This document shows positions 1 through 64,000 of a DNA stretch of 64,000 nucleotides, one piece after another. The position numbers and the translations under genes were made by a program. The DNA is from Paramacrobiotus metropolitanus (lineage: Eukaryota; Tardigrada; Eutardigrada; Parachela; Macrobiotidae). Where the stretch lies: NCBI RefSeq assembly GCF_019649055.1, contig NW_026570239.1, positions 124,001-188,000 on the forward strand. Reading direction: 5' to 3'. Each line of letters starts with the position of its first letter. The first letter of the stretch is position 1. Below the pieces are notes generated by a model that worked only from the letters and a program-made list of their open reading frames with translations, was not told where the DNA came from and made no database searches.

Positions 1-2232
1 TCGCGGGAAGGGCGTTAAGCCAGGCCCCGGCGTACTTCGTGCTAACTGCTCTCAGACGTGCTTCTGCTCTTTTATCGTCACCAACATTATTCCACAAAAC
101 GTCGACGTCCTTTTGTATTACCGCGTTATCCCATACGCATTGGTGAACACGTGCCAGATCCAACGGCAACTCGTCACATTCAGACTCCAGCTTCCAATTT
201 TCGCACGCATCGTTGACCAACTGTTCGCTGTTGCCGTTGAAAATTTGAAATGTTAACTGGCGAGTCGAATGCATGGAAGCCAAAAAGGCCGAAGAAGCCA
301 ATGCTTTCGCACGCCGCACACCCAAACCTCCTTTGGCAACAGGGAGCACTGCCTGTGTGTACACAAGTCCGTCCAACTTGGTATTAGTGATTTCTTCTAG
401 AGCATCCTTAACGTGCCTGTCGAAATCATCCAACAGCTCCGGCGCTTTCCAGCACGGACTGCAACGCAGCGTATACATGAGCTTCGGAATGGAGAGGCAG
501 TTCTGCAGAAGGTATAATCCGTGGTGGGCGTTAAGTAATTTCAAGCGTTCTGTAAAAATTTTTAAAGAGGCAGTTTTCTGTTGCAGTGAGTGTTTCACAG
601 CCTCATCAGTTAATGGTGCACCAAGAAACGTTACCGTTTCAGGCTGCAAAACAATCGCACCGGGAGCAATTGAGTGCAGCCTGTTCTTGGCCACCTCGCG
701 TTCTGCTGCATTTCCACCAATTAGCAGCATCTTGCACTTTGCAGGGTTCAGTTGGAGTCCAGCGGCGCTGCTGGCGGCGATGATTGCTGTTAGATCGTCT
801 GCCACTTCTTCCAGTGTGCCTCCCAAAGCACCGTCATCCAGGAAAAACACCCTCAGTTTTGATGACAAACTAGTGCAGAAAAGCAACGAGGCGATGCAGA
901 AAAGCAGTGGTCCTAACGGATCGCCTTGTTGGATCCCCGTGGCGGACGCCACGTTCTCGTCACTACCGCTGCATGACAGCACGGACGACGCTCCATAAGC
1001 ATTCAAAACGAACGGATAATACTCTGGAAAATGTTCTAGAACAGACTGTAACATAACATCACGACGAACAGTGTTAAAAGCATTTCGGAAGTCGATTTCA
1101 AACAGGACTCGTAGGCCAACGTTCTCTTCGGAAATGAAACTTCTGACGGCGTGTACTGCTGCCTCTGCTCCGCCGCGTGTACCACATCCAACTTGGACGG
1201 GAGTAAACAGTTCCATCGCTTTCTTTCCACACCGCTTTGCAACAATCCTGGCTGCCAGTCTTCGTAGAACGTTACCCACAGCAATAGGCCGAACGCCGCC
1301 ATCCTTTGACAGGGCAATCAGGTTTGCGCCAAACAGAGCAGGTCTTAGCTCCTCCGGTAACTTACCTGCCACGATAAAATTAACTAACTTGCAGAGTGCA
1401 ATACATAACGGAGACTCTACGGCATCTTTACAGCTCAGCATATCTTTGATGTGCTGGGGACGTAAGCCATCCAGACCTCCTACAGAGCCGCTGGGAAAGC
1501 TAAAAACGGCACTAATAACTTCAGCGGCTGTAACAGGAGTAAATGCTGGTATGTCGATGGCGCTAAGTGAGGGGAAAACAGTGTCGATAGGGGCATCGGG
1601 ATGCTTTGAGTGCAGAACAGACAAAACTTGAGCGTCTATCTTCAAAACACTTTCTTCCGACGCCAAGCGAGCAACTGCTTTGTGAACAGAGCACTCGTTA
1701 ATATACGATTCAACCATACGGCGTAGGTGCTCTGCATCATTTGTCGACTGGTTACCGCCACGGGTACGGCTTGCGGGGGTGCTGCTAGGGGGGACCTAAC
1801 TCGGCTTTCAAAATCACGTAGCTGACGTCGAAAACGTCCGGTAAGAGTTTCTTTCTTCTTTGACGAAACCTCTCCATCAGTAGCGAAGCACTGTGAGGCG
1901 AACAGGAGCAGGGAAGTCCAGTTGACAATGGTGGGTTCCTTCACACATTGCTCAATAGCTCTAGCAACGGTTTCTGCTGCTAGTGCACGGGCTGCTCTTA
2001 GGATTAACTTGTTAATTTTCCCCGTGCTCCTCGCCTTTTTAAGTAAATTTATGACAGTCTCGGAGGATGACTGTGAAGGGACGCCAGTAGATTGCGAGGA
2101 GGAGGGGCAGGAGGAGGCAATCGGGACTTGCTCCAGCGTAGAGGACAAAGTTTTCGGGCAGGCATTTTTGTGGTTCCCCCATCCACGTAATTCCTTGCCA
2201 CATCCCGAACACGTAAACGGCTGCGAGGGCAT
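1..2232 (-). pseudogene. Non-LTR retrotransposon polyprotein (zinc finger + reverse transcriptase), partial, frameshifted
   Basis: This minus-strand open frame runs off the left window edge. The first ATG (2230-2232) opens a protein with a C2H2-type finger near its N-terminus (CSGCGKEL... HKNACP). A second frame, open from about 1795 to 1, carries reverse transcriptase blocks: GIQQGDPLGPLLF near 903-940 and FLDDG near 829-846, followed by a thumb-like region. The two frames differ by one base; the likely slip is the C6 run near 1790, since an in-frame TAG lies just upstream of it in the RT frame. A single N-terminal finger with this RT type fits elements that use a restriction-like endonuclease, and the relative at 8.1-9.5 kb shows such a C-terminus. 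The reaction would be target-primed reverse transcription of its own RNA. The frameshift may be real or an assembly error. Confidence 0.85.
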
Positions 2233-2399
2233 AAGATGGCTGCAAACGAAAGTACAAGGGCAGAAACAAAGTTCTATCGAACAGAAGATGTCGACCCAGA
2301 ACCGAGGAAACGACGTAACCAAATTACCTGGGGTTCATTCAACATTCCCCCCAAGTAAATTTGCGGAAGCCCGAGCAGAATCACAGGAACCAGCATAAA

Positions 2400-4060
2400 A
2401 ACTTTTCCAAATATTCCAGAGGTATCATAGGCCCACCATCGTGTAATATTGTAAATAAATATTCACCAAATACCATAAATGTTAATTATTAATATTATCG
2501 CCCCAGTACCAACAACGCTACCCCGCTACGATAACCACTAGCAGAACCATTAATTAACAGCAGTCACCATGCGTGCGTTCCACAGCATGCGTGTTAGACC
2601 GACATGGTGGAGGACTTCCTCTCTATAAATTCCGTTGTTATGATCGTAGGTTGTTTTTATTGGTTTTATTTCAAGGAAGAGATGTTAGACGACAATTTAA
2701 AGTGCAGAACTGGTAGCCTTACCGAGTCCATAAGGTCCAGAGGGTGACCAAACATGGTCAAAACTGACCAAACGGGGCTCCCGGCGGTCTTGCTTGTCTT
2801 GACCGCCAGCCACACATCAGATAATTACCAAAAAAACCAGAGGAGAAGTAACCGTATCGTATACCGGACCGTATATCGCGACTGTGGGGCGATAATAATC
2901 TATTGACTCAACGTCGGCTGTACCAGTGGCGCAAATAGCTGTATCGGCTATGCAGTGCATTGCTTGTGTGTAGCGCGTTATTATTGCCATGCACTGCAAT
3001 GGCTACTTTATTGTTCCTGGGAGAATTCGTATGTTCTTTGCTAATTTCAACCGAATTAAACTATAGTAATGAGACAGAAATCCTGTAAATGTTATTAAGC
3101 TCGCGTTATTAATACTCTTCCAGTTGAGCTTTTGCCCTTGCATCAAAATGCTCAAACACATCAACTGGACCTTCCGGTTCATGAGCGCTCGTGCCTCGTA
3201 ACCTTTAGAAATCAATCTGTGCAAAATAATCCGAGAATTTAACGTATAGGAGAAAAGACTCAGAAGTCCTGTCTTCCTTTCTGAACACTAACATTTGAAG
3301 TTTTGTAAAGACTTAAGTGACCGGTTGTTTCCAGCAGCACTTTACTGACCTTGCTGCGCGATACTTCCGTATTTCTCAATAATTGGTCGCTTCACTCACT
3401 TGTAAAACACTTTGAAGAAGTTGGACACTGGTCATTTAACGATGGTGATCAGCGCAGACTTGTTTCCTGTTATTTATCTCCGGTATCCCATTCATTTCCA
3501 CGACCAGATACACCATTACTTCCACTGTACACGTCAATCGGACTGCGTACAGTACACGTTTTCTACATTAAGTCCGATGACCAGTTGTCCTAGACATAAG
3601 CAGAAGCAGTGCCAACTCTATACATAGAGTTGGTCCTGGCAGGAGTGACCAACTATTGCGAAATACCCAAGTAGCACTTACGTAATGGTGTATATCAGTG
3701 CTTTTTTGTTTAAAACTTTTCCTTGACCACTGGTGATCTCGATGATCATCACAATGCATCCATCTTGAAGTACTCGTTGAGATCTATCGTTCGAGCTACA
3801 TATTAACATATTCTATGCGATTTTTTTATCAGTTGTTATAAACGGCAGTGGATAACATGTCGGCGAAACATGGTTACCATGCCTGTTAGGCCGACATGGT
3901 CATCTCCTGCTGACCTATGGCCGCTAAAATTTTTTTTTGGAAAAAATATTTTTCTCTTAATTAAATTTTTCTGTCCCAGACTGCCAATTTTCAAAACTGT
4001 AGTCCCATCCCTTCTAGTACCCGGTTTTCCTGGGTTAATAGAGGTTTATACGGGATAAGT
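2400..4060. other. Gene-poor spacer
   Basis: I see no convincing coding potential here; all open frames are short and unlike known proteins. A 23-bp sequence (CATGCNTGTTAGRCCGACATGG) occurs at 2586 and again at 3879. The second copy sits in a small inverted repeat (3857-3901). Confidence 0.5.
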
Positions 4061-4073
4061 TGGGCAATAATTT

Positions 4074-4158
4074 GATGCGAACATACTGCTAAGGAAGCAG
4101 CCGGTGCAAGGTACTCCCTACCTTCTTGCACCGGCTGCTTCCCTAGCAGTATCGCATC
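4074..4158. repeat. Long near-perfect hairpin
   Basis: The arms GATGCGA/TACTGCTAAGGAAGCAGCC and their reverse complements pair over about 37 bp around a very short loop, with a 3-nt bulge and one mismatch. The size (~85 nt) is compatible with a miRNA precursor or a minimal MITE. There is no coding context. Confidence 0.65.
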
Positions 4159-4316
4159 ATTGAATTTGGCGTTCTCCGATCAATGGCACCCTATTAATGC
4201 CAGGCGGGCATCGATAAAGAAATCGTCAAATTCGAATCCAAAATCTGACACTGCCAGCCGCTGTTTGCAGGCTTTGGTTGTTTATCGGCGACCCCTGATA
4301 CATTATACGCAAAGGT

Positions 4317-4401
4317 GGACGATTGAATACGGTATGTCTATCGTTACACCTAGAGACAGCGGGAAGTAGCGACCTAGACATAGTGCCGTATTCAATCGTC
4401 G
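4317..4401. repeat. Imperfect hairpin
   Basis: GGACGATTGAATACGGTATG at the left is repeated inverted near 4380-4401 with a small internal loop, giving a stem of about 22 bp around a ~40-nt loop. It lies about 160 bp from the previous hairpin. The function is unknown. Confidence 0.5.
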
Positions 4402-4404
4402 CCT

Positions 4405-7400
4405 ATTCCTGGGCTTCCGACTACAATAATCACGTTTACGGCGTACCGCATGATGTGCTTACAGCGCACCTCACGCCGGCAAAGCTCTTAAAAACGAAAC
4501 AATATGAACGGACCATGGAGTAACAGGCTTATATAGATCCATTTGTCGTTAGTGGCATCAAATTCTGATGATGACGGTTGGATCTGGAGGCAGCTTACTG
4601 TCAACCAATTTCCGTATTTCCGACTTCCTTTTGCCGCTTACTGTGGATGCACTAATGCATTTTGTCGCCTGTCAACCGCCTCGATGTAATCGTTAAAAAT
4701 GATCCGGAACATTGGCAATCGAGCTCCGTCGATGGTGCATTGATTGGTCTGCCTGCAGGCACGAAGGTTACGCAAACGGGTAGCAGTTGATAATTAATGA
4801 TTCAGCGATGTTATTTTTATTAGAAATACTTTCGCTACATGCCTATGTCGTATTCAAGACTTGTATGACCACCATAAGTTGCATTCGCCATTAGCAGCTA
4901 ACGCACGGTTAAATACAAAAAATCCAGCACTCACTTGTCTTCAGCACTCACTTGTCTTGAAAATTCAGCACTCACTTGCGCAGAACCGGCTTGTGGGTTA
5001 CAGTCTGCTTGGACTGAGTTAGAGTCAGTCCGTTCTCTGTAAGTAGCGGTAGCCCGCTGTTTAAAGAGTTACGGTAAATGTATGTTTCCGTTTGTGGCGA
5101 CTGTTTGTTACAGTAAAAAAATGCGCCCGTTGGTGCAATGACAGACCCGAGTGGAGACCACAGAATTAAACCCGTTTATTAGGCCAGGGTCATAAAGATG
5201 GAGAGACAGTTAAAGGAAGAAATATCCTGAGGTCAAAAAGAGGGACGGAATTTCTGTGATCATAAGGCAATGAATCCGGCAGCCTAAAGAATTAAAGATG
5301 TTCAGAGCCTCGTGCTTGAACTGATTTAAACAGGGAAAAGTACTGAAGGTGGAATAGTTTATTAAAGTAATTGTGGTACATGGACTGTCTTACAGAGACT
5401 TACCATTAGTACATACAGATAAAGGCGCAGCTCGGCAGCTGCCAGCCAGTGTGTTCTGCCGAATACGTGTATTCATAAATACTGTACTTGGATTATTTTG
5501 ACAAAATTTAATGTCTAATGCATTGCCTTTTTTAACCGACCCGTAGACAATTACTCAGATTTCATGGTTACTAATATACTGTAAACAGTAAAATATCAGG
5601 TGCCGCACTTCAAGCTGATAAGTCACGTACCGCCGGTACCGGCACATAAATCAGAAGTCACTCGCTTGGTGCGGAACTCCTCTTTGTAATTGTGATGAGA
5701 GATGAGATGTGATGAGATGAGGTATGAGATATGCAGCTGAGGAATGGTAGTATGTCTTACTTGTTAATACTGTGCGAGCATAATAGCTAACGAAGTTCCG
5801 TTTCATGATGACATTGTGGGAGTTTGCTGGTGGCTAGGTGGGACATCAGAAGTAGCCGCAGATCTTTCATTCACGGACTAAAAATTCACCACATTGTTTT
5901 TTTTCAGTTCGATTCTAATTAAGGGAAATGGCCCGGTACAAGGTACCAAATTCGTGTACATACACGAAAACTTCACGTTCGCGCATTCCCAATTTATACA
6001 TTTCTGCTTCGATTTATGACAGTCTATAGCCAGATGATTTGTATACAATGGCGTGAAAACCATTTGTGCCGGTTCGGGAGTTATGGCTGTTAGAAAATTC
6101 CAAAAAGTTTAAATGCATTCAGGTGTACCAGAAGTCTCGTTTTCAACCGATATTCAAATTTCGCACCTAAATTCGCATGGCCATGGCGATCGTTTTTACA
6201 CCGATCCAGACTTCCATGATGTTTTTCAAATTTTAAAATGAATTTTTAAATTTTTGGAATTCATTTTAGAAATTGGAAAACCATGCTAGAACAGTGGATT
6301 GTTGTAAAAACGTTCTTCGTGGTTATTTGCATTTACGTGCAAAATTTGAGCGTCTTCAAAGCTTATAGATAGTGCCGAGTTTTGTTCAAAAGTTCCAGTC
6401 TTGCTAGTTCCACTTTAGACGGAATAATGCCGACTGCAGTAAAGTGGACATCGGAAAGTCAGCAACGCTTAGTTTTATGTCATCATGATTATTAATTTTC
6501 GTTCTCAAAGTCGTTGAAAACTTTACGTATCAAGTACCAACTTAAGTAGACGAAGAGATGGGAATAGCCAAAGGTGGTGCGAATAGGCAAAACGAGGTAA
6601 AAGGTGGTGGCAGTATATCAAAAGGCAATAGCCAATGGTTGTGAGTTGCGACAGGGTAATGAGAACAGCCATTTCCAAAGTTTAAACACAGTTAGATCAT
6701 AGATGTTCGTACGTCATTTGAAATCCTTATTAGGATCGAACGTCTTGTAATTTTGCAAAAACGTGCACATAACATGAGAATCGTTTAGACACAAAACCGG
6801 AATTTTCTGCTTTTCCTTGATTTTAAAATGAATTTCTAAATGCAAAGGTAAATGATGTACCATCTCACTTCCTCAAAATATTTATTTAGTAGTTAAATAA
6901 TTGAATAAATTATTAATTAAATATTGCGTCTGTTTTTTTTTGTATTGTATTGGTCTTTACTTAGACAGTATATGAACCTTCGCGTGCAGTTGCAGAACGT
7001 CCTCTTACCACGTTCTCGAACATGTCACAGCGAGAAAACTTAGTTTTCGTTTTGACAAAGACAATCTCCTTTCTCTTTTTTACAGAGAATTTTTCTTTCC
7101 TTTTTCGTACCCTAAAAACCCCTTCTTTTTGACCACAAAAAATTCCTTCCTTTAACTTGCTCTTTCTCCTTTTAACCAAAAATATCTCTTTCTTTAATTT
7201 TCCCTCCGTCTTTTTGACCCTAGCCGTTTTGTGCTTATGGGTGATACATATAAAAGCTCTATCTAATAAATACTATTTTACTAATAATAGTAAGTAAATA
7301 AAAGTAATTAAGGGTACGATGGAAAAGCGAAAAGTATGTAAAAGTAAGGAGGGTAGGTTTCGAAAAACAAAAAAGTGAAGTAAATAGTGAAATCTGCGGC

Positions 7401-7950
7401 AGGAAGAAAAGAAAAAGTAAGTGAGCAGCTGGGGCAATAGTAAATACTCGTACATGCAACACTGATAGGGATATTGTTGTACCCGACAATGTACAGAAGC
7501 AACAGCAGACTCAGAGACGAGTACGTTCTTACTACAAGTATAAGTAATATAAACACAAATGTAAAGCTGTTCAAAGTTAAATATTTAAGCAGCGCTTGCA
7601 TTTTTTTCTTATGCGGGTGGCTGTTGCCAATAAGTCGTGTTATACAAACCTTAATTGTTGCCAATATTAGCGAGTATTCTGCCTGTGAATGCAAGCACCG
7701 GACAACCGGCATTATCGCAAGACGTAATCAATAATTTTGAATGCAGTTTTAGTTACGACAAAATGCAGTTGCTAATTACACTTAATTTTAGAGACTGCGT
7801 ATAATATTGTCCGCATTTCTTATGGAATTTTACATAATAAAACTAATATATATTCTAATTGAAACTTATATTCTAATAAAACTTATAATATAACTTATAT
7901 TATAATAATATAAGTACATTATATACTAATATAACTTATATAATAATATA
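4405..7950. other. Gene-poor spacer with short direct repeats
   Basis: No supported gene. The 13-mer CAGCACTCACTTG occurs three times at about 4927-4980. GATGAGAT-like runs occur near 5695-5735. A pyrimidine-rich stretch at 7040-7210 produces a spurious Lys-rich open frame on the minus strand. Confidence 0.5.
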
Positions 7951-7959
7951 ATATATAAC

Positions 7960-8044
<85 letters not shown>

Positions 8045-8100
8045 ACATATATAACATAACATATATATATATATAATATATATATATATAATATATAACT
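7855..8100. repeat. AT microsatellite, (AT)n
   Basis: A pure AT dinucleotide run covers roughly 7963-8037, flanked by imperfect TATAATAT repeats. It abuts the 5' end of the truncated retrotransposon that begins near 8115. Confidence 0.95.
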
Positions 8101-8111
8101 TATATACTAAT

Positions 8112-9700
8112 TTATACTTTGGATAACGGCACGTGCGGCGGGGATCCGGTTGTCGTATTGGGAGATTTCATGACTGTAATGGAAAAAGAACGCACACTCG
8201 GTTTGCAGCTGAACTTGTCGAAATGTGAGTTGCACGTTTTTGGTGGCACTGAATCAGAAAGCAATGAAGTCGATGAAAGTTTCCACTCTATTTCACCTGA
8301 GATTCAGCTGGATTCGTCGGAGCAGTTGGACCTCCTTGGATCACCACTTACTGATTTGGCGATCGGATGAGTGTTAGATGGAAAGATCGGTTTGATACGA
8401 TGTCTGACTGATATGCTGGGTGTGTTACCAGCGCATCAGTCATTGTTCCTTTTGAAGAACAGTCTTTCGCTGCCGAGATTGTTGTTTACTCTTAGGTGCG
8501 CCCCGTGTTGGAAGTGTCCAGATAAACTGCGCCAGTTTGACGACACCGTGAGGGAAAAAGCGGAGGAAATTACGAATGTAGAAATGTCCGAAACCGTGTG
8601 GCGACAAGCAATTTTACCTGATCGCCTTGAAGGAATCGGCCTTTGTAGGGCGGAGGATGTAGCGTTGTCTGCATATCTATCTTCGTGTTACGCTACGGAT
8701 CCTCTGGTCTGTGAGATTATTCCGGATGCTGGTCAAAGCCTTAGAGAAAATGTGGTTAAGGTGTATCAAGAGAAACTTGGAGAAGACCCACCGTCTATGC
8801 AGAGCCGTCGTTTCCAGTCTGCGTGCACCGGTTTGATGTACGACAAAATGGACTATGCCGACGTTATCACTAAAGCTCGCTTGTTAGCCCTGTCCACGAA
8901 AGAGTCATCTGCATGGTTGTCGGCGCTGCCTGTGTCCAGTTTGGGAAACCTTCTTGATGACGTTAGTTTACGAGTGGCTGTGGCTTTGCGTTAAGGTGAT
9001 TTATTTGTAATGAGCACAAAATTAATGCCGTTGTGGCGAAATGGTTGAAAGGTACGGTCATCATGGCCTTTGCTGTAAGAAAAGTGCAGGGCGGATGCGG
9101 CGCCATAGCGCGCTTAACAACATACTTCAGCGGACTTGCGGATCTGCAAAAATATCCGCCGTCTTGGAACGTCCCGGACTTGATAGGGAAACTGGAAAAC
9201 GACCAGATGGCATAACTCTGTATCCTTGGAAATATGGAAAATCTTTTGTGTGGGATGTCACTGTAGCTAACACGCTAGCGGCAACATATATCGGTCAAAC
9301 CTCTGACCACCATGGCGCTGCCGCGGAAGCCGCTGAGGTTCGAAAACTGGGAAAATATAAGAAGCTGAGGGATCGTTACATTGTACAGGCTTTTGCTTTC
9401 AAAACTATGGGATGTTGTGGACCAGTGGTTTTATCTCCAGTGGACCAAGCACAAGTGGTTTTATCTCGGATCTGGCCAAACGGATTGGGGAGCAGACTGG
9501 AGAAAGCCGTGCGAAACAGTTTTTGTTGCTAGCGTTGCAGTTTTGAAATACAACGAGGCAATGCTGCCTGTGCTCTTGGTACAGTTGAGTGCAGTCGCAA
9601 TCTTGATGAACTGTTTTTGGTTTTCTAGAGGTCTTATTTCCAGTCTGTCTGTAATCAATAATAATTTTATGAAATTAAAAAAAAATATCTATCCATATAA
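8112..9700 (+). pseudogene. 5'-truncated non-LTR retrotransposon copy, with restriction-like endonuclease domain
   Basis: Homologous by eye to the element at 1-2232. It begins at the RT catalytic motif, which reads TLDNG here instead of FLDDG. It continues through the thumb (LLGSPLTD, LRCAPCWKCPDKL, also seen in the other copy). Stops occur at 8368 and 8992, and the frame changes near 9030. The C-terminal part (9041-9532) has HHGLCC and then KRPDGITLYPWKYGK and WDVTVANT. The spacing of these residues fits the PD-(D/E)XK restriction-like endonuclease found at the end of such elements. An A-rich tract near 9680 may be the 3' tail. The copy is dead: three or more disruptions and a catalytic Asp-to-Asn change. 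Confidence 0.85.
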
Positions 9701-10106
9701 AAGAATAAGAAGGTGCACATAATTTGTGTGTGTGGTCTAAATCATAGACACGTTCAACGAAACTTGAATGTCACCTGTTTACTGCTTTCAGTATGTTGAT
9801 GTGAAGTGTTAGAACTGGAAATGTAGTACGTGTGCGTAATCCAATAGCTGATCTATGAGTGTACCTATTGTTTTTTTCAGTGACTCGTTAGTTTAATTAC
9901 AATAATAATAAAATCACAGCATAGCTGCCAAGAAAAACAACACTGCGCACCAACAGGCTGATTAATGATGAATGTTATGTCACCAACTGTGCATATAAGC
10001 GAATGGTGTGCAGAACATCTATGAACATCTTGTGGACATCACTGAATGAACAACTGCGGATGTGTCTGAGTTGGTTCGTTAGTACAGGTAGTACGGTAGT
10101 CGGTTA

Positions 10107-10247
10107 CTGTATTTTTACAAGTTTAAGGAACGCTCCAGGGGCCGGGCCGCGCGCACGGGTTGTCGGTCACTTTGAAACCAAAGCAACCGACTGTCCGGCC
10201 ACGCTGGCCATGCCCCCACCATGTTCCTTAAACTTGTGAAAATACAG
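10107..10247. mobile_element. 141-bp MITE with TA target duplication
   Basis: The terminal inverted repeats (CTGTATTTTTACAAGTTTAA and its near-exact inverse) are about 25 bp long and flanked by TA on both sides, as expected for a Tc1/mariner-derived MITE. The interior is GC-rich, with a further imperfect inverted repeat and no coding potential. Confidence 0.75.
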
Positions 10248-10802
10248 TATCACTTTCGTACAGACCACTATTTAATTTTTAAGAAAAAGTATGATTGTGG
10301 ATAATTTTCCAACTTGGCCGATCCATCGCCATTATTGTTCCCTGGTTCTGTTACTGTACACACAACAATGCAACATAGAAATGGGGGGTGCTTTATTGTT
10401 TACTGACAAACACACCCGCGTACATGCGGGAACAACCTCTAAAAGAAAAAATAATTTTAAATCCCGTTCATCGCCGGACGCAGTGCCAAGTGTGAGCGCA
10501 TACATTGCGAACGGCTGCTATATATACTGCATGCTGACCATTGCCCAGAATACTAACAGACAGAGCAGACCACTGCGTTCCGCCCACCGCCACCAGGTCC
10601 AATAATATGCAGATTGTTGCCATAATCTTTCCCGTTTATTGACCTAGGCACAACTCCCACAGCCTGAGTAATTACATACAATATAAGATGACTATGTGCA
10701 CTAGTAAGCTACTGAAGCTGTAAAATTCTCATCGCCGCAAAATATTGGCGGAGCCAGCACTACTGTAGAAGTATTCGTTGATGGTGTTGTATGGTCACTT
10801 AT

Positions 10803-12473
10803 GTGTAACCGACCAGAACGTCCGGACGACCAAGACGTCCGGCGGACGTTTTGGTCGTTAAACCGACCTAACCGTCCGGGGGCCAAAAAAACGTCCGCCT
10901 TAAATTTTGCCCACCCATTTTTTTTGCGTTCTGGGTGGGACCTGAAGCTCCTGAGAGCCTTTTGAACCCTGACACTTTGGACGGAGTACTATTTCAGCCC
11001 GGACACTCTGGTCGGAGTACTATTTCAGCCCGGGAACTTTGGATGGAGTAATATTTCAGCCAGGCTGAAAGAGTACTCCGTCCAAAGAGTCCGGGCTGAA
11101 TTAGAACTCCGTCCAAAGTGTCCGGACTGAAATAGTACTCCGACCAAAGTGTCCGGGCTGAAATGGTACTCCGACCAAAGTGTCCGGGCTGAAGTAGTAC
11201 TTCGACCAAAGTGTCCGGGCTGAAATGGTACTCCGACCAAAGTGTCCGGGCTGAAATGGTAATAGTACTCCGTCTAAAGTGTCCGGGCTGAAATAGTACT
11301 CCGTCCAAAGTGTCCGGGCTGAAGTAGTGCTCCGACCAAAGTGTCCGGGCTGAAGTAGTACTCCGACCAAAGTGTCCGGGCTGAAGGAGTACTTCGACCA
11401 AAGTGTCCGGGCTGAAATGATAATAGTACTCCGTCTAAAGTGTTCGGGCTGAAATAGTACTCCGACCAGAGTGTCCGGGCTGAAATGGTAATAGTACTCC
11501 GTCTAAAGTGTCTGGGCTGAAGTAGTACTCCGACCAAAGTGTCCGGGCTGAATCAGTACTCCGTCCAAAGTGTCCAGGCTGAAATAGTACTCCGACCAAA
11601 GTGTCCGGGCTGAAATGGTACTCCGTCCAAAGTGTCCGGGCTGAATTAGTACTCCGTCCAAAGTGTCCGGACTGAAATAGTACTCCGACCAAAGTGTCCG
11701 GGCTGAAATGGTACTCCGACCAAAGTGTCCGGGCTGAAGTAGTACTTCGACCAAAGTGTCCGGGCTGAAATGATAATAGTACTCCGTCTAAAGTGTCCGG
11801 GCTGAAATTGTACTCCGACCAAAGTGTCCGGGCTGAAATGGTACTCCGACCAAAGTGTCCGGGCTGAAATGGTAATAGTACTCCGTCCAAAGTGTCCGGG
11901 CTGAAATGGTACTCCGTCCAAAGTGTCCGGGCTGAAATAGTACTCCGTCCAAAGTGTCCGGGCTGAAATAGTACTCCGACCAAAGTGTCCGGGCTGAAAT
12001 GGTACTCCGACCAAAGTGTCCGGGCTGAAATGGTACTCCGTCCAAAGTGTCCGGGCTGAAGTAGTACTCCGACCGAAGTGTCCGGGCTGAAGTAGTGCTC
12101 CGACCAAAGTGTCCGGGCTGAAGTAGTACTCCGACCAAAGTGTCCGGGCTGAAGTAGTACTTCGACCAAAGTGTCCGGGCTGAAGTAGTACTTCGACCAA
12201 AGTGTCCGGGCTGAAATGGTAATAGTACTCCGTCTAAAGTGTCCGGGTTGAATTAGTACTCCGTCCAAAGAGTCCGGGCTGAAATAGTACTCCGACCAAA
12301 GTGTTCGGGTTCAAAAGGCTCTCAGGAGCTTCAGGTTCCACCCAGAACGCAAAAAAAATGGGTGGGCAAAATTTACGGCGGACGTTTTTTTGGCCCCCGT
12401 ACGGTTTGGTTGGTTTAACGACCAAAACGTCCGCCGGACGTCTTGGTCGTCCGGACGTTTTGGTCGGTTACAC
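10803..12473. mobile_element. 1.67-kb non-autonomous inverted-repeat element filled with a 31-bp satellite
   Basis: Terminal inverted repeats of about 175 bp begin GTGTAACCGACCA and end TGGTCGGTTACAC. The 4 bp TTAT flank both ends (10799-10802 and 12474-12477), a likely target duplication. Between the arms lies a tandem array and no transposase. The terminal arms themselves contain internal palindromes (ACGTCCGG/CCGGACGT). The superfamily is not clear; a 4-bp duplication is compatible with several groups. Confidence 0.85.
10980..12305. repeat. 31-bp tandem repeat array (~40 copies)
   Basis: The unit is about 31 bp, with the core CCGACCAAAGTGTCCGGGCT. Variants carry CCGTCCAAAG or CCGTCTAAAG, and some units have a 6-bp insertion (TAATAG). 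It fills the inverted-repeat element. Long minus-strand open frames here are products of the repeat period, not genes. Confidence 0.95.
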
Positions 12474-12599
12474 TTATAACAGTTACAGGAGGAAAATAGG
12501 CGGATGGTCGCAAGCGCATGCTACATTTCCGCAAACTGTGCGGCAGTGCTAAAAGTAAAGTACTTACCTTTACTTTTTGCCCAATAAAAATCGATTGTA

Positions 12600-13749
12600 C
12601 TAAAAGGGCTTCCGTATCTTGCTCTCTATGGTCATGAGAAAAAGTGCGCGTGCTGTGGGATCCATCGTGACGTTGGTCTGTACTCCGTAGTACATGTACG
12701 TTAATTCGACAGCCGTCTTCAGGCGAAAATGCAACACCTGCCACAAAGACCAGAAGAGAAACAGCCCGATATCCAGCCACCAGATTACAGGATTGCCCAT
12801 CAGTTTCCCTTGATAATCTTTTTCCAGATACATACACAGCCCGACCAGTCCAAAATCCATCAGGAAGTTGACAATGGGACCGATGATGATCGCGGTACGA
12901 CAGCGGAGTAGTTTATCACAGGCATCCGCGAGCTGCTTTCGTACGGCTTCCCTCACGATGAACGAGCGCGGATCCCGTCGGACTTCCTGGGTCATTGCTA
13001 CAATCCGAAGGGCGCGACGCTGTGTAACTATGGGACCCGCTGAGTACAGCATCACGGGAATTCCAACGGTTAACAGAAGGAACCCAGTCCGTTTCAGTAA
13101 ACGCATAACTTCCGTCTATCAAACAAAATTACTGTTGCTCTAATGCGAAGAACAGTGCTTTATAATGCGTTTTACAATTCTTACACATAACCGCTAGAAT
13201 AAATAAACTAGAATAAACTAAAATAATCTTTGGTGTTTGTATGTTGAACAACAGGAAAACCTGGAGTCGATAGATTCACCAAGAAAGTTCAGTTTTTGGG
13301 AAACACCATGGGTTAGCGAGAAATTACAAAAATATAATCTTTGCCGTGCTTAGTAATCAGAGGTTAATGGCAGAACTGAGGGTGAAAATCTGCTTCTCGG
13401 CAATTTTGTGCTTTACTAAAGACTAATAACTGCTTCAAAGTATCAGTAATATATTTCTGGCGGTCGCGGCGTGCTAAACTACCTCATTGGGAAACTCGTA
13501 GATGCCATTCTTTAAGGCGCCAATCGTCACTACCGGAATCCTCACGGCCAGCAGAAGGAGAAAGGGAAGAGTGTAACGACTGACAGTTTCCGCCCATTCG
13601 TGTATGCTGTCGATGTGGCTGACCAGCTTGTCATAGACATTTTCACTTTTCAGGGAGCAGTCCCACATGATTTGTGTCAGTCTCCGTTTGGTTCGCACGA
13701 TTTCCCGCAGGATTATGTTGTTGTCTATCGTTTCTCTTAACCATCGCTA
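12600..13749 (-). CDS. Multi-pass membrane protein, possible chemoreceptor-like; last two exons
   Basis: Two exons join in phase. One runs from about 13749 (acceptor TTTCTAG) to 13491 (donor AATGAG|GTAG). The last exon starts near 13118 and ends at the stop at 12600. The protein has hydrophobic segments at YTLPFLLLLAVRIPVVTIGA, at GFLLLTVGIPVMLY, at IIIGPIVNFLMDFGLVGLC and at WWLDIGLFLFWSLWQVL, separated by charged loops. This topology and the short C-terminal tail resemble invertebrate gustatory-type 7TM receptors, but I see no signature motif, so the family is only a suggestion. The 5' exons were not resolved; a membrane-like open stretch at 13.9-14.1 kb contains stops. Confidence 0.6.
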
Positions 13750-13889
13750 GAAATAGAATTAAGTGCAGTCAATATGTTACAACAGCCTGGGCTTGAGAAT
13801 ATCAACGAAGCAATGAGAGATGGGGAAATGCGAAACAGCTGGTATCCAAGATTGCAACCGTTGCGAATGAACAAAGCAGCAGCCGCTAT

Positions 13890-14480
13890 AGCAGTCTCCG
13901 ATGTTTAGACACCGAAATAGAAACCTGTCGTTGGCCTGATTTCTCCACTGATTTCACATGGTGACGCAAAACAGGCATCAGTAACAGGAAGTTGGTCATG
14001 CTATGTTGCAAAAAACACAGTAAAGCAGGACTTCCCCCCTGCCGAAAAAAGTGAGATCGTAGCTCGTTGCGAGAATATGACTCCACATATCAACGGGACT
14101 GTTTACTATGTCCGCTCTCGCATGGGTGCAACGCGTGTTTTATCCGATCCCTATATGGTTATGAATGCACCAATAAGAAATAGCTAAGCTGTCGGCAGGC
14201 GTGTGCAATGACGTCATACTGCTAACTGCTCATTGGCTAGGTTTGAAACAAACGCTCCAATCGCCGATTTCCGTAATTTTTATCGTAGCATTTAAACGGC
14301 ATAAAAGCCCGTACCGCGCACGCATAAACCGTCCAATCATAAGACCAACGCTCAGCAATCAAAAAGCAAGAAAGCATAACCGCCGTTAGATATGTAAATA
14401 GTAAATACGTAAACATCAGAAATATTAATAATGCAACTGTATTAACATGACCAAACAAAAATATTATTCAAGAACAAATA
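13890..14480. other. Spacer between the membrane-protein gene and the CACTA-like element
   Basis: There are short hydrophobic reading frames on the minus strand at 13886-14086 and 14237-14458. Neither has clear splice partners. I do not support a gene here. Confidence 0.4.
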
Positions 14481-14489
14481 CACTACAAT

Positions 14490-14499
14490 AGGAGCTCCT
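14490..14499. promoter_or_regulatory. First copy of the recurrent AGGAGCTCCT palindrome
   Basis: Perfect copies start at 14490, 14925, 15289, 19055, 19372, 20794, 21396, 21699, 22012, 43038 and 43463 (and one outside the element at 62301). NGGAGCTCCN variants start at 19572, 20168 and 20989. Looser GAGCTC copies lie at 21216, 21823 and 22357. Probable protein-binding sites of the CACTA-like element. Confidence 0.8.
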
Positions 14500-16657
14500 G
14501 GTGGTGGTTACAAAAATGCCCGGTCCACAGCTCTTTTCTTTTGTGCTGCTGTTTAAATTTATCCATCCAGTTGGCAAACTTATGGCCGAAATGAAAATGC
14601 ATGGATTTGGGAATCTCCGGCAGCCCTTTGATTAATGCAGCGCGCGCAGGTGTTTCAACTCCGCCCGAATTAGTAGGCACCATAGCGCGAATTAAATCCC
14701 GGATCTTTTCTGAAAAAGAAACAGCTTCAAATAATAGAAAAATTCTGGGAATAACAAATCTGTGAACTTCACAATAAAAAATCATATTCAGAGTCGCACA
14801 TGCACTTACTGTCAACGGCCCGGAAAAAGTCGATGCCCAAGACCTTTTCGTAAAAATTGTACTGCCGCTTATCGGTAGTAGTCTGTTTGTGCATTTCGTA
14901 CAGAGTCGCCAAACGAATGAGGCCAGGAGCTCCTCCAATCATCCGCGAGATCAGATACCACGAAAACTTCTCGGCAGTAATCTTCCGATTTAGAAACTGG
15001 CATTATAAAAAATGGCTATCATCGTCCACGAAAATGGTAGGAAAGGCGGTATCCAAGTGCTTCTTTCCGGAACCCCCCAACTGGAAAAACCACGGTGGCA
15101 ACTGGTCGCGCAAAGTGATTGCGGAACGGTTAACTCGAAGTGGATTCATGAGGTGAAATTCCCGCTCTGAAGTGCGGAACCGGATATAATACTCTGTAAA
15201 CCAATCAATAAACGTGCGCATCGTAAACAAAAACTCGCGAATAGTAGATCAAATTGAAAAAAGGCAATGCACCCTCATTAGCCGTGCTAGGAGCTCCTAT
15301 TTCAGGCCACTTCCATCGGTGATCTTTAAATTTGACAGGAAATCCCTCCGCCAACAGCTCAGCGTTGTCAGAAATTTTTGGCAGCTGGATGACATGAATT
15401 TCCTTTCTCACTACGAAAAAACGCAATCAAATGCACAGTACAATCAGGTTTATTTACGTAATATATGCACATTAGTTAGCGCAGAAACGTGTAACAGTAA
15501 TTTTTTCAAAAAACTTACTCACATCCGATGTGCTCTTGACGAGTACAGTAGGGACTTTCAGGTCTGCGCTGTTCGTAGCATTGGCAGCTATAAAGTATTA
15601 AATATATAATGAAAGAAATGCCGCAGAATGTCAGCCATTATTACAGCGAGCTCCCATGCATGCCGCTTGCGGAAATTTCACGATGGCCGTGTTACGAGCT
15701 GGACCATCCTCAACAACCGGAATTTCCGCCATAGCCAGAGTGCGAAAAATTTTCGTGTCGGAGGGCACATAAAGCTCACCTTCTGGCAGGCCCAGCGCTC
15801 TCTGCTGATTGACAGCCGCATTTTCCCACACTTCTAGAATTCGCCGTTCAACGAACATTTATTTTTATTTATTCTGCAAATGCTAATTTTACTTAAAACA
15901 ATTAAAACCACGCTTTAATTTTCTTGCAAATTTAAGTATGTATCTAAATTTAATTCAATATATTACACTAATTGCAATTACATATACAATATCTTCTGAA
16001 ATTTTAATTTTGAATATAGAAAAATTATTGTAAGCAAACCGAATGGAGCGTCACGGTCCAACTCCGCTTGTTTCACATCGAAAGCAATTTTCTCCACCAA
16101 ATCGGTTTGATTTGTCCACGCGCCATCTGAAACAAGAGGAGCCCCTCTAACATTTTACCGTTTTAAAATTAGGAAGGACTTTGGCTAGTACCAGTGCCCA
16201 AGGTGTCAAACATTGTTACGTTATAAACTCCACTAGCGTTATGTGCTGCCCCAGGCACTGTACGTAGCTAAGGTTAACGTAGAAATCCCGACGTGGATTT
16301 TAAGACTTTATTTACGAAACACAGTTCAAGTGACTGCTAGATGACTTCCAGTGGACTAAACCAGAGTGGACCATCTAGCAGCTGCAAGCTTGGCGCTTAT
16401 ATAGCCCAATTCGGGTAAACATCCACATTAAGAAACTTCTAGAAACTTAGATCACTCAATAAAAACATTAAAACGACATAACAAGAGATACAGAGAAGAC
16501 TGGAAATCTGTCAATTCAGATCTTATCAACTTATGCCCAAATATAGAACTAACCGAATCAACTGATATTCTTTCAGTTCTCTTTGTGGCTAATGATTTTG
16601 TTTACGCCAGGCTGTATCGATTAATATAGCTCGCATGGGGCTGTGCGGCTGGTCACA

Positions 16658-17378
16658 TTCCTCCCTTCTTAAAGGGTTTGGCCCTCCAAACCAAGACGTA
16701 CGGCGGGGGGAAAAAGTATAGGCAACCTTCATCGTTGTACTTGTTTCTCTCAATGACCTTTCTGCAATACTCTGTGGCAAATCCGCTAATCCTGTCCACG
16801 CTTACAAACTCCTCGTAGGCAAGACCATTGGGCCATTCATCAGGCTTCACAGCTGCAGCGTCCTGTACTCGGGCTTCCGGTGTCCGTTCCAAACGCCCTC
16901 TCTGGCTGCCAAACGCGACACATTCATCGAGACGGTAACGGAACTCATCCTCTTCAAGGATGTCCGACAAACTGCTGGCTCCCTCCAGCCCTCGTCTCGG
17001 CACAATGCCCATACAAAGGCTACTGCGCTGGACAGAACATCCAAATTCCCGTAGGTCAGCGACTTTATCGCGCCATTTACAAAACCATTGGCATGGACTA
17101 TGCGGCATATTCGTTCCAACTCCATCTTGTATCCACAAAGCAAAGATCAGCCTTCTTAACTGGACGGAACGATGACCTTTTATGCTCTCTTGTCCACTGC
17201 ATAAACGCTTTTCCACTACGCGCGTTATTCCGTTGCGCGCTCTTCGCTTGGTTGCCGGGTCAACACTACTGGTTCTGACAGTCCACAGTCGTATCCTTCG
17301 TTGAAGATGCATCGTAGGTGATAATCCTTCTCCCGTTATAATGATCCAGATCCCGTGTTCAGATGGTTTCGGCACCAA
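16658..17378 (-). CDS. Open frame spanning the LTR element interior (~240 codons), unknown
   Basis: The internal region is open on the minus strand from just after the primer-binding-site-like sequence to the polypurine tract. The product is rich in Arg, Glu and Val, with a C-terminal part reading FVSVDRISGFATEYCRKVIE and then a Pro/aromatic stretch. I see no gag zinc knuckle, protease, RT or integrase motif. It could be the collapsed 3' end of a longer polyprotein, or simply an uninterrupted spacer. No ATG begins the frame clearly. Confidence 0.35.
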
Positions 17379-17393
17379 ATGTTACGTTATAAA

Positions 17394-18288
17394 TTATATT
17401 AGTATTTCGGGTAATAAAGTGGCTATTTCGGGTATAAAGTTTTAAATTAGTATTTTGGGTAATTCCGATGGGTGAAATGGTTGTATTAGCACTTCGATTC
17501 TCGGCTGCGGTGTTTGAGTCTGTTGCAGGAAACACCAGGACATCAGAACGTCTTATGAAGCACCCGTGTCCTATCAAACCGGCACCGACAGCCATCTGTG
17601 GGCGAACGGTTATCACTACCCACAAATCGCATCTCAACAGCCTTGTATCAGTCTGGAACGAACTTCCGCTGCCATCTGCTGCTTACATCACGTTGAATAC
17701 CTTCATCGAAGCCCTGAAGACGGTGAATCTACAGGATCTACCTTCTGCTAAAATCGTCAAAAAAATTGTTTAGTGCAGCTAAGTATTTTTGTTGTTGTCA
17801 TGGTCACTGCGTACTGTACATTGTTTCCCCCTACGTACTTACTAAACTTCACGGTGATTGCGAATTAGTTGTCAGACGACATTACAAGGCGATTACGTGC
17901 GTAAGTGTCGGTGCTTTCCTTTTCCCCACGGTTTTTATTTTCTGAAAATTTCTGTGAAATTTAATAATTACTTTATTAGTATGTGGGTTTTGGTTTTATG
18001 CATCGACCCCAGCGCGGTCGTCTCCCTCCCTATTTCCACATAGGTAACACTATACTATTCGCAATCGCAACATAAGTTCCTACTTCCTACTCTGTTCCTG
18101 TCTCTTCGTGTGATGTTGATGGCTAATGCTTGTCGTTTTGCCACGTTTCCTTCGTGTTTTACATAACGATGACCTTGATGTTTACATGTCATTTTTCCTT
18201 GGTGTTGTTGTTACGTTCTGTTTCTTCCCGCTGTCTGAAGCCTAGAGGGGGCAACCGCTCCGTTGCAAGGACAATAAACTTCCATTAC

Positions 18289-18314
<26 letters not shown>
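17394..18314 (+). mobile_element. 5'-truncated LINE fragment with (ATT)n tail
   Basis: Inserted inside the right LTR, splitting it after TTATAAA, with TTATAAA present on both sides (17387-17393 and 18315-18321) as a 7-bp target duplication. The open frame up to 17773 encodes the end of a LINE ORF2: SLVSVWNELP followed by tail residues TFIEALKTV, the usual C-terminal pattern of CR1/L2/jockey-like elements. A non-coding 3' part ends in ACAATAAACTTCC and an (ATT)n microsatellite tail. Confidence 0.8.
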
Positions 18315-18319
<5 letters not shown>

Positions 18320-20069
18320 AACTCCACTAGCGTTATGTGCTGCTCCAGGCACTGTACGTAGCTAAGGTTAACGTAGAAATCCCGATGTGGATTTTAAGAC
18401 TTTATTTACGAAACACAGTTCAAGTGACTGCTAGATGACTTCCAGTGGATGGACTGAACCAGAGTGGACCATCTAGCATCTGCAAGCTTGGCGCTTATAT
18501 AGCCGAATTCGGGTAAACATCCACATTAAGAAACTTCTAGAAACTTAGATCACTCAATAACAACATTAAAACGACATAACAAGAGATAAAGAGAAGACTG
18601 CAAATCTGTCAATTCAGGTCTTATCAACTTATGCCCAAATATAGAACTAACTGATATTCTTTCAGTTCTCTTTGTGGCTAATGATCTTGTTTACGCCAGG
18701 CTGTATCTTAATATAGCTCGCATGGGGCTGTGCGGCTGGTCACAACATGTTGTAGAAGTCATTCGCATTTCTAACCTTACGATCAAAAATCACATCTGCC
18801 GCTGGGCACTGCAGTGGTTCCATTCCTGAAAAAATTAAAATAAACATAAAAAATAAATTTTTTTGACATAATTTCCCGACGTTTCAATTCCGCATAAGAA
18901 GCAGTCGGATCTTTTTCCAGCTCGCTCGAATGATCTACAAGAAGACAATGCTATGCAAAATTAAAGGTAACGTAAATTGCAAATCTTGCCATTGTATGAA
19001 GCTGTAAGCAAAGCGTGTGGCAGCTCTACACTTGCGCGCTGCTTTTCAGGCAACAGGAGCTCCTTTGATGCCCGGCCGGTGTTCCTTATTTTGCTAAAAA
19101 ATATTTTGTTTAAAATAACGCGGTCATGACTAGGCTAAAAAACGCAGCCAAATTTGCGGCACTCATTTTGATATGAAATTTAAAAAAAAGTCTTGGAAGG
19201 AATATCTGTGGACGTGCTGGGTTGATGCCCACCGCCAGGGTTTTCTGAAAAAAAAGTTAGATGCAAAAAAAAGTTATTTTTGTATTGTTTTGTAGTGTGC
19301 TACTGAATGAAAATAAATAATGTCCGCTTACTTAGTAAAAATCCGCATAAAATACTATTTTGATCGTCATAAGGAGCTCCTAGAATTTTAATAAACAAGA
19401 GACAGATCGAAAGCTCCGTAACTTGCCTGCTTTATGCCCAAACACAACGCCGTTCTGTCGCATTCGGTCCTGAAAAGTAAGTGGTTTTTGGCAGCTGTTT
19501 CGGTTTTCATCCAGCTGTTTTGCTTTCTTGGGGATTTCCGAGTCTGTCATCTTTGTCGCGCGGCGCTTTGCTGGAGCTCCAGGCTTTTTGCCGTCCTTCA
19601 CATTGACATCCACACACAGCGCACTTATTCAAAAAATTCACCCTTAAAATGCACGTTTCGTATAATATAATTTAAGTTAATTTACGCTGCTGCAATTCGG
19701 CGAGTCGTAATTTGGCTCGCTCTTCCGTGAGAAACCACCCGACAAATTCGGCTACGTGGTCTTTCTTTGATTCCGGGAAATAGCACTTGTATTATCGCCC
19801 GGAACAAAGTCGTCATCAAACTGATTCTTCGCCGCGTAATAGTACTTGATATCAGAAAAGGGAACTCCCGAAACATGATAAATTCCATCGTGGAAAAGAG
19901 ACACAACAGCACCTGCAAATAAGCTGCGGCTACGCAAATAAGATCGGATAATTTACACGCGCAACTGTATACCTCCTTTTACAGCTAGGCGACAAATACA
20001 GGCACTAAATTTTGCTCTCTGGTCCTGCCGAGCAGTCGTTATTTTGCTAGACATTTTCGTAAACGATGA

Positions 20070-20545
20070 AAAGGTGTAATCTAAAATGTAACACGAATTT
20101 GGCTATAACAAAAACATAGAATTTGTTCAGAACAACTATTTAAACAACTGAAACGGAACAAGCAAAGCGGAGCTCCGCGGAGTAAGTCGTCACCATCACT
20201 GGTAAAGCGCAAAGCTAGCCATTATTTTAAATACGTAAAGTTCATAACTGCGTAATTAACGGCGGGTAAGAAACGCTCCCAGCAAAACTTCCGCTCAAAA
20301 AACAGCGTTAGCGGGAATTAAACTAACTAATATTGCTAACAAAGAAACCCCTTCAAAACTGTACTCGCGACGCCGCGCGCAACCTTGGCACGCTACATCC
20401 ACCCGTTTGCAATACGCAGCGAAATTCAACTTGTTTTCACTACTGATTTCGTTTTTATTAGTAATGATTTTTTTTAAAGTTCCTGATTGTCTTAAAATTT
20501 AAATAATCAATAATTAAATTTGATTTTTAAAACGTGTACCTTGCG
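20070..20545. promoter_or_regulatory. Divergent promoter region of the CACTA-like element
   Basis: This non-coding spacer separates the start codons of the two divergent element genes. It holds CGGAGCTCCG at 20168, a variant of the recurrent palindrome. Promoter function is inferred from position only. Confidence 0.4.
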
Positions 20546-22430
20546 GAATGGAACGCAGGAGGCGTAGGGTTGGCATCCGGCAGCATGCGGACCGGAACCG
20601 CAGACAAAAAACCACCATTCCAGAAACTGCATTGCTGGATCATCGGGATGATGGTGTCATCGACGACGGCAAGTAACACAACTGTTCCTGATATATTAAA
20701 TCTCAAATTCATCGAGAATTTAATACTTGATATATCTGGAACGGAAGTGTGATTTAACCACTATCTGCTGCGCAGAAAACCATGAAGACCATGAGGAGCT
20801 CCTCGATGATGCGCCAGAAATTTGCGACGACGTTAATGTGACCGATCAGCAGGAGCTAATTGAAATTGTTGCGGCTAAAAACACTGGCGAAAAGCGTACG
20901 AAAATCCAATAAAGTAACGCAGTAATAACTTAGAACACTATGTTTATAGAATGTGACGAACATCTACTGCAACAACAAGATGTCAATGTGGAGCTCCAGA
21001 ACGATTGGGACCGTGTTCCTGTCCCTCTGCTAGAATCACAACCGGACAGTTTTAAGGATTATTTTTAAAGACATGTGACAAGTCCAAAATATCCTATGAC
21101 GCACAGGAGTCGTTGCTGAATTTAATATCGCTACTGTTACCTGAAAATTCCGAATTTCCGAAAACAATCTACCCACTGGAAGCGGGACTGCGAAAAAGAA
21201 ATGATCGCAAAATACGAGCTCCATGTTGCCTGCCCATTGTGCGGCAGTTACATCGGCATTGAGCAGCGGGGGGAAGTAGCTACCAAATGCCCTAAATGCC
21301 AAAGCCAATTTCCGATGGGTTCTCTCAGCCAGTTTACCTTCGTTCATTTCCCACTGAAGCCAAGGATTACAGCGCTTGCTCAATCGGCCAAATTTAGGAG
21401 CTCCTATGATGTGCCGGCAGAGGGTGAAACCCGCATTACATCTTTCACAGATGGTGAAATTTATAAAAATTATGCGAAAAAACTTGGACGATTTATACCG
21501 ATAGTACTATTTTCCGATGGAGCGGCAACAGCAAAATCTTCAAAATCAAATATATGGATCTTAAGTTGTCACTTACCTCTGAAAAACAAACGGCCAACAC
21601 CGAACATTTTGGGACTGTGAACAAGAGTGAGAGATTGTTTCAGCAAAGATGGCAGCAACCTGCGAACTGGAAGCAGGCACTTTTACATCCACCTATAGAG
21701 GAGCTCCTCGACCTAGAGCAAAACGGCATTATTTACACGGAAAATGGTGAACAAAAAATATTACCTGTCAGGATTCGTACGTACATAGCTGACAGCCAAG
21801 AAAGATGGCCGATTGCGCATATGAGCTCCTTTATGGCTGACTTTGGATGTGTGCACTGCGAAGACAACGGATATAGAGTTCATCTGAACCCTGGTGTAGA
21901 CGAGTGAACAGTAAAATGCTACCCGATGTTACATTCAAAGCATGCTCCATTTGGGCTACCAAAACTTAGAGATTCTCAGATCACGAAAGAGCGTGCGTAT
22001 GCAGCAGGTTTAGGAGCTCCTGATCGACTGCACGAATTAACTGGACTACAAGGAATGTCTGAACTAATGAAGCTGACAGATTTCAACTTACCGGCCGAAA
22101 TGCCGGTTGGGCCTATGCATCTGTGTTTTGAGGGACTGGAGGAGAAATTTATAGAGTATCGCCTGAAGGGAACAGTGTGGAAATTAACACCGGAAAACAA
22201 GAGGAAAATCAACCTTTTTCTAGAGAAACTGCAACCGCCTTCGATACTACGAAAGCCGAAGACGCTAGACGAGATCGGGCAATGGAAAGGATCTATGTAC
22301 ATGGCTTTCACGCTGTATTACAGCTTACCTTGTTTGCAAGGAATTGTACCCCAAGAAGAGCTCCTCATGTACGCGAAGTTTGCTGCCGCCAGGCAATACC
22401 TTTTCGGTCAGGATGTTACTGAAGCAGGAC

Positions 22431-22736
22431 AGTAGATTCAGCAAGCAGTTTGGACCCGTTCTATTGTTCTCTACAACAATGTACCCTATAATTAAGTAAT
22501 TATCTATTGTTCGCGTGCGTTCGAGCGTAACGTGCGTGCGTAAAGTAATTATCTAGTGTAGTGGCGCGTAACCGTACACTAATTACAGGTGTACACTAAT
22601 TAGGGCTAATTATACCTTACGTAATACTGTACACTAATTACAGGTATACTCGAAAAACAATTACAAATTTAATTTAGTTTTTTAATTAGTTTTTTGTGTT
22701 TTTTATACGTTTTTTGTATGTGTAAAGTTGTTTTTT
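22431..22736 (+). repeat. Left terminal inverted repeat of the Maverick
   Basis: It pairs with 42265-42569. It contains short internal repeats: ACACTAATTACAGGT twice, TAATTATCTA twice, and GCGTGCG/ACGTGCGTGCG. Identity to the other arm is very high, with single-base differences in the A5/A4 and T6/T5 runs. Confidence 0.95.
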
Positions 22737-23029
22737 GTTGTTCCACAGTGCACCGCTCTTTAGAATTTCAAACTGCAGATGCCATGGTATTTTATTAAAC
22801 TCATCGCATTTGTAGTTTGAAAGTGTAAAAACGACGGTACAAAGTATACAGTGTACTACAAAATAACAGAGGTTTACGTAATACTCACCCAGTACCACAG
22901 TGACAATATCTACCCGATTCCAGAAACAGAACAACAAAAAGACATTCCTATTCCACAAAGAAAAAACCAACAACAAACGTACACTTAGGCACGAAAACAG
23001 AACTGCGCTACAAAATCAACAGTGCAGTA

Positions 23030-24951
23030 CTACTGATGTCGGGTACGTCCACGCTGCCCGCGCTTGCCACGTCGAGCACCACGGAAGGAGCCGCGAGTGC
23101 TGGCCAAAGTATCCCGCTGCTGCAAACGCGAGCTGCCCAGGTCTTGAACATGCTGGGGTGCCAATGACGGTGGTACGGTACCAACAGGAAAGAAGATGGA
23201 TTGGGCCACAGAACCAGACGAGCTCGGTTCCACAGGTGCTGCAGACGGTTGAGCGGAACCAGAAACGACAGCCGGCGGCAAGACGGACGGTGCAGCAGGC
23301 GGAGGAACAGGCGCTAATGGTGCTGCGTTATAATTCATGCTACCGCCAGTGGTTCGTGGCTTAAAATCCTGCAGATCGTTTACAAGCTGTACATCGGCAG
23401 GCTTCAAGGTGACACGTTTGGCATGGATGGCTGCCTTGTTGGAGTCTTCGAACAGCTGAACCAAGAACATTTCTGTGGATTCCTGGAGGGCCATCAGGGC
23501 AGGGACTTGCCAGCGTAATTCAGGATTGATGCCAGCACAGATCTCACGCACGAAACGCTGAAACGGAAGCTTTTGGCAGAGTAGCATAGTCGTGCGTTGC
23601 AAATGCTTGATGTCCTGCAGGGCTTTCTCGCCGGGGCGCGCACGCTTGCGAAGCCTTTTGCCTTTCTTCGTGCGCTTGGTCGGCTGTTCTGGAGGCTGCA
23701 AAACTGGGTGTCCCGGATCATCGCCTTGGTCGTCGTCATCATCAGAACCACTAGCTGGTAGCTCCAGTACGTCCGGGGCGGAGTCAACGCTCAGACGCGC
23801 AGCGTGGAACTCAGCGGTCTTCTGACGGATTCGTTCCACGTTGACGGGGTTAGGAGCCGCTAATCCACCTTCCGCTTCCTCATCGGAATCCGGCTGAGGC
23901 GCTCTGAATAAAATTTCGAAAAAGTTGAGTAAGTGACACACACATGCTGCATGTATACGTTTTACCGGGCAATTTCGAAAAATGCTTATAATGATATTTT
24001 ACGTACTGTGAGGACCCAGGGGCAAAACCAGACCGGTTGGACGCTGCAGAACTCAGAGCCCGTTCTCGACTGGCTGATCCAATCGGACTGGAACTGAAAT
24101 TTCGAAAACCATAAGTAAACGAGCAGCGTTCATAATTCTAGTGCAGGATACTGGACAAAATCGAAAATTCTCACCTAGGCAAGCCGTTGCTGTACGTAGT
24201 GCCGTCCATCGTCTTCCTGGCTCGCCCAGTTCCACGACCGGAGGTTGTCGGTTGAGGATCCCTAGAAAAAGTACGCATGTGTATAACAGAAGATCAAAGT
24301 TGCAGTAAAAGTTTTCCCATGGTACCCGTATGAACTAGCGTAGGTGGTGTAGTCCATGGTCTTTCGCGGAGCAGGCTCTCGACGAACAGACTTGGAAGTG
24401 CGCTCCGGTACCCCTTCATCCGATGAACCTGAAGACGAAGCCCCATCTTCCTCCTCCGTATTGTAAGGAGGATCTTTCTCTGGGTCGTCCTGCGCTTCTT
24501 CCTCCAGATCACGCGCGTACTCTGTGCGGTTGTCGGTCTCATCTTCTCCGCCGTCGACATCCTCGACATCAGACTGGGGGCTCAGCGGACGTTTCAGCCC
24601 AACAGGAGAAGGTATTTCTGGAGATGCGGAGCGTGACCTAAAATGTACACGTTAACGAAAATAAAATTTGTATTTTTTATAAAGGAAATTGTGTTACCGC
24701 TGTGATACGTGAGGCATCTGCATTGCCTCAGGGACACCGATGACTCCGTCCAGAGGAATGACGGGATTAGCGTCAACTCCATCGGCCTCAACATGTTCCT
24801 GGACATTCATGCTACCGTTGTCCTCAGCGCCTGGGCCGTCTGAACTACGCTCCGGGACGTCCCCGTTCGCAGCTGCATTTTCAGATACCAGCTGAGGCAC
24901 ACGACTGAGGACGTTGTTCATCAGCGAGACTACGTCATCAAGTACAGACAT
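23030..24951 (-). CDS. Histone H3-fold protein of the Maverick, five exons, ~537 residues
   Basis: Exons: 24951-24698, 24637-24326, 24261-24175, 24093-24007 and 23903-23030. All have GT-AG borders and every phase matches, summing to exactly 538 codons with the stop. Residues 1-335 are acidic, Ser/Pro-rich and apparently disordered, with a Lys/Arg cluster (KKGKRLRKRARP) just before the fold. Residues ~336-425 match the histone H3 core in order: RPGEKALQDI, KLPFQRFVREI, ALMALQE, FEDSNKAAIHAKRVTLKPADVQ. The usual H3 DLR-F segment is replaced by NPELRWQ. A Pro/Ala-rich tail ends in an Arg/Gly cluster. H3 is normally ~136 residues; this one is fused to long tails, as in divergent or CENP-A-like variants. 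Likely role: binding the element's or host's DNA in the nucleus, perhaps with host H4. No H4 partner was found in the element. Confidence 0.9.
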
Positions 24952-25311
24952 CCTACAACGTACGCAGGGTTTAATAATAATAAATGCACTTGCATGTATG
25001 CTACCTAATATATGTACGAAATTTCGATTTTGTTAAGTAGTCGATACAATTTTTTCTCTGGACGTCGGTTTGCAACGAAATTTCGAAAAACAGTCTGCAA
25101 CTTACTTTTTTTTATTTACAAGGACAATAGCAAATTTTGAGACAGCGTGTCATGTCCGCACAAAATAAGAAGAAGTACAAAGATCATTTTTAGGACCATC
25201 GCAAACGTACATAAACGAGCGTAACAGAACAAGTTTGTGCGTCATATCACAAAGTGTGAACTTCAAATTGCACGCTAAAATCACAAAAGCAATACCGGGA
25301 GATATTTCAAA
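24952..25311. other. Spacer between the H3-fold and LRR genes
   Basis: No coding sequence. It holds GAAATTTCGATTTT (25018) and AACGAAATTTCGAAAAAC (~25076), members of the TTTCGAAA motif family. It probably serves as the promoter of the H3-fold gene and the 3' region of the LRR gene. Confidence 0.5.
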
Positions 25312-25950
25312 CTAATCAGTGCGAGGGCTATCTTCAACACTTTCGTTTAAAACGGACATTTCGAAGCTGTTGTTTGTACCTCCAGAACTCTGCTTGATAC
25401 AGCGGCGTTTAACAAACACAACAGCACTGGCCACAATAATACAAAAAACGGTTATGCCGATGATCGAGTAAATAATATTAGGGACGGTAAAATCAGAGTC
25501 CGGATCCTGTACAGATGGAACGATCGTCGAGGTAGAAGCAACAGTCTGAGTGGCTGTAGTTCGCGTGGAGTTAAGCACTGAAACCGATGTCGAATCCGCT
25601 GGTACAGTTGTGGTCAGCGGAGCACAGTCAGTTAGCACGATGAAGTCCACAGGGGATGGTTCAGTACAGTTGACCAGGGGGTTGTCACGGGCGTCTAGAT
25701 ACACCAATCGTGGAAAGGTAGTCCTGAGACCGGCGTAGGGCACTGCATACAGCCGATTTCCGCTCAAAAGTACATGTTTCACCCAAGTCTTTGGCTCAGT
25801 CGGTAGTGGGACGGCAGTCAGTCGGCGATTAGCGCAATTAACCACGCCTTCTTGGTAGTCGCAGAGGCAGTGTTTGTAGCAGGGAATCCAGCCTCCTGCG
25901 TGACAACCAACCAGAAGAGTCATACCCACGATGAAGTACATCAGCATCAT
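25312..25950 (-). CDS. Leucine-rich-repeat type I membrane protein carried by the Maverick
   Basis: A 212-residue single-exon gene starting at ATG 25950. Residues 1-18 are a hydrophobic signal peptide (MYFIVGMTLLVGC). Next comes a Cys-rich cap typical of LRR N-termini (CYKHCLCDYQ...VNC) running into LTAVP, then one or two LRRs (KHVLLSGNRLYAVP, LVYLDARDNPLVNC) and a Cys that could close the domain. Residues ~110-150 are Ser/Thr-rich, likely a glycosylated stalk. IIYSIIGITVFCIIVASAVVF is the transmembrane segment, followed by KRRC and a 35-residue cytoplasmic tail. It would sit in the host plasma membrane or a virion envelope. This is a host-like receptor architecture, not a core Maverick gene, and was probably captured. 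The partner is unknown. Confidence 0.85.
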   Translation of the reverse strand: MMLMYFIVGMTLLVGCHAGGWIPCYKHCLCDYQEGVVNCANRRLTAVPLPTEPKTWVKHVLLSGNRLYAVPYAGLRTTFPRLVYLDARDNPLVNCTEPSPVDFIVLTDCAPLTTTVPADSTSVSVLNSTRTTATQTVASTSTIVPSVQDPDSDFTVPNIIYSIIGITVFCIIVASAVVFVKRRCIKQSSGGTNNSFEMSVLNESVEDSPRTD

Positions 25951-26063
25951 CTAGATAATTGCAAGCATCTATCAGTGCAATTTTATCTAGCGCTCATTTG
26001 AAGATTTTCTGTGTCCTAACTCCAGCAATATTTCTCTAGTCTAACTGCAATATTTTCGCAATC
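25951..26063. promoter_or_regulatory. Divergent promoter spacer at the strand switch
   Basis: Only 113 bp separate the start codons of the minus-strand LRR gene and the first plus-strand gene, so both promoters must lie here or overlap the genes. Confidence 0.5.
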
Positions 26064-26816
26064 ATGTCCATGGAAAAGATTGCACATGCTCTGTTTCCTA
26101 TTGGACCTGGTCCACGCACTTTGAAAAACGGAATAGTCTACTACCCGCAGCTAGATGCTAAAGATCTCAACGTCTTGCAGACCGTTTACAACCACCTTAA
26201 AGACCGTTTTATGGCAGCGCAGAAATTGTATCCGGATATTACAATTGGAGTGCGTTTGCAGTTTACAAGAGATGACTGGTTCCATCAAAGCCCTATGGGC
26301 GAAGTTGCGTTCGCTTTGTATCCGCTGGAACCAGCAAAGTGCGGTCTCCAGGCCGGAGGCCAGCTGTCATGCAGAATTACAAACGAAGACGAATGGCGCC
26401 GTGTCATACGAGATTTGGCTCATGGCAGGCTCCGCAATTATCTGAAGTATTACGTGAAAAAATGGAGAAACGACCACCCAAATTATGGATACAAGATTCA
26501 ACAAGTCATCACAGTGGAGTGCCCTGACAGTACTGGTGTGAAGGTCTGGAGCGAGTGCGTGATGGGAGTTGGATTGGAGGAAGGGAATGAAATGCCGAAA
26601 TTTGACTACTATTATCAACGTGTTGACAAGTTTGAGAAAATGAAGTTGCTGAAGCCTGGACACGGACCTCCAGCTACGCAACCGGAGGATCTACAAGAAG
26701 AGGACGAAGGATTTCAGGATGGTGCGTTCGGGCCGCCATGCAACCCAGACTGGGGCGACGAAATGAGTGGAATTCCACCGGATATGAAGATCACGGACAG
26801 CGATTGCGAATAAGGT
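26064..26816 (+). CDS. Maverick protein of unknown function, 249 residues
   Basis: It begins at ATG 26064 (MSMEKIAHALFPIGPGPR) and is uninterrupted. It is predicted soluble: a mixed, folded-looking N-terminal two thirds with aromatic-rich segments (YYVKKWRNDHPNYGY) and an acidic tail (EDLQEEDEGFQDG, then DSDCE). There is no nucleotide-binding or zinc motif. It is first in the plus-strand block that leads into the packaging ATPase, and a polyadenylation-like AATAAA lies at ~26851. I do not recognise it; position suggests a structural or accessory role. Confidence 0.75.
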
Positions 26817-26904
26817 ACCCTGATTGTACAGCTTCTTTCCAGTCAGTCGACAATAAATTTCGGTACATCTTGGATAATAAGTTTGTTTTAAAGTTTTAGT
26901 TGGA

Positions 26905-27147
26905 ATGGATCCGGAAACACCGCCTCCCATTCCCGTCGTCGAGCGGAACTCGAAGGGGATTCTATTCTGGGCTTTATTTTACGCAATACCGTTCATTTTT
27001 TCGCATGTTATACGAATTATTACTGTCCTTGCGCTCAAGGTTACTGACAGATTTCCTGTCCACAATATTATTATGCCTTTAATTTCATTCATGTTCAATG
27101 AAACTCGACGTATGCTGACTGGTGGAAATGGAAGTACAACTCAGTGA
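26905..27147 (+). CDS. Small hydrophobic Maverick protein, 80 residues
   Basis: Begins MDPETPPPIP at 26905. A Pro-rich N-terminus precedes one long or two short hydrophobic segments (GILFWALFYAIPFIFSHVIRI and HNIIMPLISFMF). Its 3' end overlaps the start of the packaging ATPase by about 20 bp in another frame, so the two are probably coexpressed. Small membrane proteins beside the ATPase are common in Maverick-like elements; the function here is unknown. Confidence 0.6.
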   Translation: MDPETPPPIPVVERNSKGILFWALFYAIPFIFSHVIRIITVLALKVTDRFPVHNIIMPLISFMFNETRRMLTGGNGSTTQ

Positions 27148-27787
27148 CAATTTCATGCACCCGACTTCTATTCTTATTAGTGGTAATTCTGGCTGCGGTA
27201 AAACAACCTTTGTGGCTAATATTTTACGTTACAATAAACTCTCGAAATCCCCGGAGCGAATATTTTGGTTTTACAAACAATACCAGCCGCTGTACGATAC
27301 GCTTATCAGAGAAGGATTTCCTGTCACTTTTATCGAGGGACTGCCAGACGAAATCTCAAAACCAAAATTTTTTGACAAATCGTACCTAAATCTGTGTGTA
27401 ATCGATGATCTGCACTTGGAAGATTCTACCAGCAAGCACGTGGCCCAACTATTTTGTAACGGCGGAAGGCATTCAAACACCACAGTAATATATCTTACGC
27501 AGAACTTGTTTTTTAAACAAAGCTTCGGCCGCGACATTAGACTGAACGCCAAAATAATTATCTGTTTCAAAAATCCACAAGACCGACAACAACTACAAAT
27601 TCTCGGACGACAACTTTTCCCTCATAAGTTGAATTATTTTCTTGAATCAGTTAATGCTGCTTTTGAACGACCATATGGATATATAGTCATCGATCTACAG
27701 CATACGACTAGCGACCGTTTTCGTTTAAAGACTGCAATTTTTGGTGAGAATTCTAACCGCTGCACCGAAGTATTTATTCCTGCATGA
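27128..27787 (+). CDS. DNA-packaging ATPase (FtsK/HerA, A32-like)
   Basis: About 219 residues from ATG 27128. The Walker A motif is SGNSGCGKTTFV near residue 18, and Walker B is LCVIDDLHLE near residue 90. An Asn/Gln sensor-like segment (TTVIYLTQNLFF) follows. This order and size match the genome-packaging ATPases of Polintons, adintoviruses and relatives. It would power loading of the element's DNA into capsids. The frame is intact. Confidence 0.93.
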   Translation: MEVQLSDNFMHPTSILISGNSGCGKTTFVANILRYNKLSKSPERIFWFYKQYQPLYDTLIREGFPVTFIEGLPDEISKPKFFDKSYLNLCVIDDLHLEDSTSKHVAQLFCNGGRHSNTTVIYLTQNLFFKQSFGRDIRLNAKIIICFKNPQDRQQLQILGRQLFPHKLNYFLESVNAAFERPYGYIVIDLQHTTSDRFRLKTAIFGENSNRCTEVFIPA

Positions 27788-28116
27788 TGGAGCGTAGCAA
27801 AACGGTATCAAACATCGACCTACTGTCGTCAATTGCAAAAAGCAGGCCAAAGCTTGCAAAAGCAATCATAAAAAACGCAGAGGATACTCTCATTGACGCA
27901 ATTTCTGAATGTGCGCTACAAATTGTGGAAGGGACAGTTCCTGTCGCTGAGTCTTCTAAAGCACTGCGAGTAAAGCGAGTCCTGCCGTATTTGAAACTTT
28001 TATCAAAAAAATCGGTTTCTCGGCGTAAGAAACGAAATTTTTTGTTGGCTAAAGGCTACGCGCTGTTGTCTCTCATTCTACCACCAGTCTTAAGTTTTAT
28101 TCTTGGGAAAGTGTAA
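27784..28116 (+). CDS. Small basic Maverick protein with C-terminal hydrophobic segment, 110 residues
   Basis: The start codon overlaps the stop of the ATPase. The N-terminal part is helical and rich in Lys/Ala/Ser, with a basic patch (KKSVSRRKKRNF). The C-terminus is hydrophobic (YALLSLILPPVLSFILG) and could be a membrane anchor or membrane-active helix. I do not recognise the family. The tight overlap with both neighbours suggests one transcript. Confidence 0.65.
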   Translation: MMERSKTVSNIDLLSSIAKSRPKLAKAIIKNAEDTLIDAISECALQIVEGTVPVAESSKALRVKRVLPYLKLLSKKSVSRRKKRNFLLAKGYALLSLILPPVLSFILGKV

Positions 28117-28117
28117 A

Positions 28118-28837
28118 ATGGCAAAACGCATGTTTTTGGTAAACGAGGATCAACTGCGAACTCGCAGTAGATCGATTAGTCCAAGCGCAAATGTCCCGCC
28201 AACAGCGACTCATATGGATTACTTTGCACGGCCTTTACATCGATCGTATCAGGATATGGGGGCATTCTTGCACGACCGCAATTTGACCACACGAGAAAAA
28301 CTCAATGCACACGAAGATGCGATGGCTCGATATGAAAATTATCTAAAACAAGCGTATGCCCCAGCAGCCCATTTAAGACCTCCTGACGATGTTGACAAGC
28401 CAACCCAGGGTATTCCAGGAATCCAAGACGACGTGTTGCGTGTAATGGAGCTACTGCCTGAAAAACAACGAAGCGCTGCACATAGTTTGCTCAACCATCT
28501 TCTAACTTATGGTGGAATACGGGTCGGGCGGAATCTGCAGCTGATAACGCAAGGCATTCAACGCGAGGGTACCAACGTCGTTGATTTACTACGCTGGATA
28601 ACGGCACCTACGAACCCTACTTCAAAGCAGAGTCTCCCTGAAGGACTGCACGACATCTTTTCTGCCATGAAGCACAGCAACGCGCCGGTATCTTTGATAA
28701 CAAACGCAAATAGGCGCAATACTTACCGTGTTTTCCAGCCATCCGATGATGATGAAGACGAGTATCATACGCCAACGAATAGTCGAAAGCGAACACCGGG
28801 AACTCCTCGGGGACCACGGTCGTGGGTGCGGTACTAG
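28118..28837 (+). CDS. Conserved-type Maverick protein, ~239 residues
   Basis: Starts at ATG 28118 (MAKRMFLVNEDQL), overlapping the previous gene's end. Lysine/Arg then a hydrophobic LV pair at the N-terminus is an arrangement I associate with a recurrent structural-block protein of Maverick-like elements. The middle holds predicted helices (LNHLLTYGGI, NVVDLLRWI). The C-terminus is low complexity with an acidic run and ends in SRKRTPGTPRGPRSW. No enzyme motif. Last gene of the plus-strand block. Confidence 0.7.
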   Translation: MAKRMFLVNEDQLRTRSRSISPSANVPPTATHMDYFARPLHRSYQDMGAFLHDRNLTTREKLNAHEDAMARYENYLKQAYAPAAHLRPPDDVDKPTQGIPGIQDDVLRVMELLPEKQRSAAHSLLNHLLTYGGIRVGRNLQLITQGIQREGTNVVDLLRWITAPTNPTSKQSLPEGLHDIFSAMKHSNAPVSLITNANRRNTYRVFQPSDDDEDEYHTPTNSRKRTPGTPRGPRSWVRY

Positions 28838-29008
28838 CTTAAGATCATAATGCTGTGCTGTTGTTGTTTGACGGCAGTGTTTCTTGTAATTTTTTCTTTA
28901 TTTGTGCTTTTTTACTTGACAACTTTTGCGTGTTTGCACGTCAGTTTTTCTTCTTGACCATAAAAATAATAAAAAAAAATGCGAGAAAGTTCCTTGTTTT
29001 TGATTTTA
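28838..29008. terminator. Convergent 3' region with polyadenylation-like signals
   Basis: Plus- and minus-strand blocks converge here. AATAATAAAAAAAA near 28965 and the T-rich stretch beyond could serve the two transcripts. Confidence 0.4.
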
Positions 29009-29569
29009 TTATAGCAGCAACACTTTATACATAGGGAGAGAGTATTGCTTATTAGATACATTTTTCAAACATACTTCAGGACGTTTGCACACACGAAGAT
29101 GTTTTTTGGCAAACAGTTTTAACAAAACATCATTTCGCTTCCAGTTTTTATGATATTCAAGTTTATCAATGATTCGACGAAGACTCAACCCACGACAAGA
29201 ATAATACAAGAAAAAAATACAGAACAGTCCACACAAACTAGAATTAGGATGCTGCAATTGAGTATGGTTTTCTTGGTAATGACCATGAGCGTCTGGAAAA
29301 TTTTCCACAATGAATTTATCAAATTCGATTCCATAAAACAATGCTGATTTTCCAAAGGAATCGAAAAACGTGATAGTTTTTGGGTTCTTGGCAAAAACTG
29401 CTAGCCAGTGCTGCCCTGGCAAGGCTTTCTTATCGCTGTTGACAATAAGAGCGACAGGATATTTTATCTTTTTCAGCTTTGGAAGTGCGTCTCTTGCGAA
29501 TACTCCGACAAAAATGCCTCTAAGACAGGGGTCGTGCCGCACTATATCCAGCAGTTGTAGATTATTCAT
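29009..29569 (-). CDS. Adenovirus-type maturation protease (C5/Ulp1 clan)
   Basis: About 186 residues from ATG 29569 (MNNLQLLDIVRH). The catalytic residues are visible in order: His in PGQHWLAVF, Asp in ITFFDSFGK, Gln in NHTQLQHP, and Cys in SSLCGLFCIFF. This matches the cysteine proteases that mature capsids in adenoviruses, Polintons and related viruses. The gene starts a few bases after the capsid stop codon, so it is probably cotranscribed with it. The frame is intact. Confidence 0.93.
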   Translation of the reverse strand: MNNLQLLDIVRHDPCLRGIFVGVFARDALPKLKKIKYPVALIVNSDKKALPGQHWLAVFAKNPKTITFFDSFGKSALFYGIEFDKFIVENFPDAHGHYQENHTQLQHPNSSLCGLFCIFFLYYSCRGLSLRRIIDKLEYHKNWKRNDVLLKLFAKKHLRVCKRPEVCLKNVSNKQYSLPMYKVLLL

Positions 29570-29571
29570 TT

Positions 29572-30905
29572 TCAAGCACGCTTGTATGGACAATAGACAT
29601 TCCTCCGCGAGTCTATCTCAACCAATGCATTTTTGTTGTAATAAATAAGAATAGATAAGGTATTGGTAGTTGGTGTAGAAAATGTTAGCGAGAGACCAAG
29701 AATGCCTTTCTTGGTTGGGTTTATACAAGAATGGTCCCCAATATCCGGTTCCAGATTGAAACCATAAATAGCAAATCCGTTTCGCCAATCAGACTGCGTG
29801 AATGGTAAAGCGGAGCTTTTGTAAATCATTCCTGTTGTTTCGAGGAGACTTTGATACCCATCTCTTGAGTTAGTATCCGAAATTTCGAGAGCTTTACCCG
29901 GAAACGGTTCTGAATTAATGTAAGTTATAATCTGGCTAACGCCGTATCTGTCGAAACGATAGGGATTTCGAGCAATGTTTCCACCAACAGCCTCCGCATG
30001 CACTAAGGCCACGAAAATTTGTTTTGGTATCACACCTCGAAACAAATCGTCCCTTGACCAATGACTGCTCCCGTTTGGGATAGTCATCTCCAGAACGTTT
30101 GATTCTACGTACGGAATCATTGCGTTCCGTTTTTGAATCATTATTTCGTGGGCCAAAAGAAATTCCGGGTCCAGCTTAATTTTTCGTAATTTAAGTGCCG
30201 CTCGTTTTATAACGATTTTAAGGTCCGGTTGTGCAACAGATGATACCAAGGCAAACCTGTCTTTTGAGCGCGATAAAACAAGTTTCATATCAATTTTCGA
30301 GGGTATCAGACGTGGTTGGTTCGCGAGATCGCTCGGGAACTTCATAAACATGTTCCACATGGTACCGTTTGCCAACTGCTCTCGACGAGCAATGTAACCC
30401 TCGTTAAGCTGAATATTGTTCGGATTAGGATCAGGTACGGCAAGGCTGAATGAGTCAAAAAGATTGGAGTCATCCAGCGAGAAACCAGAGCCCAGCAACT
30501 GCTTTTGGCCATCATTCCCGTAGTTTAAAAGGTTTTCAAAATATGAAGAATAATGCGAAAGGGACGGATTTGAAGAAACCGTTTCACTGTTGAAAAGAAG
30601 TTCGTGTCCGCTGAACAAACTTCGCGCAAAATTATTTACAGGTCCCCATTCGATAGCCGCAGCCGGCGCGGCGTTCGCAGATGTTAAAACAGCGACGTCA
30701 AGTAGGATAGAGCTGTGCGCTAAATCAAGCATTTCATCTGGCGTCCCGGCAATTTCCCAGCTAATAGTATCCACATCTAAAGTATTTCCGATAGGGTTGT
30801 AGAGAACATACTTTGCTGATTCGATTGCCGTCTGAGTTGGAGGTAAGGAAAAATGATCAAGCTCAGATTTTAAGCATAGAGCGCGTGGGGATGGACGTCC
30901 GCCAT
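29572..30905 (-). CDS. Major capsid protein (double jelly-roll), 5' frame break
   Basis: The long frame is open from about 30955 to the stop at 29572. Its position between protease and core-protein genes, its size (>430 residues) and its content (a conserved-looking N-terminal PPTQTAIESAKY segment, then long beta-rich stretches) mark the hexon-like capsid protein of Mavericks. The long frame has no ATG near its natural beginning. The best ATG (30903-30905) is in another frame that ends within a dozen codons. So there is either a one-base break near 30875, an unseen upstream exon or unusual initiation. I leave the join unmade. Confidence 0.82.
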
Positions 30906-30916
30906 TCTCAAATGAG

Positions 30917-31408
30917 TTAGTGTAAAATGGTGTTTAAAGGCAATCGAAGTCGTTTACGATGGCGACGGGTGCGATGGGTGTGCTTGGGAGTCCGCTTTTT
31001 ATGCAAACGTTTTCCTTTTGGCTTTTTTGAAACTGATTTGGTGCGTCGTGTGCGTTTTTTCTTTATTACTGGCTTCACCGAAGTCTTTTTAGTCTTGCGA
31101 TGACGCTTACGTCGTTTGCCCATCCCTTTTTGCAAATCAGCGGCCATGCTTGCCAGAGTTTCACGCGTTCTTGACTGGGCGGAGTCTAATAAGGTTGTCT
31201 TATTCTGCATAACATCGTTAACAACGTTTCGATCCAAACGAACCAAATTAGGAAAAATAACATTTTTTGCTGTTCGAGCAAGGCTTCCGAAAAAATTTCC
31301 CAGCGAGCCGTATCCATTCTGTACATGACCGACATTTGAGGTATAATTTGGAGATAATAGTTGGACATAAACTTGCGCGGGAATCGAAAAACTATTAACT
31401 TCATCCAT
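30917..31408 (-). CDS. Basic virion core protein, pX/pVI-like
   Basis: A 163-residue protein. The N-terminal half includes NGYGSLGNFFGSLARTAKN, a Gly-rich amphipathic segment like those of adenoviral membrane-lytic/core precursors. The C-terminal half is almost entirely Lys/Arg with Ser/Thr (KKRTRRTKSVSKKPKGKR), suited to condensing DNA. Its start overlaps the stop of the upstream minor capsid gene. It likely packs the element's DNA in the capsid. Assignment rests on composition, size and position. Confidence 0.75.
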   Translation of the reverse strand: MDEVNSFSIPAQVYVQLLSPNYTSNVGHVQNGYGSLGNFFGSLARTAKNVIFPNLVRLDRNVVNDVMQNKTTLLDSAQSRTRETLASMAADLQKGMGKRRKRHRKTKKTSVKPVIKKKRTRRTKSVSKKPKGKRLHKKRTPKHTHRTRRHRKRLRLPLNTILH

Positions 31409-31815
31409 TATCGACGGCGAAAATTTAATTGCAGAATCGTTGTTCCTTTATCAAAATCAACTGCACGTCCTTCAAGATCAGTTATCGAGAAGAGTAAACG
31501 ATCAAACTGACTGTTTTCGACGTTAATATACTGGAGTATAGGAACATAAGCATTTCCACTCGTAACTTGTTTGGTCGGAACAACCGCAAGAAGGGACACT
31601 CGTGTTTTGTTAACAATCTGACTGCGCACTAGATCGCTTAACACACGCAACGTTCCGAGATTTTTTGATCTTAAGTTTGGCGGACACTGGACATAAGCCA
31701 AAGCTACTTCAAATTCAGTCAATAACTGAATATAATTAGGCAAAAATACACTGAACTCAGATGGAGAGTTACCAGACACTGCGTCAGAAGTAACTGTTAT
31801 ATTGAAATTTTCCAT
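31408..31815 (-). CDS. Minor capsid (penton-like) protein
   Basis: 135 residues from ATG 31815 (MENFNITVTSDAV). Beta-rich, with the recurrent pattern FSVFLPNYIQLL..FEVALAYVQCPPN at the N-terminus and DLEGRAVDFDKGTTILQLNF at the C-terminus, which I associate with the short capsid-block proteins of Maverick elements. Its place next to core and capsid genes supports a vertex or penton role. It is shorter than typical single-jelly-roll pentons. Confidence 0.65.
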   Translation of the reverse strand: MENFNITVTSDAVSGNSPSEFSVFLPNYIQLLTEFEVALAYVQCPPNLRSKNLGTLRVLSDLVRSQIVNKTRVSLLAVVPTKQVTSGNAYVPILQYINVENSQFDRLLFSITDLEGRAVDFDKGTTILQLNFRRR

Positions 31816-31919
31816 TTTTCAAACCAGAGCAACAATTGAAAAATTTCGAAAACACACTGTAACTTTTACTCTCAGAGGTATTAAGACTCGGCTACACGAC
31901 TTTTTCGAAATCCAGATTT
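31816..31919. promoter_or_regulatory. Spacer with two TTTCGAAA motifs
   Basis: Between the integrase stop and the minor capsid start lie AAATTTCGAAAAC (31842) and TTTTTCGAAATCC (31901). This is the probable promoter of the capsid-block transcript. Confidence 0.45.
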
Positions 31920-33017
31920 TTATAAAAGAATGAGTCCCAACCGTTTAAGCTGTGCAACTGAAATCCATTTGTCGAACTTTTTATGCCACCCAACGTAACG
32001 AATCAAAACTTTGTTGCCTTTTCTCGAGAGCACTGTGATTTCGGCAGACTCAGGAGTGTCTTTAGGAACTTTCTGTAATTCCCACATATAAAAACGACCG
32101 TCCATTTCTTCATTTAGCAAGTCTTCGACTTTATACATAGGAATTCCTTCATGTATTTGCAAAGATTTTACTCGATATACTTCAATTGTCCACCCTGGTG
32201 TATATCCTTTCTCCATATGAGTCTTTTTTAGCGAAAGGCGAACAAAATCACCAACACGTGGCGTTTCTTTAAGCGCTCGTTTTGCTGCATATTCTGATTT
32301 GTCCCCGTACAAAATTTTTTTAAACTTCCCGGTTTTATCTTTAGTTACTTCGTTCGGCGTATGAAACTTCAAACTTCTATGTGGACTGTTGTTATACGCA
32401 TCAATAAATTTTTGAATAACATCAATCCACCTCTTTGTCCGGTTATGCGAAAAGTATCTAAACAGCTTTGTGGATAAAGTGCGATTGAGACGTTCGACTT
32501 GACCCGCTTTGATCTCAGCGTTGTTTGTTGAAAAATGTTCGATTCCGTATTCACTCATTAAACTTTGAAACTCCGAGTTGTAGAATTCCGTTCCCAAATC
32601 AGTTTGGACTTTATTAGGTATAAACCCACAACGATTCAAAATTAACTGAAAAGCATCCTTTACATCCACAGCACTTTTACGTTTAATTGGTTCAATCCAC
32701 GCACGTCGAGAAAAACAATCTTCAACAACAAGAAGGTAATTATACCCATCATTCTGTTTAGCGAGAGCAGTGTAATCAATTAAGTCCGCCTGCAGCTGAT
32801 CTTCAGGTCCGGGAACAACAAAATGCAAGCGTTGAAATTTTTTTCGCACAGGTTTATGTAACGTATACGCTTTCTGGCGGCTGAGAAATTCCTTAACGGC
32901 TTCAGGTGAAACAGTGTCTTTGGAACGTTTTTGCGCTTCTCGTAGAAGAGGAACGACACCACCAAACGCGCCAGGAGACGAAGGATCAAAATAAATTTTT
33001 TTCAGTAAATTTTCCAT
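31920..33017 (-). CDS. Retroviral-type (rve) integrase with chromo-like C-terminus
   Basis: About 365 residues from ATG 33017 (MENLLKKIYFDP). The DDE core is visible: first Asp in QLQADLIDYTAL, second in KVQTDLGTEFYN, and Glu in AGQVERLNRTLS. YNNSPHRSLKFHTPNEV is the usual block after the core. The last ~50 residues (ITVLSRKGNKVLIRYVGW then FDKWI) form a chromo-like domain, a common tail of Maverick integrases that may bind chromatin. It would insert the element and make the 5-bp duplication. It overlaps the upstream gene by 32 bp. The frame is intact. Confidence 0.95.
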   Translation of the reverse strand: MENLLKKIYFDPSSPGAFGGVVPLLREAQKRSKDTVSPEAVKEFLSRQKAYTLHKPVRKKFQRLHFVVPGPEDQLQADLIDYTALAKQNDGYNYLLVVEDCFSRRAWIEPIKRKSAVDVKDAFQLILNRCGFIPNKVQTDLGTEFYNSEFQSLMSEYGIEHFSTNNAEIKAGQVERLNRTLSTKLFRYFSHNRTKRWIDVIQKFIDAYNNSPHRSLKFHTPNEVTKDKTGKFKKILYGDKSEYAAKRALKETPRVGDFVRLSLKKTHMEKGYTPGWTIEVYRVKSLQIHEGIPMYKVEDLLNEEMDGRFYMWELQKVPKDTPESAEITVLSRKGNKVLIRYVGWHKKFDKWISVAQLKRLGLILL

Positions 33018-33495
33018 GGATGATTGCAGCAAGACGATTGTCAAGTCCTTTTGGAATCGTGGAATTCAAAAACTGAATACGCATCTGGCCTCGCCAAACA
33101 GTCAAACATTTGTAAAACATAATACATGAACAAATTTGAACGCTCTGGCCAGTATATTCTTCAACAACTTCTCTGAACAATACACGCAGAACTTTTTTAT
33201 TTACGGAATTTAACAACGTGTAAAATAAGCTGTCCTTGTCTTCTCGATCTTCCGAACGATCCATGCAAGTGTGAAGGGGGTCTATACGGTAACAAGCACG
33301 GGACACCATTCTTTCCGATTTCAAAAACTGCTGATTGAGTAAGCAACCCAGAATGTACTTGAACGCCGCTGTACATCGCTTATAAGCGGTTCGTTTAGAA
33401 CAATGAAAATCAAGACGATGATCGCAGTCTGTGCATAGACCAGAAATCAGTTCGAGCTTTAATGTACCATCGTTATCAGACTTTAAAGTAGACAT
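32986..33495 (-). CDS. Cys-rich Maverick protein of unknown function, 169 residues
   Basis: ATG 33495, ending inside the 5' end of the integrase gene. The N-terminus has CTDCDHRLDFHCSKR, a possible Zn-binding group (CxxC...HxxxxxHC), and more Cys follow (CLLNQQF, SRACYRIDPLHTCMD, ICSCIMFYKC). It is otherwise helical. It lies between polymerase and integrase. I do not recognise it. Confidence 0.7.
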   Translation of the reverse strand: MSTLKSDNDGTLKLELISGLCTDCDHRLDFHCSKRTAYKRCTAAFKYILGCLLNQQFLKSERMVSRACYRIDPLHTCMDRSEDREDKDSLFYTLLNSVNKKVLRVLFREVVEEYTGQSVQICSCIMFYKCLTVWRGQMRIQFLNSTIPKGLDNRLAAIIHGKFTEKNLF

Positions 33496-33524
33496 TGCGA
33501 TTCAGAGACATCAACAACCAAGTA

Positions 33525-36500
33525 TTAATCAATAAAATATCCTGGATCGTCGTTATCGAGATCCTCGGTTAACATATCAGGATTAAAGCGTTCCATCAAC
33601 TGATTTACAATTTTGAACTCTAGAGAATCAACTGCAGGAAAAGGTATACCGCGATAGCCAAGTGGAAAAGTTTCGAAGTCACGCCCAATAACACGACTGG
33701 TCACAGTACAACCAATGCGGCGAATCAACGGCACTGTCTGAATGCTTAGCTTATCGGTATCCTTTTTAAATGTAATATCGTGACAAGCCGTTATCTGTGT
33801 GGGACCATCACCGAACAACATCGACTTCAATGTTTTGATATTGACGCGATCTTTAAGCCCATCACTCTTTGGGATTCCTTTGCACTTAATGCGTTGTTCA
33901 CCATTGCTCATAACCTGGCAATACGTTTTCTTTGCGAGTGCAGCCAATTCGACGAAATGCTTTCCGCCGAGGTCGTCGGATAACTGTCCAATGATCTCAC
34001 CGACAGGGGGATCATCCGTTCCCGGAACACTCACAAACATAACGGAGTCAGTATCGCAATAGAGCAGACGATCTTCCACAGCTCTGAGCGCTTTAAGTAA
34101 CTCGAGTTGAGCAAGCTCAGTCGTGAATTTACCGATGTATGGGTTAGTGCGTTTGTTTGGAGCTACCTAAAACATTTTTCGAAAAACGTGCCGAGATTAG
34201 TTACCGCAGGACTGAAACATCACTCTACAAGACAAAAACGAAATTTCCATACCCATCCAGCTTTTTCTTGAAACGTAACGTCAATCGAATTTCCTTCGTT
34301 AACCATGCGAACATCGTTCGTTATGTACTGGTTGTTGAAGACAATGTCCTTCATATCTTTGTATGTGTGGCAGTATTTATTCTGCCGATAAATTTCCTTC
34401 ATGACATACCTATTAAGGAAAATGATTCAAGAAATGATTAAACACTCTTGAATCACATTCCTTACCGTCCCCAAACGCAGTTGGCACTGATCTTGCTGGA
34501 GTGCCGTAAGCCAGGGTTGTAGCTGACTTCTTCGGGCGTAAAAATAATTCCAAGCTCATCCTCATACTGCTGACAGTAGCGAATCTTCTCTTTAGTCGTT
34601 GTAATGTGTGAAGGAAAACCACTGCTGATGATTTTAGCGTGAATGAGATCGAGCAAAAACTTGGCAAAAATTCCTCCCGTTCGTGTATCTTTGTTAAATT
34701 TACTGCGGTTCGGAAAATGGTGCACTTCATACACTTTACGAATCAAATATCCGTCTTTGACAGCTTGTGACAGGACACGTCCTGCACAGAGTATACACTG
34801 TACGACCGTCAACCAATCGGCATGGAAGGGTGGGGACTTTCAAGTCGTACGGCGGCCAGACAAAACAGTACACGACGCCAAAGTATTCATTCAACCTGAA
34901 CGGCTTTTTGGAGGCTGGAAAATCCGGAAAAATAATTTTTGGATGTCCGACAGGATATTCCCCAAAAATCATAACCGATGGATACAAAGAAATAAAATCC
35001 AAAGCTTTTCCTTTACAACCATCCGGAATGTCTTTGTAGATCGAAAAGACTTCTGTTCGACCCCCGAATAAATGATCACGGACATTCATGCGCTTCCGGA
35101 AGTCATTTCCAACTGTAATCTCTCCACTTTTAACTTTTTCGTCGAAATCGCATTCCCAAATGCTTCTGAACCCTCGCACACGCACTTCAGGGTTTTCTTG
35201 GTTAGGATAAACGTTTCTAATGTAGTGCTCGACTCTTCTCGTCTCCTCCCGCAGTTCGCCAAAAGTCTTCATTCGTACTGTGTTCATACGGGAGGGATTG
35301 GGGAAGCACTTCCGACAGCCATGCCAAAAGCACCCATAAAACTGCCACACATCGCCAAACTCGTCAAATCCGTCCACGGGGTATGGACCAATATACAATT
35401 CCCCCTCTAGCTTACGCGCATGGCGTACTTCCGTTCCCGTTCTATTCTCGAACCACGTCATCCACTGAATAGCCTTATCGCTTTGATTATGCGCCCTGCC
35501 GTAGCCGTTCGCTGGAAGTATTCCAATCGTTTCAGGTTGCAGGTAGTGCACTTGAAAGGCTTTCATAACGGCCGAAGGATTCGTGGGTTCGTCGAAAGGA
35601 TCCAACCCGGGAAAGAGATTAGTAAAGGATGAACGCGTAATCTTGGCACACTCGCGTAGGACCAGAACGTCGTTGACACAGTATTTTTCGCACTCATCCA
35701 TAAGATTGTAGTTATTTCCGAAGATGTGTACGGCATTGGTGTACCATTGCTCAAACTCGCTTATCTTCGATGCAGACATCCGTTCAGTATTGAAGAACTC
35801 CTTAGCTGAAATTTCGAAAAGTCTTGGTACGTCCAACAGGAAATAAATACCTATGCAAGTTTACTAAGCAATTTCGAAAATTTATCTCACCTGGCACCGG
35901 GCCAATGTAGTTTTCGTTTTCAGGAGTATTAAATAAATACGGGAAAAATCCTTTGAGGACCAGGTGGCTTATTCCGAGATCCTTTGGAAGCTCCGCCAGA
36001 CTTCTCGGCATAAACGAAAGCGTATCCACGAATCTAGCGTTCACTCCTGGTACTGTGATCAGAGTAAGACTGGCACCATCTTGAATTTTACGAGCATAAT
36101 GTCCTTGGCCTTCAAGTGCTCGAAGGATAAAATAGTTATCATATCGTCGTCCGTTGTGTGACAGGAAAGTGCAGTGCTTTGTATGTTTGAAGATCCATTC
36201 AAGTAAATCATCAGCGCACGAATTGCCACGAAATGTCAGGCTAAAGTTATCGTCGTCCAAACACATAAGCGCCGCCATGTTTGGATAATGGTAGCGCGAA
36301 TTATCCAAACCAGCTTCAAAATCGAAAACAAATTTCTTGCTCACAAACTTCGTAATCCGTACATCTGATGTAACTCTGTTCGCTGGTCCATTTTCCAGGT
36401 TGGAGACTTCCTTGCGAAAAGAGTCATTAAAGTCCGACTGTGCATCAGTCTCGTCAAACTCACTTGCTGACTCTGCTATAGTACTCTCGATCACTGAAAT

Positions 36501-37889
36501 ACATCCGTCGCTGTCATCATCGTCATCATTACAATCATCGTCGGAAACGTTATCATCAACTCCAATGCTCTTTGAACTAAGAGATTTTTTCTTCACCGCC
36601 TTTTTTGCTTTTTCTCCGCATAGAATAAAGCATAAATGATTGCGCTCCACCATTTCTTTACAATTTCTGCATTGAGTTGTGTAGCACTGATGCGGACCGG
36701 TATGGACACGGTTAGGTGGATTTACAAACACACCACACTCAGAACATCTTTTCCAAACTTCGCATATGGTTTTTTCTTTTGTGTAGTATCCTTTGTTCAC
36801 CTTATGGTTGTCGAAACATTTCTTTGAATAAAACGTGCGATTGCAGTCTCCGCACAGAAAGTCTTCGCGAGGCCAATCGTATCGACCACGTCCGTAACAT
36901 TTTACGCCTCCGCATAGATTGCAGAAACCAAAACACTTATGTTGGCGTTTATTCCTGTAGAACACACCGCATGTCTCGCAACGGCCATCGAATCCCATTA
37001 AAGCGTGAGGCTTTACCACAGCATCAAAGTGCTTGTTGTGGTAGATTAGTGTCACTAGGTGTTTACACTCCGGGGAATCGTACGTTTCAGCAAACTGGCA
37101 TTCTGCGTCAATCAAACGCAACTGGCAGTCATACCGCTCACGTAAAACTTGAGAAAATTTATCCAGTTCTATTAACCCGCATGGTTCCGGAAAAACTTTG
37201 GCTTCCCATCGTAACCTTTGGGCAAGATCGTGCTGGAATTTCTTGCTGGAATCTCGGATCTTATTGTAATTAGGAAGTTCCAAGACCTTTGCAAGCACTA
37301 CGGCAATCGCTCTAGAGCAGCACAGCGTATTATTCGGATCGTATTTGTTATTCGGCCGAATTACGACAACACTTTTACGCTGTTCGAGGTATTCCGAGAG
37401 TTTAAAAGCCAGACGATTCTTTCTGATAGAACGGTTACCTGCTCCAATAAGGTTGTGAACGACCAAGAACGTACAGCGAAATGACTCCGAAAATGTGAAC
37501 TCAGTATTTCCACTTCGATTTGCACGTTCGATCAGATCAAGAACAGTCTTTGCTGTGAGTTCGACGGCCGTCTTGGTTCCCGTTGAAATAGCCCCACTTG
37601 TTAGCGAGTCGTGTTGCAGAATTAGACGAACGGCGTCGTGAGGCTCGACGGAGTGTTGATTGTAAAGGTAGTTCAAAAGGTGCTCAAACATGTAGTACAG
37701 ACGATACATCGAACCTTCAGCGTCGGTCGGGTCTATATGGTCGTGGCGAAATATGGTAAAGCTGTCCTCAACCGTGTGAAACCTTGCAGATGGGGTTATC
37801 TGGCGAGTCTCTGGCTTTATTGAGTATGCCGGGCTACAAGTCCACACGTTTCTCAATTTTTCGAAAACATTCAGTAAACTAAACAACAC
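33525..37889 (-). CDS. Protein-primed family B DNA polymerase, four exons, one frame break
   Basis: Exons: ~37855-35891, 35805-34466, 34409-34253 and 34166-33525, with GT-AG borders. Exon 1 has a long N-terminal region with many CxxC pairs (CETCGVFY, CNLCGGVKC, CSECGVFV), then an acidic linker, then exonuclease motifs FVFDFEAGLD and FLSHNGRRYDNYFIL. Exon 2 has YCVNDVLVL (Exo III), KALDFISLYPSVM (polymerase motif A) and SKISANCVWG (motif B). Exon 4 has LLYCDTDSVMF (motif C, DTDS). It would replicate the linear element from a terminal protein. Between ~34810 and 34740 the reading frame changes and some residues of a Cys-rich insert appear lost, so the gene is broken or mis-assembled there. The first exon's start codon is unresolved. 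Confidence 0.93.
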
Positions 37890-38093
37890 AACAATTCCGT
37901 ACAGCAGTTACCATGCAAAATCGAAAATTACAATCGATTAATAAACGAAAGTACATGTAACAGATAGAAACAGCCACTAATATTTTGACATCAATATTGA
38001 CATTATAAGTTAAAAGAACGCCATGCGGAGAATATTCTAATGCCTTGAGAGTAAACGTAGTGAGAAAATTCCCGGTCTTTAAGGAGATGCGAC
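37890..38093. promoter_or_regulatory. Spacer upstream of the polymerase gene
   Basis: No coding sequence. It contains AAAATCGAAAATTAC near 37918, a variant of the recurrent motif. Confidence 0.35.
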
Positions 38094-39726
38094 TTACAGA
38101 AGATGACCATAGGCATTCTGACGAGCAATCGGAGCCGGAGCATCCCCTCGTGATGGCGCAGTCGACTTCCCAGCTCCTGTCATAACATCTGGCTGCCGTC
38201 GTAATACAAATTCTTCGTAGAACCGACGGTTCATTTCGCTTCGCAATCGTTCTTCCTGATCCAAGCGTTCACGACGCTGCCGCTCCTCCATCTCTCTCAG
38301 TTCACGTATGTAGACGTCGTATCCTTGAGCTCCGTGACCACCTTCCGCAAACAGCTGCGTCATCGGACTTTGGTATTGCTGTTGAGACGGATGATAGTCT
38401 ACGATGAAAGGTCTTACGATAGAACAAATATACTAAAACTAAAAAAAAAAAACTGCTCTCCTCACTTGAGATGTAGTTGGTGTTGGATGCGTTGAAAATT
38501 GCCGGACCCGGAACGTACGAACCGTTCTGCTTCGTGTACCCAGACGTTGACGGTGCAGAAAAATCGTTGCGAGTTAGCATCCCAGTTCCGTTCTGGACAG
38601 CGTAGGTCGGTGAAACTTGACCCATGGGAGGAAAACTTGGGACGGCTGCTATAGTTTTGCCTTTACCAGCAAAACTCTGATGCAGAGGATGGTACACTAT
38701 AAGAACGAAAATTTATCGAAAAAGCATGGTACGGGATAGAAGGTTATAAGCCTTTAGACGATTTACAAAACAATTTCGAAAATCTGTTATCTTGCTGATA
38801 TTTAACTTCTAAAATGTTTTTTTTAGAATTCTTATCATAAAAAATAACTTACTTCCAGTCGAGCTGGCCACAACTTCGTGCAGGTTTGGTTGAGAAAACC
38901 GTTTTCGCTTTGCAACTTTCATTGGAGCATCCGGGATAGGACGGCGCTTTGTGGATGACGCAGGAGATGGTGGCGGGGAAATGATTTCGATTTCTGGAAC
39001 ATCCGCACTTCCGGTCTGCAAGTAGACGTTCTCTTTATCAGTTCCCGATGTATCCACAATTCCCAGGCTTTCCAAAAACTTCATTTCGTCATCGTTGGGC
39101 ATGATTGCCGGCATAGAAGGATGGCGCGGATCGTAAATGTTGGCGCTCGTGTTGAGAATCGGCTCTTTTCCGTCAAGCGTTGGTGCGTCGTTGCCAAAAA
39201 GTGCGTACGGCGGATACTTCTGCATTTTCGGCACAGGATACGTACAGTTCGTCAGACGGTCGTAGTTCTCGGGTGCCAAGACAATGGCCATGAACATAGT
39301 GTAATGGTTGAGAAGAAACCCAAGCTCCTCAGCACCAAGCGAATGCGCGTACACCACTGACTCAACATTGGTTGGACGAATAGGCACCGTGTCAATAAAC
39401 TCGCCCGCTGCCACTCGCTCAACACGATCGTAGTTAAGCTGATAAACTGTCTCGCCCAATTCAGTGTAAAAGTTGACCGAGAAACACAACGGACGATCAG
39501 CGTCGCCGAACAGATACACGAGCGAGCGCTCGTTCAAAAACTCGCTGGGCTGCAACACCTCCTGCGGCCAGTACGACTTGCATGTGATCTCGCAGCTCAT
39601 GTCCACGCACGTTGGTACCAGGTATTTTGGCAACAAAAGCGTTGACCAACGCCCGGAAGATAAGAGATTCTTTGCAAGACTTAACTCTGGATTTAACCTT
39701 TCGAGACATTTTCGAAACGACGACAT
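38094..39726 (-). CDS. Maverick protein of unknown function, three exons, 469 residues
   Basis: Exons 39726-38853, 38696-38466 and 38398-38094 join with GT-AG borders and matching phases to exactly 470 codons with the stop. The N-terminal ~230 residues look folded (SLVYLFGDADRPLCFSVNFY, LGFLLNHYTMFMAIVLAPEN). The middle has a nuclear-localisation-like cluster (KVAKRKRFSQ) and Pro/Ser-rich disorder. The last exon holds a highly charged coiled-coil-like helix (LREMEERQRRERLDQEERL). No enzyme motif. It could be a replication accessory or regulatory protein. I do not recognise the family. Confidence 0.75.
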
Positions 39727-39769
39727 TTGTGAAAAAACAATAGGCGATTCCCTACACAAGCGATGAACT

Positions 39770-40240
39770 TCAGAAACGGGATTTTACGCGAATGAGAGAC
39801 ACACACAAGTTCAAAATGTCAACTGATGAGATCAAATATCAAATGAGCCGCATATCTGACTTCGCGACAACGAAAAAGCATCACTGACCTAGTTTGTAAT
39901 AGATTCGTCCAATCAAATGGCTAGATACGATGTATAATCGTATCACGCTTCGTACAGCGCTAGCTGTACACGCCGCCCACCTTTGTATAATGTTTGCATA
40001 ATGCAGGTGAAACTGAAGCGCAACAAATAAAATGCCATACATCTGTCAGTTTAATTGAGTGCAATTACATTGACTGCTGTCAAATAGACGCAAAAGCAGC
40101 CAAGCGTGTTGAAACGCTATTCATACTGTTGTTATAATATCCAAGCCACGCGCGTTGGATTCATTCATTCGTACAGTATCTACAACGGATCACTTAGCGA
40201 AAGAAAAACAACATGTGCGCGACAAAAAACAAACATTCGC
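39770..40240. other. Spacer
   Basis: No coding sequence seen. The stretch 39.90-40.20 kb is moderately GC-mixed without repeats and probably includes the promoter for the 469-residue gene. Confidence 0.35.
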
Positions 40241-40242
40241 GT

Positions 40243-40845
40243 TTAATTAAAGGAGATTTTACAGTTGTTCTTCTTCAACACCTTTTGAATAGTCTCCCGT
40301 TTAGTGAAGCAGTTGTCTGCTATGAAATTAGTGATAACAACAAGTCTGTGTTTTTTCTTAGTGCCGTTTGCAGCTATAAACTCATAACCCGCTTGATACA
40401 CAGCCACAATCAGTGACTCGATTTCGGGGATTTGATGAAATTCTTTGGAGCGCACACTCGCGTGCGCCAAGGATTTCTGTACCAGCTCAGCAAAAGTAGC
40501 CAGCACGTCGGCATCGTTGCCGACAGCGTCTTTCACTTCCGCCTCGATATCCTGAGTGTAATCCTTGGGAACGCTCAGGTCTGGCATGACAGCCTTCCCA
40601 CTGGCACGAAAAGCCCGATTGCTGGGAACACTGTATCCCTGCTCTACAAATTGCTCGTCGAGCTCACGCTGCATCGCTTCTTCAACCCCCTCAGCGGTTT
40701 CCAGATCGATCTTCTTTGGTTTGGAAGAGCACAAGTAATGGCGATCGTAAAGTGCTGCTTCCGCATTTAACCGGTTGATTTTCTCTTCATCACTTTCCCG
40801 CATACGCATCTTCATATATTCTTTATATGATTTTCGACCAGACAT
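40243..40845 (-). CDS. Maverick protein of unknown function, 200 residues
   Basis: ATG 40845 (MSGRKSYKEYMKMRMRES) to the stop at 40243, single exon. The N-terminal 60 residues form a charged helix, followed by a Pro/Gly linker and a helical C-terminal half (VLATFAELVQKSLAHASV, ESLIVAVYQAGYEFIA). The end is Lys-rich. There is no recognised motif. Confidence 0.7.
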   Translation of the reverse strand: MSGRKSYKEYMKMRMRESDEEKINRLNAEAALYDRHYLCSSKPKKIDLETAEGVEEAMQRELDEQFVEQGYSVPSNRAFRASGKAVMPDLSVPKDYTQDIEAEVKDAVGNDADVLATFAELVQKSLAHASVRSKEFHQIPEIESLIVAVYQAGYEFIAANGTKKKHRLVVITNFIADNCFTKRETIQKVLKKNNCKISFN

Positions 40846-40859
40846 CTAAAAGATATTTA

Positions 40860-41400
40860 GATTTTTCAGAAATTTTATTCAATTCTGTCTAAGCGAAGCG
40901 AAGCGATGCAGCGAAGCACATACAATTACGGCCCATTCACACAAGCGAAGCAAAGTAGCAGCTGGGCTAGACTACCGATACTCTAGTTTATTATTAGAAA
41001 AAAACATAATCAATATTAAGGAAAAATCATATAGCCACAATACCACATACAGCCATACACAAGCAGAAAATTTCGAAAAAGCTTGGTAAACTACCGTACA
41101 TTTGTGTTACATAACATTACGTTACTCGGTAATTTCGAAAAAATTTTAAAAATTTGACACTTTAAAAAAATTTCTGTACATTGCGTAGTAAATTACGTAA
41201 AGTCTACAGGGAAGTAACGACTTGCGCACAGTTTAAGACATTTTTAAAATTTAATTGGAGCGCATGACGTGAAAGTACTGTACTGATTGCGCAGGTTGCG
41301 TATTGGCGCTAACAGAGCATGCATACTACTCAAACGCATTTATTTGTATTTGCATTTTAAAATAATGAAAATACGTAAAAATTCAAAGAAATCCCGTAGT
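40860..41400. other. Spacer with short repeats and TTTCGAAA motifs
   Basis: GCGAAGC-type repeats at 40890-40960. TTTCGAAA at 41071 and 41133. No gene seen. Confidence 0.45.
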
Positions 41401-41419
41401 TTTTTAATATTTATTTAAG

Positions 41420-42260
41420 TTTACAGTGCAGACTTACGTTTCTGCTGATGGAGAAAGCTTGGCAGGCGATAGAGAACAGGGGACCACGAAGGATCAGTTG
41501 CAGAGCTTGCGGGAGAAATGTAACAGGGTCTCCGTTGACGGATCCTGTGCATCGCAAAAACCCAATGTCAGACCCGTGTTTTTATAAAATAAAAATATTT
41601 TATAAGTTTCTCTACCTTTTTTGGAGGTAGAGGAAGAGTGTTTCGTTGTGGTACAGGCACAAATCGAAGATCGACGGCCAGATACCTGCAATCAGCACAG
41701 TGCACAGTACAGCAACAGGTGCTCAACAAAAAACCAACACCGCGGTACCAAAGTGCACTTTTCAGCAGAAATTTACTGAAATAATCAGTAAAAAAACTTA
41801 CTGGGCTCTAGGTAGGCCAAGTGATGAAGGCTATCGACGCCAGAAACCTGAAAAAAAACAGGTCTGCTGAATTTTGTCAGCAAAAACACAACAAACAGGC
41901 ACTCCATGCTAATCTTACGATATCAGCAAGCAACAGGTTTTTCTTACCTTATTCCACGAAGTGCAGACAGTTTTCCACGGAATCAGACACCGACGATACT
42001 TTTTCAGCTGGAAAATTTATAAAACAACGAGAAGACAGGGGATTTCGCCGCAAAAAACCGAGAGACAGACGTTCATCAAATTTTTATAAAAATATTCAAA
42101 AATTCCAACACGATGTATCGGAATGCGCACAAGATGGCTACCAGCGTTCTTCGCAACGCTCAGTGTGGTGGCGCTGCGGTACGCACGCATATGCACAGCG
42201 CATAGTGCATACTCGCACGTACGCGCATTTACGCGCACATATATTAATTTTTTATTTATA
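41420..42260 (-). CDS. Possible spliced minus-strand gene near the right end of the Maverick
   Basis: Several good minus-strand splice donors (GTAAGT or GTAAGA) lie at about 41953, 41792 and 41436, and another (GTAGAG) at about 41617. Each sits downstream of a short open stretch preceded by a pyrimidine-AG acceptor. The candidate exons are small, Ser/Lys/Cys-rich and unlike any family I know. Without transcripts the frame through them cannot be fixed. Confidence 0.3.
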
Positions 42261-42264
42261 CATA

Positions 42265-42569
42265 CAAAAACAACTTTACACATACAAAAAACGTATAAAA
42301 AACACAAAAAACTAATTAAAAAACAAAATTAAATTTGTAATTGTTTTCGAGTATACCTGTAATTAGTGTACAGTATTACGTAAGGTATAATTAGCCCTAA
42401 TTAGTGTACACCTGTAATTAGTGTACGGTTACGCGCCACTACACTAGATAATTACTTTACGCACGCACGTTACGCTCGAACGCACGCGAACAATAGATAA
42501 TTACTTAATTATAGGGTACATTGTTGTAGAGAACAATAGAACGGGTCCAAACTGCTTGCTGAATCTACT
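42265..42569 (-). repeat. Right terminal inverted repeat of the Maverick
   Basis: Inverse of 22431-22736, ending GCTGAATCTACT followed by the target duplication AGGAC at 42570-42574. Confidence 0.95.
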
Positions 42570-43506
42570 AGGACTACTGGAAACATCAGCTTTATTGATC
42601 CAGTTTGGTCTAGAAATTCAAGAAACATTTGGTTTAAGGAGCATGTCGTATAATTTGCATCAAATGTGCTGTCATCTTGTGGAATATGAGTATCTGTTAG
42701 GCCATCCGATTTCATTTTGGGCTTTCGAGCATGAAGACTACGTTGGAAAGATGAAATCTCACCTGAAGTGGCCCAACGAACAACACAAGGAAATCGCTGG
42801 AAAGGTTGCATTTGGGCTTTCCGCAGATTTTCTGATTGGGAGCTTTGGAGACAATATTGCACCACCAGAAGTGGAACGGATGCGGCATTCTTTGACTAAA
42901 AACTTGCCAGCAAGCGCAGTCAAAATATTATCAACGACAGGAGTGGCATATCTCTGTGGACAAGGCAAATCGGTTGAAGAACTTCAAGCCGCAGATCCTC
43001 CCGTTTATGCCCATCTTAATGGATTGGGAATTTTAAGAGGAGCTCCTCAGTTGTTGACATTCCAGCGATGTATCACAGAATCCGGTTCACGCCTTGATAT
43101 TGCTGCATACAAAAGGAAAGAAGTCCATGTAAACTCCGTATTTTTGGATCTAAAAAGCGATGCGTACATTGCCGGGCTATAATTTTGGTTAACAAAAAAG
43201 CAGCATTTATTATCGCTACCGTTCTCCAGAAGAAACCGTGGACATATTTCGAATTCAACAATGATCCATTCCTGAATAATGCGTTATTTCAGAAAAATTA
43301 TGTTTGTTTCGAAATTACTAATAAGCTGGCCGTTGTAAAAACCGGCTCTGTTCGCAATAGCGCTATGCTGATTCAAGACAGGTCAGGTAATGAGTTGGTT
43401 GTTTCTATAATGGCTCAAACGCCAATTTAGTGTGCATCTAGTGTCTAAATTTTATTTAATATAGGAGCTCCTGATTTTAATTAGAACGTTACAACAATTT
43501 ATCTAA

Positions 43507-44253
43507 CCAGGGCACATAGGGGTCCTCCAAATTCAGAAAAATCTCATCTTTTGTAAAAAGGTAGTATACTACCCAAGTATGTTTAAAAAAATATTTTCAG
43601 CTGCTGTAATTAAGATAGGCGTGGCCAGCGCAAAGTAAAAGAGTACGCAATACCGCATACGTGCTATGCTATTACAATGCACAGCGCAGGCTTTATGCAT
43701 ACGAGTAGCAGTCATTACAAGGCCATCACTCATCAGCATGGACTCGGGCAGCTGCTTAGCACCGTTAGCACCGAGGGAAGTGAAACCCGTTCGCGGTGGT
43801 CCCTACCACCGCTATCAAACTGCACATTTTCAAAATTTGTTATTTCTGAATTCGTGTGTTTACTAATTATTAGAAGAAAATTTTTCGCATTTTTTATACA
43901 TACTGCAATAATAACGCATGATGGATAATAAATAGCACATTTTTGACAGTCGGCAATTTGAAAGGGGTGGTAGGAACCACCGAGTGCGGGTTTCACTCTC
44001 CTCGGTGCTAAACAGCTTCCCGAGTCTATGCTAATGGCCTTGTAATGACTGCTACTCGTATGCATAAAGCCTGCGCTGTGCATTGTAATAGCATAGCACG
44101 TATGCGGTATTGCGTACTCTTTTAATTTGCGCTGGCCACGCCTATCTTAATTACAGCAGCTGAAAATATTTTTTTAAACATACTTGGGTAGTATACTACC
44201 TTTTTACAAAAGATGAGATTTTTCTGAATTTGGAGGACCCCTATGTGCCCTGG
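43507..44253. mobile_element. 747-bp palindromic MITE, PIF/Harbinger-like
   Basis: The arms are about 300 bp each, beginning CCAGGGCACATAGGGG and ending in its exact inverse, with TAA on both sides (43504-43506, 44254-44256). TAA fits the TWA duplication of PIF/Harbinger elements. The loop is about 120 bp. Reading frames in the arms mirror each other and are not genes. Confidence 0.85.
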
Positions 44254-44256
44254 TAA

Positions 44257-45080
44257 GTATTCTTGTTGTTGCCTAGAGTCCAACGATTAAGCTACGAATT
44301 TCTGTTATAATTCGGACGTTACTTCTTTACAACTCACATTTTCAACGCACGTCAGCAGCGAGCAGGCACCAGCCACGTTCACGGGGTGGAGGAGTTTGGA
44401 ATGTTTGTGGTACTTTTGTGGCTTGATTTTCTTTACTACACTGTCCACTAACGGATGGCGACCAAGTAGGAATGTCAATCAAATAAGAAATGCAAAAATC
44501 ATGCCAGGCATTTTAATGACTTTTAAATGCGCTTGAGAGCGGCATTTTAAAGCGCTCGCATAGCTCACCCATTTTCCCTGACAACCACCACTAGAGCCGG
44601 TGTTAGTGTAGAACTGTAGGTAAGTCATACCTGCTTCTTTTCCGCTCCCCGCTTTGGAGTTGCTTTTAATTTCGTCAGCATTTTATATGTTGTCAAATTG
44701 CGGACAAAACTTCTTCCACGCTGCTTCACGGCTAACTCCCAGTTCTGTTCGGCCATGTCTTTGGCCACCATTTGTGTCTGCAGATAGTCAGTCGAACCCG
44801 CAGAGCATTATTATTATTACACATGATATATTTAAATAAAGATAAAATGCTTTACAAGCACTAGCATAGTCCGTACAGCCAAATGTAACACATTCGATAC
44901 GTTCGACCGCTACAGTCCATTACTGATACTGTATTACAGCTAAACCGATTTCCGGAAAACAGAAGGCATTGATGTGACGAAAAAGTAAGAGGATCCACAG
45001 TTTAAAACCGTAAACCATGTCACCAAAAAGCAAGAAGATGAGTCGAAAGGGTATTATATTAATTTTTTACATTCAAATAA
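44257..45080. other. Spacer
   Basis: I see no gene. The missing 3' exons of the phosphofructokinase gene would be expected here and are not recognisable. Confidence 0.4.
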
Positions 45081-45090
45081 ATAACTTGCT

Positions 45091-47863
45091 ACAATATCTT
45101 ACCCGTTCGACGCACTGCATCAGCGGCACCCGTACGGTTTGGTTGCCTTCAGTGGAGATCACACAGGCTTCCGTCTCCGGTTTGCCGTCCATCGAAGCAA
45201 ACACGGCCTCCGCACCCATTCGGGTGCCCTGCAAAGCACTGAATTGGCGTACCCAGTCAGAGAAATGAAATATGAAATCACCCAGAAGTATGCGATCGAA
45301 AGCGGACGCGGTGCCGCCGCGCTGCACATGCCCCAGCACGGTGACGCGGGTGTCCTGCTTGAGGCGATCGACGATGACGTTCATCACTTGGTCGGAAGTG
45401 ATCGGTTTCCCGGTGCGGTCGATAGCGCCTTCCGACACGATAACGATGTTCAGGCGATGACCCAGTTCGCGTTCCTACACCATAAAAGATATACTTGTTC
45501 AATTAAAACTTAGATGACAAAAAATGCTATGTTAGCGTGCCTGCGCCAGCTTCTTGCACATTTGATCGGGCCAGTTCTCCTCTGGCGGCCATTCCGGGAT
45601 GAAGACCCAATCAGCTTCGCAGGCCAGCCACAATGCCGTCCCATCATCTCCATAACGAAAGTGCGCTGATGACTAAAGCCGACAAACACACATGGTAACA
45701 AAATTCAATACCTTACAGTTGGCTAACGTAAGCCGGTTACTAAAAAGCGTGGTGGTGATAGCGTCAATGCACTCCACGATGCGGTGAAGGGCGCTGTCTG
45801 GGCCGATGTTCATGTCCGTTCCGCAGAAATCGTTGTCAATGGATCCCACCATACCGACAATATTAAGATGCGAGTGTTTTTCCTGCGGCTCTGATGTTAT
45901 TCTCGCTGTCAAAGATGCCATCTGCACGTTAAAATATTACCTTTCTTAACTTGCATGAGCTAGCAAACGTTGCGTATAAGAGTAACAAATTTCCATTTAA
46001 GCAATATACCGGTAAGTCAAACACTGTATAAAATTACTACAATTGTTTCGAACGATGTTTAAATTTTTAATGAACGCATAATTTTCTATAAAAGAACTAA
46101 ACAGTTATTTGTAAAGTGCATGTAAAAGGACAGAAAAAATATGAAAATATCGTGTGCGATAAAACAGCAGCATAAGGTGCAACAGCGATTCGCTATTAGC
46201 GAAAATGACCAAATCAATTTAAATTCTCTGAAATAATCACCCTACCTGTGTCAACGACCTGTTGCAGCAACGATGCCCACTCTTGCCGGAAGAGATTGGC
46301 TCCCGTGAGACTACCATCGCCTCCAATGCAGACAATTTTGGAGATATTGCGCACAACCAGATTAAATGCCGCCTGCAACCGACCGGAGCGGACGCGAAAT
46401 TCGGCACAGCGCGCACTTCCGATCACTGTTCCGCCCTGTAATGCCATCAAAAGCGCTAAAGGACCAAACCAGACGGAACAGGACGGATAAACGGAAAGCC
46501 AACCTTCTGTATTATCCCTGAAACACTTTCCAACGTGGATTCCGTAATCAGCCGACCACCCTGCACCATCCCGGCGTAACCTTCGCGGATGAAGTACACT
46601 TTACAGCCACGTAGAGACCCATGCGTACCACTCCACGGACAGCAGCGTTCATGCCTGAAACTAACCCCATAATGCTCATTTTAAACCTTCTTTCGCAAAA
46701 TGCATATCACTTATACAACTGCTGACAAGCAACAGCATATGTACGTAAAATTTTGTAAACTTGTATACTTCTAGGTATGTTGCAACTAAACATTTTAAAC
46801 TAAACTAAACATCAGGCTACGGTGGCTACGTATGAGTCGTAAAAAAATGTTAACGTAATACGGCACAAATCCGTACAATAATATTATGCCCCGGTCATAC
46901 TTTGTGTTCGAAGCCTTTAAAACAGTTCTAATCAAAAAATATGTTAACAGTATGATCGCAAGCTGTTCTAAGCACCTTTTTCTTAGAATAAAAAACTATG
47001 ACCAATCTTCGAACAAAATCTTTAAAACTTGTTTTATAACCATATAAAACATGTTTTAGTAGGCAGGAGCCTAATCAAACTTCTTAAGATGTTTTAGTAC
47101 TTTTAACCAATAGTAGCGCTCATGACCGGAACTGGATCCTTGTTACAACACCGTATTCTCATTTTTATATGTCTTAATAATGCGGATATCATTTGAATAC
47201 ACGTAAAAACGTACTGTCAAAAGTACAGAGGTCATATATTCTTGTTTTTAAAATACGAAAGCCCAAATTCAAATTCTTATACTTTTTGGGAGTTCGTCGT
47301 ACTCTGATGAAGTCATGTTATTACTGTAGTCTAATTTTTACTTTCAAATTTTTGGTTCAAACGGGTGAAGTCTTTATCAGAACAATTTTAGCGGTATGAT
47401 CAGCACACCGATAAAACTGTCCTAAGCATACTTTTGCGAACAGTTTAACACTTAAACACTTAACACTTAAAACAAATTCTTTAGATCTTGTGCTAAGCAA
47501 AAAGTTCTAAAATTTTCGTTAGAACACGAAGTATGACCGAGGCATTAGCAATGTAACACACCATTATTAAAATAACAGTGCACTACGAAACATAGAGATA
47601 TTCGTACGTGACACTTACGAACAATGCGAAGCAGGCTTCAAGGACCGAATGTGTACACGAGATTGTCGAGAAGGCAAACTTCCCTCGTCTTGTCTTGCAA
47701 ATCACCCCCCACTGCAGTAGACCGCCAGCGCCTTGCCGCACCACGTTTTGGGCTTCATTATGCGCAGCGTATCCGTCTCCACGCCGCCCTGCACCACCAG
47801 CAAGCGGGGCGCGGGATCCGCAGTCACTGATTCCCGCCGCTCGTACCGCTCAAGCGCCCGCAT
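45091..47863 (-). pseudogene. PFK: 6-phosphofructokinase, N-terminal half only, degraded
   Basis: Exons on the minus strand: 47863-~47707 (MRALERYERR to AVYCSGG), 46654-46504 ([13 protein letters not shown]), 46435-46246 ([22 protein letters not shown]), 45905-~45720 ([19 protein letters not shown]), ~45677-45545 ([29 protein letters not shown]) and ~45476-45091 ([29 protein letters not shown]). These are the active-site blocks of animal ATP-PFK, including the ATP/F6P residues of GGDGSLTG and [10 protein letters not shown]. The damage is clear. The DAQ/DSQ part of the first nucleotide loop is missing at the exon 1/2 joint. One base is lost near 46605. The exon 4/5 joint is out of phase, and part of exon 5 is deleted. 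A 54-nt unspliceable insert lies near 45220-45275. No C-terminal half is present. Confidence 0.8.
46700..47700. other. First intron of the phosphofructokinase pseudogene
   Basis: AT-rich, no gene. The donor GTGATTTGC follows the AVYCSGG codons at about 47706. Confidence 0.5.
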
Positions 47864-47937
47864 CCGCCGTGCCTCTGCGTCCACCGTCGTCTCCTCGGCG
47901 GGGATGGGCGCATGTAGCCGGCAGGAAGGTGGACGGG

Positions 47938-48065
47938 TGGATGGTGGATCTTCAATGAAGGTCATCCACCTTTCTGTAAAGGTCATCCACCTTTCTCATC
48001 CACCTTTTTGTAAAGGTTATCCACCTTTCTGCAAAGGTCATCCACCTTTCTGCCGAAAGTCATCT
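47938..48065. repeat. Terminal tandem repeat array (left)
   Basis: About six copies of a ~20-bp unit, TCCACCTTTCTGCAAAGGTCA, inside the left inverted repeat. The inverse array is at 61440-61615. Confidence 0.9.
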
Positions 48066-48509
48066 ATCCTTTTGCGAATGGAAATCCACCTCTTTGTCGA
48101 ACCTCATCTAGGTTTTTGACGGTTTCTTTTGAATAAATTATGGGGATGACACTCACGCATGCTTTCCTGCTGGTTTCGTTTTTATTATTCTTATCACCCT
48201 CTAAGCGGTTTGAATCTATACGTATTGTCCACTAAATTATTTTATCAAAAATCCCACAATTTCTAATAGAAAATAATACGCTCTGGCATTTACTGTTGCT
48301 GTTTCGGGGAAAAGCCGGCTGATGCATTTTTACAGCGTCTTACTTTCCATTAGAAATTCTAAAACGATTATAACAACCTTGGAGGACAAGGCGCACGACT
48401 CCCTGCTACTTTGTTGCCGACAAAAATAAAAACAACAAGGGTAGAAAAGACAGTATTTGGGAGCGCTATCTCACCAGATAATCAACTGACCGGCAAAAAG
48501 TGAACGAGG

Positions 48510-48725
48510 TTCGATCCACCTTTCTGCCAAACCTCATCCACATTTTTGCCAGACCTCATCCATCATTCTGCCAGAACTCATCCACCTTTCTGCAAAGGTC
48601 ATCCACCTTTCTGCAAAGGTCATCCACCTTTCTGCAAAGGTCATCCACCTTTCTGCAGAGGGCATCCACCTTTCTGCAAAGGTCATCCAACTTTCTCCAA
48701 AGCTCATCCACCGTTCAAAAAAATT
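48510..48725. repeat. Subterminal tandem repeat array (left)
   Basis: About ten copies of the same ~20-bp unit (TCCACCTTTCTGCAAAGGTCA), matching the inverted array at 60655-60850. Confidence 0.9.
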
Positions 48726-48729
48726 CTAT

Positions 48730-50600
48730 CTTTCTGCGAAATTTTTCTGCCTTTTTTGTTTTGCTTGATCCGCCTTTTTTGCCGGTCTTTGACACTTGAT
48801 GATGATAAAACTCACAAATAGTGTCTTATTTGATTTTTCGTCATTTTTTCAGCGTCTGACGAGATCCGATTAAAAATAAGGAGACCTCGAACGATTTTGC
48901 CGGCTTTGATTCAGAAAACAAACAATAACGGTTAGAAAACGTGTGCTGCTAAACATTAAGCAATGTACAGAGTATTGACAGTTCAAAGTTGGAAATTAAA
49001 TACATTTTGGTATTTTTGATAAGGCGAAGAATTAGCAAATTTTAATGAATGTGTACAGTAGTCTATTGATCACTTGTACTCTTGTAGTGTCATTAGCACT
49101 GTGTAGTTTCGTCTCAAAAAGAGTCAATTGGTGATAATAAAGTGCCATTAGCCAAATCATGATGTGGACTGCGGTGACAGTAGTGCTTTGTTGTAAACTG
49201 TAATGGCGATAAAGTACTATATTAAGTACCTTACATTATACGTATATGTATAAGCTACGTACAGGGCCAGTGTCCTCCATGTAACGTCGCAGTGCACTCA
49301 GCATAATGATTAACAATTTAATTCGGCACATTTGCCAAAAAAAAGCCGAAGGACTAATGTTAGCAGTTCCAGAAGTCCAGCAGCAGCAGTCAAGCTTGGT
49401 TGACTGTGGGATATTTGCAATAGCCATTGGTGCCGAAAAAAGGCTTCGTGTTTCCGCTTTAAAAATTTTCTGAATAATTTATGTACATAGTATCATTAGC
49501 GTCCTGTAATGTATGAACCCGGTGGTCAATTGACTGTAGTGCCATTAGCGAACTGTGGTGCGTATGAATTAAAAGTCAAATGACCTTTTGTGGCGTCATA
49601 AGCCAAATTGTGATGTGGTGACAATAGTGTTTTGTTGAGAACTGCAGTGGCATTATTCCAAGCCTTTGGATAAACCGTTTTTGTGTGAACAGTGAATTTG
49701 GTACCTTGAATCAAGTGCAAGCAGATGGCTCTTAAAAGTAAATAAATTCAGGAAAAGCTTTAGTATCTGCCATGGTTTTCAGTCTGAAATCAGAATCGAT
49801 CTTACTTTTTAGAATTTCACTAGCCGTTTTTGATTAATATCTCTGCTCGCAATGCTTTCTTGCTGGACACACGCAAAAAAAGCCCTCTATGGGAAAGCAC
49901 CCAAACATAAGCGCTTTATGGGACTACATAGAAATCGTCGTTCAATGTCGGTAAAATACAGTACTTTTCTGCGTGCTTTTCTTTTTTTTGTCTGTGCTAT
50001 CCCTGAATCAAGTATAACTGTCGAAAAGGTCAGCTGTCAGTCAACAGTTCTTGCACAACACATATTAGGTTATAGGTATAACATGTTAATGGTCTGTACA
50101 CCGTTACTGCTGCCACAACAAGGCTATTACTCAACAACTATTTCTACTGTCCGTGTTGTAAAATTTGTAACAAATAACTTAGTGTTGCAGAAACTGGCTT
50201 TTGATGGAAGACTTTTCGAAAGCAAGGACAAGGTGACTGAAGTTGTGAAGAAAATGTAAATACCATAAGAAGATTGCATGTTGCTTCAGCATATGATTGA
50301 CTAGTGGCATGGAGTTGCTAGTATAATCCCTTCAGCACTGACTACAAAAACGTTTCCCATTGCTTAATCTCACTTCGCAGCACCAGCTAATAGCCGCACG
50401 GTTTGATATTTTGAGTTTCTTAACGATGGTACGCTGTCAATGCCGCAGCAGGCATCTGGGAGTTGATCCTGTATCTGGAAAGCTCTTCACCTACTAATTT
50501 CTTAAGGAGATAAACGCGCTGCTAACAATTGTAAGATGCAATTTTAGGACTTTGATCAGCTATTTTGCGTGATACGGCGTAGTTCTTTCTATCGCCATAC
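48730..50600. other. Mostly non-coding part of the Ginger-like element
   Basis: An open frame at 49852-50259 has no family resemblance. It may be chance or an upstream exon. GTGCCATTAGC-like short repeats recur at 49.05-49.66 kb. Confidence 0.4.
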
Positions 50601-50621
50601 ACGATTTCATCTCTCAGCACC

Positions 50622-53145
50622 ATGTATCCGTTTCATCCAAATGTTTTCACCGCCAGTGCTAATCCTTTTCTAATTCCCCCGCTGACAGTACCCCGTTCTC
50701 ATTATCCGGTGCCTATGCCAAATCAGCCTTATCCTTTTTATTTTCCTTCAGTTAATAACCCAGTCAGCCTGCATGGTGTTCAGAATCATCCATTCGCTCC
50801 CGTTCCGCCGAATATTGGTTACAATCCATTGGTAAACCCATTTCAACCCATGGATATTGCAAATCAGTTTCCAAAACCTGAACCAGATGACAAACATCAA
50901 CCGTGCAAAACTAACGATGGTCCAAAAATGTTACCTGCAGACGCTTTGCAAGTAAGCCAGCTGGTTCCCTGGACACTGAAGCTCAGGTTTTGACTTCTTT
51001 CTGGCCTGCAGTTCCGACTTGCACAATTATCTCTAACTAAAATAAAAATGTGGAAAAAACAAAATCAACTATCACGTGAAGGTCGTGAAAATGCCAAAAT
51101 TAGCGTCACTGCTGATTAAGAAGTTAAGGACCCTGATTCGGTCTAATTAGTAAAAGTTATAAAAAATATTTCGAGATTCGTGCACGGCCATGGAAAGAAA
51201 TGTAAAAACCTTACCAGTTTCGCAGCATACTAAATGATGTCAAATAGTACGAAAGACTAACGTTTTTAAAGATTAAAAGCACGCATGAAATTTCTTTTGT
51301 TAGCTGCCAGAGGAAAAGAGGGCTGCACGGGATGTTGGCCGAGATGTGGTTGTCACGGATGGTTCGGATGACACCGACGAAGAAGATAGTGGTAAATCAG
51401 CTGCCACAGAGAAGCGCTACCAGGTCGAGAAGTCAGAATTCGCCGAAGAGCTGCCAGATCGTATATACCATGCTGAACCAGACTTTAGGGCTCTGAAGCA
51501 TTACCTACGTTCTGGACCGAAACAGCGAAGCCATTACCCAGGATTAAGAAACAGCCAGAAAACAGTTATTAAAAAGCAAGCAGTTCATTACCGGCTGAAG
51601 AACGAAAAGCTTTATTTTGTAACAAAAAAGAAGGAAGAACGCCTGTGCGTTGAGACTACAGCTGAGCGTTTGGAAATCATCAAAGAGTGTCACGAGTATG
51701 TTTAAAATTAATTTTAATTTCGTTTTAGAAAAATTAAACGTCAAATGCAAAAAGAAACGTAATAAAATGATTATACCGGATTTAAAACTCAGTCACAGCC
51801 AGTGTTTCACTACCTGTCCGCGAGGTAGTGAAACACTGGCTGTGACTGATAGGGGAAGAGAAACGACGACGGCACATCTACTGCTTTTCACCACGACCAA
51901 CCGTAATTGCGAGCACTATAACACATACCGTTAGCCAAATTTTTTAGCGAAAAACTTAAAAATATCTGGGAAATACACATTACAGATATAAGCAGAATAC
52001 AGGCTGGATACTTGGGAAACGGTATAGGAAACAGCAGTACGAAACCGTTCAAGGTCTTGACCTTTATTGCTTTATTGCAGAAAATTGCCGCCATAAACGA
52101 AGCTCTGCGGATCAAACATTCTTTAATTCGACCTTATCGTCCCCGCTCAAACGGAATTATTGAGCGCATTAACAGGGAAATAAAACGGTATATTAAAAGT
52201 GTGCGCTTGTTTTTGATTAAGGAGTTAATATTCAACTGTGGAAGATCGATCGAAACTAGTCTACTCTGTTAGGCATATTGAGATGGCTGCTAAACAGCGA
52301 TCAGTTGAATCGGACCAGTGCATCAACGAAGGGCTGTTCGTAATTCGACAAAACAAGCATACCACAACTCAGTATTCGCCACACGAGCTGTTTCACACTT
52401 TTGCGCTACGGTTTGACCCAGGAGAGGAATTCACACGAGAAGAAGATGATTTCATAACGTTGTTTGCAAAAGGTCAAGATGGCGCAGTTGAGCAAGTCGT
52501 AAATGATGAATGCGAAGCCATTATGGACCGTCTAGATGGAATAAGGGCAGCTGTCGAAGCCGATTCAATGGCGAACATCAAGACAGAGCAGCAGCGCCAG
52601 AAGAAAGCTTTTGATAAGCGTAATCTCGGAAAGGGTGAAACTCTTAAACCAGGTAATTCTGAAATTTTAATCCATTAATTAACGCTGAACTTTTAGTTCG
52701 CAACAGAAGGTACGCAAAACCTGGTAACTAAATGCACCGACGGTTCCGCAAATCCCGTATTTATTATCCAGGTGTATTTAATTTACAGAACTGCCCCCAA
52801 GGGTAGTAAAAATGTTCGCCCCCTCCCCAGTTAAAATAGCAGAAAATATTACATATGTGCGGTATGTTAGCTTAATGCTTCAGTAAAGTAATATTGCGTT
52901 CATTTTGCTGTTGTAGGAGACATAGTGTATTTCTACGATAAATCGAAACGAAATCAAATTCAAGGTAAAAGTCGCCGTAAGTTGAAGGGTCCAGCTATAG
53001 TAATATCGGCAAGGGCCAGTGATGCCCAAATTCGGTACGGCGCGACGCTGAAGTATGTACCTAACGACGATATCCGAGTGCCAAAAAATGCAAAACGCAA
53101 ACCAGAATTGGAGACAACTGAGAAAAGCCGACAAAAGGTACTTTT
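50622..53145 (+). pseudogene. Integrase part of the Ginger-like transposase gene
   Basis: Exons at 50622-50950 (Pro-rich N-terminus, MYPFHPNVF), 51311-~51699 (acidic, then a core reading VHYRLKNEKLYFVTKK and VETTAERLEIIKECHE, the start of an H2C2 zinc-binding domain), ~52079-52200 (HSLIRPYRPRSNGIIERINRE, the block with the catalytic Glu of an rve integrase), ~52240-52650 (QYSPHELFHTFALRF and a helical region) and 52917-53141 (GDIVYFYDK, KLKGPAIVI: the C-terminal integrase domain). The rest of the H2C2 finger and the segment with both catalytic Asp residues are absent between 51.70 and 52.08 kb, so the enzyme cannot be active. A perfect hairpin occupies part of that gap. Confidence 0.75.
51789..51849. 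repeat. Perfect 27-bp hairpin
   Basis: TCAGTCACAGCCAGTGTTTC and the next 7 bases pair perfectly with their inverse around the 7-nt loop GTCCGCG. It lies where the integrase catalytic exon should be. Confidence 0.9.
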
Positions 53146-53445
53146 TAATTTTGCTTATTATAGTACGCATAAAACCAAACATACCGGCGTATTTTGGCCT
53201 GAACCTGGCTGTTGGTAAAAACACAGACGACTAGAACTGCTGTGACGACGTTTAGAGGTTGTCACGGAAGGCACTATAGTATATCTACCGTTATTTGCAT
53301 TATGAATACTTGCAAGCCTGAGTTCCGCAGACCACCTGTAATCTTACTTGCGAAGAGCGCTGGAATAATGCTTTCGCCGACTTTTAATAGCACGTCGATT
53401 TAACTGCAAAATTTTTATAAACTTCACAAAATTGATTGTTACGAC

Positions 53446-54290
53446 AGGCAAAAAGATGTATTACGCCAGCCAGCGACGCTTCAGCTCCAGAAAAAGTCGG
53501 CACAAACTCGCCAGATGTTTTAATCGACGGTGACCGCGCTCTATCTTGCTGTGGCCAGGTTATATTAAAAAGCGAATTCGCTCAAATTAGGGAAAATGGT
53601 GCCATTTCTCCAGATGTCATCAATGTTATTGCCTCTGTAATAAAGCAACAAGTCAAAGATGTATCAGGAATGTTAGAAACATGGGAAACCCTTTCGCCGC
53701 GTTTTCCTGGACTTGATAAAGCAGCACGCATTTGCTGTCAGATACATTTCAACGACGTCAATCACTTCTGTTTTTCTAAATGGAATAACTTGGATGGCGA
53801 TGTCCAACTCTACGATTCCCTCGGCGCGGAGCTCACGGATGGGCTTAAGTATCAGCTGTGGAAGTGCTATGGTCGCGGTTGCGCAGAAATTCGAGTTCAT
53901 TCGCAATTACATGCCAGTTCAGAAACAGTCGGACGGTGTTAGCTGTGGATTTTTTACAATGGCATTCGCTGCTGATGTGATAGTATTTGCAAAGGATCCT
54001 TGCAGGCGGCATTACGACCCAAAAGGCTTGCGGAAGTGGGTGGAAAATATCTTACTGTCGTCCAAGCTAGGGTGTCTGGAAAGTTACGATGACCTGCACG
54101 TGAAACGAATAAAGAATTCGATTCCACCTGTCATAATAACAAAGAAAGAGGCTGATCAGATTGGAACAGCGATCGAAAAAAAAGTGAGCGATGTAACTTT
54201 TAACCCCAAGCACCCCGCCGTTTTATTTAAGATTATGCGTAGGCATAAGAAAAATGAAATGACGACGCCTCTCACACTAGATCAGTAACT
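53446..54290 (+). pseudogene. Ulp1 (C48)-type cysteine protease module A, frameshifted
   Basis: It follows the integrase exons in phase (acceptor at 53445). The protease fold shows FNDVNHFCFSKW (catalytic His), VQLYDSLGAEL (Asp) and, in another frame, KQSDGVSCGFFTMAF (Gln/Cys region). The change of frame lies near 53865. After it the frame stays open to 54288, with RHYDPKGLRKWVENIL as the usual post-catalytic helix. Such modules in Ginger-like elements may process the transposase or remove SUMO-like tags. The triad residues are kept, so the frameshift may be recent. Confidence 0.78.
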
Positions 54291-54319
54291 GACAATAACT
54301 TTTCTTATTAAAATTACAG

Positions 54320-54390
54320 AAAGCAGCGCAGCTTAACAAAGATGCTGCGAATGCGGAGGAACCGGCTTTGAAAGGCCGTGTAAAGGTAGG
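54320..54390 (+). CDS. Small linker exon
   Basis: A short open stretch with acceptor TTACAG and a GT donor encodes KAAQLNKDAANAEEP. It probably links the first protease module to the next pair. The phase to the following exon is uncertain. Confidence 0.4.
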
Positions 54391-54399
54391 CCAGTGATT

Positions 54400-55320
54400 G
54401 GTTTTTAATTTGGTAAGTTGGTGTTATTTTTCCAACAAAACTGATGCCCGGGATGGGACGAAGGGTTTCGAAACTCGGGCATCTACAGATGTAATATAGA
54501 TGTAACAGGTAAAATTATTGCCCTGCTTATGAGTGAATTGAAGCTGCTGTTTATGCTTTCATGCTTCACGAATACTGGGTTATGGTGGTGGCGAACAAAA
54601 GCCGGTCACTGAAAAATTCCTAAGTAATGGTCCTAGGTCCTTTTTCGGGTTCGAACCAGTTCGAACAAATAGACTGTTCGTTCATGCCCGAACTGGTCTT
54701 TTGAATTCGCTCGGTTACATCATAGTGCTTAAAGCGGCAGCGGAGTGGCATGGCGTATAAACGTATGAACTTACGGTCTCATCGGTTAACCGCAGCACGG
54801 CAAAACGCAAAACAAGCTTGGTAAAAGATTTTTCGGCGAAGAGTAAGAAACCGGAGCATTCGTTAATACTCAAAGCATGTTCGTTTTGTTATACACTCCG
54901 CATGTTGAACTATCCAACGGGTGACGCTCGTGCTACCGTATACCGTACAATCAGATGCGGAGTTTAGTTATTTTCCTGTTGACTTCTTACCGCTCTGCAG
55001 ATGATATTAGCCACCGCCAGTTATATTTCTGCTGACTGCGCACACAAATTAATCATATTTTTAATAAGATAAAAAATGCGAAAACTGAGTAACTGCTAAA
55101 CTTTGTTCGAACTAAGAACGAACGTTATTGTAAAATATGGTAGTCGAACTATTTTTTTACTCTAATTGTGGCTCTAAAATGGCCGAACCCTTTTCGTTCG
55201 CATAGCTGGAACCCAGAAAATCAGCCATTGCAATCCCTTTTCCGGGTGGCTACTTTCAAGCAAATTTATTAATTCGGCGTAATCTTTAGGTTCAGCATAA
55301 GTTGACTACTATGCCGCCAA
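54400..55320. other. Intron-like spacer in the Ginger-like gene
   Basis: No coding sequence seen. It includes a TTCGAACCAGTTCGAA-type inverted repeat at 54650-54668. Confidence 0.4.
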
Positions 55321-55327
55321 ACTTTCA

Positions 55328-56836
55328 GCCCTGTTAAGCAATCGCGGAAGCATTGCTGTCAAGCGCGCCAACGAAACCTCAGCACCGATAGCAAAGAAAA
55401 AAATGGCGATTGCATCTGCTAACATTTCGACGCAAGTGACAGATTCTACATCATCATCCGAGGATTCAGACGTTTCTCTTGGTAAATCAGAAGGACCTAG
55501 CCTTGTGGATTGGTTACATCGCCTGCTAAAGCATGCACTTCCGAAAAACACGTGCACACTTTTTCGCTCTGATGTTACCGGACTTCCGCGTAGCTCATTC
55601 TACGACATGCGGCAGGGCGTTTTAAGCGGTAGGCGTTGGGTTCAGATCCTGCTAGCGGATGACAGCCGTTATGTTGCTGCCGTTTGTGATCGGCTTGGAA
55701 AAGTCACTGTGTATGACTGCACAAATACCGTTCAAATGTCGCCCAGCATGGTGGGCAGTTACTGGCAGATGTTTGGACCTGAAGCAGGCAGTTTGGAGGT
55801 GGAATTTCATACCATTCCTTTTCCCTATAAGAACACAGCTCTAACAAGTATAGTGTTTGCTTCGGAAGCCTTAACTAGATCACCAGTATCTGAGGAGCGG
55901 TATGCGAGTGAGCATCAACTGTTGAAATGGTTTGAAAAATGCATCAGGAACAAGCAGCTGGTTTTACCGCCATACGGCCAAATGACGAGAAGAGCGAAAA
56001 CAGCAGTCGCTGCAGTAGCGAGCCATGTAAAAGTAATTGATCTCACGCAGGTTTACTCCGCCCAACATAACTCCCACCAAGAAAAGGTTACCAACATCCC
56101 AAAGGAAAAAGAGGAAGGGGATTCCGATTTTTTCAAATTTGTACCGGACACAAAAGCTGCCGCTGTGCAGCCGGTACTCGTGGCTCCAGAAAAGCTGACG
56201 AGCTTGACGATGAAAGATTCAACGGAACTGGTGTGTCTGTTCTACGACTGCATGAAGAAAAGCATTCCCAGAAATGTATGCGGATTTCTGTATCCCGACG
56301 TTAAAGGTTTAAGCCGACAAGTGTTCAAGTACGCAAGGAAAGACCTTGGCACTGGAAAACGATGGGTGCAGTTAATTCGCTTTGACGACGACGCGGTTGT
56401 GCTTGCGGTCTCTTCAAACTTGGGCCAAGTAACTGTTTACGACTCTTCAAACTCCCAGTTGACTGACGAAAAGGTCGAACGATTTTGGCAGCTGTTTGGA
56501 TCAGACGATAAGGATCTTGAAATACAATTCCAGAGCGTGCCTTTATCGGCTGATTGTACGGGATTATACAGCGTACTATTTGCTGCGGAATGCCTTGCTG
56601 CCGCTCCCATAGCGGCTTCACAGTACGCTTCCAAGAAGGAATTAATGACCTGGTTTAAAAAATGCGCAGCGGTTGGTCATTTTTCATTGCCTCCGTATGT
56701 TCATGGATCACGAAAAGCTGATGTTTTTTCCAAAACGACCACAACTGTTATCGATAAAGAAAGGCTGGAAACTGCTACCACAAACCTGTATAACGAGCAA
56801 ATGGCTATTCAGAAAGCATTTCGCCGAAGGCAAGAG
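55328..56836 (+). CDS. Exon with two tandem, apparently inactive Ulp1-like modules
   Basis: An intact ~503-codon exon (acceptor TTTCAG at 55327; donor CAAGAG|GTAAG at 56836). It holds two copies of one fold. Copy 1: GRRWVQILLADDSRYVAAV, VTVYDCTNTV, TALTSIVFASEAL. Copy 2: GKRWVQLIRFDDDAVVLAV, VTVYDSSNSQ, ADCTGLYSVLFAAECL. Aligned by eye with the active module at 59.0 kb (HHNHFVLLQG, NVFDSLAV, NGTDCGIYVSAF), the catalytic His is Tyr in copy 1 and Ala in copy 2. The Asp is kept in both. Cys is lost in copy 1 and sits in a shifted context in copy 2. So both look like pseudoenzymes, perhaps binding or scaffold modules. The exon is undamaged while neighbours are broken. Confidence 0.75.
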
Positions 56837-57220
56837 GTAAGAAACTGTGTGTTATTTCAGTTAAAATTATTCAGCACAGTCAATAATTCACGCTCGTTAG
56901 GAAGAAATTTAGGAGGATCTATTGTAGCACAGTTAAAGTCGTATTAGTACTTACTGGCTACGTGTTAGGCATCTTTGGTGCATTATCCTGTGCGGACCAC
57001 ATATGTTAATTAGGACGATGCAGCGCGCACGGGCTTCGGAAACGGGTTTTGGCTGGGTATACGGTAAAATTCTTTTCTCTTAAAGTGCTTAAGGTTTTTT
57101 TTATAAAGTATATTTAAAGCCTGATGCGAAGCCCGCACTCGAAGCCATGAACATCGCACCATTCACTCCTGCCCCCGGTAGAACTCATAGAAGCCTAACC
57201 CCGAAGACATATTATTTTAA

Positions 57221-58191
57221 TGGGTAGCACGACAACTCTATGACCTTCATTTCGCTGACCGACTTGTTGCTGACAACCACAACCTGCTGACCGAAAAACT
57301 GCTGACCGACAGTTCGCTTATTTACAAACTTGCTGACCGACATCTTGCTGAAACTAATTTGCTGAACGACAGCTCACTTCTCGGTCAGCTAAATGTCGGT
57401 AATCGATAACTCGCTGACCGACAACTTGTAGAAGACGAAAACTTGCTGACCGATAATTTGCTGACCAGTCCAGCGCACATTAGCGTATTGTCCCAGTCAA
57501 TATTAATTATGTAACAATAACTGCTAAAAATGTTTTTTAGGTTTCTTAGGTTTCTTAGGTTTCTAAAGTTTCTTAGGTTTCTTAGATTTCTTAGGTTTTC
57601 TTAGGTTTCTTGGGTTTCTTAGGTTTTTAGGTTTCATTGGTATCATAGGTTTCTAAGGTTTCTTGGGTTCCTTAGGTTCCTTAGGTTTCTTTGGTTTCTT
57701 TGGTTTCTTAGGTTTCTTAGGTTTCATAATTTCTTCCGTTTGATAGATTGTTTTATGAAATTCACTCGTGCGCGCTCGAGCTGAAAAAAGGAGAGATTGA
57801 CGACTGGATTTGTCAGATTGCTGCAGAAGCCGGGAGCTGTTAATAGCAGGAGTGGTTGTGGTATCCGATCACCCAAATTGAGTTTCACAAGGATTTGGAG
57901 GGTAACAGACTAAATTTGTGGTCAGCGAGTCGTCGGTATTTCCATAAAACGTCGGTCAGTAAAATGTCGGTCAACAATTTAGTAAGTAAGCAAGTTATCG
58001 GGTAAACATTCTGTCAGTCAACAAAATGTCGTCAGCAAATTTTCGGTGTCAGCAAACTGTCGTTCAGCAAAATGTCGTTCAGCGATTTGTTGTTTCATCA
58101 AACTGTCGGGTCAACATTTTGTCGGTCAGCAAATAGTCGTCAGCAAGTTATCGGTCAGCAAGATGACCGTCAGCGAGTTGTCGGTGTGCCA
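57221..58191. mobile_element. Inverted-repeat MITE-like element with tandem-repeat arms
   Basis: It lies in the intron between exons ending at 56836 and starting at 58994. The left arm (57250-57475) repeats TTGCTGACCGACAA-type units; the right arm (57915-58185) has the inverse (GTCGGTCAGCAA). The ends are similar (TGGGTAGCACGACAACTC vs the inverse of GAGTTGTCGGTGTGCCA). TTTTAA lies near both ends and may be the target duplication. Confidence 0.65.
57537..57730. repeat. (TTAGGTTTC)n array
   Basis: About twenty imperfect copies of a 9-bp TTAGGTTTC unit between the arms of the MITE-like element. It resembles telomere repeats but is internal and degenerate. Confidence 0.9.
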
Positions 58192-58993
58192 TTTTTAATG
58201 ACTATACCTCGATTACGGCATAGTACAAACTATGTCTGAAAAAGCGCGGAAAACAATCTTCGTTGAGTGAAATGTGGAAAAAGGCTTTGAATTATGTGTA
58301 AAAGTGAAAACGAAAATTATTTCAACTTCATAGGTGAGTGTAAATTAAAAACCCGAGTGCGCAGCCGAAACGTGTGGCGACTGCCGATGCACATTCGTCA
58401 GCCGTCCGGCCTCAAAAAGGTCACCCGTGCACGCAGCCAAAATGCATTTATTATTACAAGGGCTTCTTCGATGCTGCCCCTAGTGGAGTAGCCTAAACAA
58501 GACTATAAGAGGAGTTTCAATGGTTACAGGTGATGGACGTCAGTGATGGTTGGCAATCATAGCAAAACACTCGAAACCAACAACTTATTTTGCATGTTAA
58601 CCCTTATCCAAAGTCGCACGGACTTTTGATCAGCTGAAACGTTAACAGCGAAGAGCATAGGCAGAAAACAATTCCAGAACGGTAAGGAGTTTAAGAAACC
58701 AGGAAATTTACGTTACTCGTACAATTATGTACTCGTAGCAAGTTTCTTCAATTCAGCTGGCAGTGGCACGAAAGATGATGTTCACTCATCATTTTGCCGA
58801 TCATCCTTTGCCACCCAAATAAGCACCTTAGAAAATTTTGTGACGTAAAGATTTTGTAGCGCAAACATTAATTGTAGACTTCGCAAGTGATTCTTCGAAG
58901 ACGATTCGTGGGACCAGATCATTCGATTTACCGATACCTTAATACGCGGGATAATTATGTTCTGGGTAAAATAGCGCTGGTTTAATTTCTTAG

Positions 58994-60281
58994 GAGTTTG
59001 CTGTGATGCTGGAAGATAACTCTGCAGACGAACCAAAAGAACCAGAGCCCGAAGACTGTTCACCTTTCCGTTTGCGTTCCCTGCTAAACGAACTGGCTTT
59101 AACTGAAAGTGATTTATCCACCATTCTTGACCCTAGAGGACGGTTGACAACGTTTATTATTTCCGCGGTAATGGAAATTCTAAAAGCCCAGTTTCCCAAT
59201 GTCGATGGGCTGGAATCAGTTAAATATTTAAACGAAAAGAGCGCATTGTCTGCTACACGAAAGTCTCTGTTTTTTCGTGACCGTCGTTTCCTTCAGATTG
59301 TGTATATCCATCACAATCACTTTGTTCTCCTCCAAGGAGTAGGATGTGAAGAGGGGACGAAATCGCCTTTCATTGTTAATGTCTTCGATAGTCTTGCGGT
59401 TGAGATGGGCCAAGCAAACGATGCTGAGCTAATTAGACTATGTGCTGCACTCGCAAACGCAACGTCGTCAGAAATCAAGATTCGCATGCAACCTTGTGAT
59501 CAACAGCCTAATGGGACGGACTGCGGCATCTACGTCTCGGCGTTTGCTACAGCAGTATGCTACGGTCACGAGTTACGTTCGCTTACATTCTTGCGATCCG
59601 AGGTGAGTACACCAGTTATAAGTGACTTTACAGAAGTCCCACTGTGTTCATCAGTGATCTACTTTATAATATATGGAAACATTCAGTGGTTGTGATTATG
59701 CGAATTTCTTTCCATTAGAAAGTAATTCGCATAACCGCAATGCGTGCTTGCTGGCATATGGAATTTTTAAAAACCTGTACTGCGGTTTGATTTCTTAACT
59801 TATCTCACTTGTTAGAAAAAAGTAGAGTCATAGCATACAACGAAACCAAAGAATTATTATGCTTCTGCAAGGCAATTAAAATTTCCGGACGTATACGTTG
59901 CAGCGCACTGTTTTAAATTGAACCTTATGCTTCTGGTGACATCACGTCGTTCCATTACTTTTACATGGGAATATTTTATCTTTTCAGATGCGGCAACACT
60001 TACATACCTGCATCGTCAAAAAACTCGTCGTTCGTTTTCCCAGTTTGTCCGCATCTCATGACGCCCTGGAACCATGTACCAACGCAGAGAGATTTGTTTA
60101 CCGCTTCCCCATTATTTGCAGCTGCAGACTTCCAGCTCCAGCTTCCACAAGGAATATATCTTCCACAAGGAAATGTCGTTTCCCCAGATGCCCTGTCAAG
60201 CAGTTTCATCGCGCCTGTGTTTCAAACCAGCGCACGATGGCGGGATCATTCGTATGTGACCTCTGCAAAGTTGCAAATTAA
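58994..60281 (+). CDS. Ulp1-type protease module B plus PHD finger, last two exons
   Basis: The exon 58994-59602 joins in phase to the preceding dead-module exon across a 2.1-kb intron. It has a helical acidic start, then the C48 triad: His in HHNHFVLLQG, Asp in VNVFDSLAV, Gln in RMQPCDQQP and Cys in NGTDCGIYV. The last exon (59988-60281, acceptor TTTTCAG) continues in phase with MRQHLHTCI and ends in a C4HC3 PHD-like finger: CSCRL...KCRFPRCPVKQFHRAC...FVCDLC. A PHD finger could read histone H3 tails and guide integration. Both exons are open and the triad is complete, unlike the rest of the gene. Confidence 0.8.
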
Positions 60282-60654
60282 AACATTCTCCAAGCTGATT
60301 TTTTGTGACAACATGCTGAAGACCGTGAAATTTATTTTGTTGTGCGTCCCTTTTTTCTAATGCAATGTAGTTACTGTCATATTATTTCGTTACCTAACTC
60401 TTATCCAATAATTTTTCGCGAACAAATGTGCGAAAAATGTTTTGCGCAGTTATAAAATAGTCAAAGTCCGCGTAAAAGCTAAGAATTTTCAAAGCTAATC
60501 AGTATCGTAGTTCACCAGTATCTTAGCTCATCAACAGCCTTTGGACGATTGCATCACAAACTTTTTTGCGCAAATAATACTTTTGTTCGAAGTAAAAAGC
60601 GGATGCAATTGCATCAAGCATAAACTAATCGAGGCAGAGTGGTGGACAATCTTG

Positions 60655-60850
60655 GGCAGAAAAGCTTGATGACCTTTGCTGAAAGGTGGATGACCTTTAC
60701 AGAAAGGTGGATGACCTTTGAAGAAAGGTGGATGACCTTTACAGAAAGGTGGATGACCTTTACAGAAAGGTGGATGCCCTTTGCGAAAAGGTGGATGACC
60801 TTTGGATAAAGGTGGATGAGCGTTGCAGACAGATGGACTACCATAGCAGC
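60655..60850. repeat. Subterminal tandem repeat array (right)
   Basis: About nine copies of AGGTGGATGACCTTTACAGAA, inverse of the array at 48510-48725. Confidence 0.9.
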
Positions 60851-60997
60851 ATTCAATAAAGGTGCTCTAATGTCTTTTACTTCAACTTGCTTTGCTGTCC
60901 ATGGTCCAGAACTGAGAATCCTAGACCACAGAACGTTGCAAAACTGTTAGTAATAAAATGCTCATACAACCCGTGCAAACAGGGCACGAAACGAGGA

Positions 60998-61110
60998 CGT
61001 TACCAAGTTTTCGCTTAGCTCGTAGAGCTGCGCTCGGTTCTGCCAGAAACTAAGTTACCGAGTTTTCGCTAAGCTCGTAGAGCTGCGCTCCGTTCTGCCA
61101 GAAACTAATT
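60998..61110. repeat. Tandem duplication of ~58 bp
   Basis: The block TTACCAAGTTTTCGCTTAGC...TTCTGCCAGAAACTAA occurs twice in a row with few changes. It holds a CGTAGAGCTGCGCTC-type imperfect palindrome. Confidence 0.85.
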
Positions 61111-61439
61111 AGACACATCTAACTGGTAGAAGCTACTAAGCAGGACAGACTCTACACTCAGTCTACAGTATGGCTTCGGCACTCTGAAGCCATATTCTGA
61201 GGGGAACTAGTATTCATACGGAGGAAATGTCCCCAAATGTACACCATGGCCCCGGTTTTAAATCATGGGATAACACAAACGGCTTGGCATAAAATGTGTC
61301 TGGGATTGGGCGAAAGATAACAACATATCGCTCCGAGAGTTATTTATCAGATGGATATCAATGATTAGAAGTTCAGCAAAGTTGTGATGAATCAGCTTTA
61401 TAATCAGCTTATAAATGATAAGACAGCAGCAAGTTAACA

Positions 61440-61620
61440 CGTTCGACAAAAGGTGGATGACCTCTGAAGAAAGGTGGATAACCTTTACAAAAAGGTGGAT
61501 GGAAAAGGTGGATGACCTTTGCAGAAAGGTGGATAACCTTTACAAAAAGGTGGATGAGAAAGGTGGATGACCTTTACAGAAAGGTGGATGACCTTCATTG
61601 AAGATCCACCATCCACCCGT
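61440..61620. repeat. Terminal tandem repeat array (right)
   Basis: Inverse of 47938-48065, with the same order of variant units, then CACCATCCACCCGTCCACC and the element end. Confidence 0.9.
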
Positions 61621-61691
61621 CCACCTTCCTGCCGGCTACAGGCGCATCATAAAATTATAACACAGCCAGTACAAACCTTTTTCGGCGGCGA

Positions 61692-61811
61692 TCGTAAGGG
61701 CAAATTCGGCAGCCGTTCCGGTTTCATCGTAATCATCCAACTCGATGCTGGAGTTTACTTATGGTCGTACGTTCCAGGATTTGGTCAGCTTTCGGGAGGG
61801 GTCCAAAACCT
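61692..61811 (-). pseudogene. Unidentified minus-strand exon with an in-frame stop
   Basis: Acceptor TTACAG near 61812 and donor AAAAAG|GTTTGT near 61691 enclose a frame reading VLDPSRKLTKSWNVRP, then TAA, then VNSSIELDDYDETGTAAEFA. Codon use and composition look coding, but the stop and the lack of a recognised family make it a probable dead host exon. It was next to the phosphofructokinase start before the Ginger-like element inserted. Confidence 0.4.
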
Positions 61812-62497
61812 GTAATAACAGCACAAAATAATGTCAAAAATAATCGAAAAAATGAGATTATCTGCATATTGACAGAGATGGCGAAAAGTGTTTGCGCGCG
61901 CAGCAAGGGAAAACGTTTGTATAATCGTTTCGGTGTTGGATCAGTAACACATGCAGCCCAGAATTAATGCAGGCCTAATAAACAGCTTAAAAAGCACGCC
62001 CGGCGATAGCATTAGCTTAGAGTACGAGTAAATAATTTCTATTTTATTAGCAACACCACAACCACGGAAGATATTTCATTACCACACAAGCAAAGTAGGT
62101 GCAGGACATACAGTCACAAAACCACAACTGCACAGCAAGCCAACAAAAGTGCGTAACCGAAGAAACTATAAGTGATAGCAAATCAGAAGAGAAATCAAAT
62201 GGGCAAGTGGGAAAGGAAAGTAGTGGAAAACATACAGGAATTATCGCATAATCATTCATACTGGCATGTCATGCCTGGCGATAAAATATAAAACTGAAAC
62301 AGGAGCTCCTCTCTCAGTACCGGCGCACTTCGCTCAAGCGCAGCATAAAACTCCGCCCGGAATTACCCATATGTTCGAACACCTATAAAACCAGGATGAA
62401 TTATTTTGTGCCCACTTTTGTGCATGCAACAGCAACAGTAATAAGAGGCCAAAAATATTAAAATTTAATCATATATTATTAAAAATTTTTATTTACC

Positions 62498-62700
62498 TGA
62501 CAAACCAGTCGGTCGACATTATCAGCCGGCACAAGATACATCTGTCCCAGCGGCCCAGCGGGAGGGAACGCTGGTTTCTCGTTTCTCAGAGTACAAAAAA
62601 ATTGAATTAAATGTACATGTTGACAACGTTTTCCTCGGCTCGTAATCTCCTCGCGCGTGATGCTGCCTGATTCGTTGAGCAAATCTTTCACCTCGCGTTA
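62498..62700 (-). CDS. Unidentified minus-strand exon
   Basis: An open stretch (LLNESGSITREEITSRGK ... AFPPAGPLGQMYLVPADNVD) with donor GTAAAT at its 3' end near 62497. It looks like a host exon; the family is not recognised. It may belong with the exons at 63.08-63.32 kb. Confidence 0.4.
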
Positions 62701-63086
62701 AATAGTGGCCACCTGCAAATTCCAGGTCTCATGTCAGTTCAAAATAACAAATCTAACAGCATATTGCGCTAAGCACCAAAAGCGATTAAAGAAAATGAAT
62801 ACAAACTTGAGCGATTAAGAGTTTTACGAATACTGAAAGCGGGTCGACTAAGAACTTGGACTCAGAACGCTACTGTTGGCCGATTTGAAGCCACCTCCTA
62901 GTGAAAGTTTTTAATCACTACCGCTGGAAAAACGTCCGATTAACGGAATTCGTGAATTTCTTTAATCGGATGGCAACAGACAGATTAAAATGCCCAGCAA
63001 ATAAAAAGTTTCTCTGGGACTACTTTTTAATCACTTTTCTTTAATCGTTCAAAAATAGCGCATTCCCCTGTAAGTACTTACTTACC

Positions 63087-63326
63087 TTCAAATGAAATTA
63101 TCCTTTCTCCGGTCTTCGTGAGCACTTCAAGGCCTTGTGTTCCTAAACAAAATAAACGGCTCGGAGAATCTTGGTCTAGAACCGACGTGTTTTCAGTACA
63201 TACCGGGGTCGGGCTGATGGCAATTGGCCCCGGTGTATCGTCGACGGATATTTCGGACCTGGCCGCATATTTCGGATCTGGCGGGGGATGCGCGCTAAAG
63301 CGCTGGACATCAGCAACAGGAAACAT
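63087..63326 (-). CDS. Unidentified minus-strand exon(s)
   Basis: An open stretch with acceptor TCTGCAG upstream of its N-terminal codons (MFPVADVQRFSAHPPPDPKY). An optional small intron (donor GTATGT at ~63206, acceptor TTTAG at ~63145) may separate it from GTQGLEVLTKTGERIISFEG, followed by donor GTAAGT. It looks like part of a host gene, not identified. Confidence 0.4.
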
Positions 63327-63419
63327 TCTGCAGTTCAGATATCAGTGTTCATACATACATCAGCGTTCGTTGGATTCAGTCAGACCGAATATCAGCCGGA
63401 AACGGATCTGAACATCACA

Positions 63420-64000
63420 AATTTTCTTTTTAAAATTAGAATAAATACAAGTACAAAAACTAATATTGAAATCACCGGAGCTCCGAAATCTTTTTCTTAA
63501 GCAGCTTATCATGGGAAGATTTCTACTGTTTCGTAAAGCTAAATAAGTGTTGAGAACAAGCGGCTCGAAACATCAAATCCTACCCTCCTAATATAGCACC
63601 AAATTTACAAATTAAAAGGCAGCTTTTCTAACTGGGCGCAATTGTACCTTGAGTAAACCGCTAACGGGAGCTCAGCAAGAACCGGTATGCCTCGACGAAA
63701 TAGGCAGGCTGCTGCACTTGTGACTTGTCCTCCAGAAACGTTCCACAGTCGTCGCGATCTGCAGCAAAAGCCCAACTCAACACAACGCAACTCACACAAT
63801 TCAAGGCCATCAGAAAACTCGCGAACACAGACTGAACACTACCAATAACTCGTGCCACACTGATCAGTCGCTTACTCCACAATATTACGGTTGCACGAGC
63901 GTGAAGATGATCGATCCAAGACTTTAAAGACTGAAAAACTCTAGATAAATAGAAGAAATTGTAGAACTATCGGAGCTCCGAAATTTCCAAATAATTCTAG
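63420..64000. other. Right-edge spacer
   Basis: Short hydrophobic minus-strand frames at 63605-63882 could be a signal-peptide-bearing first exon, but support is weak. CGGAGCTCCGAAAT occurs at 63477 and again at 63972. Confidence 0.35.

Follow-up and report, generated by a model that had tools for sequence, protein, structure and literature searches.

Does a mobile element of an animal carry its own histone H3, and if so, what could it use it for? The question is raised by a locus of the tardigrade Paramacrobiotus metropolitanus (genome 169.8 Mb, 533 contigs), where an earlier reading of the sequence, here called the original prediction, placed a protein with an H3 core and long tails inside a Maverick/Polinton. 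We analysed the whole 64,000-nucleotide stretch of DNA that contains the gene, referred to as the window, together with relatives of gene and element in the same genome.

Results

The element and its genes

Polintons, or Mavericks, have long terminal inverted repeats that begin with AGT and are flanked by a target-site duplication of 5-6 bp. The element in the window spans 22431-42569 (20.1 kb), has terminal inverted repeats of about 305 nt and contains the following features beside the H3-like gene:

22426-22430: left target-site duplication, AGGAC; an open frame results when the flanks are joined across a single copy
22431-22735: left terminal inverted repeat, beginning AGTAG; arms 93-99% complementary; also present in C22, C16, C9 and C36
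25312-25950, minus strand: LRR N-terminal-like secreted or membrane protein (LRRNT only E 0.022), neighbour of the H3-like gene
27119-27787, plus strand: A32-like packaging ATPase (PF04665, E 9.6e-7)
29009-29617, minus strand: adenovirus-type protease (PF00770, E 4.8e-9)
29572-30933, minus strand: major capsid protein candidate, named from its place and its conservation beside integrases only
30917-31447, minus strand: basic protein, pI 11.9, candidate virion core protein, in relatives with and without H3
31920-33065, minus strand: retrovirus-type integrase (PF00665, E 1.5e-12)
33525-37907, minus strand: DNA polymerase B region in several separate, unjoined open stretches (PF03175, E 7.4e-18; phrog_1907, E 3.4e-13)
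42266-42569: right terminal inverted repeat, paired with the left arm
42570-42574: right target-site duplication, AGGAC, read in the sequence

The capsid protein candidate gave no significant profile match and no match in the PDB. Lysine and arginine make up 25% of the basic protein beside it. Adintovirus integrases carry a C-terminal chromodomain according to the part of the source available (PMC11071296); in the element of the window, a Tudor-knot/chromodomain match was weak (E only 0.092). The stop codon of the H3-like gene lies 295 nt inside the left inverted repeat, close to the predicted distance of about 0.3 kb, and its Pfam PF00125 match is the one histone match within the element. Together with the repeats, the target-site duplications and the multi-copy family beside integrase and capsid-candidate genes described below, this bears out the assignment of the gene to a Maverick/Polinton, and we regard its membership in the element as firm.

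The element interrupts a transposase-like open frame (21908-22430 and 42575 onward; named by eye), perhaps that of another mobile element. Without the element and with one copy of the duplication, the flanks read through as a single frame of this transposase-like sequence.

Gene model and protein architecture

The H3-like gene occupies 23030-24951 on the minus strand. Its five exons join to one open frame of 537 residues through GT-AG introns of 60, 64, 81 and 103 nt:

24698-24951, minus strand: exon 1, with the start ATG and acidic N-terminal region; its junction to exon 2 lies outside the coverage of the NCBI model
24326-24637, minus strand: exon 2, acidic N-terminal region, resembling subfamily B
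24175-24261, minus strand: exon 3, containing RARKTM with an H3K9-like ARKT string
24007-24093, minus strand: exon 4, with junctions as in the NCBI model P0001
23030-23903, minus strand: exon 5, with the entire histone fold, the C-terminal tail and the stop
23639-23692, minus strand: basic linker, residues 318-335, net charge +8, nuclear-signal-like by eye
23372-23638, minus strand: H3 histone fold, residues 336-424, from Pfam, the PDB and the alignment to host H3
22791-22796, minus strand: AATAAA, a possible poly(A) signal of the gene, from the sequence

Splicing is ambiguous at the level of sequence, as 52 combinations using any GT and AG stay open to the fold and give up to 561 residues. 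We prefer the 537-residue model, already proposed in the original prediction, because the NCBI model of the near-identical C22 copy (P0001, LOC129586777; an 'uncharacterized protein' of Paramacrobiotus metropolitanus) has its last three junctions; 105 of 106 residues are identical. An Rfam search found no histone 3' stem-loop at the gene.

The histone fold was recovered by profile search at residues 336-424, practically where it had been expected (about 336-425). It matches the Pfam histone family PF00125 with E 1.1e-29, has histone H3.3 as the top of 176 PDB sequences (E 1.5e-28) and is 53% identical to host H3. We regard the identity of the fold as H3 as firm; these matches and the low-confidence model described below fit an H3-type fold with an N-terminal alpha-N helix. 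The long acidic and RG-rich tails hold as well. The fold is preceded by 317 residues with a net charge of -35 and then by the 18-residue basic linker, and it is followed by 113 residues with a net charge of +9, five RG/GR steps and an RG-rich end. An H3-type tail with K4, K9 and K27 is absent, and the 317-residue acidic tail stands in its place. The sole H3-like piece noted in the tail of subfamily A, to which the window's gene belongs, is the ARKT string at residue 203. Its context, RARKTM, is similar to a site of the H3K9 type, and a markable site may survive there; ARK[ST] arises in 109 of 5000 shuffles, so the string may be due to chance.

AlphaFold2 modelling of exon 5 reached a mean pLDDT of 54.8 and placed helices at 92-104, 114-123, 130-150, 156-163 and 168-178, in the order of H3. 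H3 was the best PDB match of this model, but with a TM score of at most 0.31 at 13 A. In the model of the fold alone (pLDDT 65.1) the last two helices were merged. The structure prediction supports the H3 fold weakly.

Residues kept and changed in the fold

We aligned seven cores: one of subfamily A, two of B, two of C, one of D and host H3. Nineteen columns are invariant, among them R69, R72, H113, R116, T118 and L126 (H3 numbering), which we take to be DNA contacts and parts of the H3-H3 interface. Other H3 contact residues are changed, namely 49, 52, 53 and 63 in A, 83 in C and 123 in the C84 copy, and R129 differs in all four subfamilies. A normal octamer is therefore not assured. All four subfamilies have changes in the chaperone site 87-90, although B retains three of its four residues, and the modification sites 56, 79 and 122 vary. 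Outside the fold, the acidic N-termini of A and B align with a score of 119 against 52.5 +/- 7.7 for shuffled sequences (0 of 1000 as high; local acidic runs were not kept in the shuffles), and a GSSRL string near the C-terminus is common to both.

Copies and subfamilies in the genome

A search with the left repeat gave nine matches, two of them inside the window. All four H3-bearing elements found with both ends have their own perfect 5-bp duplication, AGGAC in C19 (the window), AGAAC in C22, CAGTC in C16 and GACGA in C36, and in all four the H3-like gene lies just within the repeat. The flanks of C19, C22, C16 and C9 have no mutual similarity. The original prediction had named host DNA mis-joined at 23.0-25.0 kb as a possible source of error. 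Since the order of repeat and gene recurs on separate contigs, at four independent sites with different flanks and duplications, an assembly mis-join is ruled out for practical purposes, and we give this explanation a negligible probability.

There are 64 matches with Pfam PF00125 and 51 with the H3-like protein in the genome, many of which look like host histones (they were not sorted singly). Among 20 stretches examined, 18 were assigned to subfamilies and two (C15, C47) resemble host H3 variants. Subfamily A consists of C19 and C22; B of C16, C9 and C36; C of C84, C18 and C43 and the broken C95 and C266; and D of C393, C441 and C250, of which C393 and C441, with 98.8% likeness, may represent a single place in two haplotypes. 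An E type comprises six partial stretches on C103 and C251. A to D amount to 13 places including the window; C103 and C251 stand outside that count. Eleven of these have a match to the integrase or the capsid candidate close by on the same strand, mostly at 8-9 kb and at 13 kb in C36 (binomial probability 1.3e-14 if 3.7% of the genome, a generous value, is taken as background). The two places lacking a near partner are C43, with no integrase or capsid match listed, and C266, where the nearest is 33 kb away or on the opposite strand. Each of the four subfamilies has an open copy. Broken copies are C22, C95, C266 and, by searches alone, C115.

The C115 match (418963-419163, minus strand) has a capsid-candidate match 6.5 kb away on its own strand and is probably one more remnant of an H3-bearing element. 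We left it out of the 11 of 13 because it was spotted through this very nearness. C103 and C251 each hold three places with partial H3 copies of the E type, spaced about 9-15 kb (L045-L050). The host itself has further H3 variants: on C26 a CENP-A candidate whose loop 1 is long, and on C3, C15 and C47 proteins with long or odd N-termini (L003, L005, L052, L053). A second, larger Polinton group is also present, with integrases 33-39% identical; at least 12 of the listed integrases of this group have a single in-frame TGA and no other stop.

Relatives without H3 and the origin of the gene

Twelve repeat-bounded relatives of 18.6-19.8 kb have none of the 64 PF00125 matches inside. In three H3-less elements, C38, C7 and C97, the LRR gene directly adjoins the repeat (L055, L081, L082; 25312-25950 in the window). 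A fold profile run against six stretches of elements without known H3 (C7, C23, C57, C38, C44, C97) gave no score above the inclusion line; the best below it was E 0.016 in C23. Two other candidates were set aside. An AT-hook frame in the H3 slot of the H3-less C7 has a strong match elsewhere only in C2, outside the Polinton places found; its C-terminal part is a common repeat, and the frame lies outside the C7 repeat. A receptor-like reading frame beside the C38 element lies outside its repeats and is thus not a gene of the element.

The integrase tree was built from 21 rows, the window and 20 of 108 other matches, and rooted at the midpoint; it omits, among others, the degenerate or partial C22, C9 and C95 as well as C441, which is like C393. 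All seven H3-bearing rows and C57 fall on one branch with support of 86/87 (not starred), and the H3-less rows form sets of 10 and 3. With this moderate support, a single gain of H3 would be the simplest reading; loss of H3 in the other lineages is the alternative, and the direction depends on the root. C57 has an integrase of the H3 clade, and its fetched stretch is without H3 and, by eye, without the LRR gene. We do not count it as a loss of H3 because its end may be missing from the stretch. In a tree of H3 proteins, the H3-like proteins lie on one side of a branch, with support of only 73/73 and long branches. Overall, the data support the view that a captured H3 became an accessory gene in one Polinton clade, between the LRR gene and the left repeat.

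Beyond this genome, a search of 5.8 billion proteins for relatives with exact shared words found close relatives only from this species (P0001, P0185); part of the protein searching scored the best 8000 candidates by shared words, so that distant relatives may escape. The other listed matches are mainly H3-type proteins. Two scans of viral contigs gave 19 and 22 pattern matches, none of which was confirmed as a relative of the window's H3. Four long H3-like proteins with charged N-terminal parts, P0007, P0009 (15 member sequences), P0016 and P0188, come from large contigs of other data sets and may be further mobile or multi-copy H3s.

Selection on the fold

dN/dS was counted (NG86) over the 88-codon core for pairs within subfamilies; the pairs overlap. 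Core ratios were 0.07 (C16-C36), 0.08 (C9-C36), 0.13 (C84-C18), 0.13 (C84-C43) and 0.16 (C18-C43), and the tails of the same pairs gave 0.73, 0.73, 0.30, 0.29 and 0.99. For three pairs with core ratios of 0.07, 0.13 and 0.16, Fisher tests returned p values of 2e-8, 1e-8 and 4e-4. The cores of C16-C9 (1 silent and 3 replacement changes, ratio 0.84) and C393-C250 (0 silent, 1 replacement) have too few changes to be used. In comparisons across subfamilies, silent sites are at or close to saturation, and the core ratios that could be computed lie at 0.20-0.40. Silent change in C16-C36 is 0.35 in the core and 0.08 in the tails, and patches of exchange may blur the selection figures. By these counts, purifying selection has acted on the fold in subfamilies B and C; the result covers these two and not the window's subfamily A, whose only close copy (C22) is broken.

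Exchange of H3 types between elements

Gene by gene, the elements tell different histories. The integrases of C84 and C393 have 0 silent differences at 145 sites and their capsid candidates a dS of 0.016, whereas identity between their H3 proteins is 37% and dS there is close to saturation; divergence is greater on the LRR side as well (DNA identity about 81%). For C84 and C18, dS rises from 0.02 (capsid) over 0.10 (integrase) to 0.37 (H3), and for C19 and C16 from 0.32 (capsid) over 0.58 (integrase) to saturation (H3). As very different H3 types are found on near-identical backbones, the H3 gene has been exchanged between backbones. Mosaic-like copies were also seen: the H3 end of C22 (L034) is 99% DNA-identical to C19 and that of C9 (L036) 96% protein-identical to C16, and both copies have an integrase and portions of the capsid candidate that have degenerated or belong to another lineage.

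Discussion

A putative chromatin protein of the element

Our preferred explanation is that a captured H3 serves as a Polinton accessory gene and, with host H4, forms chromatin on the element that has a tail without the usual markable sites. We give this explanation as a whole a probability of roughly 0.45. The H3-like protein would enter the nucleus through its basic linker and dimerise with host H4, which is needed since the element supplies H3 only. The pair would then become part of nucleosome-like particles on DNA; the likeliest substrate would be the linear DNA of the element itself, while it is replicated or shortly after it has integrated. The acidic tail would substitute for the H3 tail and thereby yield chromatin without the lysine 4, 9 and 27 sites used by host silencing, and it may double as a built-in chaperone or as a docking surface for proteins of the element. 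The linker, the kept fold and the missing H3 tail fit an element-coded protein of nuclear chromatin. It may plausibly replace H3 on the DNA of the element; both the tail step and the site of action are guesses. For giant-virus insertions, viral KDM4-like enzymes were proposed as a bypass of host silencing in the part of the report available (PMC11244446), and by analogy we infer that an H3 without the usual tail might be another route past it. One could go further and suppose that the element-coded H3, with its unmarkable acidic tail and host H4, builds chromatin of the element's own that evades tail-based silencing and marks it as 'own', with the exchange of types reflecting selection against recognition by host or rivals and the histone serving as an identity tag. 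We consider this extended version unlikely.

Alternatively, the protein might act on host chromatin, either as an H3 mimic in host nucleosomes or by binding H4 or chaperones, and thus alter gene activity or defence of the host. According to the accessible text of a review (PMC9145170), single histones of viruses are believed to become part of host chromatin, and host immunity is suppressed by the tail of bracovirus H4; the long divergent tails and the exchanged gene types would suit a host conflict. However, the fold is only 53% identical to host H3, compared with the 73-87% given there for single viral H3s, the chaperone site is altered in all subfamilies (least in B), and general harm to the host would profit vertically kept elements little, which makes this role doubtful. 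Packaging of the element genome by a histone-type virion core protein, one of the functions considered in the original prediction, could draw on the Marseillevirus and iridovirus histones, described as virion proteins in the same source, and on the residues kept in the fold that we take to be DNA contacts. It has lost ground, as H3-bearing and H3-less elements alike encode the separate pI 11.9 protein beside the capsid candidate; moreover, twelve repeat-bounded relatives of 18.6-19.8 kb have no histone match, and the N-terminus is strongly acidic. A virion-core role is accordingly quite unlikely.

A CENP-A-like capture, which would give the element a segregation or replication mark, had also been suggested. 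Tryptophan at the position of H3 F84 is a hallmark of CENP-A; it is present here together with some CENP-A-like residues of helix 2. The same tryptophan occurs in some H3 matches that are not CENP-A (P0006, P0007), the host owns a CENP-A candidate with a long loop 1 (L005), and loop 1 of the H3-like protein is as long as that of H3, with no CENP-A-type insertion. The tree does not group it with the human, Syngnathus or host CENP-A candidates. We therefore reject the capture of a CENP-A as the best reading, and a CENP-A-like function is very unlikely. Finally, the gene might be a copy of host H3 that is merely carried along, has no function and is decaying. Four broken copies (C22, C95, C266 and C115) and the nearly neutral tails of some pairs point in this direction, but core dN/dS of 0.07-0.16 in B and C, an open copy in each subfamily and the constant place in the element render it very unlikely indeed.

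Significance

The original prediction holds and the finding is broader than a lone gene, as the sequences describe a Polinton clade with its own evolving H3. Polintons are commonly positioned close to the origin of many DNA viruses of eukaryotes. Here, a single animal genome lets one trace how an H3 was gained, diversified and exchanged, with the H3-less relatives as controls. If the protein forms chromatin on the element, it would offer a direct test of escape from tail-based silencing through a self-supplied histone, as well as a natural collection of H3 cores revealing which contacts H3 cannot lose.

Comparison with known viral histones and Polintons

With Polintons/Mavericks and adintoviruses, the window's element shares the integrase, PolB, A32 ATPase, adenovirus-type protease, inverted repeats and short target-site duplication. 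Single viral histones are already known. In the available parts of the open-licence literature searched, no histone gene is described in a Polinton, Maverick or adintovirus, and the words Polinton, Maverick and adinto are absent from two works on viral histones. Single viral H3s are reported from Manila clam xenomavirus, Dishui Lake phycodnavirus, Sylvanvirus and others, with folds 73-87% identical to host-type H3; three of the six reviewed have an extended N-terminal tail, and tail or chaperone sites are mostly kept (PMC9145170, as far as accessible). Like them, the tardigrade protein is a lone H3-like histone in its element. It differs in its 53% identity, in its acidic tail of about 320 residues and its C-terminal tail, and in belonging to a diversified multi-copy family in an integrating Polinton.

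Bracovirus H4 is likewise a captured single histone with a long N-terminal tail, about 87% identical to insect H4 and delivered by the wasp (PMC9145170, in the portion available); in contrast to the gene described here, it is an H4 and does not reside in a transposing element. Nudivirus Orf1 is an H4-H3 doublet with a long unrelated N-terminal part, and the Marseillevirus, medusavirus and iridovirus histones are divergent, according to the accessible sections of two papers (PMC9145170, PMC11222145). Whereas these are doublets or full sets, the Polinton H3 stands alone and would need host H4.

Two cases come nearest in the literature available. In a survey of Polinton-like viruses, six hits to the histone 3' UTR stem-loop RNA are recorded, and the accessible part names no histone gene. 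Xeno-class adomaviruses have 'Histoid' genes, and the clam virus Adomavirus tegillarca5526 combines a Histoid, whose similarity to histones is remote (HHpred), with a RepE1 gene and adintovirus-like virion genes (PMC11071296, seen in part). Compared by description only, the adomavirus Histoid and the tardigrade H3 are alike in being histone-like genes of an animal virus or element with virion genes of the adenovirus/adintovirus type.
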